Shown here: positions 1-64,000 of the stretch, one piece after another
How the letters are laid out: the number at the start of each line of letters is the position of its first letter
Position numbering within the stretch: position 1 is the stretch's first letter
Notes under the pieces: generated by a model
The model's input: the letters and a program-made list of their open reading frames with translations, nothing else
The model's database searches: none
Told to the model about the DNA's origin: nothing
Program-made: the position numbers and the translations under genes
NCBI GenBank assembly: GCA_004144175.1
Contig: SEFT01000001.1
Coordinates: 62,001-126,000 of the forward strand
Origin: Sphingobacteriales bacterium
Lineage (GTDB): Bacteria; Bacteroidota; Bacteroidia; Chitinophagales; Chitinophagaceae
Length of the DNA: 64,000 nt
Direction: 5' to 3'

Positions 1-1
1 A

Positions 2-304
2 GTAGCGATCATGATCGCTGCCGTTATCATCTCAATGGGTATTATGATGGCTTTCTCCGGCCCCGTATCGCGTATCATCAATGCGCAGCCTACGCTACAA
101 ATGCTGGCGCTGAGCTTCCTGGTAGTAATAGGCGTAATGCTGGTTGCCGGTGGTATACACGAAGAGATCAGCAAAGGCATAATCTACTCTTGCCTGGCTT
201 TCTCACTGGTCGTTGAGATGCTCAACATACGCCTGCGCAAAAAGAAAAGCTATGTAGAGCTGCACGACAATAAGATAGACGATGAAGTAATGAACAAAAA
301 ATAG
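2..304 (+). CDS. TerC-family integral membrane protein (C-terminal fragment)
   Basis: The reading frame is open from base 2 and ends at a TAA at 302-304, so only the last ~100 residues are present; the ATG at base 11 is internal. Three hydrophobic segments are visible, then a charged cytoplasmic tail. The phrase FSGPVSRIIN and the segment GIHEEISKGIIY followed by an ExLN motif are typical of the C-terminal half of TerC/YoaE-type membrane proteins, linked to tellurite resistance or metal export in some bacteria. Its substrate cannot be told from this fragment. It converges on the ABC transporter gene with only two bases between the stop codons. Confidence 0.75.
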   Translation, partial: VAIMIAAVIISMGIMMAFSGPVSRIINAQPTLQMLALSFLVVIGVMLVAGGIHEEISKGIIYSCLAFSLVVEMLNIRLRKKKSYVELHDNKIDDEVMNKK

Positions 305-306
305 TT

Positions 307-2094
307 CTAATTACTTTCTGCCGTTTCGGTCTGGTGGCGGTATAGTGCTGCGTATTTGCCATTGAGCTGCATGAGCTCTGCATGTGTGCCTTGCTCGGCT
401 ATCTGGCCATGATCCAGCACTATTATCTTGTCGAAGTTCCACAAGGTAAAGATGCGGTGCGTGATGACGATGGTCGTCTTGTCTTTCTGGTAGGTATTTA
501 GGTTTTCCAGAATTCTCTTTTCGGTCTGTGTATCTACAGCCGATAGCGATTCGTCCATCAGCAGGATGTTGCTGTTCTTAAGCAGTGCTCGTGCAAGCAC
601 CATGCGCTGCTTTTGTCCTCCCGATAGCATTACGCCGCGTTCGCCTATTACGGTCTCATAGCCTTTGGGCAAACCGGCAATGTCTTTTTCCAGGTCGGCC
701 AGATGTGCAGCGTGTTTTACATCGCGCTCAGTCGCGTCTTTGCCGCTGAAGCGTATGTTGTTGAAAATACTGTCGGAGAAAAGAAAAGCCTCCTGCGGTG
801 CGTAGGCTATCTGTGTGCGGAGGTGTTGCAGATCATAGTTCTTTACCGGCACACCATCAACCAATACTGCACCCTGCTGAGGATCGTACATACGCAACAA
901 TAGCTGGGCTATTGTAGACTTGCCCGAGCCGGTACGGCCAATGATAGCTACCCGATCGCCTGATTTGATGTGTAGTGAGAAATCTTTGAGCGCCGTAATG
1001 CCGGTATGCTGAAAGGTGAAAGTGACCTTATCGAAACGTATTTCTCCTTTTACTTCATTTTTTATAGCATCTGCAGGGCTCACAATTTCCGGCTTCGTAT
1101 GCAGGAACTCGTTGATACGCTTTTGCGATGCGCTGGCGCGCTGTATCATAGAAGCTACCCAGCCAATGCTGGATATGGGGAACATAAGCAGGTTGATGTA
1201 AATAACAAATTCGGCAATATTACCCGCGCTTATCTTTCCCTGTATAGCCAGGTATCCGCCTATCAGCACGGTGCTCAGCATACTCAGGCCAATGAACAGG
1301 TTCATTGCCGGGAAGTAGATAGCCTCGGTAAGCGACAGGTTGATGGCGCTTTTGCGGTAGTCTTCGGATGTTTTGGTAAAGAAGCGCAGCATATTATGCT
1401 CCTGCACAAATGATTTTATGACGCGTATGCCTGAATAGGACTCCTGGGCAGTAGTGGTAAGGTCAGATAGCTGCGATTGTATCTTTTCGCTCTTCTTAAA
1501 TATCAGTCGGTTGACGATGTAGATAGACAGCGCCAGCAAGGGCAAGGGTACCACTACATATATGGTTAGCAAGGGATTTACGCGCAGCATACCCCATATG
1601 CACATGATGGATAGCACGATAAGGTTGGTGCTGTACATGATGGCAGGGCCGGTGTACATACGCACCCGCGAAACGTCTTCCGACATACGGTTCATCAGGT
1701 CGCCGGTAAAGTGTGTTTTATAGAAGTGTGTATGCAGTTCCTGGTAGTGGGTGTATATCTCATTCTTTTGGTCGTACTCTATAAGGCGCGACATTACGAT
1801 GATCGTCTGGCGCATAAAGAACATAAACACGCCGCGCATCAATGCTAGGCCCAATAACAATAATCCATTCCAAAGTACGAGCTTAAAAACATAGGAATTC
1901 ATATCGCTTTTCAGCGCTGTACCGTCCAGCATGTGATAGGTATCTATGTTAGACTGTACCTGGTCGAGCACATTACGGATGATGACCGGCGGTATTACCG
2001 CAAACAGGTTGGAGATGCTTACAAAAGCCAGTCCCAGTAACAAACGCCATTTATATCGAACAAAATATTTATTCAGCGAGCCCAGATTACCCAT
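307..2094 (-). CDS. ABC exporter, fused permease and ATPase (MsbA-like)
   Basis: A 595-residue half-transporter with an N-terminal six-helix permease domain (about residues 15-320) fused to a nucleotide-binding domain (about 350-590). All ATPase motifs are intact: Walker A GRTGSGKST at 386-394, Q-loop Gln434, signature LSGGQ at 490-494, Walker B ILLMDE at 510-515 and the H-loop His546. This architecture fits lipid, drug or peptide exporters of the MsbA/multidrug family that work as homo- or heterodimers in the inner membrane. There is no adjacent partner, so a homodimer is the simplest guess. It is transcribed divergently from asd. The substrate is not predictable from sequence. Confidence 0.9.
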   Translation of the reverse strand: MGNLGSLNKYFVRYKWRLLLGLAFVSISNLFAVIPPVIIRNVLDQVQSNIDTYHMLDGTALKSDMNSYVFKLVLWNGLLLLGLALMRGVFMFFMRQTIIVMSRLIEYDQKNEIYTHYQELHTHFYKTHFTGDLMNRMSEDVSRVRMYTGPAIMYSTNLIVLSIMCIWGMLRVNPLLTIYVVVPLPLLALSIYIVNRLIFKKSEKIQSQLSDLTTTAQESYSGIRVIKSFVQEHNMLRFFTKTSEDYRKSAINLSLTEAIYFPAMNLFIGLSMLSTVLIGGYLAIQGKISAGNIAEFVIYINLLMFPISSIGWVASMIQRASASQKRINEFLHTKPEIVSPADAIKNEVKGEIRFDKVTFTFQHTGITALKDFSLHIKSGDRVAIIGRTGSGKSTIAQLLLRMYDPQQGAVLVDGVPVKNYDLQHLRTQIAYAPQEAFLFSDSIFNNIRFSGKDATERDVKHAAHLADLEKDIAGLPKGYETVIGERGVMLSGGQKQRMVLARALLKNSNILLMDESLSAVDTQTEKRILENLNTYQKDKTTIVITHRIFTLWNFDKIIVLDHGQIAEQGTHAELMQLNGKYAALYRHQTETAESN

Positions 2095-2137
2095 AGAGCG
2101 GCAAAGTTCCGTTATTTATTATAAATAGGGTTTCGGG

Positions 2138-2167
2138 ATTGTAACATGGCAGTTTTCTATACATTTG
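2138..2167 (+). promoter_or_regulatory. Bacteroidota-type promoter of asd
   Basis: ATTG at 2138-2141 and a perfect TAnnTTTG box (TACATTTG) at 2160-2167 are separated by 18 bp, close to the known -33/-7 arrangement of the Bacteroidota primary sigma factor. The box ends 22 bp before the asd start codon. Confidence 0.6.
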
Positions 2168-2189
2168 CGCTCTTAATACTATTCATACT

Positions 2190-3179
2190 ATGCGTGTAGC
2201 TGTTGTAGGCGCCACCGGGTTGGTTGGCAGTACCATGTTGCAAATACTTGCCGAGCGGAATTTTCCCCTTACCGAACTGATACCTGTTGCCTCTGAAAGG
2301 TCGGTAGGTAATAAGGTATCTTTCAATGGCAAGGAATACAGTGTGGTAACCGCAGATACGGCAATAGCTATGAAGCCGCAACTGGCTATCTTCTCGGCAG
2401 GCGGCAGTGTATCACTGGAGTTGGCACCGAAGTTTGCAGAGATCGGCTGCTATGTGGTAGATAACTCCTCGGCATGGCGCATGCATCCAGAGAAGAAGCT
2501 GATCGTACCCGAGGTGAATGGTTACATGCTGCAGAAGCACGATTATATTATTGCTAACCCCAACTGCTCTACCATACAAATGGTAATGGTACTGAAGCCA
2601 TTGCATGACAAATACGGTGTAAAAAGGGTAGTGGTAAGCACGTACCAATCGGTAACCGGCACCGGGCAAAAGGCAGTGCAGGAACTGCTGGACGAGCGCG
2701 CAGGCGGTAAAGGCCATGGCGTGTACCCGCACCCGATAGACCTGAATGTGATACCGCATATAGACGTCTTCCAGGACAATGGCTATACCAAAGAAGAGAT
2801 GAAGATGGTGCTGGAGACCTGCAAAATAATGGGTGATGACAGCATCAAAGTAACGGCTACCACTGTGCGCGTGCCGGTAATGGGCGGGCATAGCGAGAGC
2901 GTAAATGTGGAAATGAAGAATGACTTCGATGAAAGTGAGGTAAAAGAACTTCTATCAAATATGAGTGGTGTGGTGGTAATAGACAATCCTGCCGAAAAGG
3001 CCTACCCGATGCCGATATATGCTGCCGGTAAGGATGAGGTATTCGTAGGCCGTATACGGCGCGACTATTCGCAGCCCAATACCCTCAACTGCTGGATAGT
3101 GGCTGACAACCTGCGTAAAGGCGCGGCTACTAATGCCGTACAGATAGCTAAATACCTGCATGCGCAGGGATGGATCTAA
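2190..3179 (+). CDS. asd: Aspartate-semialdehyde dehydrogenase
   Basis: Converts aspartyl phosphate to aspartate semialdehyde with NADPH, the branch point to lysine/diaminopimelate, threonine and methionine. The 329-residue length is normal. The N-terminus has the dinucleotide-binding motif GATGLVGS (residues 7-14). The catalytic cysteine is Cys126 in NPNCST, and the conserved RVPVMGGHSE segment supplies Arg227 and His234. It starts at an ATG 22 bp after a good promoter and stands alone, divergent from the ABC exporter. No hairpin follows before the next gene. The assignment is secure. Confidence 0.96.
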   Translation: MRVAVVGATGLVGSTMLQILAERNFPLTELIPVASERSVGNKVSFNGKEYSVVTADTAIAMKPQLAIFSAGGSVSLELAPKFAEIGCYVVDNSSAWRMHPEKKLIVPEVNGYMLQKHDYIIANPNCSTIQMVMVLKPLHDKYGVKRVVVSTYQSVTGTGQKAVQELLDERAGGKGHGVYPHPIDLNVIPHIDVFQDNGYTKEEMKMVLETCKIMGDDSIKVTATTVRVPVMGGHSESVNVEMKNDFDESEVKELLSNMSGVVVIDNPAEKAYPMPIYAAGKDEVFVGRIRRDYSQPNTLNCWIVADNLRKGAATNAVQIAKYLHAQGWI

Positions 3180-3266
3180 GAGGTGCCAGAGTAAAATTTT
3201 GGCATAAAGACTTGTCATGCAATTGTAAATAGTTTTTTCTAATAATGTCATGGTGTAAGTGTGGGG

Positions 3267-3274
3267 TATCTTTG
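3267..3274 (+). promoter_or_regulatory. -7 box upstream of the HmuY-like gene
   Basis: TATCTTTG is a perfect TAnnTTTG match ending 19 bp before the ATG at 3294. No convincing -33 element is visible. Confidence 0.45.
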
Positions 3275-3293
3275 GGGTCTAAACAAGCTTTAG

Positions 3294-4637
3294 ATGAAAA
3301 TAAAATCTCTACTCTTATTAACGGCATTATCGGCAGGTATTGAGGCGAATGCGCAGTTGAATGTATGGGCAACAGACTCAATTGAGATGGGTGCTAACTA
3401 TGCCAATGATGTATTTTATAACCTGAAGAACGGCAATAAAAAAGTGCAGGTGGCCAATGACTGGGACCTTGCTTTCCAAATGACTGCTTTCGGTGACTCA
3501 GCATTTAATGCTACTATCAGGGCAAACCACGCCAAAAAGAAAGTTGAAGTTTATAGCGTACACGTAGACAGCGCAGGTTTTGATGCCTATACCGCGGCAG
3601 ATACTGCCGGTATGCTAAAGCCAACAATGCAACAGGTGAATAACGAAGTAAGCTGGGGTGAAGGTGCATTTTTCCAAAACCGCGATGCAAGCGATCTGTT
3701 TGACTACGGCTGGGGTAGATACCAGGGTTCGCCTAACCACAACCTGAGAGGTGACTCTGTGTATGTAGTGAAAGTTGGCGCGGCAGCTTATAAAATACTG
3801 GTAATGGACTATACCAGTATAGGACCTAATATCGGCTACACATTCAGGATAGCTGCATTGGATGGCTCGAGCGACAATACTGTAAATATCAAAAGAAGCA
3901 CTCCTACAGATTTCAAAACCCGTCTTTGGGCTTATTATAACATAGCCAGCAACACGGTTATTGACAGAGAGCCAAGCAAAACCGATTGGGATATGCTGTT
4001 TACACAGTATGTAAAGAAGGGAATTTTCGGTCCGTCAGGCTTGCAGGTATATACAGGCGTGTTGGTAAATCAGAATGTAATGGTTGCTAAAGTACGCAAG
4101 ATGGGCCTGGATGCAGACACTGCTAACTACATGAACTATATGTCGTTGTTTACAACAAAGACAAATACGATTGGTGATGACTGGAAAGTGTTTGACCAAC
4201 CAAATATGAAGTATATCGTTTCAGACTCTACTACCTATTTTATTAAAACAAATGATGGTGCTTACCATCAACTTCTGTTCACACGTTTCGACGGAGCATT
4301 CCCTCCATTTACAGGTAAGGTAGTTTTCGATAAGCGTAAGCTGACCCAGCCTACTGGTGTTAAAAGTCAGGTACGTGACATAGAAGCATTTGTGATCGTT
4401 CCTAACCCATCGGTAAACGGTAAGGTAAACGTGATGATAGATGTAAAAGAGGCTGCGCAAAATGCTAGACTTGTTATAACAGACATCACTGGTAAGGTCA
4501 TTGAGAATAATGCTGTGATATTGACTACCGGATTGAATGCGCTGGAAGTAAAAACTTCAGGTCTTGTTGCCGGCTCTTATTTCGTGACCATTACAAATGG
4601 TAGCTGGAAAGTTAGCGATAGGCTGATCGTACAATAA
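3294..4637 (+). CDS. HmuY-like heme-binding protein with T9SS type A sorting domain
   Basis: A 447-residue exported protein. It has a signal peptide (residues 1-21, ending ANAQ), a HmuY-like body with two tryptophan motifs, NDWDLAF (55-61) and DWDMLFTQY (231-239), and a C-terminal T9SS sorting domain (about 370-447, with PNPSVNGKVNV, ITDITGKV and a final GSYFVTI...VSDRLIVQ-like end). HmuY proteins of Porphyromonas capture heme at the cell surface and hand it to the TonB receptor HmuR; a TonB receptor gene follows directly here. The sorting domain implies surface anchoring through T9SS rather than as a lipoprotein. The heme ligands cannot be assigned by eye. A strong terminator follows the stop codon. 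Confidence 0.75.
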   Translation: MKIKSLLLLTALSAGIEANAQLNVWATDSIEMGANYANDVFYNLKNGNKKVQVANDWDLAFQMTAFGDSAFNATIRANHAKKKVEVYSVHVDSAGFDAYTAADTAGMLKPTMQQVNNEVSWGEGAFFQNRDASDLFDYGWGRYQGSPNHNLRGDSVYVVKVGAAAYKILVMDYTSIGPNIGYTFRIAALDGSSDNTVNIKRSTPTDFKTRLWAYYNIASNTVIDREPSKTDWDMLFTQYVKKGIFGPSGLQVYTGVLVNQNVMVAKVRKMGLDADTANYMNYMSLFTTKTNTIGDDWKVFDQPNMKYIVSDSTTYFIKTNDGAYHQLLFTRFDGAFPPFTGKVVFDKRKLTQPTGVKSQVRDIEAFVIVPNPSVNGKVNVMIDVKEAAQNARLVITDITGKVIENNAVILTTGLNALEVKTSGLVAGSYFVTITNGSWKVSDRLIVQ

Positions 4638-4683
4638 TTAATCCCATCTTCCCTAAGAAGGAAGATAAGATCAACCATATACT

Positions 4684-4720
4684 AAGCCCGGCTGCCTTGA
4701 GGTTAGCCGGGCTTATTTTT
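4684..4720 (+). terminator. Rho-independent terminator between the HmuY-like and receptor genes
   Basis: A perfect 10-bp stem (AAGCCCGGCT / AGCCGGGCTT, 4684-4693 with 4705-4714) is followed by ATTTTT. It lies only 13 bp before the receptor ATG, so it should limit receptor transcription relative to the upstream gene. Confidence 0.8.
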
Positions 4721-4732
4721 AAATTGAATGTT

Positions 4733-7012
4733 ATGCTTTTGAGGTCATCAAGTTTGCTTCTAATGTTGCTGTTGCTTACCGGCTTGTGCTTTGCACAGGA
4801 AGGTATACGTATAACGGTGCTGGAAAAAGATAGCAGGCAGCCTGTGATGCTTGCTTATGTAAATGTGTACAATCCTAACAGATCGCTGCAAACTACAGAG
4901 CAAACGAATGAGCAGGGAACAGTAACTGTCCATCCTCAATACCCATGCACGATAGAAATAGTTGCAATGGGGTACGAGCCCTATGCACAAAACTTTCACC
5001 GCGCACCTACTAACCCGATACTCGCAGTACTGCTGGTAAAGAAATTCAGCACGATGAATGAAGTGGTGGTAACGGGGAATGCCCAGCCTACCCGCCTGAA
5101 AGATGCATTATCGAATTATCAGGTAATCTCGAAAGAGCAGATACAGGCTATGGGGGCCGTTACGTTAAACGAAGCGCTTCGCAATCAGCTGAACGTACAG
5201 ATATCGAACGACGCCATACTGGGTAGCAATATGCAAATGCAGGGGCTAAGCGGCAATAAAGTGAAGATATTGGTAGATGGTGTTGCGCTGAACGGACGCG
5301 AAGCAGGTAACATCAATCTATCGCAAATAAATCTGAACAATGTAGAGCGCATAGAGATGATACAAGGCCCTATGAGTGTAGTGTATGGTACTGATGCATT
5401 GGGCGGCGTGATTAACGTGATCACCAAAAAAGAGAATAAACGCTATGGCATCAATGCAAGCACCTACTACGAAACAGTAGGCAGGTATAATGTAAATGCC
5501 TCGGTAACGCATAAAATAAAAGAAAACCATCAGCTGACCATTGGCGGAGCCCGTAATTACTTTCAGGGCTGGGGATACCGTGATACGCCTGTCATAGCCA
5601 GCGGCGGGTATAAAAAGCTGGTACAGCGCAATCTTTTCTTCAAGCCCAATGAACAGTACGTAGGGAATGTGGCCTATTCTTATACGGCGCCTTCTTCGGG
5701 CTTTAAGCTGCATCTGGCTTCGGACTATCTCAAAGAAACGGTTACCAATAAAGGCAGCCTCGACGTATGGAACTCATTTGAAGCCAGAGCTAAAGACGAA
5801 TATTACTACACTACCCGCTCTATGAACCGTGCGTCGCTGAGCGGCCGCATTGGCAAGACAGGTACATGGCAAAGCCAGAATGGATATAATATTTACAACC
5901 GCATCCGCAGCTCATACATCGTAGACATGACTAACCTGCACGATAGCCTTAGTACGGCAAAGGGTGCGCAGGATACATCGAGGTTTGATGATGTGATAAG
6001 CCGCAGCAGCTATAGCAATAACTACAAAAAGCTAAGCTATACCGTAGGCTATGATGTGACGCTGAGCTTTGCCAATAGCATGAAGATACCGATGAAAGAT
6101 ACAAGCATCATGGACTATGCTATGTATACTAACGTATCGATACCGCTATTAAAGGAGAAACTAACGGTACAAGGCGGCCTTCGCGCAGCGCACAATACCG
6201 CCTATAGTGCACCTTTAATACCTTCTGTCAATTTATTGTATACGCCTGCAAAAAATATGCAGCTGAGGGGTTCGTACACGCAGGGCTTCCGTGCACCAAG
6301 CCTGAAGGAGCTATACCTTAGTTTTATAGACCAAAACCACTACATAACCGGTACGCCGGGCCTTAAGGCGGAAACGAGCCATCATATGCAGGTTTCGGCA
6401 TCTTACCAGGCTTACGAAAAGCAGGCCGACTATCTTCAATTCATTGTTACGGGATATTACAACGATGTGCGGAACGGCATTATGCTGGTGCCTGTATATC
6501 CTGATGACCCTACCAGCATCGAATATGTGTATGGTAATCTCTTCCGCCAGCGTAATACAATAGCGTCTTTGCAGGTGGATGGACAACTAAAGAACTTCCA
6601 TTTTCAACTGGGCTATTCGCGCAACTTCACGGTGGCGGAAAAGGGTTATTATAATGGATTTAATACAGGGGAAGCCACGGCTACCATACAGTATGCCTGG
6701 AAGAAACAGGGGATCAACTTTAACATCATCAACAAATTCCTTGAAGCTCGTCCGCGCGTAATCCCCGGTATCGATGGCGTACCAACCTACAATGGGCACC
6801 AGAATGCCTATAACATGCTGGACCTGACTGCCGAGAAAGGCTTTTGGAAGAAACGCGTGCAGATAGTTGCCGGTGTAAAGAACGTATTGGATGTAAGACA
6901 GGTTAACGTAACGGGCGCGGTGATCACAAACAGTGCGCATGGCGGTAGTGGCGGCCAGGGCGGCTTCCTTCCACGCAGCTTCTTTACTACGCTGAGACTT
7001 GCCCTTGATTAG
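4733..7012 (+). CDS. TonB-dependent receptor, probably heme (HmuR-like)
   Basis: Outer-membrane active-transport receptor of 759 residues when started at the ATG at 4733. That start gives a clean signal peptide ending LCFAQ; an in-frame TTG at 4697 lies inside the terminator hairpin and is rejected. The order is a short carboxypeptidase-like beta-sandwich (about 25-110), the TonB box region NEVVVTG, a plug domain (with ILVDGVALNG and the GPMSVVYGTDALGGVINVI segment) and a 22-strand-type barrel. A FRAPSLKELY box (bases 6287-6316) followed by GTPGLKAE resembles the FRAP/NPNL signature of heme receptors. With the HmuY-like gene upstream, heme or hemoprotein uptake is the best guess. The C-terminus ends in Asp instead of the usual aromatic residue. 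Confidence 0.82.
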   Translation: MLLRSSSLLLMLLLLTGLCFAQEGIRITVLEKDSRQPVMLAYVNVYNPNRSLQTTEQTNEQGTVTVHPQYPCTIEIVAMGYEPYAQNFHRAPTNPILAVLLVKKFSTMNEVVVTGNAQPTRLKDALSNYQVISKEQIQAMGAVTLNEALRNQLNVQISNDAILGSNMQMQGLSGNKVKILVDGVALNGREAGNINLSQINLNNVERIEMIQGPMSVVYGTDALGGVINVITKKENKRYGINASTYYETVGRYNVNASVTHKIKENHQLTIGGARNYFQGWGYRDTPVIASGGYKKLVQRNLFFKPNEQYVGNVAYSYTAPSSGFKLHLASDYLKETVTNKGSLDVWNSFEARAKDEYYYTTRSMNRASLSGRIGKTGTWQSQNGYNIYNRIRSSYIVDMTNLHDSLSTAKGAQDTSRFDDVISRSSYSNNYKKLSYTVGYDVTLSFANSMKIPMKDTSIMDYAMYTNVSIPLLKEKLTVQGGLRAAHNTAYSAPLIPSVNLLYTPAKNMQLRGSYTQGFRAPSLKELYLSFIDQNHYITGTPGLKAETSHHMQVSASYQAYEKQADYLQFIVTGYYNDVRNGIMLVPVYPDDPTSIEYVYGNLFRQRNTIASLQVDGQLKNFHFQLGYSRNFTVAEKGYYNGFNTGEATATIQYAWKKQGINFNIINKFLEARPRVIPGIDGVPTYNGHQNAYNMLDLTAEKGFWKKRVQIVAGVKNVLDVRQVNVTGAVITNSAHGGSGGQGGFLPRSFFTTLRLALD

Positions 7013-7040
7013 ATGATTTGATGATTAGCTGATGATACAT

Positions 7041-7076
7041 AACAGAAAGGACGCTCAAGTGAGCGTCCTTTCTGTT
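7041..7076. terminator. Shared hairpin between convergent TonB receptor and rpiB genes
   Basis: A 16-bp perfect inverted repeat (7041-7056 with 7061-7076, loop AAGT) lies between two converging genes. Neither flank has a long T-run, but the size of the stem and its position suggest a bidirectional terminator. Confidence 0.6.
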
Positions 7077-7124
7077 ATGATTACCGTACAAGTATTAGCA
7101 GATTTGATAATTAGCTAAGTAAAA

Positions 7125-7586
7125 TTAGTATGCACTTATCTTATTCACTCTCTTCTCGTGCCTGCCGCCTTCGAATGGGGTAGACAGGAAAGTCTCTGTC
7201 ATTTTCTTAGCATCGTTCAACTCCATAAAGCGGGCCGGTATGCAAAGTACGTTTGCATTGTTGTGCTGGCGCGATAGTGAGGCCAGTTCGTCGTTCCAGC
7301 AAAGTGCTGCGCGGATTCCCTTGTGTTTGTTGGCGCTCATGCATACGCCGTTGCCGCTGCCGCATATCAGTATACCTACTGCCGCTTTGCCTTCCTCTAC
7401 CATGGTAGCTACCGGGTGTGCATAGTCGGGGTAGTCGGTACTGTCGGTGCTATATGTACCCTTGTCCTCGACCTGCCAGCCCATAGCCGTCAGGGTTTCC
7501 TTGATCGCCTCTTTATAGTCGAAGCCGGCATGGTCAGAACCTATTACAAGCGGCAGCTTTTGATCAAAAACGTTTGTATTCATCAT
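7125..7586 (-). CDS. rpiB: Ribose 5-phosphate isomerase B
   Basis: Interconverts ribose 5-phosphate and ribulose 5-phosphate in the pentose phosphate pathway. The 153-residue protein carries the family motifs: GSDHAGFDYK near the N-terminus, the catalytic Cys75 in the CGSGNG loop, and His108 in LSRQHNNANV. The start at 7586 gives MMNTNVFD; the second Met is an equally possible start. It lies 9 bp downstream of tatC on the same strand and is probably co-transcribed with it, although the two functions are unrelated. The assignment is secure. Confidence 0.95.
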   Translation of the reverse strand: MMNTNVFDQKLPLVIGSDHAGFDYKEAIKETLTAMGWQVEDKGTYSTDSTDYPDYAHPVATMVEEGKAAVGILICGSGNGVCMSANKHKGIRAALCWNDELASLSRQHNNANVLCIPARFMELNDAKKMTETFLSTPFEGGRHEKRVNKISAY

Positions 7587-7595
7587 TGTTGTTTT

Positions 7596-8441
7596 TTATT
7601 TTAATTCCTTTCTTCTTTTCTCTTTCACTACACGTTCGCTTATGGTGATGCTGGTTTCGTATAGTATCATCAGCGGTATAAATACCAGCCATATGCTGAA
7701 CCAATCGGGTGGAGTAATAACCGCAGCAAGTACCAATATCACCAGTATGGCATAGTTACGTTTCTCCCGCATGATCTTCGGGTTGAGCATGCCTATGCGC
7801 GACAGGAAAAATACCAGTACCGGCAGCTCAAACACCAAGCCCATACCTAGTACCATGTCGCTCATAGTGTCGTAGTAGTTCGACATGGTGATGATATTCT
7901 TGAACGATGGGCTAAGCTGATAGCCTGCAAAGAAGTTGATGGTGAATGGAGCTATTACATAATACGCGAATAGCACACCGAAGAAGAACAATAAAGAGGT
8001 CCAGAATACGATACCCCTGGCCGATTTAAGCTCTTCAGGCTTTAATGCCGGCTTAATAAATTTCCAAAACTCCCAAAAGACAAAAGGGAATGCGACGATG
8101 AAGCCGATCATAAATGAAGCCGAAAAGGCCATCATGAATTGGCCGGAAAGCTCTGTATTCTGAAATTCCATCCGTAGGTCTTGCAGGCACAGTGCCGATA
8201 TACCTATAGACCGGGAAAAATCGCAAAGCAGGCGATAAGAGATAAAATCAGGGTGAGCAGGCCCCAGGATCACATGGTGAAATATGGTCTCAATATTGAA
8301 AAAAACAACAATACCGGCAATGACGATGGCCAGCACTGACCGGATGATATGCCAGCGCAACTCCTCGATATGGTCGGTAAAGGCCATTTCACCGGATGGT
8401 CCGGAATTGCGTTTTTTCAGGAAAATATCGACGATGCTCAC
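7596..8441 (-). CDS. tatC: Sec-independent protein translocase TatC
   Basis: The membrane core of the twin-arginine translocase, which recognises RR signal peptides of folded proteins. The protein has 281 residues and six predicted membrane segments. It has the family N-terminal signature FTDHIEELRWHIIRS and the conserved FPFVFWEFWKFIKPAL block, plus the Pro-rich VITPPDW before the last helices. The first periplasmic loop is long and includes two Cys, which I believe is usual in Bacteroidota. No tatA/B gene is seen next to it. It is followed closely by rpiB. Confidence 0.95.
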   Translation of the reverse strand: MSIVDIFLKKRNSGPSGEMAFTDHIEELRWHIIRSVLAIVIAGIVVFFNIETIFHHVILGPAHPDFISYRLLCDFSRSIGISALCLQDLRMEFQNTELSGQFMMAFSASFMIGFIVAFPFVFWEFWKFIKPALKPEELKSARGIVFWTSLLFFFGVLFAYYVIAPFTINFFAGYQLSPSFKNIITMSNYYDTMSDMVLGMGLVFELPVLVFFLSRIGMLNPKIMREKRNYAILVILVLAAVITPPDWFSIWLVFIPLMILYETSITISERVVKEKRRKELK

Positions 8442-8521
8442 ACTTTGCGCTTACAGGGCGCAAAGTTAGGTAAATTAAGCCTCAGCCATGTATAGATTAT
8501 TAATAAAGAGCGATACAGGCA

Positions 8522-8551
8522 CAAAAAAACAGCAGTATCATACTGCTGTTT
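8522..8551 (-). terminator. Terminator of the anti-sigma/protease gene
   Basis: An 11-bp stem (AAACAGCAGTA / TACTGCTGTTT, 8527-8537 with 8541-8551) is followed on the minus strand by TTTTTTTGT. It separates the sigma/anti-sigma pair from tatC. Confidence 0.85.
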
Positions 8552-8575
8552 CCAATTATATAAATAACGAGAATT

Positions 8576-9658
8576 TTATTTGTATACTTTAACCGAGCAA
8601 GTATAGACTTCCAGCTTTTGTACCTGCTGTTCGCGGTTTAGCTTTCCTAGCTTGTTAACCTTAGGCAGGCGTATGTTGTGGCCGTGGATGTTAGAAACCA
8701 AGTCGAGCAGTGCTTTAGAGGTGACTGCATACGTAGTACCCGCCGATTCACTTTCCTTACCGGTGATCAGGCCAATCACGCTACCATCCTTATCGAGTAC
8801 AGGCGCACCACTTTGGCCGGGGTTAGCAGGCAGCTCCAGGCGATATTGTATAGAGTCGCCTCTAAAGCCATTTTTAGCACTGATGTAACCTTCGTTATAT
8901 ACGATGTCCTCCTGCGGAAAGCCAAGCGTATACACCCGTGATCCTAAACCTTTCTTAGAAGATGCAAATGTGTAAGGGATTTCTCCTTTACCAAAACGGA
9001 ACGACTTGTCTTCTACTGCCAATATCGCAATATCCGCCTTCTGGTCGAAGCCCACTACTGATGCTTTATAATACTGACCATCTCGGGTTTGGATATAAAC
9101 AGAGTCTGCACCTTCGGTTACGTGGTAGTTGGTTACCAGATAACCATCATTGCTCAGGGCAAAACCGGTACCGCCGTACTTGGCCGGTGCCAGGGCAGGC
9201 TTTTTCTGATCGTTTATATTGCTGATGATCTGGTTTTGAGAACGCTTGTATGTTTCCAGGTCGCGGCGCAGAAGGCTGTATTGAGAATTCATACGGCCGT
9301 TCATGTTGCGTACCGCCCACACAGTAGATAGTGAAGTAAGCAGCGCCATACCTGCTGCTATAGCCGCCGTGCGCCAATAGTGCGTCTTTAGCGGAATGGT
9401 ACGGCCCGTAGGCGTAACCACCGTTTCCTGAGGCTGGCTCTTCGCAGTTTCTTTATGAACATCCTGTAGCATAGCACGGAAGTTCTTGTGGCTGCCGCTA
9501 TCCTTCAGGGCGCGAAGCATATTTATGCTCTCCTGAAACTCTGCTTTATACACAGGGTCAGCAGCCATTTTTGCCTGCAATTGCGTTAGCTCATTGCCGG
9601 GTAGTGCACCCGATACATAAGCCTCAGCCAGATTCCATATGTTATTGTCGATAGACAT
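8576..9658 (-). CDS. Membrane-anchored anti-sigma-like protein fused to a trypsin-like protease
   Basis: A 360-residue protein. The N-terminal ~90 residues resemble the cytoplasmic part of Bacteroidota anti-sigma factors (an AEAYVSGALPGNEL-type opening, as in RskA/zinc-less ASD proteins). One membrane helix follows at about 96-116, then a short coiled stretch, then a periplasmic serine protease domain (about 160-325) with a full triad: His179 in TNYHV, Asp209 in KADIAIL and Ser283 in NPGQSGAPV. No PDZ domain is visible, unlike HtrA/DegP. The gene follows the ECF sigma gene by 8 bp, so it very likely controls that sigma factor. Whether the protease senses, or is released by, envelope stress is unknown. 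Confidence 0.8.
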   Translation of the reverse strand: MSIDNNIWNLAEAYVSGALPGNELTQLQAKMAADPVYKAEFQESINMLRALKDSGSHKNFRAMLQDVHKETAKSQPQETVVTPTGRTIPLKTHYWRTAAIAAGMALLTSLSTVWAVRNMNGRMNSQYSLLRRDLETYKRSQNQIISNINDQKKPALAPAKYGGTGFALSNDGYLVTNYHVTEGADSVYIQTRDGQYYKASVVGFDQKADIAILAVEDKSFRFGKGEIPYTFASSKKGLGSRVYTLGFPQEDIVYNEGYISAKNGFRGDSIQYRLELPANPGQSGAPVLDKDGSVIGLITGKESESAGTTYAVTSKALLDLVSNIHGHNIRLPKVNKLGKLNREQQVQKLEVYTCSVKVYK

Positions 9659-9666
9659 TCTATATT

Positions 9667-10233
9667 TTACTTTGCCTGTGCTCCAAAGAATAGTTTTCTA
9701 AGGCGCGTAAGGCATTTATATTTTTGGGTCTTGGCATTCTCCGAATTGGTATATCCAAAGTCTGCTGCTATATCCTGCATGCTCTTATCCTTGTGATAAA
9801 AAGCTTTAAGTAAAGAACTGCAAGGTTCACCCAATTTATCCAGAGCGGCATTCAGCTGCGTATAGTATGCTTCGCGTTCGCGATGCGCACTTATATCGCC
9901 ATCTGCTGCCCAGTCCATACGGTCATCCTGCCCGGCACTATCAGGCAGCCTTACGGGCATCTTCTGATACTGCTCTATCTTTTTATACCACAGATTCTTA
10001 CTGATAGCAAAAAGATAGGTGCCTATTTTACAAGTAAGCCTGAAATCTTCATTCTGGGCTTTCTCGTATAGTACTACCATAGCCTCCTGGTAAATGTCAG
10101 ATGCATCATCCTCGCTGCCATTGTTGCCTTTTATCCATTTGGTAATGGTGTTATAGTGCTGCCGGTATATCAATTCCGTTGCACTACGCTTACCGGCAGC
10201 CAGCTCCGTCAACAATTGCTCCTCTGTATGCAT
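9667..10233 (-). CDS. ECF RNA polymerase sigma factor
   Basis: A sigma-70 family factor of about 188 residues with region 2 (SDIYQEAMVVLYE, then an IGTYLFAISKNLWYKKI-like segment) and region 4 (SLLKAFYHKDKSMQDIAADFGY with TQKYKCLTRLRKLF). An in-frame GTG at 10245 would add four residues; the ATG at 10233 (MHTEEQLL) looks more natural. It is the first gene of a two-gene unit with the anti-sigma/protease gene, the usual sigma/anti-sigma order. The regulon is not known from the sequence. Confidence 0.9.
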   Translation of the reverse strand: MHTEEQLLTELAAGKRSATELIYRQHYNTITKWIKGNNGSEDDASDIYQEAMVVLYEKAQNEDFRLTCKIGTYLFAISKNLWYKKIEQYQKMPVRLPDSAGQDDRMDWAADGDISAHREREAYYTQLNAALDKLGEPCSSLLKAFYHKDKSMQDIAADFGYTNSENAKTQKYKCLTRLRKLFFGAQAK

Positions 10234-10270
10234 TGGGCTGTACACTTATTAATCCGATTTTTTTGAAAAA

Positions 10271-10280
10271 GTAACCCCTT
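10271..10280 (-). promoter_or_regulatory. Possible ECF -35-like element upstream of the sigma gene
   Basis: AAGGGGTTAC on the minus strand lies 38 bp before the sigma ATG. It shares the GGGGT core of the twin sites at 60176 and 61456, and an ATCGGATT sequence sits about one promoter spacing downstream. Autoregulation is a guess. Confidence 0.3.
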
Positions 10281-10488
10281 CTGAAAAAAAAATAATGTTA
10301 AAGCATTGCAAATGCGTGGTAATTGTAAAGGTACGCCGTAGCCAGAAGTTTTTTATGATTTTTTGTTGCTGATAATCAGCGTGTTATGTAGTTTTTAAAA
10401 CTTTTTTCACAAATTTTATGAAATGGCGGGTTACCTTTTTCTGTTTCGCGGATAAATGGGAAACACAGTCCAAAAAAAACTAACAATT

Positions 10489-10707
10489 ATGAAATTCGTA
10501 AAATTCGGAATCTTCGCACTGTCAATGGGTATGTTCATCGCTTCTTGCGGCGGTAGCGAAACTGAAACTACTGAAACAACTGACACAATGGCTACTGAAG
10601 TAGTTGCTCCAGCTCCAGAAGTTGCTCCAGCTACAGTTGATACAATGAGCGCTGCTCCTGTAACTGCTGACACAACTACTGCACCTGCTGCAACTCCAGC
10701 TCACTAA
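10489..10707 (+). CDS. Small Ala/Thr/Glu-rich lipoprotein
   Basis: A 72-residue product when started at the ATG at 10489, which gives a lipoprotein signal peptide with lipobox IASC at Cys22; an ATG at 10456 would put extra residues before the signal. The mature part (about 50 residues) is almost entirely Ala, Thr, Glu, Pro and Val, with repeated ETTE/APAPEVAPA/ADTTTAPAA-like runs and no aromatic residues, so it is probably disordered. A strong terminator follows, which supports a real, separately expressed gene. No function can be assigned; a small abundant envelope lipoprotein is plausible. Confidence 0.75.
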   Translation: MKFVKFGIFALSMGMFIASCGGSETETTETTDTMATEVVAPAPEVAPATVDTMSAAPVTADTTTAPAATPAH

Positions 10708-10727
10708 TCATTAGTGCAAAAATAAGT

Positions 10728-10761
10728 AAAAGCCATCCTGCGAAGGATGGCTTTTCTTTTT
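10728..10761 (+). terminator. Terminator of the small lipoprotein gene
   Basis: An 11-bp stem AAAAGCCATCC / GGATGGCTTTT (10728-10738 with 10745-10755) is followed by CTTTTTG. Confidence 0.85.
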
Positions 10762-10779
10762 GTGCTCACAAGTATAGTG

Positions 10780-10811
10780 CATAAAAGAAGCCGCCTTATA
10801 AGAAGGCGGCG
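10780..10811 (-). terminator. Terminator of rsmI
   Basis: GCCGCCTT / AAGGCGGC (10790-10797 with 10803-10810); on the minus strand it is followed by CTTCTTTTAT. It lies just past the rsmI stop codon. Confidence 0.7.
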
Positions 10812-10817
10812 TAGTAT

Positions 10818-11486
10818 CTATTCTTTACCGGCTATTATCAGGACAATTTCTCCCTTGGGTGGAGTTTTGTCGTAATGCGCGGCTAGCTCCGTTAGTGTGC
10901 CTTTCCTTGTTTCCTCAAACATCTTGGTAAGCTCCCTGCAAACTGCTGCCTGCCGGTCGGTACCCAGGTAGGTAGATAATTCTTTAAGCGTTTTCACCAG
11001 CCGGTGCGGAGATTCGTACAAAATAATAGTGCGTTCTTCCTCAGCCAGCTGCTTCATCAGGGTTTGCCGGCCTTTCTTTACCGGGATAAAACCTTCGAAT
11101 ACAAAACGGTTGCCGGGTATGCCCGATTGCACCAATGCAGGCACGAAAGCCGTAGCGCCGGGCAGGCATTCCACTGCAATACTATTCCTGATACACTCAC
11201 GCACCAGCAGAAATCCCGGATCAGAAATGCCCGGAGTGCCTGCATCGGTAATGAGCGCATAGGTTTTGCCTTGCTGTATCTGCTCTACAAGGTAGTTGAG
11301 CACCTTATGCTCGTTGTGCTGATGGTAGGGCGTAAGTTGCTTCTGTATGTTGTAGTGCTTCAGCAATACCGAGCTGGTACGGGTGTCTTCGCACAAAATG
11401 CCATCAGCCTGCTTCAATATCTCTACTGCCCGGTAGGTGATATCACCGAGGTTGCCAATAGGAGATGGTATGAGGTAAAGACGCAT
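10818..11486 (-). CDS. rsmI: 16S rRNA (cytidine-1402-2'-O)-methyltransferase
   Basis: A tetrapyrrole-methylase-fold enzyme that uses S-adenosylmethionine to methylate the 2'-OH of C1402 in 16S rRNA. At 222 residues it is the compact form. Family motifs are present: IPSPIGNLGDIT at the N-terminus, the EDTRTS block, and ITDAGTPGISDPG with the glycine-rich SAM-binding turn. The start at 11486 gives MRLYLIPSPIGN. It lies 8 bp downstream of purS on the same strand and ends the pssA-purS-rsmI run. Confidence 0.94.
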   Translation of the reverse strand: MRLYLIPSPIGNLGDITYRAVEILKQADGILCEDTRTSSVLLKHYNIQKQLTPYHQHNEHKVLNYLVEQIQQGKTYALITDAGTPGISDPGFLLVRECIRNSIAVECLPGATAFVPALVQSGIPGNRFVFEGFIPVKKGRQTLMKQLAEEERTIILYESPHRLVKTLKELSTYLGTDRQAAVCRELTKMFEETRKGTLTELAAHYDKTPPKGEIVLIIAGKE

Positions 11487-11494
11487 TCGCTGTA

Positions 11495-11746
11495 TTAAGC
11501 TTCAACAAGTGTAAAGTCGAAAGCTTCCATTACCTGGTTGGCCAATAGTTTTTTGCAGGCTTCCTGTGTCAGGCGCTCTGCTTCGTCTTTGCTTGCAGCT
11601 TCGATGTTCAGCGTAATGTGCTTACCTACACGTACATCCTGCACCTGCGATAGTCCCAGGTTGTGCAGGCTATTATTCACTGCTTTCCCTTGCGGGTCCA
11701 GCAGTTCTTTCAAAGGCATTACATTGATGTGAGCAGTGAATTTCAT
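11495..11746 (-). CDS. purS: Phosphoribosylformylglycinamidine synthase subunit PurS
   Basis: An 83-residue subunit of the three-part FGAM synthase of purine synthesis (PurS bridges PurL and PurQ). The pattern is typical: a beta-strand start MKFTAHINVMPLKELLDPQGKAV, the core LGLSQVQDVRVGKH, and the helical end with ACKKLLANQVME. The genes for PurL and PurQ are not in this window. It starts 2 bp after the pssA stop codon, so the two genes are probably co-transcribed; purN lies 34 kb away. Confidence 0.92.
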   Translation of the reverse strand: MKFTAHINVMPLKELLDPQGKAVNNSLHNLGLSQVQDVRVGKHITLNIEAASKDEAERLTQEACKKLLANQVMEAFDFTLVEA

Positions 11747-11748
11747 AT

Positions 11749-12525
11749 CTATTCTTCTATTTTATTTTCTTGTGGTTTGTAAACGAGTGACAATACCATA
11801 TACAGTACAAATACAAAGAGTACTGTAGCCCAACCTGCAATTGGTGCCAGCGCCACACCTGCGATGAGCAACACTATTTGCGGCCATATATGCTTTACGC
11901 TGAAATTTGAAGGTATTAATTTGATAAAGCGGATCTTAGACACCATAAGCCAGCTAAGCAATCCAATTATTACGTACAATATCCAGGCATTTTGCAGGAA
12001 AGCTCCTATACCCATTGGGTTGTACCAATTGATAAGCGGGAACGAGGCAATGAGCAAACCGGTAGCAGGTATAGGCATACCCATGAACGAGTTGCGTTGC
12101 ACATTGGCGGTAATGTTGAAGCGTGCAAGCCTCAGCGCGCCGCAACAGGCAATAAGAAAAGCCGGAGCCATGGCAAGCATGTTTGCATCAAGTGCATCTT
12201 GGCTGGTCATTTGGGATGCCCACAGCATTTTGAACAAGATCATCGAAGGGGCTACGCCGAATGATACCATATCGGCCAGTGAATCGAGGTCTTTACCGAT
12301 GGGAGAAAAAATATTAAGCTTCCGGGCTACGAAGCCATCCAATACATCGCATACCGCCGAAACCAATATGCAGATGCTGGCATAGTAGGCCTGCTCTGTA
12401 CCCGTTACCCAATAAGCGCCATCGCCATATTGGGTAAGGAAGGGTTGTGAATTAAGCACAAACACAATGGCTAGGCAACCTGAGACCAGGTTGGCTAGTG
12501 TGAGCAAATTAGGTAAATGCTTCAT
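11749..12525 (-). CDS. pssA: CDP-diacylglycerol-serine O-phosphatidyltransferase
   Basis: An inner-membrane enzyme making phosphatidylserine, the precursor of phosphatidylethanolamine. The 258-residue protein carries the CDP-alcohol phosphatidyltransferase signature DG-x2-AR-x8-G-x3-D-x3-D, seen here as DGFVAR...GKDLDSLAD, with about eight membrane segments. The N-terminal MKHLPNLLTLANLVSGC is typical of PssA. It is the first gene of the pssA-purS-rsmI cluster. No psd gene is seen nearby. Confidence 0.93.
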   Translation of the reverse strand: MKHLPNLLTLANLVSGCLAIVFVLNSQPFLTQYGDGAYWVTGTEQAYYASICILVSAVCDVLDGFVARKLNIFSPIGKDLDSLADMVSFGVAPSMILFKMLWASQMTSQDALDANMLAMAPAFLIACCGALRLARFNITANVQRNSFMGMPIPATGLLIASFPLINWYNPMGIGAFLQNAWILYVIIGLLSWLMVSKIRFIKLIPSNFSVKHIWPQIVLLIAGVALAPIAGWATVLFVFVLYMVLSLVYKPQENKIEE

Positions 12526-12598
12526 GTGGCATCAAAAGTAGCAATCTTACAGCAATGTGGAAAATCAATAAACATATAATGATTAACCTGAAATACAT

Positions 12599-12623
12599 AA
12601 GCCGGAACGATATGTCCCGGCTT
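12599..12623 (-). terminator. Probable terminator of the response regulator gene
   Basis: The stem AAGCCGG / CCGGCTT (12599-12605 with 12617-12623) lies past the regulator stop codon; the minus-strand flank TTATGTATTT is only moderately T-rich. Confidence 0.5.
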
Positions 12624-12649
12624 GTGCCATATGTAAAGTTTCAGATTTA

Positions 12650-13351
12650 TTATTCGGGTGCTACCAGCCTAAAGCCGTTACCGTGTATGTTCACGATCTC
12701 TACTCCGCTGTCGTTGCGCAGGTATTTGCGAAGCTTCGCTATGTAAACGTCCATACTGCGGCCATTGAAGTAGGTATCGCTACCCCAGATGCGCTTCAGT
12801 GCCGACTCTCTCGGTAGAAGATCATTCTTATATTCGCAAAGCATCAGCAGCAGTTCGTTTTCTTTTGGAGAAAGCGTCTGAGACTGCCCGTCGTGCTCCA
12901 GCGTACGCAGTCTGCTATTGAAGTGATAGCCGCCGATAGTGAACTCAACCTGGGCGTGCTGTTTTTCCTGCAGCTCCTGGTTACGTTTCAGTACCGCTTT
13001 TATTTTATGCAATAATACTTCGCTATCGAAAGGTTTGGTGATATAGTCATCCGCGCCCAGCTTATAACCGGTAAGGATATCGTCCTTCATGCTTTTAGCC
13101 GACAGGAAGAAAAGTGGCACTTCAGGATCAACGTTTCTGATCTCCTCTGCCAATGTGAATCCATCCATATTCGGCATCATTACGTCGAGCAGGCAGATGT
13201 CGAATTTTTCTCTTCTGAATGCCGCAAGGCCGAGGATACCATCCCTTGCCAGTTCTACTATAAAGTCATTAAGCTCGAGGTAATTCTTAAGTACTTGTCC
13301 GAAGTTCGTATCGTCTTCTACGAGCAGTATTTTAAACTTTTCTTTTTCCAT
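12650..13351 (-). CDS. OmpR/PhoB-family response regulator
   Basis: A 233-residue two-component regulator. The receiver domain (1-120) has the acidic pair ED in LLVEDD, the phospho-acceptor Asp56 in LLDVMMP, Ser84 and Lys106 in DDYITKPF. The C-terminal winged-helix DNA-binding domain (about 135-233) has the expected LSPKENELLLMLCEYKN and MDVYIAKLRKYL motifs. It resembles RprY of Bacteroides. No histidine kinase gene is adjacent; the kinase at 25068-26036 is an orphan too and could be its partner, but that is only inference. Confidence 0.93.
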   Translation of the reverse strand: MEKEKFKILLVEDDTNFGQVLKNYLELNDFIVELARDGILGLAAFRREKFDICLLDVMMPNMDGFTLAEEIRNVDPEVPLFFLSAKSMKDDILTGYKLGADDYITKPFDSEVLLHKIKAVLKRNQELQEKQHAQVEFTIGGYHFNSRLRTLEHDGQSQTLSPKENELLLMLCEYKNDLLPRESALKRIWGSDTYFNGRSMDVYIAKLRKYLRNDSGVEIVNIHGNGFRLVAPE

Positions 13352-13368
13352 CTATGATATATTAGTGC

Positions 13369-13376
13369 CAAATATA
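13369..13376 (-). promoter_or_regulatory. -7 box of the response regulator gene
   Basis: TATATTTG (minus strand) is a perfect TAnnTTTG match ending 17 bp before the ATG. No clear -33 element is visible. Confidence 0.45.
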
Positions 13377-13411
13377 ATAATGCAAGTTAGGTTTCTTCAC
13401 AGAAACTTTTG

Positions 13412-14461
13412 TTAAAAGCGCGGGCAATTTATTGTTCTTCTCGACCCCATTTGGCCATACAGCCCCTGATATATCACTGACATTTCAAATGCACCGTTGC
13501 CTTTATTTTCAACAGAAAGACTCGAAACCGTATAATCGTAGCTGAACATAAGTTTGGTATTTGCATACTCCATACCGGCAACCGCAATAACAGATTCCAT
13601 TACTCTATGATAAGCGCCCAAAATAAGCTGAGTCGGCCTTTCTTTAGGTCCGCCCAAATAAAACATGCCAAGGCCGCCTGCAACCGCCTGGTATGACTTA
13701 GCCTGGTAGGTAAAATACAGCGACGGATTTAACACAAACACCTCATTTATACGGAGTTGGGCATCAATATTGAGCGTCGGCCTCATGCTTAGCTTATTCT
13801 CTCCTGCGTTATTGCCCGTAGTGCTGTTGTAGAATGTTTCAGTAGGCTGGTTTACATGCGCCACACCGGCACCTACTTTAAAGTAGACCGCTTCGTTGGG
13901 AAAAAAGGCATAATTGACACCGGCACCCACATCAATAAAATTTGTTTTTATGATACCATCTTTCTCGCCATTTAGCTTTGTGGGGTCAAATCTAAATCCG
14001 TCCCATTGCATTCCGTAAGATAGCTTATTAAAATTCAGGCTTCGCTGTGAATAGCCAACAGACACGCCTCCTGATATCATACTGACCTCTGACAGGGATA
14101 AATGGTAAGCCATACACCCTTCGAAACGGGTAAGCGAAAGCTCGCCATCGCCCGCCTTATCGTTAAATATGGCCCCACCAATACCCAGCCAGTTGGAGTA
14201 GTCGTGGTTGCGGGCAACCTGAAAATCTCCGTATGCCGAGAAAGTATTGTATGGCACAATGCTGGACCATTGGCTGCGATAGTTACCACCCAGCCTGAAA
14301 TCCTTGTCGCTCATCAGCGAAGTATTGGCCGGGTTTAACAGCATGGGCGCATTATAGTATTGAGAGAAATGTATGCCTTGAGCAACCGAGCGTTCTGCAA
14401 TGGTACCCAGGCAACATGCAAGAACGCCTGCGATGATATATGAGCGTGTGCGTTTTTTCAT
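13412..14461 (-). CDS. PorP/SprF-family T9SS membrane protein
   Basis: A 349-residue outer-membrane beta-barrel protein with a signal peptide. The N-terminal block QGIHFSQYYNAPMLLNPANTS-like (FSQY...P..LNPA) is the hallmark of the PorP/SprF family, as is the GGNYRSQW motif. SprF is known to be needed for secretion or surface attachment of SprB, a cargo with a type B (gliding-associated) C-terminal domain. Here the gene lies 17 bp downstream of a huge type B cargo gene, so the two are very likely a dedicated cargo/partner pair. Confidence 0.9.
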   Translation of the reverse strand: MKKRTRSYIIAGVLACCLGTIAERSVAQGIHFSQYYNAPMLLNPANTSLMSDKDFRLGGNYRSQWSSIVPYNTFSAYGDFQVARNHDYSNWLGIGGAIFNDKAGDGELSLTRFEGCMAYHLSLSEVSMISGGVSVGYSQRSLNFNKLSYGMQWDGFRFDPTKLNGEKDGIIKTNFIDVGAGVNYAFFPNEAVYFKVGAGVAHVNQPTETFYNSTTGNNAGENKLSMRPTLNIDAQLRINEVFVLNPSLYFTYQAKSYQAVAGGLGMFYLGGPKERPTQLILGAYHRVMESVIAVAGMEYANTKLMFSYDYTVSSLSVENKGNGAFEMSVIYQGLYGQMGSRRTINCPRF

Positions 14462-14478
14462 AAGTGGTTATTTAGCGG

Positions 14479-17400
14479 TTATCTGATAAGGGTAACGTTG
14501 CCTTTTTTATTAAGTACGGTTCCGTCGATGAATGTAATATTCAGTGTATAGGCGTATGCTTCTACATCCTGTCCGGCACCGTTGTAGGTACCATCCCAGC
14601 CAATTGCTTGGTCTTTCGATTCGAAAATCTTCTTGCCCCAGCGATTATATATCCTGAACGTCATCTTATCGATCGCATATCCATATACAAAGAGTATGTC
14701 ATTTTTTCCATCGCCATTGGGGCTGAAGGCGGTTGGCACATCTGCTAATGGCTGCACATCAGCAGGCACCAGCTTGCATACCGTATCTACGCAGCCCTCA
14801 AGGCTGGCTACAACCAGGCATACCGTGTACTTGCCGGTACGTTTGTATTGCTTGGGTGCCGGGCTATGTTCGCTGCTACCCGTGTAATCACCAAAGTCCC
14901 ACTGGTACTTAACGGCACCTGTCGACATATTGGTAAATGTTGTGGGCTGATTCAGTTCTCCGTCTATGGGTGCAAAGAAGAACTCTGCGGTTGGCCCGGC
15001 CATCACTGTAAATGTTTTTTCTACAGAATCAATTTTGTTGCAACTCGTTTCATTAATGGCAAATAGCTTGATGGTATAGGTGCCTATACTGTCGTATTGA
15101 TGGATGCCTGCGGTACTTGTAGAAGAATCGCCATCTCCAAATGTCCATAAGTATCGGAGCGCTTTTCTGGAACGGTTTCCGAAAGCTATCGGAGTTTTTG
15201 TACATACCAGATCAGGCACATCAAGAATTGCCATTACGGAGTCGCTGGAAAGCTGTAACATTTTGCGAATGGTATCAGGAGAGTTACAAGCCGTGGAATC
15301 GATCATTACCATCGTTACCGTGTAAGTGCCCGCATTGGCAAATATGTGCTCCGGAGGCTGTACGCCATTGTAGGTAGTATTGTCTCCAAAATCCCAGAAG
15401 AATTTGGTGTAGGTCGTAGACCCCGGCGTTTTACTAAAAGTAGAAGTGTTTAGAAAAGTTGCTTTAAAAGGCGGGCAGTTCTGCACATTCTGGATATTAA
15501 AGTCGGCCTTTATCCGCATGGTATCTACCCGTATAGTCAAGGTTACCGTATCTCTTACTTTACAAGCATTGGGGTTTACAGCTATCATACGCACGCTATA
15601 GGTACCTACTCTTGTATACATATAGATGGGATTCGGTAGTGTACTTGATGCATTGCCATCGCCAAAAAGCCATTCGTAAGAGGATGCATTAGACGACGTA
15701 TTCTCGAACTGTACGGGATCTCCCAGGCATACAGTTGCATCGGGCCGGGCTTGTGCTATAGCATTAACTGCTCCAAGATTAAACTCCATTTTTAATGCGG
15801 CCAGGTTGCAGTTCGAGCTTCCGTTCTTAGGACTGTAACTGGTAGCTGTTGTTGGCATAGTAGTACCACCTCCGGCACCACACCCGCCACATATCGCCTG
15901 GTAGATGACACCGTCCTTATTGAATCTGCTGGTGCCGCCATCAACATGTTCGCTGCCATCAGCATCAGAACCTCCATAAAACCCTGCAAATAGCAGACCG
16001 GAGGCATTTCTGCCTAACGCAATAAAATAAAAATCGTCACCATCAGTAGTGCTTTTGAGTAGAGCAGGAGGTGTGGCTCCCATTAATACCGGCATGCCGT
16101 TCGTGTTTCCCTTTTCACCTGGGAAGTCATCACTGCCCCAGCCTGATATGTATACTTGCTGACAAGTGTCTACCAGAAATGCTACAGGTGAGATATTGGG
16201 GACATTTGCATTTACAGAGCCAAACACCGTAGAGTATATGACTGTCGAAAGGTCGTTATTCAGCTTCATTACAAACTGATTGGCTCCTGTATTGCTATAT
16301 GCCGCATTGATCACCGGGAAGTTTCCATTGGACTGACCCATCGTATAGACGTTGTTCTGGTCATCTATCTGTATGCCGTAGCACTGGTCGTAGGCGCTTG
16401 TGCCTATGTATGTAAGCCTTTCAAGCGGATATGTACCGCCATTCTGAAAACGTGCGATGTAACCATCGATATCACCTTGCCGGCCGTTTTGATAAACCGA
16501 CCCCGTAGACATACCATTGCTCAGCGTACCGCCTGAAACGAATATCTTACTTTCTGTCTTGTCTAAGGCTAATACATAGCATGCGTCGTCATCAGTTCCG
16601 CCAATATGGTTACTCCATAGCAGAGCGCTCAGATTATTGTTTAGCTTAAATACAACACCATCCTGCAGCCCTCTGTGCCCACCACCACTTTGCGTTGGGA
16701 AATCAGTTGATTTTGTTGATGCAGCCACGTATATATTACCTGCATTGTCGGTTATTACTTCGCTTCTGCCATCGTCGCCAAAATTATGTTTCAACGATCC
16801 TACCGTATTGGGGATATTGCTAATGTTGACACCATCATCATTGGAGCCTCCAATGTATGTTGACCCAATAAGCGCTGAACCGGCAGAGTTGAACTTGGTA
16901 ACAATAATATCAGCAGTGGGGCTACCACCGATATGATTGTAGGTTGCATCGTAAGCATTTAGTACAGGAAAATTATCTGAATAAGTTCTGCCAACTACTG
17001 TTAGATTCCCGGCATTGTCCACGACCATACTATGGGGCTGTTCGTTACTTTTACCTCCCAGGTAGGTAGAGTATATTAGCGCTGTACCCGTAGCATTAAA
17101 TTTGCTGATAGCAATATCGGTGGGCGTACCACCGCTACCACCTCCATAGGTGGCCTGGTATGCACCAAGTACAGGATAGCCATTAGCGACAGCAAATCCC
17201 CCTGCATATAGATTCCCCTGGTTGTCAAATGTAGCAGTGAAACCAAAGTTGTCGGCGCTGGAACCGGTAAATGTTGTAAAGATCATCGTCGGGTCTATTA
17301 CCAGCAATTGCGAGTGGTCGTATCCGTTCGGGAAAATATAAGTAACGAAGTTATCCCTCACCCGATATTTGCAGGAAACTTCTCTGCGTTCACCATCGAT

Positions 17401-18018
17401 TAGCTGATAGGCATAGGGTGCTTGTTCAATGACATTACCGAGGCTGGTGCGCACCATTAATTTTCCATCTACTACTGAAAGGCCATCAATGCCATCGTAG
17501 CGTAGTTTTATTACATCAGCATCTGCCCCAGGGCTCACCAGGAAATCATACTTTACCTGTCCGGCTTCAGATGCTATATGCATATCGATACCAGCATAAA
17601 TGCTTTTGTAATCTACCGCATGGTATGGATGAAGTCCGGTCTTCCAGCGAGTAGGATCGTTGCCCAGATAGTAATTGTAGTAGTGTTGTTGCGCTTTATT
17701 GCCAGTGACTGCTTCCGGCTTTAATGCACCATCGAAGGTTATCTTATATGCATGGAAATTGAGTGTAGGAGGTGTACTGGTTTGCCCATGCTGGTACTCA
17801 TGCATTTTAATCGCATTCTGCGGGTCGCCTATTGCAAATGTAAATCCGTTCGACTCGATGTATATATCGCAATTGGGCGTGCGCGATTTGAAGAGGAAAG
17901 GTTCTTTCCACTGTCCTTTATTCTCTACAAACTCTACCGCACGATGATCAGGGTTTGCAAAAGAAATAAACGGGTAACAGCAAAAAAGTAAAAACAGGTA
18001 GTAACCTTGCCTCATCAA
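14479..18018 (-). CDS. Giant T9SS type B cargo protein with SBBP and PKD repeats
   Basis: A secreted 1179-residue protein. It has a signal peptide (1-21), an N-terminal DUF7948-like domain (about 27-265, with VEFVENKGQWKEPFLFKSR-type opening), a seven-bladed-propeller-like region of SBBP repeats (about 270-730; recurring STYLGG...GNxYVxG.T.S.NFP units), four PKD domains (about 750-1090, each with a WxFGDG-like motif) and a gliding-associated C-terminal domain (about 1095-1179; VPTAFSPNGDGKND, RIYNRWGKKIFES). This architecture fits a surface adhesin-like protein. The PorP/SprF gene directly downstream should be its secretion or attachment partner. The ligand is unknown. Confidence 0.88.
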   Translation of the reverse strand: MMRQGYYLFLLFCCYPFISFANPDHRAVEFVENKGQWKEPFLFKSRTPNCDIYIESNGFTFAIGDPQNAIKMHEYQHGQTSTPPTLNFHAYKITFDGALKPEAVTGNKAQQHYYNYYLGNDPTRWKTGLHPYHAVDYKSIYAGIDMHIASEAGQVKYDFLVSPGADADVIKLRYDGIDGLSVVDGKLMVRTSLGNVIEQAPYAYQLIDGERREVSCKYRVRDNFVTYIFPNGYDHSQLLVIDPTMIFTTFTGSSADNFGFTATFDNQGNLYAGGFAVANGYPVLGAYQATYGGGSGGTPTDIAISKFNATGTALIYSTYLGGKSNEQPHSMVVDNAGNLTVVGRTYSDNFPVLNAYDATYNHIGGSPTADIIVTKFNSAGSALIGSTYIGGSNDDGVNISNIPNTVGSLKHNFGDDGRSEVITDNAGNIYVAASTKSTDFPTQSGGGHRGLQDGVVFKLNNNLSALLWSNHIGGTDDDACYVLALDKTESKIFVSGGTLSNGMSTGSVYQNGRQGDIDGYIARFQNGGTYPLERLTYIGTSAYDQCYGIQIDDQNNVYTMGQSNGNFPVINAAYSNTGANQFVMKLNNDLSTVIYSTVFGSVNANVPNISPVAFLVDTCQQVYISGWGSDDFPGEKGNTNGMPVLMGATPPALLKSTTDGDDFYFIALGRNASGLLFAGFYGGSDADGSEHVDGGTSRFNKDGVIYQAICGGCGAGGGTTMPTTATSYSPKNGSSNCNLAALKMEFNLGAVNAIAQARPDATVCLGDPVQFENTSSNASSYEWLFGDGNASSTLPNPIYMYTRVGTYSVRMIAVNPNACKVRDTVTLTIRVDTMRIKADFNIQNVQNCPPFKATFLNTSTFSKTPGSTTYTKFFWDFGDNTTYNGVQPPEHIFANAGTYTVTMVMIDSTACNSPDTIRKMLQLSSDSVMAILDVPDLVCTKTPIAFGNRSRKALRYLWTFGDGDSSTSTAGIHQYDSIGTYTIKLFAINETSCNKIDSVEKTFTVMAGPTAEFFFAPIDGELNQPTTFTNMSTGAVKYQWDFGDYTGSSEHSPAPKQYKRTGKYTVCLVVASLEGCVDTVCKLVPADVQPLADVPTAFSPNGDGKNDILFVYGYAIDKMTFRIYNRWGKKIFESKDQAIGWDGTYNGAGQDVEAYAYTLNITFIDGTVLNKKGNVTLIR

Positions 18019-18185
18019 AATAGCTTTAATAGTAATTCGCTATATAAATATACCGAATTTAGCCTATAGCAGCAGGTTTAAATGGCGAATACCAATTGTG
18101 GTTTGAGAACGGATAGTATCTCAAGTACTTAAACAGAAAAGGCAAGACGCTGCCACCACTAGATTTATTGTCTTTCAGTTAAAGA

Positions 18186-18665
18186 TCAGTTCACGATCTT
18201 GTTGGCGCAGCTACTGCTTGCAAATGCTTCAGGCTTGGCCTTAAAGGCAAAACCCATACCGAGTATATAACCCATAGCCTCCTTAAGTGCCTCGTTGCTC
18301 TTGAATTGTGGGTTGGTGTTTATATCCGCATGTACTTCCATGTCTACATCGTATAGGTTGAACAGATCGCAAAGCTCGTATGCGATCTCGATGCTCTTTG
18401 CTACTTCTACCAGCATACGCTCTTTAATGCTGAACTTCTGCAGCGTCTTATCGTTGCAGATAAACATAAATCCGCCATGCTTCTCTCGCAAGAATACAAT
18501 TACAGTGGCAAACTCTGTTTCGGCACCTCTTACCTGAGAGTCAGTACCTACACAAACTTTTAAGCGGAATCCCTTATTTGTCTCTCTAATGATTGCCTCT
18601 TCAACAGCTTTCTTTACCGGAAGGTGTAGTGGTTCTCCACTAAATGTACGCCATAACATAGGCAT
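18186..18665 (-). CDS. YkuK-like protein with RNase H-like fold (DUF458)
   Basis: A 159-residue cytosolic protein resembling the YkuK/DUF458 family, predicted to have a ribonuclease H-like fold. The VCVGTDSQV segment (around residue 37-45) supplies the acidic residue expected on the first strand, and VDMEVHADIN supplies a second. The biochemical activity of the family is not established as far as I know. It stands alone between the T9SS cargo gene and the DUF4394 gene. Starts at residue 1 or Met3 are equally possible. Confidence 0.75.
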   Translation of the reverse strand: MPMLWRTFSGEPLHLPVKKAVEEAIIRETNKGFRLKVCVGTDSQVRGAETEFATVIVFLREKHGGFMFICNDKTLQKFSIKERMLVEVAKSIEIAYELCDLFNLYDVDMEVHADINTNPQFKSNEALKEAMGYILGMGFAFKAKPEAFASSSCANKIVN

Positions 18666-18771
18666 TTATTTATTTATACTAAGTTAACAACAATAATGTT
18701 ATCAAAACCTTAGCCCGGCGTTATTATAATATGAAATTCACATGTTATAAACATCGAATTTTGCTCAAATG

Positions 18772-18804
18772 AAAAGGCCCTCCTGAGTGAGTTGGAGGGC
18801 CTTT
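18772..18804 (-). terminator. Terminator of the DUF4394 gene
   Basis: An 11-bp stem AAAGGCCCTCC / GGAGGGCCTTT (18773-18783 with 18794-18804); on the minus strand it is followed by TCATTTGAG after a TTTT end. Confidence 0.75.
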
Positions 18805-18824
18805 CGTACAACTTGCAGGGCTAT

Positions 18825-20780
18825 CTATTGCTTAGAGAACCTTGCTACTCTTACTGTATTTCCTTCTTCCTGCACACGGATGCTATATAGCCCGCTGCGT
18901 AGTGAAGTAACATCAATATCTATCTCATTGCCGCCCGGTGCATATACAAAGTGATTAATAACTGCGCCTTGCATATCTGTAACGTAGGCATGTATAGGCT
19001 GTACTGCTACAGTTGGCAGCACCACGCGTGTCTGGTTTACTGCTGGGTTAGGGTACAGCAGCAGGTCGTGCTGATGATTTTGTACTAAAGTAGCCACTTC
19101 GAGTTCTGAGTATTTTGGCTTTATAGCTATATCTCTAACCGAAATGCCTGTACCAATTAGTCCGATATATTCTGTTTCGCCGGTCATCGGGTTCAGTGTG
19201 TATATCTGTGCGTAAGGGTCGCCATTCAGGTATGTATTAGCCGTGATATAGCCAAGATCTTGTTTTGTTTCTGCATCATAGTAGATATCAACCTGACCGT
19301 TTGCATATTCACCTGTGCCAATTATTTTGTTGATATTCAGTACGCTGTTCATAATGCCGGTAGATGGCTTGTTGAAGCTAACTAGGGCACCTGTACCATA
19401 GTCGATACCGATAAGCTGGCTGTTATGTGCTCCGTAATAATTATTGGTATATGCAATAGCACCCAGATTTGAAGCCGTACCAAAGAATGCATCTGTTTCG
19501 GCATAAGTATATGACTTATCTGTAGTAACAACCTGACCGCTTACAGGGCTGATGCGTACATTAATGCCATTACTTCCGGAAACACGTACGTAATCACCGA
19601 TCGGATCGAAATCGAAGCCTGTTATGGCTGTGTTGCTATTACCAAGTGCTAGCTCCATAGGAGTACTGCTTACAGCATAAGCATTACCTGTCATCATATC
19701 GATGTTATAGAGCTGTGCCTGGCCGTTTTGCGGATTGTAACCAAGGCCGTAAAGAGCCATATCTTTTGGTCGGAAATCGATCGCCATAATTGATTGACCA
19801 GCGGTAGTACCATGTATCCAGGTAACGCGACGAACAACATCAGGACGTTTTGTATCGAAATGTATCAGGTTGCGGTGATTGGCAGTAAGCGCGACACCCA
19901 TATTTCCATCAACATTTGTTGGTATCTCGTTGTCTATTCTTACAGCAATATCACGCAGGTCTTCAGTGCCTGTACCTATTGCACCTATGTCGGTTGTATT
20001 ACCCGTCGTTAAGTCAACATTATAAATGTGGCTACCGGCTGTATTCTCTGGGCTGGCTACCATATATATACCGTTAGAACGGTCAGTTTTATTAAAAACG
20101 CTTTCGATGCTGATACCGCGAGTGCCGGCAATAGCACCTCCGATGTTTCCGACTGTTGCGACATGGCCACCGGCATTATTAAATGCTACAAAGGAGTTAC
20201 TTGCCCTGTCATAGCCGTACATCTGTGTATTATCTGATCCGAAGAAGTTGTTGATGTAGGTAGTAGCCGCTACATCCATTTTGCCACTCTGGTTTATGTC
20301 ATTATCACCAAAAGCCAGCTGATCTGAATTGATCATTGCTCCATTGCTGCTATTAACCGTATATCGGCGTCCGGTACTTGTAGTAATAACTATTTTATAG
20401 ACGGATGACGCATCAAAATTAAAACCCAGATTACCAGGGGTGGTACCCAATGGTAAATTAAATGTATTACCTATAGGGCTAGCTGTGTAGGCAGTTCCCG
20501 ATGTATTTATCAAATATAGTTGCGCTGTATTAGAAGTTCCACGATAACCGAGGCCATAAATGGCGCCGTTTGCAGGGTTGCCATCTATTGCCATGAGCGT
20601 TTCACCTGCGGCGAGTCCTTCTACGGCATATGGCCCTTTAATACGACCTGCATCGTTCAGGTCGGCAATCAAAATCATTTTGTTATTGCGGGTAAGGCCG
20701 TAAATCGTTTCAGCCCCCGCCAGCGGCACCTGCAAAGCTAATAATGCTCCCACCGCCACAGTTTGTAAAATCTTTCTCAT
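18825..20780 (-). CDS. Secreted protein with two DUF4394 domains and T9SS type A sorting domain
   Basis: A 651-residue exported protein with a signal peptide ending AGAE. The body is a tandem duplication: residues about 25-285 and 295-555 both follow the same plan, with an AGETLMAIDGNPANGAIYGLGY / AGQSIMAIDFRPKDMALYGLGY-type block, a GFNFDA / GFDFDP block and an AYTNNYYG / YINNFFG block. This is the DUF4394 pattern, probably a beta-propeller. The last ~80 residues (YPNPAVNQTRV..., VTDMQGAVI, GLYSIRV) form a T9SS type A sorting domain. No enzymatic motif is visible; a surface or released binding protein is the cautious reading. Confidence 0.82.
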   Translation of the reverse strand: MRKILQTVAVGALLALQVPLAGAETIYGLTRNNKMILIADLNDAGRIKGPYAVEGLAAGETLMAIDGNPANGAIYGLGYRGTSNTAQLYLINTSGTAYTASPIGNTFNLPLGTTPGNLGFNFDASSVYKIVITTSTGRRYTVNSSNGAMINSDQLAFGDNDINQSGKMDVAATTYINNFFGSDNTQMYGYDRASNSFVAFNNAGGHVATVGNIGGAIAGTRGISIESVFNKTDRSNGIYMVASPENTAGSHIYNVDLTTGNTTDIGAIGTGTEDLRDIAVRIDNEIPTNVDGNMGVALTANHRNLIHFDTKRPDVVRRVTWIHGTTAGQSIMAIDFRPKDMALYGLGYNPQNGQAQLYNIDMMTGNAYAVSSTPMELALGNSNTAITGFDFDPIGDYVRVSGSNGINVRISPVSGQVVTTDKSYTYAETDAFFGTASNLGAIAYTNNYYGAHNSQLIGIDYGTGALVSFNKPSTGIMNSVLNINKIIGTGEYANGQVDIYYDAETKQDLGYITANTYLNGDPYAQIYTLNPMTGETEYIGLIGTGISVRDIAIKPKYSELEVATLVQNHQHDLLLYPNPAVNQTRVVLPTVAVQPIHAYVTDMQGAVINHFVYAPGGNEIDIDVTSLRSGLYSIRVQEEGNTVRVARFSKQ

Positions 20781-21082
20781 AGCATCAGTTTAATTTATTG
20801 CAGGACAGTTTATGCGCCCTTGATGCTACGGAAATCAAATTTGTGCCAGTAGTACTCGATGGATTGGCTGATAATAATCTTATAAAATATCAGATGTCTA
20901 TGGAACTGTTTTACTGCAAAGTGAAGCGTTTAACATGTGGATAACAAATTTCTAAAGGCGTGTTAAAATATTAAGCAGGTATGAAATCTTCTGATATTGA
21001 ATAGATTAGCTTGCTATCTATCTCTTCGTGATATAATTTTAGAAATTGGTACACGCTTTGCACAAGCTATAAAAACATTATT
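20781..21082. other. 302-bp divergent intergenic region
   Basis: Separates the DUF4394 gene (minus) from the DUF2911 gene (plus). The only element I can support is a plus-strand promoter candidate near 21010-21041. I see no hairpin, repeat or short gene in the rest. Confidence 0.5.
21010..21041 (+). promoter_or_regulatory. Probable promoter of the DUF2911 gene
   Basis: CTTG (21010-21013), a 20-bp spacer, then TAATTTTA (21034-21041), one base off TAnnTTTG. It lies 41 bp before the ATG. Confidence 0.4.
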
Positions 21083-21574
21083 ATGAGAACCCTGATCTCC
21101 ACTATTGCATTGATGCTCTTTACTGTATTCACTTTGTCAGCACAAGAGCTAAGCCCTAAAAGCGTAGCGAAGTCTGATAATATAGAAGTGGTGTATGGAC
21201 AACCCTCGAAGCGGAACCGGGCTATCTTTGGCCAACTGGTACCGTATGGAGAGGTGTGGCGTACCGGCGCAAATGAGGCGACCACTGTAGAACTAAAAGC
21301 AGATGCTAGTTTTGGCGGCAAGCCGGTAAAAAAAGGAAAGTATACATTGTTTACCATCCCCGGTGTAAAGGAATGGACGGTGATACTGAACTCAGAACTG
21401 GAGCAGTGGGGAGCGTACGAATACGACAAGCATAAAAGTAAGAATGTGGCAGAAGTAAAGGTGCCTGTTTATACATTAGATAAGACACAAGAAAAGCTGC
21501 AGATCAATCCGAAAAAGGACGCTTTGGTAATAGAATGGGACCAAACAGGCGTTTCTATTCCTGTAAGTTATTAA
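21083..21574 (+). CDS. DUF2911 domain-containing secreted protein
   Basis: A 163-residue protein with a signal peptide ending LSAQ. The body has the DUF2911 hallmarks: a VVYGQPSKRNRAIFG block, LVPYGEVWRTGANEATT, and the KGKYTLFTIPG turn. These proteins are widespread in Bacteroidota and of unknown function, predicted to be a beta-sandwich in the periplasm or on the surface. The gene has its own promoter candidate and a strong terminator, so it is monocistronic. Confidence 0.88.
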   Translation: MRTLISTIALMLFTVFTLSAQELSPKSVAKSDNIEVVYGQPSKRNRAIFGQLVPYGEVWRTGANEATTVELKADASFGGKPVKKGKYTLFTIPGVKEWTVILNSELEQWGAYEYDKHKSKNVAEVKVPVYTLDKTQEKLQINPKKDALVIEWDQTGVSIPVSY

Positions 21575-21592
21575 AAGTCAGTCGTTTAAAAT

Positions 21593-21624
21593 AAAACAGG
21601 ACGGTATCGATAACGTCCTGTTTT
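21593..21624 (+). terminator. Terminator of the DUF2911 gene
   Basis: An 11-bp stem AAAACAGGACG / CGTCCTGTTTT (21593-21603 with 21614-21624), ending in a T-run. Confidence 0.85.
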
Positions 21625-21685
21625 ATTATGGATAAAGCCACAAATCTTATTCGTCAATCCGCCAAGCCATTCCGTGTGTTATGAC

Positions 21686-21715
21686 ATTGCAGTGCAGTTC
21701 ACGTTCCTATATTTG
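21686..21715 (+). promoter_or_regulatory. Promoter of a candidate small RNA
   Basis: ATTG at 21686-21689, an 18-bp spacer, and a perfect TATATTTG at 21708-21715. It lies beyond the DUF2911 terminator and reads toward a second plus-strand terminator 60 bp further on, with no gene between. Confidence 0.55.
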
Positions 21716-21720
21716 ATTCG

Positions 21721-21812
21721 GGATTAAAGCCATGAACAAGCTTTAATACATTAAAATAACATAGGTAAACGGCAATGGCGGCAAGCTTTCCAGCTTGCTG
21801 CCTTTTTGTTTT
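21721..21812 (+). ncRNA. Candidate ~90-nt small RNA
   Basis: Between a consensus promoter and a strong terminator lies a short unit with no convincing open reading frame. The 5' part forms a perfect 8-bp hairpin (ATTAAAGC / GCTTTAAT, 21723-21730 with 21740-21747, 9-nt loop). An A-rich linker follows, then the terminator stem (21777-21787 with 21792-21802). The upstream gene has its own terminator, so this second one implies separate transcription. The RNA would converge on the end of the small membrane protein gene at 21811. I do not recognise a known RNA family. Confidence 0.45.
21777..21810 (+). terminator. Terminator of the candidate small RNA
   Basis: An 11-bp stem (GGCGGCAAGCT / AGCTTGCTGCC, one G-U pair, loop TTCC) is followed by TTTTTGTTTT on the plus strand. 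The minus-strand flank has no T-run. Confidence 0.85.
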
Positions 21813-22047
21813 AGGCATCGCTCCTGTTGCCACGGATTATAGCAGCAAACAGCAGGATAAAGATGGCCGCGCCAACTATCCATACCCAAGGGTTAGCATA
21901 CCAGTTCGTAGTCGTTGTCGACTCTGTACGTGTTACATCGATGTTCAGGCTTTTACCTTCTTCCTGGGCAAAGCTGTATACGCTAACAAAAAGGCTCATG
22001 ATCATCAGTGTAAGCCTGTTCACAAATTTTACAATGCTCGTTTTCAT
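21811..22047 (-). CDS. Small Bacteroidota membrane protein
   Basis: 78 residues from the ATG at 22047 (a GTG at 22053 would add two). There is a signal-peptide-like N-terminus ending SFAQ, a short polar stretch with a TTTTNWY run, and one C-terminal membrane helix (PWVWIVGAAIFILLFAAII) with a basic tail RGNRSDA. Proteins of this design (a KSLNIDV-like strand, then WY..PWVW and one helix) are, I believe, common in Bacteroidota, but no function is known to me. It is read convergently with the candidate small RNA. Confidence 0.65.
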   Translation of the reverse strand: MKTSIVKFVNRLTLMIMSLFVSVYSFAQEEGKSLNIDVTRTESTTTTNWYANPWVWIVGAAIFILLFAAIIRGNRSDA

Positions 22048-22176
22048 ATTCACGTTTTTATTTGTTATACTATTTTATTCAATACATGTAAGAATAAAAT
22101 AATGCCATAGCAGTTTCTGCATTATGTAACGCTATAAGTTTGTTGAGTGTAGTACCTTTATCCTTATTATTGCTAC

Positions 22177-23067
22177 ATGAGAATAGTACCGGGAGAAATT
22201 AAGACTGCACAATTACACGCATTCATGCTGGGTGCCGTTGCCCCAAGACCCATATGCTTCGCCAGCACTATCGACGCTGATGGTACTGCAAATTTGGCTC
22301 CTTTCAGTTTTTTCAATGCTTTTGGCAGCAAGCCGCCCATACTTGTTTTTTCGCCGGCCCGCAGGGTGCGCGATAACACTACAAAGCATACGCTTGAGAA
22401 CGTGTATGCTAATAAGGAGGTAGTCATCAACGTGGTAAGCTACGATATGGTGCAGCAAATGAACCTGTCGAGCTGCGAGTTTCCAAGGGAGGTGAGTGAA
22501 TTTAGCAAAGCGGGTTTTACGCCGATTGCATCTGATACGGTAAAGCCGTTTCGTGTCAAAGAATCACCGGTGGCGATGGAGTGTAAGGTATTGCAAGTAA
22601 TAGAAACAGGTACGGAAGGTGGTGCTGGTAACCTGATCATTTGCGAAATTGTATGCATGCACATCGATGATAGGGTGCTGACCGATGACGGTAAGATAGA
22701 CCCGCACAAAATAGACCTGGTGGCACGTATGGGAGGTGACTTCTATTGCAGGGCTTCTGGTGATGCGGTATTTGAAGTGGCGAAGCCTAATACGCAACTA
22801 GGGGTAGGCATTGATGCACTACCCGGCCACATACGCGATAGTAAAGTGCTTACGGGAAACAATCTTGGTATACTCGGTAATAGCACTTCTATTCCACTTG
22901 TCTCAGACATATTGTATGACGACCGCCTTGCGCAGATCATCAGAGAATACGATGCGGATAACGCCGGAAAAGAACATGCGCTGCATACTTATGCAAAGGA
23001 AATGCTGGATGCCGGAGATATTGAAAAAGCCTGGCAGATTCTGCTGGCAGCAGATACAAATAATTAA
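22177..23067 (+). CDS. Flavin reductase family protein (FMN-binding split barrel)
   Basis: A 296-residue protein whose first ~200 residues match the flavin-reductase-like split barrel: GAVAPRPICFASTIDADGTANLAPFSFF is the FMN phosphate-binding loop, followed by NVYANKEVVINVVSYDMVQQMN. The C-terminal ~90 residues are an extension with no recognisable motif. Such proteins use FMN to reduce a substrate or to supply reduced flavin; the substrate here is unknown. It stands alone. The start ATG at 22177 begins exactly at the domain, so it is cytosolic. Confidence 0.85.
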   Translation: MRIVPGEIKTAQLHAFMLGAVAPRPICFASTIDADGTANLAPFSFFNAFGSKPPILVFSPARRVRDNTTKHTLENVYANKEVVINVVSYDMVQQMNLSSCEFPREVSEFSKAGFTPIASDTVKPFRVKESPVAMECKVLQVIETGTEGGAGNLIICEIVCMHIDDRVLTDDGKIDPHKIDLVARMGGDFYCRASGDAVFEVAKPNTQLGVGIDALPGHIRDSKVLTGNNLGILGNSTSIPLVSDILYDDRLAQIIREYDADNAGKEHALHTYAKEMLDAGDIEKAWQILLAADTNN

Positions 23068-23139
23068 GAGTCAGCCTTATAAGTGTTGATTGTTAATTGG
23101 AGGTTAACGGTATGCAAAGTCGTGGTTAAACATGTTAAA

Positions 23140-23147
23140 TAATTTTG
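23140..23147 (+). promoter_or_regulatory. Isolated -7 box
   Basis: TAATTTTG is a perfect TAnnTTTG match, 73 bp past the flavin reductase stop codon and reading toward the terminator at 23239. No -33 element is visible. Confidence 0.3.
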
Positions 23148-23238
23148 TACCTCTGAAATACTACACCATATTTGTATCACGGTTGCAATGAATACGTAAT
23201 CGCATCAACAACGCTCTCTCTTATCCCTTATATGTCAG

Positions 23239-23268
23239 AAGGGTCCTCTCAAGGACCCTTTATTTTTT
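23239..23268 (+). terminator. Terminator on the plus strand after the flavin reductase gene
   Basis: A 9-bp stem AAGGGTCCT / AGGACCCTT (23239-23247 with 23252-23260) is followed by TATTTTTT on the plus strand; the minus-strand flank is not T-rich. Confidence 0.75.
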
Positions 23269-24331
23269 ACACGATCTGTTTATTGTCTTCTACTCCCATC
23301 AGTAGTGCCCAAGGCTTCAGCTCTGTTACATGCTCAAATATGATTTTAAGCATAGCGCTTACTGGTATGGAAAGGAACATGCCAGCTACTCCCCATAGTA
23401 CGCCGCCTATAAGTACCGAAACAATGGTGATCAGCGCGTTCATTTTTACTTTATCACCAACTACCTTAGGAAACAGGATATTGGCATCGAGCACATGAAT
23501 TACGAAAAGCAGTGCTGCCGCCTGAAGCGCCAGCTGCGGTGTGCCATGCACCATCGTAACCAGGAACACCAGCGCGGCCCCTATGATGATACCCAGGTAT
23601 GGAATAAAATTGAGCACGGCAGCCATCAGCCCCAGGAGTATAGAATACTGAACGCCTAAAAGCCATAATGTTACGCTGTTGGCTATAGCCACAATTACAA
23701 ACTCTATAAGCAAACCTATAAGGTAACCATTCGTTACGCCACGGGTTTCCATCACTACTGTATGCACTTTGTGCTTGTGGCGCTCAGGAAAGACCGCCAG
23801 CAAGAAGCGAAGTATCAGCCTGCGGTGGTGGAGTATGAAGTAGCTGTAGATAAAGACAATGATGATCCAGAATATAATGCCCGAGACTTGGAGGAAAATA
23901 CCCCCGAAAGACATGGCAGCAGATTCCAGCATATTGTTTATGGTGCTTCCCAAGTACGTTACCTGCTCGGTGCTATCCAGCTGATATTCTTTGGCTATCC
24001 AGTTTTGGACACCTTGCATCCAGTTGTTCATATTCTTTTGCAACAGTGGGATATCGTGCGAGAACCGGATGATTTGTATGGTGATAATATAAATCAGGAA
24101 ACTGAGGCAGGCCACAAAGGCCGATATAGATACGAAGGCTGCCGTGCTACGGCTCATGTGCGCCCTTTGCTCCAGCCTGCGGGCCAGGGGATAAAGCAGA
24201 AAAGATATCATTACCGCGAAAAATAGCGGTATTAATACACTCTGCGCTACATACAGCAAGTACACAATAAGTACTATCGAGATAAGTATGAAAGCCAGCC
24301 TTGCATAGAATGGGAACTTGATCTGATTCAT
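23267..24331 (-). CDS. AI-2E family transporter
   Basis: A 354-residue inner-membrane protein with about seven to eight membrane segments. The N-terminal pattern LYVAQSVLIPLFFAVMISFLLYPLARRLE and the C-terminal ANILFPKVVGDKVKMNALITIVSVLIGG segment are typical of the AI-2E/YdiK/PerM family. Members have been linked to autoinducer-2 export or Na+/H+ exchange, but most are uncharacterised. A long hydrophilic segment in the middle (about 95-150) is usual. It is a single gene, divergent from rnhB. Confidence 0.92.
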   Translation of the reverse strand: MNQIKFPFYARLAFILISIVLIVYLLYVAQSVLIPLFFAVMISFLLYPLARRLEQRAHMSRSTAAFVSISAFVACLSFLIYIITIQIIRFSHDIPLLQKNMNNWMQGVQNWIAKEYQLDSTEQVTYLGSTINNMLESAAMSFGGIFLQVSGIIFWIIIVFIYSYFILHHRRLILRFLLAVFPERHKHKVHTVVMETRGVTNGYLIGLLIEFVIVAIANSVTLWLLGVQYSILLGLMAAVLNFIPYLGIIIGAALVFLVTMVHGTPQLALQAAALLFVIHVLDANILFPKVVGDKVKMNALITIVSVLIGGVLWGVAGMFLSIPVSAMLKIIFEHVTELKPWALLMGVEDNKQIV

Positions 24332-24476
24332 TGCAATGTGATTTTAAATATAACTGTGCCAATATTGCACAGTCGGTTCTAGCGGCTAAGCATCAGCAGA
24401 GAAATAATAATTTAGAAATACGGCTTGGTCGCCCTAGATGATTATTTGCTAATTTTACAACAGGTAAACCGATAGT

Positions 24477-25106
24477 GTGTTAAAGAAGCGATTTCAAAAG
24501 GAGCTAATAGAGGCAGGGTGCGATGAAGCGGGCAGGGGATGTTTGGCAGGACCTGTGTTTGCTGCTGCAGTGATATTGCCTCATAGTTTTTCCCATCCGC
24601 TATTAAACGACAGTAAACAGCTAACGCATGAAGAGCGCGATGAGCTGCGCCCCATTATAGAAAAAAAGGCATTGGCCTGGGCTGTTGCGTCGGTAGATCA
24701 TGAGGAGATCGACCGCATCAACATTTTAAAAGCTTCTTTTAAGGCAATGCACCTGGCGGTAGATCAGCTGGCGGTTCGCCCGGAACTGCTGCTAATCGAT
24801 GGTAACCGCTTTACTCCTTACTTCGGCATACTGCATCATTGCATCGTGCAGGGCGATGCCCTCTATCGTTCTATTGCAGCTGCGAGTATACTTGCCAAAA
24901 CGCATAGAGACGAGTACATGCTGCGCATTCACGAAGAATTTCCCCACTATGGCTGGAAAGAGAATAAGGGCTACGGAACGCCTCACCACCGCGCGCAACT
25001 AAAAATACATGGACAATGTACCTACCACCGCAAAACCTTCCGCTGGGATAAGTCAGAGACAAAGGTATTAGCTAACGGGGAGGCATATCTCGAAAATGGC
25101 GCCTGA
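24477..25106 (+). CDS. rnhB: Ribonuclease HII
   Basis: Cleaves RNA in RNA/DNA hybrids and at single ribonucleotides in DNA. The 209-residue protein has the family core: [21 protein letters not shown] (first catalytic DE), DSKQL, a later Asp in LLIDGNRF and Asp in AKTHRDEYM. The best start is a GTG at 24477 (a Lys/Arg-rich stretch, then [12 protein letters not shown]); no ATG lies close enough upstream of the motif. The 3' end overlaps the end of the convergent histidine kinase gene by 39 bp. Confidence 0.94.
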
Positions 25107-26036
25107 TGGGCTGTTGTCTTTAATGTAAATACGTCCTTTGTGCTGCTGCACGATCTTGGCCGTAAGGTAGAGCCCTAACCCCGTGCCTTTCGACTTGCGG
25201 GTTTCTTCATTACCGACACGGTAAAATTTATTGAATATTTTCCCTTTTTCTTTATCGGGTATGCCTGGGCCCTGGTCGGCCACCTGTAGTATAGCCATTT
25301 TGTTCTTATTGGTCAGGGTTACCTGTATAGGCTTGTCGGAAGGGGTATACTTTATCGCGTTTTCCAGCAGGTTGTTTACGGCCATCTGCAACAGCAGCTT
25401 ATCGCCCATCAGGTCGCTGTTTTGGAGTATGCCTTCTTCCATACGGCCGGGGTAGCGGCTGGCGTAGTCTCGCACGCTATCATCTACTATATCGGTAAAG
25501 CTCAGTTGTTCTTTTGCGGGTATATATTGCCGGCCTTCCATCTGCGAGGCCAGCAGCATATTGTTGCAAAGGTCATTCAGCCGGTTTGCTTCTTTGATGC
25601 AGCGGTCCATCAGCTGTTGCTTCTTATCCTCGTCGAGTTGATATTTTTGCAAGGTCTGGATGTTGAGCTTCATGGCTGCTATAGGCGACTTGAGTTCATG
25701 CGTTACTGACAACATGAAGTTGTTTTGCTGCCGCGAAAGACGAATACTTCTTTTAAACGAGGTAAATACAACCGCAGCGCCAATGAGAATTACCAACAGA
25801 AAGGTTGCACCCTCGCCAAAGTACTGTTTAGTTCTTCTGTCGCGTTTATCCGTTAGTTCCGTAAGACGGTTCTTATAAAAGGCGCTGTTGTATGTGCTGT
25901 CTACAGATGTATTCAGGATGATAAGCTCCTGAGTATATATCTGCTCGCTTTGCTTGCGCAGGCTGGTACCCCAAAACACAAGCGCAGCTATGATATAGCC
26001 AAGCAGTAGTAGATATAGGGTAGTGAAATAGCGCAT
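25068..26036 (-). CDS. Membrane sensor histidine kinase
   Basis: A 322-residue kinase with two membrane helices (about 6-24 and 76-93) enclosing a short periplasmic loop of about 50 residues. The HisKA domain has the phospho-accepting His113 in THELKSP, and the ATPase domain has the N box [13 protein letters not shown]1 DQGPGIP and G2 GTGLGLYL. There is no response regulator next to it, so it is an orphan. The short loop suggests membrane or protein sensing rather than ligand binding. It lies 20 bp downstream of gldH. Confidence 0.92.
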
Positions 26037-26056
26037 AGCATCCGCTGAATTTATAG

Positions 26057-26539
26057 TTAGTTATGGCCAGCCTTTTCTACCCTAAGGCCTACTTGCAATA
26101 TCTCGGGCAGCGGGTTTACGCGCATGTTTTGTTCCAGCTTTATCTCCCAAGTGCCTTTTTTTCTGAGTATGGCCGTGTCACCTTCCTGCGTTATGGGCAT
26201 GCGCTGCTCCCATATTTCGCCCATGCCACGCCCCAGCCATTTACCATCGTGCTCGGCCAGTGGCACTTCTATCCTGCTTCTCTTAAAAACAGTATCACCG
26301 GGTGCTTTGGTATGTATCCACATCCAGATATTAGAATATGGGTAAGCCTCGGTATGCCTTATGACGAAGTATATATTATACAGTGAGTTGGAGTCGGTAA
26401 TGTCGAACTTAAAAGATGGCTGGTAATTGTATTGCCAGCTATTCTTCGGGATAGGATATTGCTTTTGATATACAGGCGAAGGAAGGCATCCCGTAAGGAG
26501 ACACATCCCTATCAATAAAGACAATACAACTCGATACAT
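26057..26539 (-). CDS. gldH: Gliding motility lipoprotein GldH
   Basis: A 160-residue lipoprotein with a signal peptide and lipobox LTGC (Cys18). The body matches GldH: YPIPKNSWQYNYQPSFKFDITDSNSLYNIYFVIRHTEAYPYSNIW is the family's characteristic opening, read here in pieces, and MGEIWEQRMPI follows. In Flavobacterium, GldH is required for gliding, though its exact role is not settled. It sits between the YicC-family gene and the histidine kinase gene on the same strand. No other gld gene is nearby, so presence does not prove gliding. Confidence 0.88.
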   Translation of the reverse strand: MYRVVLSLLIGMCLLTGCLPSPVYQKQYPIPKNSWQYNYQPSFKFDITDSNSLYNIYFVIRHTEAYPYSNIWMWIHTKAPGDTVFKRSRIEVPLAEHDGKWLGRGMGEIWEQRMPITQEGDTAILRKKGTWEIKLEQNMRVNPLPEILQVGLRVEKAGHN

Positions 26540-26594
26540 GAATTTTATAATAATTGCAGCAGCTGCAAAACTACGTTAACTACAAATTTGGTGG

Positions 26595-27470
26595 CTATAG
26601 TATGTTTAAGACCTGTTCCTTGGCTTTTTCCAGTTCGTCTTTCATACTGATGACGAGCTGCTGTATCTCGGCCTGATTGGCTTTAGCGCCGAGTGTATTT
26701 ATCTCGCGGCCTATTTCCTGTAGTATAAAGCCTAGGATCTTTCCTTTGGAGGTGCCTTCTTTTTCTACTGTAGCGTAGAAATATTGGCAGTGTTGCTTTA
26801 GTCTTGTTTTCTCTTCCGAAAAGTCGATACGCTCCAGGTAGTAGATCATCTCCTGCTCAAAGCGGTTGGGGTCGATGCCATCTTTACCCACCGCATCCTG
26901 CAAAGATTGAGATATCCTGCTGCGTATTTTATCAGAGCGTTTGGCTTCCAGCGGCAGTATAGCTTCCAGCAGCTTTTCGATATTCTGTATCCGCTGATGC
27001 AGGTCTTTGTGCAGGGCGGCACCTTCATTTTTGCGATGCTCCATCAGGTGGGTAGCTGCTTCTTCCAGCACCTTCTCTACTTGCAGCCAGTCTTGTTCCG
27101 GCAATACATCCTGATCCGCAGCTACTACTTCGGGCATACGCATCAAGGTGCTTAGTATATTATCCTCCTGTATGCCCAGCTTTTTCGATATCTGCTGCAT
27201 GCTTTGATAGTAGAAGATAGCCAAGTCAGTATTTACCACCATTGGCTTAGCTGCGCCATCCTGACGGATGGATATCATCAGATCGATAGTACCGCGCATC
27301 AGCTTGTTGCTGAGCAGGGTTCTTATATCCAATTCGTACGACCGGAGTATCGGTGGCAGTTTGGTAACAATATCAAATTGTTTGCCGTTCAGCGATTTCA
27401 TTTCTACTACTACGTGGCGGCCATTTACAGTAGCCTCAGAGCGGCCAAATCCTGTCATCGAGTACAGCAT
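26595..27470 (-). CDS. YicC/YloC-family endoribonuclease
   Basis: A 291-residue protein starting MLYSMTGFGRSEA, the family signature. The middle has the NGKQFD and RGTIDLMISIRQDG strands, and the C-terminal DUF1732 domain (about 200-291) has the GKILGFILQEIGREINTLGAKAN motif. E. coli YicC is an endoribonuclease, with the motif region binding the metal. It is the first gene of the run leading to gldH and the kinase (all minus strand). Confidence 0.92.
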   Translation of the reverse strand: MLYSMTGFGRSEATVNGRHVVVEMKSLNGKQFDIVTKLPPILRSYELDIRTLLSNKLMRGTIDLMISIRQDGAAKPMVVNTDLAIFYYQSMQQISKKLGIQEDNILSTLMRMPEVVAADQDVLPEQDWLQVEKVLEEAATHLMEHRKNEGAALHKDLHQRIQNIEKLLEAILPLEAKRSDKIRSRISQSLQDAVGKDGIDPNRFEQEMIYYLERIDFSEEKTRLKQHCQYFYATVEKEGTSKGKILGFILQEIGREINTLGAKANQAEIQQLVISMKDELEKAKEQVLNIL

Positions 27471-27603
27471 GTCGAAAATTATTGTGGAAACAAAAAAACG
27501 AAGCTTTTGGTATAAAAAGAACTAAAGTAAACTATTAAAGTAAAAAGCATTTAAAATACTCTTAAAACGGGCTTGGATACTAGCTATAGCAGAGATAAAT
27601 AGT

Positions 27604-27611
27604 TATTTTTG
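27604..27611 (+). promoter_or_regulatory. -7 box of the EnvC-like gene
   Basis: TATTTTTG is a perfect TAnnTTTG match ending 22 bp before the ATG at 27634. A CTTG at 27572 is too far away to be its -33. Confidence 0.4.
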
Positions 27612-27633
27612 TTAGCTACAAAAGAAAGTCTGG

Positions 27634-29028
27634 ATGCGCATCATTGCACTCATCATATATATATTATTGGCTTTGCCTGCCCTAGCTCAGCAGCAGCCCA
27701 GCCGTTCCGACCTGGAGAAGCGGCGGCAAAGCATCATGGAATCTATCCGCATTACGGAACAGCAACTGGAAGCTACTAAGAAGGACAAGAATGCTACTAT
27801 GGGCCAGCTGCGTGCGCTGAAGAGCAAGCTTGCCGAGCGCCAGCGTTTGATCAATAATATGAACGAAGAGATCGACCATATTAACAACAATATCAAATCT
27901 TCTTCGAACGAGGTAACTAAGCTGCAACAGAACCTTGAGGTGCTTAAGATGCGCTATGCACAATCAGTGCGATATGCATATAAGACCCGTAGTTCTTACG
28001 ACATGCTGGCTTTTCTGTTTTCATCTGACGACTTTAACGAAGCTATGCGCAGGCTGAAGTACCTGAAGAAATACCGTGACTATCGCAAGCGTCAAGCCGA
28101 AGATATACGCCTTACCCAAAACAGGATAGAAAATAAAATAACTGACCTGAATCATCAAAAGAGCGAGAAAGACGTATTGCTTACTGCCGAAGAGCAGCAG
28201 AAGAAAGTACTGCAAAACGAATCGAACGAGACGAACCAGGTTGTGCTTCAACTGAAGGGCAAGGAAAGAGAACTGATGAATGAGATAGCTGCAAATAAGA
28301 AGTCGGCGAAGCAGCTCGATAGGGCGGTGGCAGAGATCATACGCCGCGAAATGGAGATAGCACGTAAGAAGGCAGAGGAAGAGCAGCGCAGGCGTGCTGA
28401 AGAAGAGGCACGCCGTGCAGCAGCCAATACTGGTGGCTATGGCGCTAGTTTGCCGGGAGGACGTACGACCCCTGCCAATAATACATCCAAGCCGCCTGCG
28501 GGCAGTACGGCTAAGTTGCCTGGCGGTTCTGAGACGAATGCTCCTGTAGCTAGTGCGCGACCTAAGCCTGCACCGGTTAGCTACAATTTATCGATGACGC
28601 CTGAAGCTGCGGCACTTTCCAGCAGCTTTGAAAACAATAGGGGACGATTGCCTTGGCCGGTTGAAAAGGGTTTTATCTCTGACGCTTTTGGTACACATCG
28701 CCACCCGGTAGCCGAAAAAGTTATGATAGAAAACAATGGTGTAGATATTACCACCAGCAACGGAGCTACAGCAAGAGCGGTATTTGAAGGTACGGTCTCT
28801 AAAGTATTCTATATTCCTGGTATGGAATGGAACGTGCTGGTGAACCATGGGCGCTACTTTACACTATATTCTAAACTCGCCAATGTTACTGTGAAGAATA
28901 ACCAGGATATTAAAACTAAGCAGGTAATAGGCACCGTAAGTAACAATGAAGAAGGGCAGGCAGTGATGAACTTCCAGGTATGGAAGGATGGAGCAAAGAT
29001 GGACCCTGCCGGTTGGATAGCACGATAA
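27634..29028 (+). CDS. envC: EnvC-like murein hydrolase activator, coiled coil plus degenerate LytM
   Basis: A periplasmic 464-residue protein: signal peptide (1-19), long coiled coil (about 22-250, with Lys/Glu heptads), a disordered Gly/Pro/Ala linker (about 260-330), and a C-terminal LytM/M23 fold (about 350-464). The zinc ligands of M23 peptidases are lost: the HxxxD motif reads NNGVD (Asn367 for His), the Y-x-H position reads YSKL (Lys414) and HxH reads VMN (Val444, Asn446). A missing active site is characteristic of EnvC, which activates amidases rather than cutting murein. It is therefore likely a division-associated amidase activator. The gene is monocistronic with a strong terminator. 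Confidence 0.85.
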   Translation: MRIIALIIYILLALPALAQQQPSRSDLEKRRQSIMESIRITEQQLEATKKDKNATMGQLRALKSKLAERQRLINNMNEEIDHINNNIKSSSNEVTKLQQNLEVLKMRYAQSVRYAYKTRSSYDMLAFLFSSDDFNEAMRRLKYLKKYRDYRKRQAEDIRLTQNRIENKITDLNHQKSEKDVLLTAEEQQKKVLQNESNETNQVVLQLKGKERELMNEIAANKKSAKQLDRAVAEIIRREMEIARKKAEEEQRRRAEEEARRAAANTGGYGASLPGGRTTPANNTSKPPAGSTAKLPGGSETNAPVASARPKPAPVSYNLSMTPEAAALSSSFENNRGRLPWPVEKGFISDAFGTHRHPVAEKVMIENNGVDITTSNGATARAVFEGTVSKVFYIPGMEWNVLVNHGRYFTLYSKLANVTVKNNQDIKTKQVIGTVSNNEEGQAVMNFQVWKDGAKMDPAGWIAR

Positions 29029-29042
29029 TTTAAAAGCTATAT

Positions 29043-29082
29043 AAAAAAGCGCCGTCCCGAGACTTCGGGACGGCGCTTTTTT
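29043..29082. terminator. Bidirectional terminator after envC
   Basis: A GC-rich stem of about 14 bp (AAGCGCCGTCCCGA / TCGGGACGGCGCTT) with runs of A before and T after, so it can serve both the plus-strand envC gene and the minus-strand small gene at 29102. Confidence 0.9.
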
Positions 29083-29101
29083 ATACAGTCTAAACAATTA
29101 T

Positions 29102-29260
29102 CTAAATTCTGTCTTTGCTGTTTTCGAGCACAGCTTCCAAAAATTCTTTCCGTTTTTCCTGCTCTTCAGTTTCCGTTTGTTCCCTGCTGCGCCTCTGCCA
29201 GTCAGCAAAGAAGTGCGCCAGCGGCAGTGTCAATAATAATGCAATGATCAGAAGAAGCAT
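29102..29260 (-). CDS. Small single-helix protein downstream of korA
   Basis: A 52-residue open reading frame, ATG at 29260 and TAG at 29102-29104. It has an N-terminal membrane helix (MLLLIIALLLTLPLAHFF) and a strongly charged tail with a QRRSREQTETEEQEKRK stretch that probably forms a helix. It starts 24 bp after the korA stop codon, on the same strand, and ends just before a bidirectional terminator, so it would be the last gene of a korA operon. The composition is protein-like, but no homologue is recognised. The call rests on position and composition only. Confidence 0.5.
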   Translation of the reverse strand: MLLLIIALLLTLPLAHFFADWQRRSREQTETEEQEKRKEFLEAVLENSKDRI

Positions 29261-29284
29261 TACTAAAGATAAGGATTTTTGTAA

Positions 29285-31129
29285 TTACAAAATATCACTT
29301 ATCGCTTTCACTAGCTCAGTACGCGTTATAGGCACACCTTTTATCTTGTTAAAGCCCACAGCATCAATAAGATAGCGGTCGCGAATAACCTTTATTAATT
29401 GTCCGTTATTTATTTCCGGTATCAACACTTTCTTGTATTTACCCAGCATTTCGCCCAAGTTTCTCGGGAATGGGCGAACATAACGCAGATGTGCATGTGC
29501 CACCGCCTTGCCCTGCGCCTGCAACTCTGCCACTGCGCTCTTGATAGCGCCATAGGTAGAGCCCCAGCCCAGCACCAATATATCGCCTGTTTCTGGGCCG
29601 CTGTCCAGTGTTTGCAGTGGGATGTAGTCAGCTATCTTCTCCACCTTTGCTTCACGGGTCTTTACCATATGCTGGTGGTTCTCGTTATCGTAAGAGACGT
29701 TACCCGTAATGTCTTCTTTCTCCAACCCGCCTATACGATGCTCAAGGCCTGCAGTGCCCGGTACGGCCCAGGGGCGAACCAGTTTTTCATCCCTTTTGTA
29801 AGGCAGAAATTTCTCTTCGCCTTCGTCTAGTCCTTTCTTAAATGTAACCTTGATCGGCTCCAGGTCGTCGCTCTTAGGGTAGCGCCAGGGCTCAGCGCCA
29901 TTAGCGATATAGCCATCGCTCAACAGGATGACAGGTGTCATGTGCTGCACAGCTATGCGTACGGCCTCGTAGGCTGCAAAGAAACAATCGCTGGGGGTAG
30001 ATGCAGAAATGACCGGCATCGGGCACTCGCCATTGCGACCGTAGTAGGCCTGTAGCAAGTCGCTCTGTTCTGTTTTGGTAGGCAGCCCTGTTGATGGTCC
30101 ACCACGCTGTATGTTTATAATCAGTAAGGGTATTTCCAGCATCATGGCTAGGCCCATAGCTTCTGTCTTCAACGCCATGCCGGGGCCCGATGTAGTAGTT
30201 ACACCAAGGCTGCCGCCATAAGAAGCGCCTATGGCAGAAGTAATACCTGCTATCTCATCCTCAGCCTGGAATGTACGGATACCAAAATTTTTCAGCTTCG
30301 ACAGATCGTGCAGGATGTCAGATGCAGGTGTAATTGGGTAAGTACCCAGGAACAGCGGCAGCATCGATTTTTCACTGGCAGCTACCAAGCCGTAAGCTAA
30401 TGCGGTATTACCTGTAATACTGCGATACTTGCCCGGTGGCAGCTTCGCTTTCTCCACCCTATAGCGTGTTGAAAAAGCCTCCACAGTATCGGCATAGTTG
30501 TAGCCGGCCTGTAGCGACCTGATATTACTTTCGAGTATCTCCGGCTTTTTGCCAAACTTGTCATGCAGGAAAGAAAAAGTGCTGGTAAGGTCGCGGTTGT
30601 ACAGCCAGTACAGGAAGCCCAGTACGAACATGTTCTTCGCCCTGTCCTTTTCCTTTACACCAAGCTGAATATCTTTCAGCGCTTCGCGCGTCAGTTTCGT
30701 AACGTCAATCTTATGCAGCTCGTAACCTTGCAGTGAGCCATCTTCTATCGGGTTCACACCGTCAGGATAATTAGCAAGCCTAAGGTTTTTAGAGTCAAAC
30801 CCGTCGGTGTTTGCTATAATGATGCCGCCGGGCTTCAGGCTTTTCAGGTTTACCTTCAGCGCTGCGGCGTTCATGGCCACCAGTACATCACAGTTATCGC
30901 CCGGTGTAAAAATCCTGTTGCTGGAAAAATGGAGCTGGTAACCGCTCACCCCCGGTACCGTACCTTGCGGGGCGCGTATCTCGGCCGGGAAATCCGGGAA
31001 TGTAGAAAGGTCATTACCTATAAGCGCAGTATTGTTGGTAAACTGGCTTCCTGTAAGTTGCATACCATCACCGCTGTCACCGGCAAATTTTATTACAACA
31101 TCTTCAACGATCTGAGTAGGAACAGACAT
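29285..31129 (-). CDS. korA: 2-oxoacid:ferredoxin oxidoreductase, fused gamma/alpha subunit
   Basis: About 614 residues when started at the ATG at 31129 (MSVPTQIVEDVV). The upstream ATG at 31171 would precede the promoter -7 box at 31147-31154. Domain order is gamma (about 1-190; FAGDSGDGMQLTGSQ), then alpha (PP-like; TGNTALAYGLVAA, GTYPITPASDILH, TSGPGMALKTEAMGLA), then a transketolase-type C-terminus. It transfers electrons from 2-oxoglutarate, or a similar oxoacid, to ferredoxin with CoA. The beta (TPP-binding) subunit gene is not adjacent on this strand, which is unusual. The substrate is inferred from family resemblance only. Confidence 0.88.
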   Translation of the reverse strand: MSVPTQIVEDVVIKFAGDSGDGMQLTGSQFTNNTALIGNDLSTFPDFPAEIRAPQGTVPGVSGYQLHFSSNRIFTPGDNCDVLVAMNAAALKVNLKSLKPGGIIIANTDGFDSKNLRLANYPDGVNPIEDGSLQGYELHKIDVTKLTREALKDIQLGVKEKDRAKNMFVLGFLYWLYNRDLTSTFSFLHDKFGKKPEILESNIRSLQAGYNYADTVEAFSTRYRVEKAKLPPGKYRSITGNTALAYGLVAASEKSMLPLFLGTYPITPASDILHDLSKLKNFGIRTFQAEDEIAGITSAIGASYGGSLGVTTTSGPGMALKTEAMGLAMMLEIPLLIINIQRGGPSTGLPTKTEQSDLLQAYYGRNGECPMPVISASTPSDCFFAAYEAVRIAVQHMTPVILLSDGYIANGAEPWRYPKSDDLEPIKVTFKKGLDEGEEKFLPYKRDEKLVRPWAVPGTAGLEHRIGGLEKEDITGNVSYDNENHQHMVKTREAKVEKIADYIPLQTLDSGPETGDILVLGWGSTYGAIKSAVAELQAQGKAVAHAHLRYVRPFPRNLGEMLGKYKKVLIPEINNGQLIKVIRDRYLIDAVGFNKIKGVPITRTELVKAISDIL

Positions 31130-31146
31130 AAAAATTAAATGCTGCA

Positions 31147-31154
31147 CAAAGGTA
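31147..31154 (-). promoter_or_regulatory. -7 box of korA
   Basis: TACCTTTG (minus strand) is a perfect TAnnTTTG match 17 bp before the ATG at 31129, which decides the start choice. Confidence 0.5.
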
Positions 31155-31355
31155 GGCTTTTTAGCGCTCAAGGCACTATCTGGCGCATATTACATTCAAA
31201 TGGAGGCATAGCCGTAAATAATTCATTAGTAAACGGTAATAGTGCCTCACAGCACTGTCAAAAAAGGGTTGGATGCAAATTTCACCCATACCCAAATTGC
31301 TATTCCTCGGGCTTTTAGCGTAGGTTTGCTTATACAGTTTGTTTTATATCTCCGC

Positions 31356-33341
31356 ATGCGTTTTTCGAGACTGATCTTAGTTTTCCTCGTATTTTTTTTC
31401 AATACCGGTTTGGCACAGGTTTCACCTAATGCCAAACAACCCCGCATACTTGTTTTGGTGGATGGGTCTTCGTCCATGCTCAATTCCTGGCAAAAAACTG
31501 ACGACCGCTTTAAGGCAGCCGGATTAATAGTAGAAAAACTGATAGATAGTATATACTCGGTGAACGACCAGGTGGAGTTTGCTCTTAGGGTATATGGGCA
31601 CCAGCACCCTGCACAGGAAAACAACTGTGTAGATACAAAAACAGAAGTAAGATTTACCAAGAAGAACAAAACCCAGATGGAGCTGAGGATGGCAAGCCTG
31701 CATCCCCGTGGTGTATCGCCCATTGCTTATTCAATAAAGCAGGCAGCAGAAAACGACATGCTGGACCCTGATAATAATACTTATAGCCTGATATTGATAA
31801 CCGACGGGGGAGAAAGTTGTGGCGGGGATATATGCGCTGTAGCCAGGGAACTACTGGAAAAAAAGATCAGTTTTAAACCATACATCCTTAGCCTGGTAGA
31901 CCATGCACCATTGCGCCAACAGTATGAATGCCTGGGCGAATATATACTGGTGACTAAACCGGGCGATATACCTTCGATGGTAGGGAAAATAGTAGACTCG
32001 TACAGGCCGATGCTAGCCATGGCTAAGATAGACCCTAAGCTATTGCAGACGGCAATAGCTGCTGCTCCAAGCCCGCTTAAAGTAAAGTCGCCGGCATTCA
32101 AAGTAGCGGTTGAGACTGAAAAAGCGCCTGAGCCGCCAAAACCACAAGTACCTGAACCAGCACCATTGCCTAAGACTGAAATAAGCAACCTGGCACTGGC
32201 GCAATCCAGGCAGTTTCCTCAGATGTTTGTGATACAGGCTTTCCGCCCGGTGGCATTACCACCTGCAAGGATACCCGTGGCTGAAGCAGAGCCGCCTATT
32301 GTAACAACTATAGCTGTTACTACACCAGCACCTTCAGGGCCTACAAGGTTAGTAATACCGAATACGAATAAAGGTGAAGCTCCGAAGTTAGAGGCTCCAA
32401 AAACGGAGGCCCCGAAACAAGTGCCGCCAAAGGCGGAGGCTCCAAAACCAGAGGTACCCAAACCGGTAGCTCCAAAGCCGGAGGTTGCCAAACCTGTGAA
32501 GCCCACGCCAAAGCCAACCGTGGCCACGAGCGCCAAGCCTGTAGTAGAGCCAGAACCTAAGCCTAAAGAAGCCACGTTTACAGTTGACAGAGAAGACGCT
32601 AAGGAGACAACCCTTGAGGTTTACCTTACTAATGGAAAAGGGAAATTTTATAAGACTACACCACAATTGCTATTACTGGATGCAAAAACAGGTAAGCCGG
32701 TATCTAAATTCTACCGTACAACAGATGCATCAGGTAATCCGGATCCGCAGAAACAAATTACGCCGGGCATTTATAACCTGACCGTAGCCAGCAAATCAAA
32801 CCTGGTAGTGAAAAACGTAGAAATAAAAGAGTTTGCACGGAACAAGGTAAATATAATCGTCGGGAAGGCATCGCTGATATTTACCTACCAAGGCAACCTT
32901 AAGCGACCCGTAAATGAATATGTTGCAATCGTCAATCGTCGTTTTGAAGCTGGCCCTACCATCAGGCAGCAGTGTACGCAGGAACTAGAGTACGAGCCGG
33001 GCAACTATTATATTGAAGTAAATACCCTGCCTATTTTCAAAAGAAATCTTGATCTGGAATTTGATTACACGTACGACTTGCAAATACCTGAAGATGGATT
33101 CGTGAACTTTACAAACACAAATGCTGTTGGTAAGGTACGCTTGTATATGCCTCTGGGCGACCAGTTTTTGCAGTTTCATGCGCTAACTGTGCCAGGTAAT
33201 GCAGATGGGCAAAAGCTCAAATTACAGCCGGGTACTTATGAGGCACATTTTATAAAAAATCCTAACCTGCCATTACAAGACGATACAGTGATAAGATTTA
33301 ATGTGAAGAGTAATCAAATAACTGACCTCGAACTGCAATAA
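31356..33341 (+). CDS. Secreted VWA-domain protein with Pro/Lys-rich linker
   Basis: About 661 residues from the ATG at 31356, which gives a normal signal peptide ending GLAQ; an in-frame ATG at 31242 would add a long non-signal stretch. A von Willebrand A domain (about 25-215) carries a MIDAS metal site DGSSSM (Asp36) and ITDGGES. A long disordered linker (about 280-410) with repeated EAPK/VAPKP/KPTPKP units follows. The C-terminal ~250 residues look like beta-sandwich domains, with a carboxypeptidase-like PQLLLLDAKTGKPVSKFYRTTD segment. It is probably a periplasmic or surface adhesion protein. No T9SS sorting domain is obvious. Confidence 0.8.
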   Translation: MRFSRLILVFLVFFFNTGLAQVSPNAKQPRILVLVDGSSSMLNSWQKTDDRFKAAGLIVEKLIDSIYSVNDQVEFALRVYGHQHPAQENNCVDTKTEVRFTKKNKTQMELRMASLHPRGVSPIAYSIKQAAENDMLDPDNNTYSLILITDGGESCGGDICAVARELLEKKISFKPYILSLVDHAPLRQQYECLGEYILVTKPGDIPSMVGKIVDSYRPMLAMAKIDPKLLQTAIAAAPSPLKVKSPAFKVAVETEKAPEPPKPQVPEPAPLPKTEISNLALAQSRQFPQMFVIQAFRPVALPPARIPVAEAEPPIVTTIAVTTPAPSGPTRLVIPNTNKGEAPKLEAPKTEAPKQVPPKAEAPKPEVPKPVAPKPEVAKPVKPTPKPTVATSAKPVVEPEPKPKEATFTVDREDAKETTLEVYLTNGKGKFYKTTPQLLLLDAKTGKPVSKFYRTTDASGNPDPQKQITPGIYNLTVASKSNLVVKNVEIKEFARNKVNIIVGKASLIFTYQGNLKRPVNEYVAIVNRRFEAGPTIRQQCTQELEYEPGNYYIEVNTLPIFKRNLDLEFDYTYDLQIPEDGFVNFTNTNAVGKVRLYMPLGDQFLQFHALTVPGNADGQKLKLQPGTYEAHFIKNPNLPLQDDTVIRFNVKSNQITDLELQ

Positions 33342-33351
33342 ACGCACATGT

Positions 33352-33795
33352 ATGGATGACATAAAGATCAGGCAAATAGCTGTTGATGATGTGTACTATT
33401 CACAGATATATGATTTGAGAGAAGAGGTGCTGCGGAAGCCAATAGGCCTGTCGCTGAAGAATGAGGACCTGAGTGGCGATGCGGACGACATTATCCTTGG
33501 TGCGATACTGGATAACAAAGTTGTTGGCTGCCTGATGATACATCCTACAGATGCAGTGCACAAGGTAAAGATACGGCAGATGGCTGTTGCAGACGAATGG
33601 CAAGGCAAGGGGCTGGGCAGGATGCTGATGACCGAAGCAGAGCAACATTCGTGGCGCAACAACAAAACGCATATTATTCTTCATGCCCGCGTTACCGCTC
33701 AGCCGTTTTATGATAAGCTCGGATACCATACTACGAGTGATGTGTTTACGGAAGTAGGCATACCACATGTGGTAATGGAAAAAATGAAGCCTTGA
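33352..33795 (+). CDS. GNAT-family N-acetyltransferase
   Basis: A 147-residue acyl-CoA-dependent acetyltransferase. The GNAT core is clear: a strand with MIHPTDAVHKVKIRQMAV and motif A as VADEWQGKGLGRMLM, followed by motif B around YDKLGYHTTSDVF. It resembles ElaA-like small acetyltransferases. The stop codon TGA overlaps the TTG start of the next gene (TTGA), so translation is probably coupled. The substrate is unknown. Confidence 0.9.
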   Translation: MDDIKIRQIAVDDVYYSQIYDLREEVLRKPIGLSLKNEDLSGDADDIILGAILDNKVVGCLMIHPTDAVHKVKIRQMAVADEWQGKGLGRMLMTEAEQHSWRNNKTHIILHARVTAQPFYDKLGYHTTSDVFTEVGIPHVVMEKMKP

Positions 33796-34937
33796 AGCTA
33801 AAAGCGTCCAAATTTTCGCTGCAGTATTATACTTCTGTTCACGACCTTCCAAAGAGTTGGGACGACCTGTTGCCTACAGGACACTACCTGGAGAGACTCC
33901 AACTGGCTATTTCTGAAAGCGCCGCACTTCCTAATATAACTCATGTTTACATTCAGATCTCGATACAAGGGCATGCCGTAGCTGCTGCCAGTTTTCAGGC
34001 ACTCCGCCTGCAATCGAAACATCTGAATGAAGAAACATTTAAGCCGTACCAGCATACGCTCTGGTCGTTGTTTACGGCGATACGCAAGCCGGTATTACTC
34101 GTTGCCGGTCATCTGTTTCGTCATGACGTACAATCCTATTATTACGATAGTAGCATGTCTGCTTTTGATTCATTTAGCATTTACCAGGAAGCCATAAAAC
34201 TTGCATCGTGCCGCACATGCGCATCGGCGGTGCTGGTGAAAGATGTAGATGAGCAAATGGTAACGTACTTCCAGCATTTTGCGCCAAAATACTTCATGCT
34301 TCGTAATGATATTTCGATGGAGCTGGAGATACCGGAAGCATGGAATGCCATAGCAGACTATGGGCATGCCTTAAAGCATAAATATGCGCAGCGATACAGG
34401 AAAATAAGACAGGCCTGGCAAAACGTCACTGTTGCAGAATTATCGACACCTGAAGTGTTGGGCAGAAAGCTAGAGCTGTTTGATCTGTACAAGCAAGTGA
34501 GCCTGAAACAGCAGGTAAGACTGGGCTTTCTAAGTCCGGACTACTTGCCTATGCTGAAGGAGCAAAACGGAAACGCGCTCAAGGTATGGGCTGTGTTTGA
34601 AGAAGGTAAAATGGTGGCCTTTTTCAGCGCGTGGGTAGAAGAACAAGCGCTGGATATGTTCTATATCGGGTTCGATTATGAGCGCAATAACGAATTGCAG
34701 CTATACTTTAATATGCTGTTCTTCGGGCTGGAACAGGCCATACTGCTTAGCAAGCAAAAATTAATAATGGGGCGTACAGCACTGGATGCCAAAGCAAGGA
34801 TGGGATGCCGACCCAGGTACCTTAATACGTTTCTATATATCAAAAACGGCTTAGTGCGTACACAGGTAATGCGGATGCAGAGCAATGCTTCGGCAGGCGA
34901 AGGTGAATGGGAGCAAAGGCACCCTTTTAAAAAGTAA
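33792..34937 (+). CDS. GNAT/FemAB-like acyltransferase of unknown substrate
   Basis: A 381-residue cytosolic protein with no in-frame ATG near the start; the TTG at 33792 overlaps the previous stop codon by four bases. The second half has the layout of the FemAB/peptidoglycan-branching GNAT group: HALKHKYAQRYRKIRQAWQ, then KVWAVFEEGKMVAFFSAWVEEQALDMFYIGFDY and a later Met/Gly-rich KLIMGRTALDAKARMG. No clear catalytic residue stands out. It sits between a GNAT gene and a GT-C glycosyltransferase gene and may modify a cell-envelope component. The assignment is modest. Confidence 0.5.
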   Translation: MKLKASKFSLQYYTSVHDLPKSWDDLLPTGHYLERLQLAISESAALPNITHVYIQISIQGHAVAAASFQALRLQSKHLNEETFKPYQHTLWSLFTAIRKPVLLVAGHLFRHDVQSYYYDSSMSAFDSFSIYQEAIKLASCRTCASAVLVKDVDEQMVTYFQHFAPKYFMLRNDISMELEIPEAWNAIADYGHALKHKYAQRYRKIRQAWQNVTVAELSTPEVLGRKLELFDLYKQVSLKQQVRLGFLSPDYLPMLKEQNGNALKVWAVFEEGKMVAFFSAWVEEQALDMFYIGFDYERNNELQLYFNMLFFGLEQAILLSKQKLIMGRTALDAKARMGCRPRYLNTFLYIKNGLVRTQVMRMQSNASAGEGEWEQRHPFKK

Positions 34938-34972
34938 CAAACTGTCCGCTTATTTCTATTTTAGTATCTGCT

Positions 34973-36532
34973 ATGCCCGCTACAGATAAAAAAAACCTTG
35001 ACTTTATATTTTTTGTAGCATTGCTACTGCTGGGTTGCATCATACTGTATCATCATGTAATATTCCTATATCCGGCCTATATGCACGACTGGGCGCAAGC
35101 CGACCGCCTTTCACTGGCTATTAATTTTTATGACAGGGGAATGAACTTCTTTAAGCCCGCTACACATAGCCTGTATTCTATCGATGGCATTACAGGCGTG
35201 GAGTTTCCCATCGTCAGCTATTTAGCGGCTGCACTTGGCCATATATTTGGCAGGGGGGCGATTAGTACTTGTTTCCGGGTGCTGAATATCGGTATAACCT
35301 GTTTGGGATTGTCTTTCCTTTTTGCCGCTGGATATCGTATTACGAAAAGCTTTTGGCTGTCGGCCTTTATACCCTTTTTTATTTTCTGTGCGCCGGTGTA
35401 TAGTTACTACACGTCTACCTACATGCCCGACTCAAGTGGTGCGTCGGTGGTTTTCATCGGCTTATACTTTATGCAGCAATATTTGCAGAAGCGCGACAAT
35501 CGAAGTCTGCTATCTACCATAGGCCTGCTAACCTTGGCAACGCTCATGAAGACATCTACGGGCATTTACTGTCTGGGCTTTCTATCGCTTGTCTTTCTGC
35601 AATATACTCTTCAGCTTAAGCGTCATTCTTTAAAGCAACATTTAATAATAATTACATCCACAGTAGGCGCAATAGCAATGATAGTTGGGTACTATCTGTA
35701 TAATAACTATCTCAACGAGAAATATCAAAGTACTTTATTCCTGGCAAAGGCGAACCCTTTTGATAACATAAAGCATATAAAAATATTTTACTATGATTTT
35801 TTCCTGAACGTCTGGATGTTTGAGTATTTTTCCCAATTGCAGTACGTGGTACTTTTTACACTCGTTATCCCGGTACATATATTCCTTACAGTGCGCCGTC
35901 TATGGGAGCATCTTTATTTGCTTGTGGTCTTCTTTGTGGGAGCAATAGCAATGTTATACTTGTTTGGCGGGCAGCTGTTCCATCACGACTATTATATTGT
36001 TTCTATTGTTATGCCCGTTATTGCATTCTTTTTATTGATTGCCGTTTCTTTATTGAATAGTTACATTCCTGCGGGGAGGTTAAGGCTGCTGCCCGCTGCT
36101 GTAATAGCAGTTGTATGTCTTTCTTTATTCCATTATGCTTTGGCTGACTTCACCAGAAGAAATGACCCGGTATTCTTAAAGAAGACATTCAACGTGGTTG
36201 AACCTGTAAGCTGGGCAGCTCATGGGAAGGAGCTTTTAGGCAGCCTGAATATTCCTAAAAATGAACACATTGGTGTGCTAAACGAAGAGTCCCCCAATCG
36301 TGCGCTTGTATATCTGGACAGGCGGGGTTATCACATACCGGGTATATCGTGGATATACAATGTGGGCATGGCAAAGGATATTATGATAAAGAACCGACTC
36401 AATGTAATGGTATGTAGCCGCAAGACCTGCAACTACATGAGGGAGCATGACCCCGAAGCATATGCAAGGTTTTTCGTCCCCGTCGTTATACGCGAGGACT
36501 TGGCAGTATTTAAGCTAAAGCCGCAAAACTAG
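34973..36532 (+). CDS. GT-C family (GT39-like) membrane glycosyltransferase
   Basis: A 519-residue integral membrane protein with about ten to eleven predicted helices. The first periplasmic loop carries the YMHDWAQADR motif (Asp near residue 41), which matches the acidic residues that bind the lipid-phosphate sugar in GT39/ArnT-like enzymes, and then a FFKPATHSLYSIDG stretch. Such enzymes transfer a sugar from an undecaprenyl carrier to lipid or protein outside the membrane. The last ~70 residues are soluble and end AVFKLKPQN. It runs tail to tail with polA (4-bp overlap). Confidence 0.75.
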   Translation: MPATDKKNLDFIFFVALLLLGCIILYHHVIFLYPAYMHDWAQADRLSLAINFYDRGMNFFKPATHSLYSIDGITGVEFPIVSYLAAALGHIFGRGAISTCFRVLNIGITCLGLSFLFAAGYRITKSFWLSAFIPFFIFCAPVYSYYTSTYMPDSSGASVVFIGLYFMQQYLQKRDNRSLLSTIGLLTLATLMKTSTGIYCLGFLSLVFLQYTLQLKRHSLKQHLIIITSTVGAIAMIVGYYLYNNYLNEKYQSTLFLAKANPFDNIKHIKIFYYDFFLNVWMFEYFSQLQYVVLFTLVIPVHIFLTVRRLWEHLYLLVVFFVGAIAMLYLFGGQLFHHDYYIVSIVMPVIAFFLLIAVSLLNSYIPAGRLRLLPAAVIAVVCLSLFHYALADFTRRNDPVFLKKTFNVVEPVSWAAHGKELLGSLNIPKNEHIGVLNEESPNRALVYLDRRGYHIPGISWIYNVGMAKDIMIKNRLNVMVCSRKTCNYMREHDPEAYARFFVPVVIREDLAVFKLKPQN

Positions 36533-39366
36533 TGCGCCTCCAACCAATTACCACCTGAACCCGTCTCCGCTTGTACCGGTACATCGTGCGGCAGCTTCAT
36601 AGCACTTTCCATGCTTTCCTTTATCAACGGTTGTATTTTTTCTACTTCATTCATCGGCACATCAAATACCAATTCATCATGCACCTGTAGTATCATGCGG
36701 CTGCGCAGGTCGGTCTTTGCCATAGCATTATGTACATTTATCATGGCCAGCTTTATCATATCGGCGGCAGTGCCTTGTATGGGCGTATTTATGGCGTTTC
36801 GCTCGGCATATCCGCGCACGGTCTGGTTGGCTGAATTGATGTCACGTAGGTAGCGTTTACGTCCATAGAGTGTTTCTACATAACCCATCTCTTTAGCAAA
36901 GTTGATGGAATTGTCCATATACTTCTTGATAGATGGATATTGCTGGAAGTAGTTCTCGATGATGGTCTTTGCTTCTGTGCGGCTTATGGCAAGACTCTCG
37001 GCCAAACCGAAGGCAGACTGACCGTAGATGATGCCAAAGTTGACTGCCTTGGCAGCCCTTCTCATATCAAAGGTTACATCTTTCTCTTCTACACCGTATA
37101 CTTTGGCAGCTGTAGCCGTATGTATGTCTTTGTTTTCTTTAAAGGCTTTTATCATTTGCTCGTCGCCGCTGATGGCAGCGATAATGCGTAGTTCTATCTG
37201 CGAATAGTCGGCTGATATCAGGCACCAGTCGCTATTGCGCGGTACGAAAGCTTTTCTGATCTCCCGTCCCCTGTCGGTGCGTATAGGTATGTTTTGAAGG
37301 TTAGGGTTATTGCTGCTTAGGCGCCCCGTGACGGCTACCGATTGGTTGAAGAAGGTATGCAGGCGGCCGGTCTTGGGGTTAATAAGCGTAGGTAGCGAGT
37401 CTACGTAGGTGCTCTTAAGCTTGGTGAGTTCGCGGTATACAAGTATATCTGCAACTATCTGATGTTTGTTGCGCAGCTTTTGCAGTACGTCTTCACCTGT
37501 GGCATACTGGCCCGTCTTTGTTTTCTTGCCGCCGCCTTCCAGCTTCATCAGGTCGAAGAGTACTTCGCCAAGTTGCTTCGGCGAGCCAAGGTTGAACTTT
37601 ACTCCCGCATGTTTATAAACGTTTTCTTCTGCGATGTTGATATCGCGCTCCAGTTCCTTAGAATATTGCTGCAAAAAGCCTACGTCTATACCTACACCCT
37701 CAAATTCCATATCCTTAAGTACAGGCACTAGGGGATTCTCTACTTCGGTAAATACTTTACGAACGCCCTTTTCGTCCATCAGCTTATCAAATACCTGCTT
37801 CAGCTGAAAGGTTACATCCGCATCTTCGGCAGCATATTCTTTTACCTGCTCCAGCGGTGCATCGCGCATGGTAAGTTGGTTCTTGCCTTTCTTACCGATA
37901 AGTGTTTCTATAGATACCGGCTGATAGCCTAGGTATTTGGCACTGAGCAGATCCATGTTGCGTTTGCCATCAGGCTCCGATACATAATGCGCCAGCATGG
38001 TATCGAAGGTCTTGCCTTTAAGCGCGTGACCATACCATTTCAGCATGATCAGGTCATACTTAATATTTTGCCCTATCCACAGTATATTTTCATTGTCAAA
38101 TACAGGCTTAAAGCGCTCCAGTACTTTTAATGCTGCTTCTTTTTCTTCCGGGATAAATACATAATATGCCTCGCCCTTCTCCCAGCAAAAGCTCATCCCT
38201 ATCAGGTCGGCCATGTTGGGATCCAGCGCTGTGGTCTCCGTATCAAAGGCAATTTCTTTCTCCTGCAGTAGTTTTTGCACCAGTTCATCAATGGCAGGAA
38301 AGTCTGTTACTAAGTGATAAGTATGCAGCGTATTTTCAATGTTATTGGACGCCATAGGCACCAACTCTTCGGCTACTTCCGCCAGGGTCTCTTGACGTGT
38401 AACTGTAGCTGTCGATGCGGCAGGTGTACGTTGCTGTATAGGATTGCCGAAGAGGTCTGTAACAGCGGGCTTTTCGCCACCACCGCCGAATCCTTCGCCT
38501 AATATGCGTTTGCCTAGTGCACGGAACTCCAGCTCATTAAATATTTCCGTGAGTGCTTCTTTGTTGTGCTCTTTTACCCTAAAGTCCTCATCGTGGAAGG
38601 ATACGGGTACGTCCGTAATGATCGTTGCGAGCTTTTTCGACATAATAGCCAGGTCTTTCCCATTACGCACCTTTTCACCCAAAGCACCTTTTATCTTATC
38701 AGCATTGGCAATTACGTTTTCCAGTGTGTCGTATTCTGCCAATAGCTTGGCGGCAGTTTTTTCGCCCACGCCTGGTATGCCGGGTATATTGTCAACCGCA
38801 TCGCCCATGAGGCCAAGTATATCTATTACCTGGTCTACACGTTTGATGTTCCATTTTGCCATTACCTGTTCGGGGCCGATGATCTCGACAGCGCCACCCT
38901 GATAGCCGGGCTTGTAGATAAATATATTGTCCCGCACCAGCTGCCCATAGTCTTTATCGGGCGTCACCATATACACGGTATAGCCCATGTCTGCTGCTTC
39001 GTGTGCCAGTGCACCTATTACATCATCAGCTTCGTACCCATCTTTCTCCATGCAGGGCAGGTTAAAGCCTTTTACGATATTCTTGATATCCGGTATAGCC
39101 GAAGTGATATCTTCAGGCGCTTCCTGTCGGTTGGCCTTGTAGTCTGTAAAGTCGGTATGCCGCTCCGTTGGCGCCATGGTATCAAATACTACGGCAAGGT
39201 GAGTGGGCTTTTCTTTATTAATGAGGTCGAGCAGTGTAGTGGTGAACCCGAATTGTGCATTCGTGTTTCGTCCTTTGCTGGTGATGCGTGGTGTGCGTAC
39301 CAGTGCATAGTAAGCGCGGTATATCAGCGCCATGGCATCGAGCAGGAACAGTTTCTTTTCAGACAT
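36529..39366 (-). CDS. polA: DNA polymerase I
   Basis: A 945-residue repair and replication polymerase with all three domains. The 5'-3' exonuclease (about 1-300) has LLDAMALIYRAYYA and DGYEADDVIG. The 3'-5' exonuclease (about 355-550) is intact, with DTE in AFDTETTALD and YAAEDAD, so proofreading should be active. The polymerase domain has motif A SADYSQIELR, motif B RRAAKAVNFGIIYG and motif C QVHDELVF. The gene stands alone, and its stop codon overlaps the end of the glycosyltransferase gene by four bases. Confidence 0.97.
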   Translation of the reverse strand: MSEKKLFLLDAMALIYRAYYALVRTPRITSKGRNTNAQFGFTTTLLDLINKEKPTHLAVVFDTMAPTERHTDFTDYKANRQEAPEDITSAIPDIKNIVKGFNLPCMEKDGYEADDVIGALAHEAADMGYTVYMVTPDKDYGQLVRDNIFIYKPGYQGGAVEIIGPEQVMAKWNIKRVDQVIDILGLMGDAVDNIPGIPGVGEKTAAKLLAEYDTLENVIANADKIKGALGEKVRNGKDLAIMSKKLATIITDVPVSFHDEDFRVKEHNKEALTEIFNELEFRALGKRILGEGFGGGGEKPAVTDLFGNPIQQRTPAASTATVTRQETLAEVAEELVPMASNNIENTLHTYHLVTDFPAIDELVQKLLQEKEIAFDTETTALDPNMADLIGMSFCWEKGEAYYVFIPEEKEAALKVLERFKPVFDNENILWIGQNIKYDLIMLKWYGHALKGKTFDTMLAHYVSEPDGKRNMDLLSAKYLGYQPVSIETLIGKKGKNQLTMRDAPLEQVKEYAAEDADVTFQLKQVFDKLMDEKGVRKVFTEVENPLVPVLKDMEFEGVGIDVGFLQQYSKELERDINIAEENVYKHAGVKFNLGSPKQLGEVLFDLMKLEGGGKKTKTGQYATGEDVLQKLRNKHQIVADILVYRELTKLKSTYVDSLPTLINPKTGRLHTFFNQSVAVTGRLSSNNPNLQNIPIRTDRGREIRKAFVPRNSDWCLISADYSQIELRIIAAISGDEQMIKAFKENKDIHTATAAKVYGVEEKDVTFDMRRAAKAVNFGIIYGQSAFGLAESLAISRTEAKTIIENYFQQYPSIKKYMDNSINFAKEMGYVETLYGRKRYLRDINSANQTVRGYAERNAINTPIQGTAADMIKLAMINVHNAMAKTDLRSRMILQVHDELVFDVPMNEVEKIQPLIKESMESAMKLPHDVPVQAETGSGGNWLEAH

Positions 39367-39446
39367 GTGGGCTAAGTTAGCTCAATGTCTCAAATTCTGG
39401 TAAAAACGATAGCTGGCGTTGGACAGATAGAAAATAGCGGTATTTA

Positions 39447-39959
39447 TCAAGCTGTCGTCTCCCACTCATACTCTTTTTCTACTCGCTTTTTCAGGCGCTG
39501 CACCAGCATCAGCGTAGCGGGGCAATAGCTGAGGTTTTGAGTAAAGGTATCATTGTAGTCGTCAAAAGGCTTCTTATTGTGATGGGGGAACTCTGCACAA
39601 TCTACAGGCCGTACTTCGTAGATCGAACACTTATTATCGACCAGGAACTGGCAGGGTTGGGTTGTATTTACCCAGTCGCCGGTGTCCTTTTCTTTGTGCA
39701 GCCACTTTTGTGCAAATTCCTTAGGCGTCATGCCCAGGTGGGCGGAGATTCGGACAATATCCTTTTTAGTAAAGGTAGGCGTCATAGCCTTGCAGCAATT
39801 GGCGCAAGCGGTACAATCCACTTCCTTCCATACCGACTGGTCTACTTCAGCTACCAATGCAGGAAAGTCGTCGGGTACTATGTCATCCAGTTTTTTAAGG
39901 AAAGCCGATAGTTTACCCTTCTTACGGGACGACCGTATTTTGAATTGCTGCAGATCCAT
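39447..39959 (-). CDS. YkgJ-family cysteine cluster protein
   Basis: A 170-residue protein with the CxxCxxCC motif (CTACANCC) near residue 50 and later PCQFLVDNKCSIYEVRPVDCAEFP, so six to seven Cys in a CxxC...C...C pattern, expected to hold a metal or iron-sulfur cluster. The family function is not established. It is followed on the same strand (toward lower coordinates) by polA 80 bp away, and preceded by bcp 36 bp upstream. Confidence 0.88.
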   Translation of the reverse strand: MDLQQFKIRSSRKKGKLSAFLKKLDDIVPDDFPALVAEVDQSVWKEVDCTACANCCKAMTPTFTKKDIVRISAHLGMTPKEFAQKWLHKEKDTGDWVNTTQPCQFLVDNKCSIYEVRPVDCAEFPHHNKKPFDDYNDTFTQNLSYCPATLMLVQRLKKRVEKEYEWETTA

Positions 39960-39995
39960 ATCTACGTAAATATAGGGCTTCGATGTTCCGGATGC

Positions 39996-40463
39996 TTAAG
40001 CTTTTTTCCACAGCTTTAGTATCTGTTCTGTATGGTTTTTTGAGCGTACTTGTTTTATGATGTGTGCTATTTTGCCCGCTTCATCTATCAGGAAAGTCGT
40101 ACGCTTTATGCCCATGAATTTATGACCGTATAGGTTCTTTTCACCCCATACACCATACTTATTCGCGATTTTCAGGTCGGTATCTGTAAGCAGTGTAAAT
40201 GGCAGCGTGTACTTCTCTTCAAACTTTTTGTGCTTGGCAACATCATCCGGGCTTATGCCCAGTACTGTTATGTCTTCATTTTTAAGCGCCGCAAAGTTAT
40301 CTCTCAGGTTGCAGGCCTCTATGGTGCAGGTCGGGGTGTCGTCTTCAGGGTAAAAGAATATTGCTACTCTTTGTCCTTTAAAGTCTTTGAGCGAAACTGT
40401 ATTCCCGTCCTGATCTTGTGTTTTAAAATCCGGCGCTTTGTCACCGGCATTCAGTTGTATCAT
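39996..40463 (-). CDS. bcp: Thioredoxin-dependent thiol peroxidase (BCP/PrxQ)
   Basis: A 155-residue peroxiredoxin reducing hydroperoxides with thioredoxin. The active-site segment is FFYPEDDTPTCTIEACNLRD: the peroxidatic Cys is in PTC, and the second Cys five residues on (CTIEAC) is the resolving Cys of the atypical BCP type. The start gives MIQLNAGDKAPDFK, as in other family members. The stop codon of the upstream M23 peptidase gene lies 1 bp away, so they are probably co-transcribed. Confidence 0.94.
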   Translation of the reverse strand: MIQLNAGDKAPDFKTQDQDGNTVSLKDFKGQRVAIFFYPEDDTPTCTIEACNLRDNFAALKNEDITVLGISPDDVAKHKKFEEKYTLPFTLLTDTDLKIANKYGVWGEKNLYGHKFMGIKRTTFLIDEAGKIAHIIKQVRSKNHTEQILKLWKKA

Positions 40464-40464
40464 C

Positions 40465-42156
40465 TTAGCGTGTGAAGTTATATTTTAAGCTATTGGTATT
40501 TCCATTTTCATCGGTTGCCGTTACCGTCAACTGATGTTTACCTTTCGGGCAACGCTCATCAAAGGTATATATCCAGGTATTCCCTTTTTGCTCAAAGCAT
40601 AGCCATTTCCCGTTCAGTTCTGCACGGAATTTCTTAACCGATGTGGTTTCGTCTTTGGCCATAAAGCTGATGCTCTTAGCACTAGCCAGGTTAGCGCCAT
40701 TGGCTTGTACGGCTTTAAGTGTCGGAGGGGTAGTATCTGATACCAGCCAATAGGTACCAAAGTTGCGAACTTTTGTTTTATACCAGCCTTCTTCAAAGCT
40801 TGTTGCTTTCCCGCTTTCGTCTTTGCCGTCGCTGTACATCAATGCCAGTTTGCTCCTTAGCTCGAACGGTACCGGTTTATTTGGTTTAATAGCCAGATCG
40901 GAATAGGTATGTATGGGCGTATTGGGGTTGTGTATGCTGTATTTGTCAGAATACGAGGCGGCACTTGCATTTGCAGTAAAGGTGAAGCAAACATTGTCGT
41001 ATATGGCTTTATCATCCAGTGTCAGTTTTACATTAGGATGCTCAAAGCTATTGGCCTGATTTACTTCGAAAAGGTCGGCCGGGCATACTAATGCATTGCC
41101 GTTGGCTTTGCTTCTGATATAGAATGACACTGTTGAGAGGTTGTCGTAAGCATCCTTAAGCTCGATACGAACCTGATGTGGCTGACCGTCGCTTAAGAGT
41201 AGCGCACCTTTATTTTCGTTCAGCTTAGGATATACATGCTGGAGAAAGTCGCCCGGCAAGCGGAAAAGCAGTTGTATCCAGCCTCCATTTGTTTTCCTGT
41301 GGCGGTAGTCTACAAAAGCGTGCAGGTATCTTGTCTCTTCGTAGCCAATATCGTCCAGCAAAATTTCTGATTGCAGTACATCGTCAAGGTATACGTCTGC
41401 CTGATGGAAGTTAAGCGTATTGGTACTTCCATTCATGAAGTCATTTACATTGATGCCAATGCCTGCCAGTGTCGTATTCACAATTGCAGTATCGCCTGCT
41501 ACATTGTAGTCGCCGCCTTTGTTACGTAGCGAGAGGATCTGTGGCCGTTGTTCATAGATACTGTTGGTCAGGTCGTATAGTGCTATTTGCGTAGGTTTCG
41601 GTGCTATGTTATCAGGTATATCAAAGCCGAACAATTGCGGATTGAGGGGATGCTCCGTTTTACTGTCTCTGATCTCGAAGTGCAGATGCGGCGCTGTAGA
41701 ACCACCCGTATTGCCCGACCAGGCTATTTGCTGGCCTTTCTTCACCGGAAACTGGCCGGCGTCCAGATTTATGTCCACTTCCCAACTTTCTTTTTTGTAC
41801 TGCTCACTGCGCATATATTGCTGCACCGGCGGCATAAACTCGTTGAGGTGGGCATACAGCGTGGTATAACCGTTGGGGTGGGTAACGTACAGCGCATGTC
41901 CGAACCCGCCGCGTTCCATTTTTATGCGCGATATGAAGCCCTCTGCCGCTGCATAGACAGGCAGGTTTTCTTTTGCTTGTGTTTTTATGTCAATGCCGCT
42001 ATGGAAGTGATTAGGGCGGCATTCGCCAAAATTACCAGCCAGCGATATAGGAATGCCCAGCGGATTTCTGAAATAATTTGTAGGATATGCTGGCGACTGT
42101 GCCCACAGGCTTGGGCCAGACAAGAGTAGAATAAGTACGGAGTATATCCTGCGCAT
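40465..42156 (-). CDS. M23 family metallopeptidase with C-terminal beta-domains
   Basis: A 563-residue exported protein: signal peptide (1-20), an N-terminal M23/LytM domain (about 35-165) with all zinc ligands (HSGID with His52 and Asp56, YAHL His103, HLHF His157/His159), and a long C-terminal part (about 190-563) of beta-sandwich-like segments rich in Asn/Lys without a recognised name. It should cut peptidoglycan cross-links or substrate peptides outside the membrane. Its intact site contrasts with the dead site of the EnvC-like protein at 27634. It lies 1 bp upstream of bcp. Confidence 0.88.
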   Translation of the reverse strand: MRRIYSVLILLLSGPSLWAQSPAYPTNYFRNPLGIPISLAGNFGECRPNHFHSGIDIKTQAKENLPVYAAAEGFISRIKMERGGFGHALYVTHPNGYTTLYAHLNEFMPPVQQYMRSEQYKKESWEVDINLDAGQFPVKKGQQIAWSGNTGGSTAPHLHFEIRDSKTEHPLNPQLFGFDIPDNIAPKPTQIALYDLTNSIYEQRPQILSLRNKGGDYNVAGDTAIVNTTLAGIGINVNDFMNGSTNTLNFHQADVYLDDVLQSEILLDDIGYEETRYLHAFVDYRHRKTNGGWIQLLFRLPGDFLQHVYPKLNENKGALLLSDGQPHQVRIELKDAYDNLSTVSFYIRSKANGNALVCPADLFEVNQANSFEHPNVKLTLDDKAIYDNVCFTFTANASAASYSDKYSIHNPNTPIHTYSDLAIKPNKPVPFELRSKLALMYSDGKDESGKATSFEEGWYKTKVRNFGTYWLVSDTTPPTLKAVQANGANLASAKSISFMAKDETTSVKKFRAELNGKWLCFEQKGNTWIYTFDERCPKGKHQLTVTATDENGNTNSLKYNFTR

Positions 42157-42257
42157 AGCTGCAAAGTAAAGTTGTTTAGCTATGAAAAAGGAATCGTACC
42201 AATAGAAGCACTGAAGGGTGTATATAAAATGCTGATTTTATTAAGGATATGAAAAGC

Positions 42258-42267
42258 CTTAATTTTA
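42258..42267 (+). promoter_or_regulatory. Weak -7 box before the small helix protein
   Basis: TAATTTTA at 42260-42267 is one base off TAnnTTTG and would start a transcript just before the ATG at 42282. No -33 element is visible. Confidence 0.25.
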
Positions 42268-42281
42268 CGCCGCATTTCGAT

Positions 42282-42434
42282 ATGTCTCAGGAACAGCTAG
42301 GCAACCAGAACGAGAAGAAAGGATTCATAAAATGGCTAAAAAGATTAGGCATTGCAGGGTTCCTTTTTTTTCTGATAAAGGGGCTTATCTGGCTGGCAGT
42401 ATTATACGGCGGCCTGCATGTGGCGGGTTGTTAG
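42282..42434 (+). CDS. Small single-helix membrane protein
   Basis: A 50-residue product from the ATG at 42282 (an upstream in-frame ATG at 42249 would add 11 residues and precedes the -7 box). It has a charged N-terminal region, then one membrane helix GIAGFLFFLIKGLIWLAVLY and a short HVAGC tail. It converges on recO with 2 bp between the stop codons. The Lys-rich end followed by an aromatic-rich helix looks like a real small membrane protein, but I cannot name a family. Confidence 0.5.
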   Translation: MSQEQLGNQNEKKGFIKWLKRLGIAGFLFFLIKGLIWLAVLYGGLHVAGC

Positions 42435-42436
42435 TA

Positions 42437-43171
42437 TTAGTGAAGTATAGCCTGCAATACAGCCAGCGACTTAATGCTACCCATATGCTGTGTATGCTGA
42501 TGCAGGAACTCAATATACCAGTCGAGCAGCCTGAATCTTGCAGCCGAGTTTAGCTCTACTTTATCCAGCTTTGAAAATTCCTCCGTATTCAGCAGTTCAC
42601 TTAACGCGCGGGCATCGTCATCAGACACAAATGGTTTTACCGATGGTGTCGAGGCAGTGAATGCACCCTCCTGTAGGTTTAGGTGCGGGGTTTCGGCACT
42701 GAATGCTCCCTGAATCTCATATCCTAAAAACCGGCTTAGCTGTGCAATAAAATAGATCGGAAAATTACCTGTTCCGGAAACCGGCAGTTTATCCAGTGCT
42801 TTAAAATATTCGATCACGAAATCAAATACCTCGGGCATAGGTGCCTGCTCGGGCAGTAGTTTGAGTAATACCTCTACGGAGAAGAGAGCGATGCTGTTCT
42901 TTACAACTTCTTCCTGTAGGTTTTGATATATATAAGCAGGCTGATATTCGCGGATGCGTTGGAGGTTCTTGCCGGGCTTGTGATAAACGGTTAGGTCTAA
43001 TAATGTAGCAGGCTGCAACAAGCCTGCGCGCTGCTGCTTTGCTTTAGCATTGCGCACTCCTTGTACCAGATAAGCAACAACGCCGTAACGCTCAGTGAAT
43101 ATGTTTACGATCAGGCTGGTCTCGCCATACTTTATGGAACGTAATACTATGCCTCTCGTTTGTTCTATCAT
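42437..43171 (-). CDS. recO: DNA repair protein RecO
   Basis: A 244-residue protein of the RecFOR pathway, loading RecA onto gapped DNA. The N-terminal OB-fold is clear: EQTRGIVLRSIKYGETSLIVNIFTERYGVVAYLVQGVR. The middle helix-rich part follows. A Cys4 zinc finger is not visible, which is usual for many Bacteroidota RecO. It lies 6 bp downstream of porZ and is probably co-transcribed with it. Confidence 0.9.
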   Translation of the reverse strand: MIEQTRGIVLRSIKYGETSLIVNIFTERYGVVAYLVQGVRNAKAKQQRAGLLQPATLLDLTVYHKPGKNLQRIREYQPAYIYQNLQEEVVKNSIALFSVEVLLKLLPEQAPMPEVFDFVIEYFKALDKLPVSGTGNFPIYFIAQLSRFLGYEIQGAFSAETPHLNLQEGAFTASTPSVKPFVSDDDARALSELLNTEEFSKLDKVELNSAARFRLLDWYIEFLHQHTQHMGSIKSLAVLQAILH

Positions 43172-43177
43172 ACTTTA

Positions 43178-45451
43178 CTACTCCATAAAAACCATCTTTC
43201 CAACGCCCGACTGCGAGCCATCCCTGTTCGTTACAAAGATGAGATATACGCCCGACTGCGGCCTGCGGCCTGTGTAGTCTTTACCATTCCATATAGCTTG
43301 GCCGCCCAACGCCTTCGTGCGGTACACAAGCTGGCCTGATATATCCGTTATGCGTACGTCTGCATTTTCAATAAGGCCTTTTATTGCAATTGTACCAGTA
43401 TAGCCGCTTGGCACCGGGTTAGGATAAGTTACCGCTTTATCCATGGCTTCAGTTCCCTCGGTAGAAGTGCCCCGGTAGCTTACCAGCCCTTCTTCGGTGC
43501 TGATATATACGTCGCCGGTTACCTGGTCAATCGATATTTTCTGGATGCGGTCGGACGGGATCGGGCTATTAGCTGCATTGAAGCGTGATATGACTTTATC
43601 GCCGTCGGGTGATATCAGCCAAACACCATTATTAGTACCTATCCACTTGCGGTTATTGCCGTCGGTAGCGATCGTGCGTACTACTTCGTTTTGGAAGAGG
43701 TAGCCCGCGAAGTCATCATATTTCACGGTGTTGAGCTTAGCCTCACACTTTGCTTCGATGACCTGGCTGGGGCAAGATACAATGCCGATACCTGTAGCTG
43801 TACCTATCCAGATAGCGCCATTCTTGTCTTTATCTATACAGTAAACCGTATTGTTAGGCAGGCCACCAACGCCTTCGCCGGCAACCAGCATTCTGCTGGG
43901 CGGGACTGATTTTTCATTATATACTATTACGCCACCTCCACGCGGTGCGGTGTACCATTTCTGCCCAAAGTCATCTATTACCATAGTGCCGGCCGCATTA
44001 GGTACGCCGCCCGGTCTTGAATATGGTACAGAATACTCCGACCATGTTCCGTCCTTGGTTTTAACAGCTAACTCATGAGTTCCTCCAAACATCGTCATCC
44101 ATAGATTATTCTGTTCGTCAAGGGCTAAGCCGCCGATAACACGCTTGCCTTGCGCTATGGCTGACTCGTCGAGAATAGAATTTTCATTGAACTGCTCGTA
44201 CGTACCCTGGTCTGGCCTTAGTACTACTAATCCATTTTGGTGCGAACCAAGATACACAGTACCGTCATTAGATTTTACAACATTGGTGATGTCGTAAACT
44301 TTATTGTCGAAAAAGCCGGAATTGTAGTTTTTCCAGTTTTCATCTTTAAAACGAGACGCGCCAAATGGATCGTTATTGAACTCCCACCTCTCGTTAAATC
44401 CGCCATGAGCGAGCCACACCTCTTTATTGTTAGCATAAATATCGAATGCGGTATTAGTAGGTGGCCCTGTGGGTGCAGCAGTTGCAAATATGGCTCCACG
44501 TCCTTTTCGCATTCTCAACCCATTAAATTCGTCGGCTATATAAACTGTAGAATCTGGGTCTGGATTTTGTGACAGCTGAACACCATGCCCATCCATCAAA
44601 ATATTATCGAGTGAGTCATAATTTGGTCCGATTTTCCTTAGCGCACCCGTAAAGTTTTTAAAATTCCGGATTACCCAAACGCCACCCAGGCCCTTGTCAA
44701 GCCGCCTGGTTGTGGTATCAGATTTATAAACAAACTTTAAACCGCCCGGCTCCAATGCAAAGAGGCTATCCGGGCCTGTCACAAATAGCTTGTCGTCCTG
44801 ATTTACTGTGCTGATAAAATTTCTAACCGTGTCCAACCCCGTCCAGGAGGCAAATGCCTGAAGGTTAATACTGTTCTTGTTTGCGCGATACAACCCCCTG
44901 GCCGTAGCTGCGTAAATATCATTGCCCACCATGGCTACTTCGCGGATGGCTATATTCCGGCCATTGCGTGTAAAAGAATAGGTCTCTTTTACTTCTCTTT
45001 TCTCGAGGTCGACAACGATGATACCTACATCAGTACTTACGTAAGCCATGCCGTTGTCAGTCAGTATCTGGTTGATGGTCTTTGACCCGGCAACTGATTT
45101 TAATTTAAGATCGGGAAGGTTATAGAATGAGCCGTCTTTGTACAAGTCGATATTGCTATTGGTATATCCAAGGATGACCGTACCGGTAAGTTTGTCGTAA
45201 CCAATACAAGACATGCCGATATCGGACATGCCATCAACCTTGCTGAAGGATTCCAACTCATCGTTAGCACCAAATATATAAAAGCTCTGTTTTGTGGCAA
45301 CGTAGGCAGTGGTACCGCTCATAGCAACACCCACCGAGGTGGAATAAGGAAGATGTGATCTCCAATATCCTATAGGTCTGTCTTGTGCCTGTGTGGAATT
45401 TAGGGCCGCAATGCTTAAAAAAGATACAGATAAAAACTTTCTAATGTCCAT
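43178..45451 (-). CDS. porZ: T9SS surface component PorZ
   Basis: A 757-residue exported protein: signal peptide ending STQAQ, then two beta-propeller-like regions (about 25-320 and 330-655, recurring GYTNSNIDLYKDGSF, VYLGSHQNGLVVL, WIGTATGIGIV and WIGTNNGVWLI-type blades) and a C-terminal domain (about 670-757) with T9SS type A features (YPNPVPSGYTG, RITDISGQLVY). The opening IGYWRSHLPYSTSVGVAMSG and FSKVDGMSDIGMSCIGYD is the PorZ pattern. PorZ is an attachment-complex component of the type IX secretion system. A -7 box lies 17 bp upstream of the ATG. This supports a functional T9SS in the organism. Confidence 0.85.
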   Translation of the reverse strand: MDIRKFLSVSFLSIAALNSTQAQDRPIGYWRSHLPYSTSVGVAMSGTTAYVATKQSFYIFGANDELESFSKVDGMSDIGMSCIGYDKLTGTVILGYTNSNIDLYKDGSFYNLPDLKLKSVAGSKTINQILTDNGMAYVSTDVGIIVVDLEKREVKETYSFTRNGRNIAIREVAMVGNDIYAATARGLYRANKNSINLQAFASWTGLDTVRNFISTVNQDDKLFVTGPDSLFALEPGGLKFVYKSDTTTRRLDKGLGGVWVIRNFKNFTGALRKIGPNYDSLDNILMDGHGVQLSQNPDPDSTVYIADEFNGLRMRKGRGAIFATAAPTGPPTNTAFDIYANNKEVWLAHGGFNERWEFNNDPFGASRFKDENWKNYNSGFFDNKVYDITNVVKSNDGTVYLGSHQNGLVVLRPDQGTYEQFNENSILDESAIAQGKRVIGGLALDEQNNLWMTMFGGTHELAVKTKDGTWSEYSVPYSRPGGVPNAAGTMVIDDFGQKWYTAPRGGGVIVYNEKSVPPSRMLVAGEGVGGLPNNTVYCIDKDKNGAIWIGTATGIGIVSCPSQVIEAKCEAKLNTVKYDDFAGYLFQNEVVRTIATDGNNRKWIGTNNGVWLISPDGDKVISRFNAANSPIPSDRIQKISIDQVTGDVYISTEEGLVSYRGTSTEGTEAMDKAVTYPNPVPSGYTGTIAIKGLIENADVRITDISGQLVYRTKALGGQAIWNGKDYTGRRPQSGVYLIFVTNRDGSQSGVGKMVFME

Positions 45452-45467
45452 AGAGAAATACAGATAC

Positions 45468-45475
45468 CAAATGTA
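45468..45475 (-). promoter_or_regulatory. -7 box of porZ
   Basis: TACATTTG (minus strand) is a perfect TAnnTTTG match 16 bp from the start codon. No -33 element is visible. Confidence 0.45.
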
Positions 45476-45535
45476 CTGAATAAAACGCTACAGGTAGGTA
45501 CTATATTGCTCTGTTTACGCTATGGTGACCGATAC

Positions 45536-46114
45536 CTAGGTTGTTGTATTTTGATTGGTCAAAAGGAACTCTATCGTGCGCGGGAAATAAAAATGCTCGA
45601 GCTTGTGTATGCGTGCGGCAAGGCTATCTGCATCATCGTCAGCAGAAACAGTGCAGCTCGCCTGTACTATTGTATCGCCACTATCGTATGCTTCGTCCAC
45701 ATAATGTATAGTGATGCCTGAGACTTTTTCCCCGGCAGCTATTACTGCCTGGTGCACGTGATGGCCATACATGCCTTTGCCACCGTACTTGGGTAACAAT
45801 GCCGGATGTATATTGATGATGCGGCCTTGAAAAGCGGATATAAACCCCTCCGGTATTTTCCATAAGAAACCGGCAAGTACGATCAAGGATGGGTTATGAC
45901 TTTGTATTTGCGAAACAAGCGATAGGTCTTGAAACGATTGACGGTCGATGACGATTGCAGGTATGTTTTCATTTTTTGCGATATCCAGTATGCCCGCATC
46001 CTTTTTGTTAGATACGATAAGTGCTACCCTGGCTAATCCGGTTTTCTTAAAGTAGTCTATAATGGCAGCGGCGTTTGATCCTTTACCGGAAGCGAAAATG
46101 ACAAGTGAGCGCAT
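45536..46114 (-). CDS. purN: Phosphoribosylglycinamide formyltransferase
   Basis: Transfers a formyl group from 10-formyl-THF to GAR in purine synthesis. From the ATG at 46114 (MRSLVIFASGKGSNA) the product is 192 residues; the longer form starting at 46156 adds 14 implausible residues. Family motifs are present: FASGKGSNA, LAGFLWKIP, the catalytic NIHPALLPKYGGKGMYG segment (with Asn/His), and the GITIHYVDEAYDSGDTIVQ end with the key Asp. It is divergent from the S4 gene. Confidence 0.93.
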   Translation of the reverse strand: MRSLVIFASGKGSNAAAIIDYFKKTGLARVALIVSNKKDAGILDIAKNENIPAIVIDRQSFQDLSLVSQIQSHNPSLIVLAGFLWKIPEGFISAFQGRIINIHPALLPKYGGKGMYGHHVHQAVIAAGEKVSGITIHYVDEAYDSGDTIVQASCTVSADDDADSLAARIHKLEHFYFPRTIEFLLTNQNTTT

Positions 46115-46216
46115 AAGTGAAAAGTGGCTGCTAAAATAGCCAAACTGTGAGTGCAATCCTAAAATAGCGCTGTGCCTGTTTTTGCACCGTATGTTTTTGG
46201 TAATTTCGATATACTT

Positions 46217-46627
46217 ATGAGCAACGAGAAGCTTAGGATAGATAAGTACCTATGGAGTATACGTGTATTTAAGACCCGATCGCTGGCGACAGCGGCCTGT
46301 GATGAAGGAAAAGTAAAACTGAATGGAGACTCTGTAAAACCCGCTAAGCCGGTATCGATAGGCGATAAATATGATATAAGGACGCCCGCCCGTAAATGGA
46401 CCATTGAGGTAACAGGACTGATCCACAACAGAGTGGCCTATGAGGAATCGCTAAAGTACTATACCGATATTACCAGCGAAGAAGACAAGGAGTATAACCA
46501 GTATGCCGGAGCCAGTTTCTATACCGGAAAACGGTTAAGCAAAACAGGCCGCCCGTCTAAAAAACAACGGCGCGACCTGAATGATATATTAGGCTCCGAT
46601 AGCTTCGGGCCTGATGAGAACGACTAG
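46217..46627 (+). CDS. S4 RNA-binding domain protein (Hsp15-like)
   Basis: 136 residues from the ATG at 46217; an in-frame GTG at 46172 would add 15 residues with no domain. The S4 domain (about 5-65) is clear: LRIDKYLWSIRVFKTRSLATAACDEGKVKLNG. The basic C-terminal tail (GRPSKKQRRDL) fits binding to rRNA. Homologues of Hsp15/YrfH bind the 50S subunit with stalled nascent chains. It converges on the beta-propeller lipoprotein gene, overlapping its stop codon by four bases. Confidence 0.88.
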   Translation: MSNEKLRIDKYLWSIRVFKTRSLATAACDEGKVKLNGDSVKPAKPVSIGDKYDIRTPARKWTIEVTGLIHNRVAYEESLKYYTDITSEEDKEYNQYAGASFYTGKRLSKTGRPSKKQRRDLNDILGSDSFGPDEND

Positions 46628-47682
46628 TAAATTGCTGTATAGTTACCCCTCTGGGCCAGGAACCAATCCTGGCCATTATTTTGGCTACGGTATATGCCTG
46701 TATTGGTAGCCAAGAATATCCAGCTGGTATTAGTGGGCGTATTCTGCTCTTCGGCTTTATATATCCTGTCTTTTGCAGTTATACCACGTACGATAGTACC
46801 GCTTTCCAGGCCATTGTTGGCAGGTTTGAAGGAGTTCGAAGAAGGATCGAACCGATATACGCCGCCACCGAAGGTGCCTACAAGCAATGTTTGCTCAAAA
46901 GGAGCGTAAACGCAGGTATAAGCGCTATTTGGCAAGCCAACATATTGCGTCCAGCTGCCACCATTGTTATTGCTGTACCAGATACCGCTGCCCGCGTAAT
47001 CAGCTATGATGAGCGTATTGGCAAAGTGCGACAAATAAAATGTGGTTGATCCGCCAACCGCAATAGGCGCACCTGTGGGCTCTATCCAATTTGTACCGGC
47101 ATCTTTTTTCATGAACAATCTTTTGCTTACGGGGTCAAATGCCCACAGCTCATTATTCTTAAGCTGTGTAAACGACGTGATCGTGTAGCCGCCAGGTATA
47201 CCGGGTGCAAAATTGTAGTCACCTGCCCATGTGTTGATAGTGCCATCCTTGCTATACATCATGCCGCCGGCTACATTGCTGGCCATATATATACGACCAA
47301 AGCCCCTGGGGTAGATCACCATATGCTGATTCATAGCAAAGATGGCCGGTGCCGGTTGTATAAGGCCTGTCGGGTCAATATTGTTGAATTGTTGTCCCTG
47401 GTCGGTACTTACAAATGCAAAATTTTTAACGAATACTACATTATCGCCAACAGTACTGATAGCGCGCGTTGGAACGCCATCCGTGGCTTTGGTCCAAAAC
47501 ATACTGTAGTCTGTACCATCATTTGAATTATATAAAAGACCAGAACTATCGCTCACAAATAAGCTGAAAGGCTTTACAATAACATTGTTATTGCTGTATG
47601 TATTATAGCGTTCGCAACTGCCAAAACCAAGAGACAATAAGCCGATCAAGGCCAGTTTATAGCCGGAAAGACGATTATGCAT
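46624..47682 (-). CDS. Beta-propeller lipoprotein of unknown function
   Basis: 352 residues from the ATG at 47682, where MHNRLSGYKLALIGLLSLGFGSC gives a lipobox (GFGSC). Upstream in-frame ATGs at 47751 and 47736 would bury the signal peptide. The body has repeating sialidase/BNR-like blades (TYSNNNGGSWTQYVG, GTFGGGVYRFDPSSNSF, GIYRSQNNGQDWF), so it is probably a seven- or six-bladed propeller exposed outside the cytoplasm. No catalytic motif is recognised. A good promoter precedes it. Confidence 0.65.
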   Translation of the reverse strand: MHNRLSGYKLALIGLLSLGFGSCERYNTYSNNNVIVKPFSLFVSDSSGLLYNSNDGTDYSMFWTKATDGVPTRAISTVGDNVVFVKNFAFVSTDQGQQFNNIDPTGLIQPAPAIFAMNQHMVIYPRGFGRIYMASNVAGGMMYSKDGTINTWAGDYNFAPGIPGGYTITSFTQLKNNELWAFDPVSKRLFMKKDAGTNWIEPTGAPIAVGGSTTFYLSHFANTLIIADYAGSGIWYSNNNGGSWTQYVGLPNSAYTCVYAPFEQTLLVGTFGGGVYRFDPSSNSFKPANNGLESGTIVRGITAKDRIYKAEEQNTPTNTSWIFLATNTGIYRSQNNGQDWFLAQRGNYTAIY

Positions 47683-47697
47683 CGATAAAATTTTCAC

Positions 47698-47728
47698 CAA
47701 GTTTAGAAAAAAAACCGAATAAATCAAG
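47698..47728 (-). promoter_or_regulatory. Promoter of the beta-propeller lipoprotein gene
   Basis: CTTG (47725-47728) and TAAACTTG (47698-47705, one mismatch to TAnnTTTG) on the minus strand, 19 bp apart. It supports the start at 47682. Confidence 0.5.
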
Positions 47729-47820
47729 TACATATACATAGACAGGTACATATTGATCAGCGGTTGGCAATTTTAGGTAGTAATTACAGCTTCGGGCAAT
47801 CCCATCGCCTGCTGAGCAAA

Positions 47821-47855
47821 AATTAAAAATCCCGCTCTGTAAAAAGCGGGATTTA
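47821..47855 (-). terminator. Terminator of the DUF3127 gene
   Basis: A 10-bp stem AAATCCCGCT / AGCGGGATTT (47827-47836 with 47845-47854), T-rich on the minus strand (TTTTTAATTTTT). Confidence 0.8.
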
Positions 47856-47876
47856 AAAATAGATCTTTTAATAATA

Positions 47877-48305
47877 TTAGAAAGGCAAATCGTCAACATT
47901 TTCCGGAGACGGATTGTAAAAATTCGAAGCATTGCTTGGAACTCTGTTACCGTCGTTATTCATATTCTGGTAGCTATTATTTTGCTGCATATTGCCTGAT
48001 GGCTGGCCTGTGCTCGAAGCACTTTCAATACGCCATGCATCCAGGTTAGTTATGTAGTTTACCTTACCGTCACGCTCCCAACGGTTGCCTTTGATATTGA
48101 AGCTTACTTTTATAGCATCACCTTCATTAAAGCGGTCGAGGATATCACATTTATTTTGTACCAACTGCATTTTTGCAAAGTTGGTATACACATTACCATT
48201 GATCTCTTCGGACAATTCCATTACAAACTCGCGCTTCCTAAACCTGTCATTTACATTCTGTGTGTCGTACTTTACCAGCAATTTACCTGTTACTTCTAAA
48301 CTCAT
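47877..48305 (-). CDS. DUF3127 domain-containing protein (OB-fold-like)
   Basis: A 142-residue cytosolic protein. The DUF3127 part (about 1-95) begins MSLEVTGKLLVKYDTQNV and contains REFVMELSEEINGNVYTNFAKMQLVQNKCDILD, then VSFNIKGNRWERDGKVNYITNLDAWRIE. The last ~45 residues are low-complexity, Gln/Asn-rich, as in single-stranded DNA-binding-like proteins. The fold resembles an OB fold; nucleic-acid binding is possible but unproven. It has its own -7 box and terminator. Confidence 0.85.
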   Translation of the reverse strand: MSLEVTGKLLVKYDTQNVNDRFRKREFVMELSEEINGNVYTNFAKMQLVQNKCDILDRFNEGDAIKVSFNIKGNRWERDGKVNYITNLDAWRIESASSTGQPSGNMQQNNSYQNMNNDGNRVPSNASNFYNPSPENVDDLPF

Positions 48306-48352
48306 ATTTATATATATATTTAATTACACGATTGAAGGAATAAATCCTGCTA

Positions 48353-48360
48353 CAAAGATA
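48353..48360 (-). promoter_or_regulatory. -7 box of the DUF3127 gene
   Basis: TATCTTTG (minus strand) is a perfect TAnnTTTG match 47 bp upstream of the start codon. No -33 element is visible. Confidence 0.4.
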
Positions 48361-48421
48361 CTAATATACGTGCGGATGGGAAATAAAAAAAGTGCCGTAA
48401 AGGCACTTTAGAATTTAGAGG

Positions 48422-48496
48422 GGAGGCAGATGGGAATCGAACCCACGACCTTCAGAACCACAATCTGACGCTCTAACCGATTGAGCTACTGCCTCC
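48422..48496 (-). tRNA. tRNA-His (GTG anticodon)
   Basis: 75 nt folding into a normal cloverleaf. The acceptor stem has eight base pairs (GGAGGCAG with CTGCCTCC), the extra G-1:C73 pair specific to tRNA-His. The D-stem is GCTC/GAGC, the anticodon stem TCAGA/TCTGA with loop TTGTGGT (anticodon GTG), and the T-stem GTGGG/CCCAT (G-T wobble) with loop TTCGATT. CCA is not encoded after C73. Confidence 0.95.
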
Positions 48497-48508
48497 GTGA
48501 TTGGACTG

Positions 48509-48516
48509 CAAAAGTA
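48509..48516 (-). promoter_or_regulatory. -7 box of tRNA-His
   Basis: TACTTTTG (minus strand) is a perfect TAnnTTTG match ending 12 bp before the tRNA 5' end. A TTAG about 20 bp further upstream could be the -33 element. Confidence 0.5.
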
Positions 48517-48615
48517 TAACTTTTTAGAAAATAGCACTAATTTTTTTTGAGCCTACCCTAAATGGCTGGCTGGCACAATATTGCAGTTTTAACAAATTAT
48601 CCATGGTTATGCTAT

Positions 48616-48623
48616 TATATTTG
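48616..48623 (+). promoter_or_regulatory. -7 box of the beta-barrel protein gene
   Basis: TATATTTG is a perfect TAnnTTTG match 21 bp before the ATG at 48645; it lies after the ATG at 48603, which rules that start out. Confidence 0.45.
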
Positions 48624-48644
48624 CGCACTTATATAAAAATACAT

Positions 48645-49346
48645 ATGCTCAAAAGGTTTGCCTCTCTGCTGTTATTGTTGTTACCCACAGCACTGTTTGC
48701 ACAAGAAGTAGAGAAAGGTGGCGATCAGCCTGAAAAAAGGAAGAGAATGTCGAAGCCATCGCGCGACTTCGTGATGCTTCAGTTTACATACGAGGGCTGG
48801 GCTAACAAGCCGGATAGCGTAAAGACAGGCGGTATAGGCCGCGGCTTTAACGCCTACCTCTGCTACGATTTTCCATTAAAAAATTCCAATTTCAGCTTTG
48901 CCGCTGGCGTAGGTATTGGTACATCTAACGTGTACCTCGACAACCAGGAACTGTCGCTGTATTCGGCAACCGATTCGGTTGCACGTTTCCTGCCTGAAAC
49001 ACAATCTTACAAAAAATACAAGCTGACTACTGCTTACCTGGAAGCTCCTTTTGAGCTGCGCTTTTTTGGCAATAAAATGAACCGGAATAAAGGTTTTAAG
49101 GCTGCTGTTGGCTTCCGCGCAGGTACGCTGATAGGTGCCCATACCAAAGGTAAGCTGGACAACAATGTGGTATATAAGACCAATACACGTAATCACTTGG
49201 AGAACTGGCGATTTGCTACTACCGCACGCATAGGCTGGGGCAATTTTACGCTGATGGGTTCTTACAATCTTAATAAGCTGTTTAGCGAAGGTGAAGGACC
49301 GCAGATCACCCCATATTCATTGGGTATCTGTATTACCGGCCTTTAG
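48645..49346 (+). CDS. Outer-membrane beta-barrel-like protein
   Basis: 233 residues from the ATG at 48645 (the signal peptide MLKRFASLLLLLLPTALFAQ). The mature part alternates hydrophobic and polar residues (FSFAAGVGIGTSNVYL, YLEAPFELRFFG, KAAVGFRAGTLIGAHTKG, GWGNFTLMGSYNLNKLF), the pattern of an eight-stranded outer-membrane barrel similar to PorT/OmpW-type Bacteroidota proteins. No ligand can be inferred. It has its own promoter -7 box and a terminator. Confidence 0.75.
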   Translation: MLKRFASLLLLLLPTALFAQEVEKGGDQPEKRKRMSKPSRDFVMLQFTYEGWANKPDSVKTGGIGRGFNAYLCYDFPLKNSNFSFAAGVGIGTSNVYLDNQELSLYSATDSVARFLPETQSYKKYKLTTAYLEAPFELRFFGNKMNRNKGFKAAVGFRAGTLIGAHTKGKLDNNVVYKTNTRNHLENWRFATTARIGWGNFTLMGSYNLNKLFSEGEGPQITPYSLGICITGL

Positions 49347-49368
49347 TAGAGAAGCTATCTTTAAAATA

Positions 49369-50208
49369 CTAGCTGCTGAATTTTTTCAGCAGCTTTTTTA
49401 TTAGGCTTTCCTTCCTGGGCTTGGGTTTGCCATCGTGCGTTAGCTGATGATCGAAATTATATTGAAGCTTACCGGCATAGATCATTTTTTCGCTGTCGCC
49501 TGTTGTTTTCAACTGCCCAATAAACTTCGGTGCAAACTCATTAAGCGAAGCGTTAACCGATACTGTACAGTAGCCGGAAAGTCTGGCTGAGGGCTTATTG
49601 TCATTTACGGGAGGCTTCCCATTTTCCGATAATAGGTCGATGTGGTAGATATCGGGATTGAGCTTGCGCAAACGCTTAGTGCCTTTTCGCTCATTGCGCC
49701 AAGGGTGTTCGCAAGGCTCCAGTTGCGCCATCAGGAAGTCTTTATTCCATACAGAGGCCTGGTGCGACATCAGGTATTCACTTTTCTGGTTGTCGAGTTT
49801 AGCCAGTCTAAAATCAGAAATAAATCTGTCCGTCGGTAGCGTCTTATATACTTCGGAGCTGTTCAGCTTAAAAAGTAAGGGCTGTTTCTCCAACGTAAAA
49901 TCAATGACGCCATTTATTGCCTCTGCAGGAACGTCTTTATCCAGCCACATATCTTCCTGTAGATACAGTATGTAGGATTCAGGTATTTGTTCCAAACCCC
50001 TCTTTAGCCTGTCCGACCATTCACCTCTTCCGGTTTTTATATTCTTGAACGGCGCATTTACGTAATCTTTCTCTTCTGTAAGAAAATAGTAACCGGATAT
50101 GCGAGTGTCGAGTGGCCAGCGTTGCGTAAAGAATTCGGCGAATCCCTGGTATAGTAATTCATATCTGTCGCAGGCATGTACTACTATGGCGATCGTCCTT
50201 TCAGGCAT
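49369..50208 (-). CDS. Putative glycosyltransferase-like protein
   Basis: A 279-residue cytosolic protein with no signal peptide. The N-terminus (MPERTIAIVVHACDRYELLYQGF) and the motif YILYLQEDMWL (a DxD-like acidic motif, EDM) suggest a GT-A-fold glycosyltransferase. A SEYLMSHQASVWNKDFLMAQ block follows, then a Lys-rich end. No standard family could be named. Its 3' end holds the convergent terminator of the beta-barrel gene. It is followed by rnz upstream (21 bp away), possibly in one operon. Confidence 0.45.
   Translation of the reverse strand: MPERTIAIVVHACDRYELLYQGFAEFFTQRWPLDTRISGYYFLTEEKDYVNAPFKNIKTGRGEWSDRLKRGLEQIPESYILYLQEDMWLDKDVPAEAINGVIDFTLEKQPLLFKLNSSEVYKTLPTDRFISDFRLAKLDNQKSEYLMSHQASVWNKDFLMAQLEPCEHPWRNERKGTKRLRKLNPDIYHIDLLSENGKPPVNDNKPSARLSGYCTVSVNASLNEFAPKFIGQLKTTGDSEKMIYAGKLQYNFDHQLTHDGKPKPRKESLIKKLLKKFSS
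49371..49400 (+). terminator. Terminator of the beta-barrel protein gene, inside the next gene's end
   Basis: A 10-bp stem AGCTGCTGAA / TTCAGCAGCT (49371-49380 with 49385-49394) followed by TTTTTT. It coincides with the last codons of the minus-strand gene at 49369. Confidence 0.75.
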
Positions 50209-50228
50209 TGAATCCGGTGTTTACAGTC

Positions 50229-51131
50229 TTATATCTCATACGCTGCTCCCTCCATGGTAGCATGTACATTTGGAAAAATAGTGGCGGCTTCGTCACGGAA
50301 TGGTTCCAGGTCTTTGTACTTCGAAGAGAAGTGACCCAGCAGCAGTTGCTTCGCATTTGCCATCAGCGCTATCCTGGCTGCCTGTATAGCTGTGCTATGG
50401 AATCGCGCTTCTGCCTTTGCTGCATCTGCCTCCAGGTAAGTACACTCATGGTATATCGTATCTGCTCCTTGTATATGCTGAATAAATGAATCAGTAAAAA
50501 TGGTATCAGCGCAATAGGCATATTTTTTCGGCATAGGACCGTCGGTAGTCACCCACTCATTTTTCACCACAAAGCCGTCTTTTCTTTCGTAATCTGCACC
50601 TTCTTTTAGCTTATCGTAGTAGTACGCAGGTATTTCGTACTCTGTGCATTTTTCGGGCAGTATTTTCCGCCCTCTTGTTTTTCTTTCTATCAGGAAGCCG
50701 TGGCAAGGTATACGATGACTCACAGGGAAGCAGCTCACTTTAAATGACTCATTGTCAACGAGTACGGCATCACCTTCGGGCAAGGGATAGAAATGAAATG
50801 GGTAAGCCAATACTGTATCAGCTACACTCAATATCTCCTTTAATATTCCCTCAAGCGAGGCTGGCCCGTACAAATGGAGTGGTAATGTGCGCCCCAAAAG
50901 ACTCATGCTATTGATAAGGCCCGGCAGCCCGAAATAATGGTCGCCGTGCATATGGCTGATGAATATATGCTGCAACCTGCGCCACTTAAGTCCGTACCGC
51001 TGCATTTGTATCTGCGCGCCTTCACCGCAGTCTATCATCAGCAGGTCGCCATACACAGATACTACCTGTGATGTAGGGTGACGGGCAAAGGCCGGCAGTG
51101 CTGAGTTATTTCCTAGGATGGTTACTTTCAT
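50229..51131 (-). CDS. rnz: Ribonuclease Z
   Basis: Processes the 3' end of tRNA precursors. From the ATG at 51131 (MKVTILGNNSALPAFARHP) the product is 300 residues; the ATG at 51152 would add seven. It is a metallo-beta-lactamase-fold enzyme: FISHMHGDHYFGLPGL is the HxHxDH motif, with the later His/Asp of ARFHSTAIQAARIA and LGHFSSKYKD. It belongs to the short RNase Z group, expected as a homodimer. Confidence 0.93.
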   Translation of the reverse strand: MKVTILGNNSALPAFARHPTSQVVSVYGDLLMIDCGEGAQIQMQRYGLKWRRLQHIFISHMHGDHYFGLPGLINSMSLLGRTLPLHLYGPASLEGILKEILSVADTVLAYPFHFYPLPEGDAVLVDNESFKVSCFPVSHRIPCHGFLIERKTRGRKILPEKCTEYEIPAYYYDKLKEGADYERKDGFVVKNEWVTTDGPMPKKYAYCADTIFTDSFIQHIQGADTIYHECTYLEADAAKAEARFHSTAIQAARIALMANAKQLLLGHFSSKYKDLEPFRDEAATIFPNVHATMEGAAYEI

Positions 51132-51179
51132 TTCATCCGGGCTTATGCCCATTAACCTTGTGAAAAAATTTCCCGGGCT

Positions 51180-51560
51180 TTAAGGTTCGTCTTCTTTAAA
51201 TAGGTCACGCTCCAGTATTTCCATACTCACTATGTCTATTGCCTCTATGGTAGTAGGTGCAATATTAATGACCGTATCCAGTTCTGCTGCCTTCAGTTCT
51301 TTCATCACAGCATCGTTAACGGCAGTGAACACGAGCGACTGCTCATTAGTATAGCAATGCTCATGGAGGCCGGCTAAGTCTTCAAATGACGCATTGTCTG
51401 CATCGAGGCAGTTGTGTAAGTCAATAATGTAGTTGGTACTGCCGCTTTCGGCAAGCTCCCGACATTTCTGGTGGAGGGCTGCTGTCAAATTAGCATTCAA
51501 GTGGTTTGTAACAGGTGTAATATGTGAATATGAAGGCTTGGTATCAATTTTGAATTCCAT
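51180..51560 (-). CDS. STAS domain protein (anti-anti-sigma-like)
   Basis: A 126-residue single-domain STAS protein. The pattern fits: short strands around THVTPVTNHL, a long helix, the GSTNYIIDLHNCLDADNASFEDLAGLHEHCYTNEQ region where the regulatory Ser normally lies in DxxxxDSS, and LVFTAVNDAVMKELKAAELD. The usual Ser at that site is less clear here (DNASFEDL). It may act in partner switching, but no RsbW-like kinase or sigma factor is adjacent. It is divergent from clpC. Confidence 0.75.
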   Translation of the reverse strand: MEFKIDTKPSYSHITPVTNHLNANLTAALHQKCRELAESGSTNYIIDLHNCLDADNASFEDLAGLHEHCYTNEQSLVFTAVNDAVMKELKAAELDTVINIAPTTIEAIDIVSMEILERDLFKEDEP

Positions 51561-51759
51561 TTAGTCAAGGTAGTTTTCCGGTTGAGAAAAAGCTATAATT
51601 GAGACGCTAAAATTAACACATCTTCCCGCATTTTCTTTCGTATATTGTTAGAAAGGACTACAGGCAGAAGGTTAAGTAAAGTATGCAGGCATAGTAAAAC
51701 CCAATACTGATTTACTCCCTTTATCGTTAACTTTATTTATCAAAACTAAGGACTAACTA

Positions 51760-54300
51760 ATGGATTCTAATTTCTCACCAAAAGTTAAGGAGATCATTTC
51801 CTACAGCCGCGAAGAGGCTCTTCGGCTGGGTAATGATTTCATAGGTACCGAGCACCTGCTGCTTGGCCTGATACGCGAGGGCGATGGCCTTGCCGTACGC
51901 GTACTCCAGTCGATGCAGGTAGACTTATTTGACCTGCGAAAAGAACTGGAAACAGCTATCAAAGACAAGGGCAACAGGCCGCTGGCAAACATCAACAGCC
52001 TGCCGCTTACAAAACAGGCCGAGAAGGTGATACGCATCACTGTGCTGGAGGCGAAAGCACTCCGCAGCTCTACTGTAGAGACAGAGCACCTGATGCTGTC
52101 TATCCTGAAAAACAAAGAAAATGTAGCTACTCAGATACTGCATCAGTATGATGTTGATTATGAGCGCTTTAAGAATGAACTGAGCATTCTTCAGGGTGAA
52201 AGCCCAAGAGCTGATTATAACGATCAGGGTTCGGAAGAATTTGAAGAAGATGACGAACGCCGTCAGTTTCAGCAGCGTCGCCAAACTGGCAATGCGAAGT
52301 CTAAAACACCGGTACTTGACAACTTCGGACGCGATATAACCAAGCTCGCCGAAATGGGGAATTTAGACCCCATTGTTGGCCGCGAAGAAGAAATAGAGCG
52401 TGTGTCTCAAATACTTTCGCGTCGTAAGAAAAATAATCCGATACTGATAGGTGAGCCGGGCGTTGGTAAAACAGCCATCGTTGAAGGCCTCGCGCTTCGT
52501 ATCGTACAGCGCAAAGTTTCGCGCGTGTTGTTCGACAAACGTGTCATCAGCCTCGACCTTGCAGCGCTGGTTGCAGGTACTAAATACCGTGGCCAGTTTG
52601 AAGAGCGCATGAAAGCGATCATGAACGAGCTGGAGAAAAACCGCGACGTGATCCTGTTCATCGATGAGATACATACCATAGTAGGTGCGGGTGGCGCTTC
52701 TGGTTCGCTGGATGCTTCCAATATCTTTAAGCCGGCACTCGCCCGTGGAGACCTCCAATGCATCGGAGCATCTACGCTGGATGAGTACCGTATGTACATC
52801 GAGAAAGATGGCGCACTTGATCGTCGTTTCCAGAAAGTGCTAGTAGAACCGCCTAGCGTGGACGAAACTATCATAATACTGAACAACATACGTTCTAAGT
52901 ACGAAGAGTTCCACAACGTAACCTACAACCAGGAAGCAATTGACGCCTGTGTGAAGCTGAGCGATCGCTACATGACTGACCGTCTGCTGCCGGACAAGGC
53001 AATAGACGTAATGGACGAGGTGGGTGCACGCGTACATCTGAAGAACATCAATGTTCCGCAGAACATCCTTGACCTTGAGAAAAAGATCGAGGACATCAAG
53101 CAGGAGAAAAATAAAGTTGTAAAAAGCCAGCGTTTTGAAGAAGCTGCGGCGCTGCGCGACAAAGAAAAACGCCTGGGCGAAGAACTGGACAGGGCTAAAG
53201 CCGAGTGGGAAGAAGAAGCGAAACACAAACGCTACCCGATACACGAAGAGCATATTGCCGAAGTGATCAGCATGATGACGGGTATACCGGTAATGCGTAT
53301 GGTAGAAGCGGAAAGCGCTAAACTACGCCGCATGGGCGATGACCTGAAAGGTGCAGTGATAGGACAGGACGAAGCGATATTAAAAGTGGTGAAAGCCATC
53401 CAGCGTAACCGTGTAGGTCTTAAAGATCCGAAGAAGCCAATTGGTTCTTTTATCTTCCTGGGCCCGACAGGTGTTGGTAAAACAGAGCTTGCCCGCGCGC
53501 TTGCCCGCTATATGTTTGATAGTGAAGAAGCGCTGATACGTGTGGATATGAGTGAGTACATGGAAAAATTCTCGCTCAGCCGCCTGATAGGAGCGCCTCC
53601 CGGATATGTTGGTTACGAAGAAGGTGGACAGCTTACTGAAAAAGTACGCCGTAAGCCATACTCGGTAGTGCTGCTGGATGAAATAGAGAAAGCACACCCG
53701 GATATCTTCAACATCCTGCTGCAAGTATTGGACGATGGACAGCTTACCGATGGCCTTGGCCGCAAGGTTGACTTCAAGAATACGTTGATCATTATGACAT
53801 CGAACATCGGTGTTCGCCAGTTGAAAGACTTCGGTACAGGTGTAGGCTTTAGCACTGCTACTAAAACGGAGAATGCGGAAGAACTGAGCCGTGGTGTAAT
53901 AGAAAAAGCGCTGAAACGCACTTTTGCACCGGAGTTCCTTAACCGTATAGATGATGTGATCATCTTCAACTCGCTTGATGAATCGCATATTGGCCAGATC
54001 ATCGACATCATCATGAAAGATGTGTTGAAGCGCTTGAATACACTTGGCTTTACGCTGGAACTCAGCGAGACTGCCAAGAAGTTTATAGCAGAAAAAGGCT
54101 ATGATCAGCAATTTGGTGCCCGTCCGTTACACCGTGCCATCCAGAAGTACCTAGAAGACCCGCTGGCGGAAGAGATACTGAACCACCGCATTAAAGAAGG
54201 TGATACAGTAAAAGCTGACTACAATGAAGAAGAAAAAAGGATCGTGTTCACGATCGATCATCCTGCTAAGAAAGAGGAGTCTGCAGCGCAGCCCGAATAA
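51760..54300 (+). CDS. clpC: ATP-dependent Clp protease ATPase ClpC
   Basis: An 846-residue HSP100 unfoldase. Order: two N-terminal Clp_N repeats (about 1-150), first AAA+ domain (Walker [10 protein letters not shown], Walker B LFIDEIHT), a middle coiled coil with a UVR motif ([18 protein letters not shown]), and a second AAA+ domain (Walker [10 protein letters not shown], then [10 protein letters not shown]), ending in a short C-terminal D2-small domain. ClpC works with ClpP in regulated proteolysis and protein quality control. No clpP gene is adjacent. A strong terminator follows. Confidence 0.96.
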
Positions 54301-54321
54301 TAGCAGTGAATAAGAAAAAGG

Positions 54322-54358
54322 AAAGCGGATGGTACAAACCATCCGCTTTTTCTTTTTT
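54322..54358. terminator. Terminator after clpC, shared with the convergent gene
   Basis: A 12-bp stem AAAGCGGATGGT / ACCATCCGCTTT (54322-54333 with 54338-54349), followed by TTCTTTTTT on the plus strand and T-rich on the minus strand too. Confidence 0.85.
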
Positions 54359-54383
54359 GATAGGGTAGATAGGTAGCTCTACG

Positions 54384-55253
54384 TTATTTAAATATTTTAA
54401 ACACCTGGTCGTTGATGTGCAGCAGATATATGCCTGGCATTAGATGCCTGACGTCCAAACTGCCATCAACCATTTGTGTTTGCAGCAGGATGCGGCCACT
54501 TATATCGGTCAGCACTATATCAGTCTTTTCGGTTGTTTTAATAAATAGTCGGTCTGTCACCGGGTTAGGATAAACACTTACTTCGGGTTTGGTTACAGCA
54601 ACGTCGCCAATACCTACAGGCTTGTAGAAGAATTGGAAAATTTGTCCATTTTCAGGAGTTCCGGTAAGTCTTGTTTCAGAACTGGTATCGGCTACCGGTG
54701 ATGAGCAGGCACCCTTAAGCCATAGATTTTTCATGCCTATGGCTGGACCGCCGGCGTTATGATAATAACTCCATTCCTCATTCATAACGCTGCTCTTCCC
54801 AAATCTTATCTCCATAGTTTTGTCGCTCTCATATAGCCATACCTGATAGTTTGCGTAGTCGGCGCCGCTCATGTCGTGGTCGAATTTCACGTTTCTATAT
54901 TGCAGCTTTACAATTCTATTACCACTTTGGCCTGATATCTGGTAGCTATATGTTCCATTTGAATGCTCAGTGCCAAAAGACTCCAGGTGCGATTGCTTAT
55001 CGGCTATATTGGAACTTGTGGTGCTAACGCTGCCCCGGACAGTCACATACAACATATTATCAGTTACGCCTGCTACCGCTACTTTGAAAGGTAATCTGAT
55101 GGTGTCGACATACTTGTTTGGCCCGGTTAGAAACGGAGTTCCGTCATAGAATTCTGAGTATAAATAATTGCTTGTGTTTAGCCGGTACATTTCGCCCTGG
55201 GCAAAAGAGCAGTAGCCTGCAGCAATCAGCGCAATTGTAAAGATCGTTTTCAT
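54384..55253 (-). CDS. T9SS type A secreted protein of unknown function
   Basis: A 289-residue exported protein with a signal peptide ending CSFAQG. The mature body (about 20-210) is a beta-rich domain without a recognised name. The C-terminal ~75 residues are a T9SS type A sorting domain: VYPNPVTDRLFI, IVLTDISGRILLQ, GIYLLHINDQVFK. It should be a surface-bound or released protein. The upstream region has G-run sites (see the region at 55313-55371). Confidence 0.75.
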   Translation of the reverse strand: MKTIFTIALIAAGYCSFAQGEMYRLNTSNYLYSEFYDGTPFLTGPNKYVDTIRLPFKVAVAGVTDNMLYVTVRGSVSTTSSNIADKQSHLESFGTEHSNGTYSYQISGQSGNRIVKLQYRNVKFDHDMSGADYANYQVWLYESDKTMEIRFGKSSVMNEEWSYYHNAGGPAIGMKNLWLKGACSSPVADTSSETRLTGTPENGQIFQFFYKPVGIGDVAVTKPEVSVYPNPVTDRLFIKTTEKTDIVLTDISGRILLQTQMVDGSLDVRHLMPGIYLLHINDQVFKIFK

Positions 55254-55312
55254 ACGCTTTGAGTTTTAGATGATGTAATAACCCAAAACTCTATCATTGC
55301 GGGGTAGCGGCT

Positions 55313-55371
55313 ATCCCCCTAATTGCGTGAAAGGCTTGTATTCATAATAAATCCCCCTTTGGCTAACCCCC
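55313..55371. promoter_or_regulatory. G-run repeat sites upstream of the T9SS gene
   Basis: On the minus strand AGGGGGAT occurs twice (55313-55320 and 55351-55358) with exactly 38 bp from start to start, and CCGGGGGTT lies at 55364-55371. A GCGGGGTAGC/GCTATCCCCC inverted motif is next to the first copy. The region lies between two divergent genes. Confidence 0.3.
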
Positions 55372-55394
55372 GGCCTTTATCGTGGCGTTTTATG

Positions 55395-55423
55395 ATTGGT
55401 TAGTAACAGTTGTCCTAATTTTG
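55395..55423 (+). promoter_or_regulatory. Promoter of the DUF922 gene
   Basis: ATTG at 55395-55398, a 17-bp spacer, and a perfect TAATTTTG at 55416-55423. The ATG at 55435 lies only 11 bp after the box, so the leader would be very short. Confidence 0.6.
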
Positions 55424-55434
55424 CAGCCATCGTT

Positions 55435-55974
55435 ATGAAAGGGTTGGTTGCAGTCTGCATATTGTTGTTTTCTGTTTTTAATTGCTGCAAGGCTCAGCAT
55501 CATATCATTGGCAGAAAAGAAGAAAGCCGCACGCTGGCCTGGAGCGACTTTGCAGGTATCCCTGATCCGACCAACAATTCACTGGCGCACACTTACTGGC
55601 GTGTGCATTACTGGATAGAAGATACAACTATGCATGGCGATACAGTAAGTTGCAACTTTCGCATACATGTAATATTTGATACCAGCCGCAGCTGGGTGAA
55701 ACAAGGAAAGGGTATTAATGAGGCGCTGCTAAAACATGAGCAAGGCCACTATGATATAGCAAAGCTCTGTGGCAGGGATCTAAAATTCCGTTTTGCAGCG
55801 CTCGTGCTTTATAAGTACGACTATGAGCAGAAGGTGAAGCGGAAATTTGATGATGTATTCCAGAAGTATGTTGACATACAACAGCTATACGACGATGAAA
55901 GCAACCATGGCCTGAATGAAGAAGGACAGCAAAAGTGGAATACGGTTTTTAGAAGAGAATTTCCTGATGGATAG
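55435..55974 (+). CDS. DUF922 secreted zinc-protease-like protein
   Basis: 179 residues from the ATG at 55435, where MKGLVAVCILLFSVFNCCKAQ forms a signal peptide; an ATG at 55396 would be inside the promoter. The DUF922 core carries HEQGHYD, an HExxH zinc-binding motif, preceded by SWVKQGKGINEALL, with an RTLAWSDFAGIPDP opening strand. DUF922 proteins are predicted secreted zinc-dependent proteases; activity here is not shown. It is a single gene, and its stop codon is near the convergent flavodoxin-like gene. Confidence 0.75.
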   Translation: MKGLVAVCILLFSVFNCCKAQHHIIGRKEESRTLAWSDFAGIPDPTNNSLAHTYWRVHYWIEDTTMHGDTVSCNFRIHVIFDTSRSWVKQGKGINEALLKHEQGHYDIAKLCGRDLKFRFAALVLYKYDYEQKVKRKFDDVFQKYVDIQQLYDDESNHGLNEEGQQKWNTVFRREFPDG

Positions 55975-55979
55975 CCGTT

Positions 55980-56621
55980 TTACAAGAATTTTGGAGAATC
56001 CATATCCAGTATGCCCGAATGTGGCCATGGTCCTTCACTCTTAAGCTTTACGTGCGGCCAGCTTTGCCAATCGACTTTTACTTGTGTAGTCGCAACAAGG
56101 TTCTGTAATACGATTTTCAGATCAGCCATACTCCATACGTCATCATTAGGGTCATTGTCCTTTCCTTTGCTGGCTGCAATGGCTTCGGAGGCAACCCTAG
56201 AAAGAACGATTGTAGCACACGGCGGACTCCAGCAACCTAACCCGGAGAATACCGAATGCACCCTTGATGCTACCTCCATACCGCCAACAGAATCCATAGA
56301 TACAGCGCAGGCTAATGGCTTGCCAAAGAAGCTAGGGGTATGTTCGTATGCGGTCATTACTTCTACAAAACGCTGAAGTGGCGAGCCAAAGCTATTCCAA
56401 TAGTTGCCGGTAACAATAAAGAAACCGTGGTACTGCGTAAGCGTTGAGCAGACATCTTCGATAGCAGGCATATTGTTGGTAAGCGTGAGGACGCCAGCAG
56501 TCATATTCGCCTGTTCATTAAGATAGCCCAAAGCCTGCGATACGATCTTGCCAGAATTACCTTCCTTGCCGCGAATGGAACCGTTTATGATCAATACCTT
56601 TTTCGTGGTATCATGGGGCAT
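55980..56621 (-). CDS. NADPH-dependent FMN reductase-like flavoprotein
   Basis: A 213-residue cytosolic protein of the flavodoxin-like NADPH-dependent FMN reductase group. The N-terminal GSIRGKEGNSGKIV segment is the FMN phosphate-binding loop, then a TGNYWNSFGSPLQRFVEVMTAYEH block typical of the family, and a GMEVASRVHSVFSGLGCWSPP stretch. It could reduce FMN, quinones or azo compounds; the substrate is unknown. It converges on the DUF922 gene. Confidence 0.82.
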   Translation of the reverse strand: MPHDTTKKVLIINGSIRGKEGNSGKIVSQALGYLNEQANMTAGVLTLTNNMPAIEDVCSTLTQYHGFFIVTGNYWNSFGSPLQRFVEVMTAYEHTPSFFGKPLACAVSMDSVGGMEVASRVHSVFSGLGCWSPPCATIVLSRVASEAIAASKGKDNDPNDDVWSMADLKIVLQNLVATTQVKVDWQSWPHVKLKSEGPWPHSGILDMDSPKFL

Positions 56622-56717
56622 GTTTTACGTGTTTGAGTTCAATTTACGGGAAAACAATACAGCAATAATTAACCTCGGACAAAATAAAAACAGTGTGGAA
56701 TCAGTTATAATGTACCT

Positions 56718-57032
56718 ATGACTCGGCTAAGGCAATTATTCCATTGCACACGCTTTTATATACGTCACAGCTTCGCATCACTGACGGTAAGCTGTTGCTT
56801 CATATATGGTGCGCTACAGTATGGCCTCGCTCCGCTTTTGGCGTGGTTGCCGTTGAAGGCGATAATCTCTGTTATTACTTTGTACTTTCTTTACCATTAC
56901 GACGGTAAGCAGATGTATCATTACTACAATCTACATATTTCTGTAAGGAAGTTATTGGGTGTCTACCTGGCGTATGATCTGCTTCTGTTCTTTGTCGTTG
57001 TTTGCGTCGCCAATGCTTTTCGAAGTGCCTAA
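56718..57032 (+). CDS. Small membrane protein, probable ABC permease partner
   Basis: A 104-residue membrane protein with about three helices (SFASLTVSCCFIYGALQYGL, then LAWLPLKAIISVITLYFLYH, and LGVYLAYDLLLFFVVVCVANA). Its 3' end overlaps by 20 bp the ATG (57013) of the ABC ATPase, so translation is probably coupled. The two form a minimal ABC unit. Its small size is unlike usual permeases, which is the odd feature. No family is recognised. An alternative reading is a small accessory protein, with the true permease elsewhere. Confidence 0.6.
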   Translation: MTRLRQLFHCTRFYIRHSFASLTVSCCFIYGALQYGLAPLLAWLPLKAIISVITLYFLYHYDGKQMYHYYNLHISVRKLLGVYLAYDLLLFFVVVCVANAFRSA

Positions 57033-57642
57033 GCTTATAGTAGATAGCGTGCAGATAAGCGTAGGAGATAGAAATCTCGTGACAGATTTGTATCTCGAAT
57101 GTAAAACCGGAGAAGTGATTGGCATATACGGGAGGAATGGATGTGGCAAGAGTATGCTGTTTAAAAGCATCTTTGGCACACATACGCCGCAGCAAATATT
57201 TGTAAGCATCGACGGGAAGAAAATCACCAGGCCATATTTGCGGCCAGGACTTATGGGGTATTTGCCACAGTTCCCCTTCATGCCTGAAAGCACAAATATC
57301 AAACGGTTGTTTATCGACTACGGCAATCATCCAGATGATTTTTTCAATCGCTTTCCGGATGAAGCATGGAAATACAGCATGAAGTTGGGCCAGCTTAGCA
57401 GCGGACAGGCCAGGCTTATAGAGTTTTATCTCATCCTGACAGGGCAATACCAATTTGTGCTACTAGATGAGCCATTCACCTTTATAGCTCCAGTACATAT
57501 CGAAACCTTTCAACGCATCATATCTGAAGAACGGAAGAAGAAAGGCCTACTTATAACAGATCATCAACACCAGTACGTGCAGCAACTAGCCGATAGAGAC
57601 TATATACTGGATAATGGAGCACTTAAAGCTGTCAATATTTGA
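57013..57642 (+). CDS. ABC transporter ATP-binding protein
   Basis: 209 residues from the ATG at 57013; an in-frame ATG at 56959 would lie inside the upstream gene. It is a complete nucleotide-binding domain: Walker A GRNGCGKS, signature SSGQA in LSSGQARLIE, Walker B VLLDEP, and an H-loop TDHQH. The Walker A Gly-Arg-Asn-Gly-Cys form and the small size suggest an atypical transporter or a lipoprotein/peptide-type exporter. It pairs with the 104-residue membrane protein in front. No substrate clue. Confidence 0.85.
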   Translation: MLFEVPKLIVDSVQISVGDRNLVTDLYLECKTGEVIGIYGRNGCGKSMLFKSIFGTHTPQQIFVSIDGKKITRPYLRPGLMGYLPQFPFMPESTNIKRLFIDYGNHPDDFFNRFPDEAWKYSMKLGQLSSGQARLIEFYLILTGQYQFVLLDEPFTFIAPVHIETFQRIISEERKKKGLLITDHQHQYVQQLADRDYILDNGALKAVNI

Positions 57643-57650
57643 AACATGCG

Positions 57651-57690
57651 CTCAATAAAAAGAGGAGCGTAACTATACGCTCCTGCTCTC
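57651..57690. terminator. Terminator after the TonB receptor gene
   Basis: A 9-bp stem AGGAGCGTA / TACGCTCCT (57663-57671 with 57676-57684) between the ABC ATPase (plus) and the TonB receptor (minus), with a T-rich flank on the minus strand (CTTTTTATT). Confidence 0.65.
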
Positions 57691-57708
57691 TCTTTATTGT
57701 TGGTTTAA

Positions 57709-60129
57709 TTACCAGTGGAAATCTATACGGTAGCTCAGATTAGGTAACATACCCAGCTGATATACTGTTTTTACTTTTCCAGCATCTGCATCGAAGTAAG
57801 AGAAATAGTAATTGCTGCGGTTTGTTACATTTTGTATATCAAGCTGGATGGTGTGTGTGGCTTTTTTGTTGTTGATCTTGTAGTACACGCTGGCATCCGT
57901 ACGGAAGTACGCAGGTGTCTGTTTGGTAAAGTATTTGTCGGCTACAAATTCGGTCTTACCGTTTGCCATTGATTTATTGATATCGATAACAGACTCGCGT
58001 AAGCCACCGCTGAATAATACTTTACCGTTCAGGCCGATGATCTTACGGCCGCTGGCAGTCAGTGGGAATTCCTTACCACCTATCAGGTTTACTTGATAGC
58101 CACGATTGAACTGTGAATTGTATGTTCTGCCTGCATAGTCGGTATAGGTAGCCTTGTAAACCGAACCGCTTGCCAGTACATAATAGTTGTTAGCAAATGG
58201 GCGCTCCAGGCTCAGATCAACACCATAATTGTCACCGGTACCCTGGCTTACCAGTGGCTTGTTTGTCGATAGCAGAGAATACATATCGTTTGCATTCAGC
58301 AGCGAGAAGCTTTTGTTGCTATCTGCTTCTACAGGTATATTGTAGTGCCTTTGATAGTACACTTCTGCTTTCAGGCGCATCTTCAGCGGCAGTGTGGTTT
58401 CGTAGCCCGCTACGGTATGCAGTGCACGCAGCATGTCCAGGTCCTTATTTGGATACTTGCGGGTTTCGCCGTCTTTTATATTCTCAAAATAGTAGGTTGA
58501 GATGTGCTCAGGCTTACTATGCAGTCCAGCCGACAAGGTGAATTTATTCTTATTAGGGGCATAGGTTACAGAAGCTCTTGGCTCTATCGCGTACTTCTGG
58601 TTCAATGCCAAGTAAGCACCATGCACACCACCTACTACGGTTACCTTTTCCGTTACACGCGCACGCCACTGCAGGTATGCCTGGTAGAACTGTGTGCTGC
58701 CATCGCCGGTCAATATATCCTTCCATTGCTTTTCAGAAGAGATGTATAGTTTATTATTCATGTCGTAAGCCAGGTGCTGTGCAATAACCCCGGTGCGGAA
58801 TGTATGCCGCGCATTCAGCTTCTGGTTATAGAGTACCGAAGCACGATAAGCGGTATTCGAAGACCTTGTATTGCTGGTGGGTACTTTATGATATCCTTCG
58901 GCCGGGTTGAGTGTGTCCGACTGCTCGGTGTGCTGATCGTAAGATCCGGATATGATCGTTTTCAGGTAAGCATCTTTGTGTATGAAATATTGATGCGATA
59001 TACCTACGGTGCCCATTTTGCCCCTGCTGTCGAAAGAGACATTCTCCGTATCATCATTCCATTTTGAGCTATCAGCAGGTGCATTTTGATAGGCTCTGTT
59101 ATAACCACCGATACCAAACGCTGAGAATGTTCCTGCTTTTTCTGTCGGCAGATTTATTTTGAAAGACATATCCTGATAGTCAGGCACGGTACCGCCAAGG
59201 TCCATAAAACTTTCTATCAGGTCAAGTGTAGAGTAACGGTAGTTGAAAAGGTAAGATGCCTTCTTCCCTTTTTTGAAGGGCCCTTCGGTTGCTATCTCCG
59301 CGCCTATGGTACCTATTTGCACCGTATGCTCGTAGCGCTCGGTATTGCCATTGCGGAAATTGAGATCAAATGCACCTGCTGTAGCGTTACCTATCTCTGG
59401 TGCAAAGGCTCCTGTATAAAAATCAGAGTTACCCAGTACGTTCGCATTCAGCATACTGATAGCGCCGCCAGTAGCGCCCAGTGAGCTAAAGTGATTCGGG
59501 TTGGGTATCTCAATACCCTCCAGGCGCCACAGTACACCTTTAGGTGAGTTGCCGCGAACAACGATGCTGTTATCCATATCGCCGCTGTTAGATACGCCGG
59601 GGAAGTTCTGCGCCATACGGGCAGGGTCAGCGAAAGAAGCTGCATATCTGCGTGCTTCATCTACCGAGAAGGATCGCGCGCTTACTGCTGCAAATTCGTT
59701 CATCGGTTTTATCCGGTCTTTACCCGCGCTTACAGTTACTTCTTTCAGCTGTTTCAGGCTTTCATTCATGGCTATGTTCAGCTCCAGTTCTTTCCCTGTT
59801 ATTACCATTGCTTCGGGCGCAGTGTAGGTTTCGTAACCCATAAAGCTGAACTGGAACGACTGGCGACCTACGGGGACATTGTTAAGGATAAAATAACCAT
59901 CATCATCTGTAGTGGCATTGACCTGGTTGTTGGAGAGTAATATGACAACGACGCCCGGCATCGGTTGCTTGGATGCTGCATCCAAAACACGGCCATGTAC
60001 TTTTTGCGATAGTTTGCTTTGCGCAGTAGTTACTGCGGTTTGTGTGTTTTCTTTTTCCTGTGCCACGGCTGTGGTCTCTATTGCCATTGCAGAAGCTGCG
60101 AGGATCAGGAATTTATTTATCTGCTTCAT
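57709..60129 (-). CDS. TonB-dependent receptor with carboxypeptidase-like N-domain
   Basis: An 806-residue outer-membrane receptor. Order: signal peptide (1-23), a carboxypeptidase-like regulatory domain (about 45-125), the TonB box LKEVTVSAG, a plug (with MAQNFPGVSNSGDMDNSIVVRGNSP) and a barrel ending in LSYRIDFHW, an aromatic end as in outer-membrane proteins. It is the last gene of the FecR/STN/repeat-protein run. Its leader carries the same bipartite motif as the repeat-protein gene 1.3 kb upstream, so both are probably under one sigma factor. Substrate unknown. Confidence 0.85.
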   Translation of the reverse strand: MKQINKFLILAASAMAIETTAVAQEKENTQTAVTTAQSKLSQKVHGRVLDAASKQPMPGVVVILLSNNQVNATTDDDGYFILNNVPVGRQSFQFSFMGYETYTAPEAMVITGKELELNIAMNESLKQLKEVTVSAGKDRIKPMNEFAAVSARSFSVDEARRYAASFADPARMAQNFPGVSNSGDMDNSIVVRGNSPKGVLWRLEGIEIPNPNHFSSLGATGGAISMLNANVLGNSDFYTGAFAPEIGNATAGAFDLNFRNGNTERYEHTVQIGTIGAEIATEGPFKKGKKASYLFNYRYSTLDLIESFMDLGGTVPDYQDMSFKINLPTEKAGTFSAFGIGGYNRAYQNAPADSSKWNDDTENVSFDSRGKMGTVGISHQYFIHKDAYLKTIISGSYDQHTEQSDTLNPAEGYHKVPTSNTRSSNTAYRASVLYNQKLNARHTFRTGVIAQHLAYDMNNKLYISSEKQWKDILTGDGSTQFYQAYLQWRARVTEKVTVVGGVHGAYLALNQKYAIEPRASVTYAPNKNKFTLSAGLHSKPEHISTYYFENIKDGETRKYPNKDLDMLRALHTVAGYETTLPLKMRLKAEVYYQRHYNIPVEADSNKSFSLLNANDMYSLLSTNKPLVSQGTGDNYGVDLSLERPFANNYYVLASGSVYKATYTDYAGRTYNSQFNRGYQVNLIGGKEFPLTASGRKIIGLNGKVLFSGGLRESVIDINKSMANGKTEFVADKYFTKQTPAYFRTDASVYYKINNKKATHTIQLDIQNVTNRSNYYFSYFDADAGKVKTVYQLGMLPNLSYRIDFHW

Positions 60130-60146
60130 AAGAAGATTTTGTATCA

Positions 60147-60184
60147 GTTTGAAATAGGACAGCTTTATTTGCTATTACCCCTAT
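60147..60184 (-). promoter_or_regulatory. ECF-type promoter candidate of the TonB receptor
   Basis: On the minus strand ATAGGGGTA (60176-60184), then 19 bp, then TATTTCAAAC (60147-60156). The spacer ends in GTCC, which gives a GTCcTA -10-like element. The same arrangement stands before the repeat-protein gene at 61415. Confidence 0.6.
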
Positions 60185-60209
60185 ATGGGCTGAAAGATTT
60201 TTTTAGGAA

Positions 60210-61415
60210 CTAGAATTTAAGTTGCACACCTGCTACACCACCTACGTAAAAGCCATAGAAATTTCCTTTGCTCCAGTCGCTCCACAGGTAGCTGGGTACG
60301 ATGTCTTCGCCACTATAGCTATTGTCATAGATCATCATATTGATGGTAGGGCCGGCAAATATTTCAACATTACTACCCAGCTTTATAGCAGGTAGTACAC
60401 GTAGGGTAGACTTCATGTTGGCATAGTTCCACATGTCGCTAAGGCCTGTGCAGCTGGCTTCAAGGTTCAGTCTGAAGTTTTTTGAAATAGGCAGGTGCGC
60501 ACCAAAACCAGCTTCTAAAGCGTAGAGTGTGTTGCCACTGTATCTGAAGTTATAACCCGCACCTATGATGCCATATAGCCTGCGGCTGCCCGAGCGCAAA
60601 GCTGCTATCGTCGTCATGCTTTCATCTACAGTCACACCCATATGCTTTTCGCCATTGCGAATGATGTTGATGAGGCCTATGGGGTATTCGCAGCTATCCG
60701 CAATGTTCATAAAGCCCGCTATCTGTGCTCCTTTTACTTTGCCGGCTACATTTACAAAGCCTGCTATCTGCGTATTTGCTTCAATAGCTACGTTGGCAAA
60801 GCCCGCTGCCTGTACCGGTGTTTCGCCTGCTACGTTTATAAAACCTGCTGCCTGCGCGCCTTCTACTTTTTCGCCTATATTGGCGAAGCCTGCCAGTTGT
60901 GGTCCCTTTACCTGCTCGGCTATATTGATGAAGCCAGCGCCTTGCATGTCTGTACGCTCGGCTATATTAATGAACCCCGCCAGTTGCGCACCATCTGCCT
61001 GTCTTATGGAGATATTTCCAAAACCTGCCAGCTGCGCTCCTTCAGCGCTGCCCGTAAGGTTCATGAAGCCTGCTGCCTGTACACCTTCTGCATGGTTGTT
61101 TACGTAGTTCATAAAGCCGGCCAGTTGTGCACCTCTTGCACTGTCATGAATGAAGTTGGCAAAGCCTGCTGCCTGCATACCCTCGGCATCTTCCATTATC
61201 ATATTGGCTATGCCTGATGCGCAAAATGCTTTTTCCGATTTTGACATGCCCGCTATCACATGTAGCGATACATCGTTGGTATAGTCCTTGGCCATTACAC
61301 CATTGCTGCTGATGGGGAAGATGAAGCCGATATGTAATGGACTTCTAAGTTCTTGTGCGAAAGTGGAACTAAGAGTAGTAAGTATGAGTGCGATTGTACT
61401 AAGTAACGTTTTCAT
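60210..61415 (-). CDS. Secreted AGFxN-repeat protein without STN domain
   Basis: 401 residues from the ATG at 61415 (signal peptide MKTLLSTIALILTTLSSTFAQ; the in-frame TTG at 61442 is rejected). Residues about 67-241 consist of about 12 units of 14-17 residues, each AGFxN(I/V/F) followed by G(A/V)Q, e.g. LAGFGNIS, AAGFINVA, IAGFMNIA. This should fold as a beta-solenoid. The C-terminal ~140 residues (about 260-401) are beta-barrel-like and end GVQLKF. The same repeat and C-terminal domain occur in the neighbour at 61483. The repeat resembles surface-repeat proteins of Leptospira (LA_2272 type) as I remember them, uncertainly. Confidence 0.75.
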   Translation of the reverse strand: MKTLLSTIALILTTLSSTFAQELRSPLHIGFIFPISSNGVMAKDYTNDVSLHVIAGMSKSEKAFCASGIANMIMEDAEGMQAAGFANFIHDSARGAQLAGFMNYVNNHAEGVQAAGFMNLTGSAEGAQLAGFGNISIRQADGAQLAGFINIAERTDMQGAGFINIAEQVKGPQLAGFANIGEKVEGAQAAGFINVAGETPVQAAGFANVAIEANTQIAGFVNVAGKVKGAQIAGFMNIADSCEYPIGLINIIRNGEKHMGVTVDESMTTIAALRSGSRRLYGIIGAGYNFRYSGNTLYALEAGFGAHLPISKNFRLNLEASCTGLSDMWNYANMKSTLRVLPAIKLGSNVEIFAGPTINMMIYDNSYSGEDIVPSYLWSDWSKGNFYGFYVGGVAGVQLKF

Positions 61416-61426
61416 TTTTTTCTGTT

Positions 61427-61464
61427 GTTTGAAATACGACAACAGAAAAGAGAACTACCCCTAT
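61427..61464 (-). promoter_or_regulatory. ECF-type promoter candidate of the repeat-protein gene
   Basis: On the minus strand ATAGGGGTA (61456-61464), 19 bp, TATTTCAAAC (61427-61436); the spacer ends in GTCG. Both halves and the spacing are identical to the copy at 60147-60184. Confidence 0.6.
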
Positions 61465-61482
61465 TGTATCCGCAACAAAACT

Positions 61483-63279
61483 TTAGAAGATGCTGATGCC
61501 TACATGCCCGCCTATCCAAGATGCAGTGGTCTCATCGCGGTAAAGACTCCGTACACCATTACCCGGTATTTGGGTACGGAAACCCTCCGCGGCAATGGTA
61601 GATTCGGCTACATATAGCGATATAGAGGGGCCTGCGTAAATGGCTAAGTAGGGAGTGATATGATAAGTAAGGTCAGCTTGCAATTTCATTAGATTATTCA
61701 CGTTCCACTCGCCGAGAAAAAGATACTGTGCAGTCAGTTCAGGATTGATGGAAAGATGTTTTGTGAGTGAAACTTCTGTGCCCATTCCGTACCCCCATGT
61801 TACTACTTTGTTGGCTCCGTCACCATTCCAGCCACCCAGCAGAATGCTATACAGTTTCTTATTGCCAGCTTTGAATGTGGCATTGTACCTGGTAAGCTCA
61901 TTGATGGAGTAAGAAAGCTTATGATAACCTTTTCTTACAAGGTTTAGGATGCCTATGCTGTAGCCTGATGAGGTATCGGCTATATTGATGATGCCTATTT
62001 GTACGCCATCCAGTTTTCGTGCATAGTTGAATAGCCCCGCTATCTGCACGCCATTCATCTCCTTTCCTGCAATATTACCTAGTCCTGCTATTTGCGTACC
62101 ATCCACATTCCTTGCGCCGAGGTTGGCCAGCCCGCCTATCTGCACTCCATCGGCGTCGCCACCTGTATAGTTCGTAAGCCCAGCTATCTGCGCTCCATCG
62201 GTTTTTAACCGCGTATAGTTGGTAAGGCCTGCTATCTGTGTTCCATCCACATCATATTGCACATGGTTGTACAGCCCTGCTATTTGTGCGCCATATGCGC
62301 TTCCCAACAGCATATTGCTTAGACCAGCAACCTGTACGCCGTCCATCGAATCCAGAACATGATTGTACAACCCGGCTATCTGAGCACCCGTTACCCTACC
62401 TCCAGTTACGTTGAACAAGCCTGCTATCTGCGTATACTTAGCCTCATTTTTTACAATATTAAATAGCCCCCCTACCTCTACACCCTCCACACCCGCTGCA
62501 TAGCCGCCAAATATGTTGAAGGATATTTTATTCGTCACCTGTCCGCCCATCTTGCCATGTGTGCCAATGCCGGGCAATACAGATGCCTGGTAGGGCATCT
62601 CTACAAAGAACTTATTGATGTTCAGGCTTTGCATTTTTTGCTTTCCTGACAAGAAGAACTTTCCAAGCCAGGTGTCTTCTACGCCCGAATGTGGGCTAAT
62701 TACTATGGAATCGAGTGCAAAGGACTTGGGAGCTATGGATAATGTCAGCTCTTGCTCGGCACCCGGCTTTACAGATAGCGAAGTATCGCTGTACCATGCT
62801 TTGCTGATACTAAGGGTAGCAGGCTGCATGCGGTCTTTTAGCTTCAGCTTGAAATAGCCCTGGGCATTGGTGAGTGAGGCTACCAGCTGGTTCTTTTCAT
62901 ATACGCTGGCATTCTCTATCCGTTCACCGGTGGTTTCATCTACTATATATCCGCTGATATACCAGTAGCCGGGCGAGCGTTGCAGGATAATGTAGTTATC
63001 CTTCTCTTTGTATTCTATACTGCCATCAAACAGTAGATCTAACAGCTGTCTTACCGTTTTGTTATTCGAATTTATAGTTACCAGGCTGTCTTCGCGGATG
63101 ATATTGCTATTGTAGGAGAAATAGAAATTGCCTTCTTTTCCTATGGATTTGAGGACTTCCTTTACAGGTTTTTTATTGGCTTGTATCGCCACTATTTTAT
63201 TCAGCAATTGCTGGGCAACTGCTATATGTGAGAACAAAGCAAAAATGATAACTAACAGAAGCTTGTTAAAGCGAAACAT
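61483..63279 (-). CDS. STN and carboxypeptidase-like protein fused to AGLxN repeats
   Basis: A 598-residue exported protein (signal peptide ending VAQ at about 23). An STN domain (about 28-100) normally contacts the FecR C-terminal domain in the periplasm. A carboxypeptidase-like domain (about 107-182) and a TonB-box-like LDSIVISP (189-196) follow. No plug domain is present. Instead, from 268 to about 448 there are about 11 units of the pattern IAGLxN...G(A/V/T)Q, and a C-terminal barrel-like part ends GGHVGISIF. It lies 15 bp after the FecR gene, so FecR is its expected partner. The protein looks like a signal transducer in which a repeat domain replaces the receptor barrel. Confidence 0.8.
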   Translation of the reverse strand: MFRFNKLLLVIIFALFSHIAVAQQLLNKIVAIQANKKPVKEVLKSIGKEGNFYFSYNSNIIREDSLVTINSNNKTVRQLLDLLFDGSIEYKEKDNYIILQRSPGYWYISGYIVDETTGERIENASVYEKNQLVASLTNAQGYFKLKLKDRMQPATLSISKAWYSDTSLSVKPGAEQELTLSIAPKSFALDSIVISPHSGVEDTWLGKFFLSGKQKMQSLNINKFFVEMPYQASVLPGIGTHGKMGGQVTNKISFNIFGGYAAGVEGVEVGGLFNIVKNEAKYTQIAGLFNVTGGRVTGAQIAGLYNHVLDSMDGVQVAGLSNMLLGSAYGAQIAGLYNHVQYDVDGTQIAGLTNYTRLKTDGAQIAGLTNYTGGDADGVQIGGLANLGARNVDGTQIAGLGNIAGKEMNGVQIAGLFNYARKLDGVQIGIINIADTSSGYSIGILNLVRKGYHKLSYSINELTRYNATFKAGNKKLYSILLGGWNGDGANKVVTWGYGMGTEVSLTKHLSINPELTAQYLFLGEWNVNNLMKLQADLTYHITPYLAIYAGPSISLYVAESTIAAEGFRTQIPGNGVRSLYRDETTASWIGGHVGISIF

Positions 63280-63294
63280 GGTTAGAGGTTATAA

Positions 63295-64000
63295 CTACTT
63301 TATGAAAATATCCGACCCCTCTCTGCTTATGCTCACGTTATTATACGTCTCTCCTATTATGCTCAATATCATATCCAGAGATTCGTTGCTGAAGGTAGTG
63401 GTGATCGGCAGGTTCTTTACTCTGTCCGACACCTTTATATGTACACCATACGCTTCGCTCAGCACATCGGCCAGTCTCCAGAGCGGCGTGCCGTTGCAAA
63501 CAAACTCTTTTGTGCGGTAGTAGTTATATAATTCGTCATCACTGGTTTGTTTAATAGGCTGGTCTTGGTTTTTCAGTACGGTAGCTTTTTCATGTCGGCT
63601 CAGTTTTACCCCAAAGTCTTTCTTTGCCACTTCTACAACGCCTGTTTCTACTATGACCTCTGTTTTTTCGTCAGAGCCTTTGATGTTAAAAGAAGTCCCC
63701 ACTACCCTCACATTTACATCATCCACCTGCACAATAAAAGGTTTGCTTTTATTCGGCGTTACATTAAAGAATGCCTCACCTTCCAGTGTCACTTTTCTGT
63801 TATCCCCGTCAAATGATTCCGGGTACGTAAGCACAGATGCCTTATTGAGCGTAACAACAGAGCCATCCGGCAGGGTTTGTACCAAAGTGCCGCTCTCCGA
63901 CCGCAATGCAATCATAGCAGGCGTGCCATTGCCAATGAAGTAATAGAGCAGGCCCGCCATACCTGCTAGTAATACAATGGCTGCTGCTACACGCATCCAA
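63295..64000 (-). CDS. FecR-family anti-sigma factor (N-terminus outside the window)
   Basis: The visible 235 residues begin inside the reading frame; a Trp codon precedes the first Met, so the cytoplasmic N-terminus lies beyond the window. After a membrane helix (VAAAIVLLAGMAGLLYYFI) come the FecR domain (about 35-130; TLPDGSVVTLNKAS, ESFDGDNRKVTLEGEAFFNV, VVGTSFNI) and the C-terminal DUF4974-type domain (about 165-235; VLSEAYGVHIKV, PITTTFSNESLDMIL). FecR proteins relay a signal from an STN-bearing outer-membrane protein to an ECF sigma factor. That sigma gene is expected just beyond the right edge. Confidence 0.9.
   Translation of the reverse strand, partial: WMRVAAAIVLLAGMAGLLYYFIGNGTPAMIALRSESGTLVQTLPDGSVVTLNKASVLTYPESFDGDNRKVTLEGEAFFNVTPNKSKPFIVQVDDVNVRVVGTSFNIKGSDEKTEVIVETGVVEVAKKDFGVKLSRHEKATVLKNQDQPIKQTSDDELYNYYRTKEFVCNGTPLWRLADVLSEAYGVHIKVSDRVKNLPITTTFSNESLDMILSIIGETYNNVSISREGSDIFIK

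Follow-up and report, generated by a model that had tools for sequence, protein, structure and literature searches.

Gene layout of the locus

The window, that is the whole stretch of 64,000 nucleotides that was analysed, corresponds to positions 62001-126000 of contig C24 in a genome of 4.34 Mb in 93 contigs. At its right-hand end lie four open reading frames on the minus strand, separated by gaps of 80, 40 and 15 bp; the ORF and Pfam calls confirm the first-pass annotation, which had described four genes in one run with short gaps. From left to right these are TBDRA (57709..60129), a TonB-dependent receptor of 806 amino acids with a carboxypeptidase-like domain (CPD; Pfam CarbopepD_reg or CarbopepD_reg_2), a weak plug and no STN domain; REP2 (60210..61442), a second repeat-barrel protein of 410 amino acids without STN, the likely ATG start of which is near 61415; STNrep (61483..63279), a protein of 598 amino acids with a signal peptide, STN, CPD, a linker, 16-residue repeats and a predicted C-terminal barrel; and a FecR anti-sigma factor of 329 amino acids with a GTG start, which occupies 63295..64000 in the window and continues to about 64284. 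Both FecR domains, PF04773 (FecR) and PF16344 (FecR_C), score over their cut-offs.

The 16 kb locus L002 extends past position 64000 (window coordinate = L002 coordinate + 57000), and extrapolation from it places an ECF sigma gene on the minus strand at about 64298-64864, with 163.6 bits against TIGR02985. This is the gene that had been proposed as a check on the first reading and the absence of which would have spoken against it. The order of the unit is thus sigma, FecR, STNrep, REP2, TBDRA.

On the opposite strand, from about 66395 (some 2.4 kb past the window end), a second sigma/FecR system begins, in the order sigma, FecR, STN-CPD-plug receptor, DUF4249 gene and another CPD-plug receptor. 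The STN domain of the first receptor is unreported by Pfam and was detected with our own profile (E = 3.9e-6). A search of the genome for FecR returned two genes, the one in the window and the divergent one. The first-pass annotation had named a normal STN-TonB receptor just outside the window as an argument against its reading. Such a receptor does exist, but on the opposite strand and behind sigma and FecR genes of its own, and the objection therefore holds only in form. As a partner of the window FecR we rejected it, because it has its own FecR and sigma and shares no site with the unit in L002.

Domain composition and structural model of STNrep

In STNrep, Pfam detects STN, with 28.9 bits just over the cut-off of 28.4, and CarbopepD_reg_2; in the AlphaFold model the two domains span residues 29-101 and 105-182. 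Ten AGLxN-type motifs follow at an exact spacing of 16 residues (residues 270-414), with Q and N kept at fixed positions. The repeat belongs to the NCBIfam family LA_2272 (NF047436; 32.6 bits vs. a curated cut-off of 25), a model that spans only about two repeats; what sets the present case apart is the linkage of the repeat to STN-CPD and to regulation. The family VC2662 (NF047437) reaches 25.2 bits, far under its cut-off of 140. We rejected the idea that the repeat arose by chance, as the 16-residue spacing is also found in relatives, although in most of these strict AGLxN copies are less numerous than in the window protein. Among 30 homologues, CPD was matched in all 30 and STN in 28 by Pfam, while Plug is absent from the seven families matched at E ≤ 0.01. 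This bears out the earlier description of an STN domain fused to a CPD and a long repeat, with no plug.

The AlphaFold model of STNrep has a mean pLDDT of 82, with low confidence at residues 188-198 and 211-246, which form a disordered linker. Each 16-residue repeat is modelled with one 7-residue and one 4-residue strand at pLDDT >90, and after the repeats eight longer strands run up to the C-terminus. Using Foldseek, the transthyretin-like CPD was recovered at E = 1.3e-4, along with weak matches to 8-strand barrels (OmpA at 2.2e-3, NspA and OprF at about 2e-2); no barrel match reached 0.001 or better for the STNrep or REP2 model. The last residue of STNrep is Phe, as in 98 of 121 unique proteins. 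From the model, the weak fold matches and the C-terminal Phe we infer that a C-terminal barrel would anchor STNrep in the outer membrane. The short strands with their ladders of Q and N suggest that the modelled repeat array is a solenoid rather than a set of membrane strands, and no clear solenoid match for it was found among the 50 matches listed in either Foldseek search.

Where does the repeat array lie? It is placed between STN and CPD, which have to be periplasmic to meet FecR, and the C-terminal barrel, and therefore the repeats may lie in the periplasm; a barrel with an even number of strands, as modelled, would keep them on that side. The earlier proposal of “surface” signalling through the repeat is, as it was worded, not supported by this arrangement.

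A TonB-box-like string, LDSIVIS, follows the CPD. Strings of this kind occur in 22 of 110 proteins, the window protein included, vs. 1 of 2200 after shuffling; this is too few to make the TonB box a defining feature, and we rejected it as such. The presence of STN-CPD, together with the TonB-box-like string in close relatives, suggests that STNrep descends from a TonB receptor with STN and CPD, in which other parts would have taken the place of the plug and the barrel.

REP2 and TBDRA

REP2 has no match in Pfam and none in NCBIfam at E ≤ 0.1. Its model (pLDDT 77) gives as top Foldseek matches barrels of the same kind, with a best E of 1.6e-3. It is an STN-less copy of the sensor module and probably acts as a surface partner or as a decoy feeding back on sensing. 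In TBDRA, Pfam detects CarbopepD_reg, along with a Plug match of 19 bits that falls short of the cut-off of 23.9; against our own STN profile the protein scores 4.8 bits only, i.e. it has no STN.

Conservation of the gene order

A search with STNrep at E ≤ 1e-6 gave matches in 49 of 99 related genomes, many of them STN-CPD receptors. We read gene order in 72 loci, made up of the window locus, 31 stretches around homologues and 40 stretches picked across families from module searches at the level of the order (66 of 298 genomes matched) and of the phylum (76 of 296). STN is joined to the repeat-barrel in 55 of the 72, and in 53 of these 55 a FecR gene lies directly upstream on the same strand. 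The two exceptions are L047, which has none, and L068, which begins at a contig end; in the genome of the latter, matching sigma and FecR genes terminate another contig. A sigma gene is next to FecR in 47 of the 53 loci, leaving six FecR genes without an adjacent sigma.

A second sample of 80 named loci, the best 80 of 477 confirmed and from genomes that are partly the same as those of the 55-locus sample, gives a similar picture, with a FecR gene immediately upstream of the STN-repeat gene in 72 and a sigma gene beside that FecR in 70. Seven of the 80 have no FecR beside the STN-repeat gene and one begins where its contig does; two more are cut off by a contig end before the point at which a sigma gene would be seen. 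A contig search with the single STNrep protein gave no match, and loci were found when an alignment was used. The system is present in Chitinophaga, Dyadobacter, Taibaiella, Niastella and Pedobacter, genera with cultured strains.

These counts bear on the possibility that STNrep merely gained STN-CPD by fusion and is no transducer, with the window FecR serving the divergent STN receptor or none. A full divergent system of sigma, FecR, STN-CPD-plug receptor and DUF4249 gene does adjoin the unit, and the seven named loci just mentioned have an STN-repeat gene without FecR. However, the neighbouring system has its own FecR and sigma, a FecR gene precedes the STN-repeat gene in 53/55 and 72/80 loci, and STN is kept in 28 of the 30 homologues, so that we regard a mere fusion as very improbable.

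A receptor gene is found in 31 of the 55 STN-repeat loci and is missing from the other 24, loci of only 6-16 kb; among the named loci, 39 of 80 have a receptor within four genes downstream. A DUF2807 gene occurs in 40 of the 55 STN-repeat loci and in all five of the Dma-like loci described below, compared to none of the 12 other module loci.

Promoter-like site and candidate regulon

The upstream regions of the sigma genes have in common the site TAGGGGTA-N12-GTTGTC, the layout of which we take to resemble an ECF -35/-10 pair. TAGGGGTA occurs in 57 of 89 non-redundant sigma upstream regions, whereas no 8-mer exceeds 11 in five shuffles. Both boxes, with up to one mismatch in the second, are present in 82 of 118 sigma regions (a set that includes copies), in 78 of them at a spacer of 12, vs. 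0-2 of 118 in ten shuffles; the strict site is missing from 36 of the 118. In L002, at up to two mismatches, the site stands only before sigma, REP2 and TBDRA. On the minus strand, it is found without mismatch at 64929-64954 upstream of sigma (beyond the window, extrapolated from L002) and at 61438..61463, between the STNrep and REP2 genes, and with one mismatch at 60158..60183, 28 bp upstream of TBDRA.

A scan of 152 loci at up to two mismatches returned 257 sites, compared to 8 in one shuffle. After removal of copies 219 remained: 84 before sigma genes, 54 before repeat proteins without STN, 38 before receptors and 19 before DUF2807 genes; the rest comprise 16 before no gene, 5 before other genes, 2 before FecR and 1 before a receptor with CPD. 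Median distances from site to start, measured to the start of the longest ORF, are 16 nt for sigma, 21 for repeat proteins without STN, 22 for receptors and 44 for DUF2807.

The genome itself contains six sites at up to one mismatch, vs. none in the reversed control. Four precede sigma, REP2, TBDRA and a DUF2807 lipoprotein gene, the last on contig C54 with its site about 43 bp upstream; elsewhere in the genus, wherever a locus includes DUF2807, the gene comes after the receptor, and here it lies on a different contig with its site kept. The fifth is about 130 bp before the gene of a 452-aa protein, and the sixth, on C30, was set aside as probably due to chance since it falls inside an ORF. 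Summed over 15 genomes of the genus at the same threshold, 64 matches were found vs. 13 in the control. At two mismatches our genome gives 27 matches and the reversed control also 27, and at three mismatches the window holds 6 sites vs. 3.9 expected, as many being reached in 19 of 100 shuffles; for this reason we rely on close matches alone. When ten stretches around additional sites were read, one sigma gene belonging to this system turned up, on a contig that is broken (L287). As additional regulon members L281, L284 and L289 were rejected, being scattered and non-recurrent candidates.

Could the motif be a general FecI-like promoter? As controls we took those 27 of 30 returned loci that are not part of the system; the 30 come from four related genomes with 398 sigma matches in all. 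None of these 27 TIGR02985 sigma genes has the site at up to two mismatches within 400 nt upstream, and one has it at three mismatches, far upstream. We therefore rejected a general promoter. Among the three sigma genes of the system in the control set, the site is exact in one, has two mismatches in one and is missing from one.

Because TBDRA and REP2 share their promoter-like site with the sigma operon, TBDRA is the probable output gene of the system, in agreement with the role that the first-pass annotation had given the receptor. Neither these sites nor the C-terminal barrel of STNrep had been remarked on there. The same receptors can also be explained by a split receptor, in which TBDRA would sense the ligand, STNrep would be its detached STN arm, and TBDRA would thus be sensor and output at the same time. 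STN-less receptors are common at these loci (31/55, and 39/80 within four genes downstream), they carry the site, and STNrep has its TonB-box-like LDSIVIS after the CPD. On the other hand, 24 of the 55 loci with sigma, FecR and STN-repeat genes show no such receptor within their 6-16 kb, and the TonB-box-like string is restricted to 22 of 110 proteins. We consider the split receptor unlikely.

Proposed mechanism and relation to known systems

FecIR signalling is usually presented as a matter of a receptor reporting its own ligand. From the recurrent gene order and the distribution of the promoter-like sites, TBDRA appears to be the output and STNrep the transducer, and on this computational evidence we think it likely that the unit is an autoregulated FecI/FecR-type surface signalling operon, the outer-membrane transducer of which is not a TonB receptor. 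The C-terminal barrel of STNrep would anchor the protein in the outer membrane, and its STN, by analogy with FecA/FecR, PupB/PupR and FoxA/FoxR, would dock on the C-terminal domain of FecR and so steady the anti-sigma factor. A change felt by the repeat-barrel would alter docking, FecR would be processed and sigma freed, and the freed sigma would then transcribe its own operon, REP2, TBDRA and DUF2807 from TAGGGGTA-N12-GTTGTC. Binding of STN to the FecR C-terminus is reported for known systems, and in FoxA/FoxR it is described as protecting the anti-sigma factor in the absence of signal (PMC11637429; PMC9249621).

The unit shares with FecI/FecR/FecA, including the STN-SusC systems of Bacteroidota, a FecI-like ECF sigma, a FecR with FecR_C, an STN in the operon and a promoter-like site of the autoregulation type. 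It differs in that the STN carrier is plug-less and ends in repeats and a small barrel, and in that the TonB receptor, which has no STN, is apparently a target; neither STNrep nor TBDRA is a TonB receptor that combines STN with plug and large barrel. In SusCs, moreover, a CPD-type extension is reported before STN (PMC7782687), whereas in STNrep STN comes before CPD. An STN protein that has no TonB-receptor barrel is already known in VreA of the PUMA3 system of Pseudomonas aeruginosa, which is paired with a FecR-like anti-sigma factor and a sigma (PMC2729926). According to the same source VreA is small and mostly soluble and has a TolA/TonB-like C-terminal domain, in place of which STNrep has CPD, repeats and a predicted barrel.

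A literature search, in which subscription journals were thinly covered, found no description of STN-repeat transducers; the annotation name “STN and carboxypeptidase regulatory-like domain-containing protein” exists in Parabacteroides (PMC12893687). This Bacteroidota family appears to uncouple sensing from transport, with the receptor placed under the control of the sensor. The predicted promoter offers a ready-made reporter, and cultured strains are available in the genera named above.

Dma-like relatives

In five loci (L067 and L072-L075) the module stands at the end of one-piece proteins of 696-781 amino acids with similar N-termini, and a search with STNrep by itself reaches L067 at E = 6e-38. 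These proteins have a hydrophobic stretch near residue 50 followed by a long tether; the stretch stands out in L072, L074 and L075 and is borderline in L073, and in L067 it is not the most hydrophobic segment. The five genes sit directly 3' of an ECF sigma gene, which in all five is preceded by DUF2807. Three of these sigmas were scanned, and their best match is TIGR02952 (92-107 bits, below the cut-off) and not TIGR02985. This layout recalls Dma2, which is described as an anti-sigma domain, a transmembrane helix, a tether and a barrel, and which controls vesicle formation (PMC13088901). Judged by that description, the window unit would share with Dma the control of an anti-sigma factor by an outer-membrane barrel, and the five relatives are likewise one-piece; in the window, by contrast, the link is split over two proteins, FecR and STNrep.

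What, then, is sensed? An envelope-stress pathway would monitor the state of the outer membrane or barrel assembly, with STNrep as a folding or membrane probe and no ligand. The module is of the outer-membrane barrel type and also occurs on the Dma-like one-piece anti-sigma factors, and Dma1/2 are reported to control vesicle formation in Bacteroides. In addition, DUF2807 accompanies the STN-repeat and Dma-like loci (40/55 and 5/5, vs. 0/12 of the others) and falls in the Toastrack group, which has been tied to envelope stress (PMC11237479). Against this, a Porphyromonas DUF2807 protein is reported as an adhesin (PMC10949514), and the former source argues that Toastrack is intracellular, whereas the DUF2807 protein here has a lipobox-like start. 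We regard an envelope-stress pathway as possible, if rather doubtful. It concerns the signal, and is compatible with the operon and transducer proposed above.

A wider reading, which we put forward tentatively and judge somewhat less likely than not, would make the repeat-barrel a sensor head in the outer membrane that serves sigma control in Bacteroidota generally and is used with two sigma lineages, through a non-covalent STN-FecR contact in one and a covalent periplasmic tether in the other. The window type would then watch the state of the outer membrane and not the uptake of a ligand, and its regulon (REP2, the receptor and the DUF2807 lipoprotein) would serve surface remodelling. The module would link FecIR and Dma-type regulation, and what outer-membrane anti-sigma barrels sense would therefore become testable. 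In a module tree of 61 rows a branch (99/93) separates the five Dma-like proteins from all others, and the REP2-type copies require five label changes.

Genes flanking the operon

Past the window end, a second sigma system, divergent, occupies L002:9395-16000 (window-equivalent from 66395; L002 is the 16 kb locus at the window end) and comprises sigma, FecR, a receptor with STN, carboxypeptidase-like (CPD) and plug domains, DUF4249 and a CPD-plug receptor. The STN domain of its first receptor was not detected by Pfam. Between the first and second systems lie two minus-strand genes, which encode a LuxR-type response regulator (L002:7992-8633) and a 109-aa protein (L002:8780-9109) with zero Pfam matches.

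At the opposite end of the operon, an ABC-transporter ATPase gene (window 56959-57639, plus strand), convergent with the STN-less TonB-dependent receptor gene TBDRA, occupies the position of the post-receptor DUF2807 gene of congeners. Here the DUF2807 lipoprotein is encoded by a solitary gene on contig C54 (L192:3397-4056, minus strand), and the promoter-like site is found ~43 bp upstream of that gene. Additional candidate targets of this site are L281:856-2229, L284:1518-2945 and L289:871-1275, in one genome each.

The repeat-barrel module in other loci

Repeat-barrel genes from other families of the phylum stand alone in L103-L110, with no recognised sigma, FecR or DUF2807 around them in these stretches. 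FecR and STN-repeat genes are present in L080, L083, L084, L085, L090 and L096, with no recognised sigma gene adjacent, and neither FecR nor sigma adjoins the STN-repeat genes of L142, L149, L155, L156, L173, L182 and L190, whose record titles are all Chitinophaga. In L067 and L072-L075 the same repeat-barrel forms the end of one-piece Dma-like anti-sigma proteins, whose genes have an ECF sigma gene immediately upstream, itself preceded by a DUF2807 gene.
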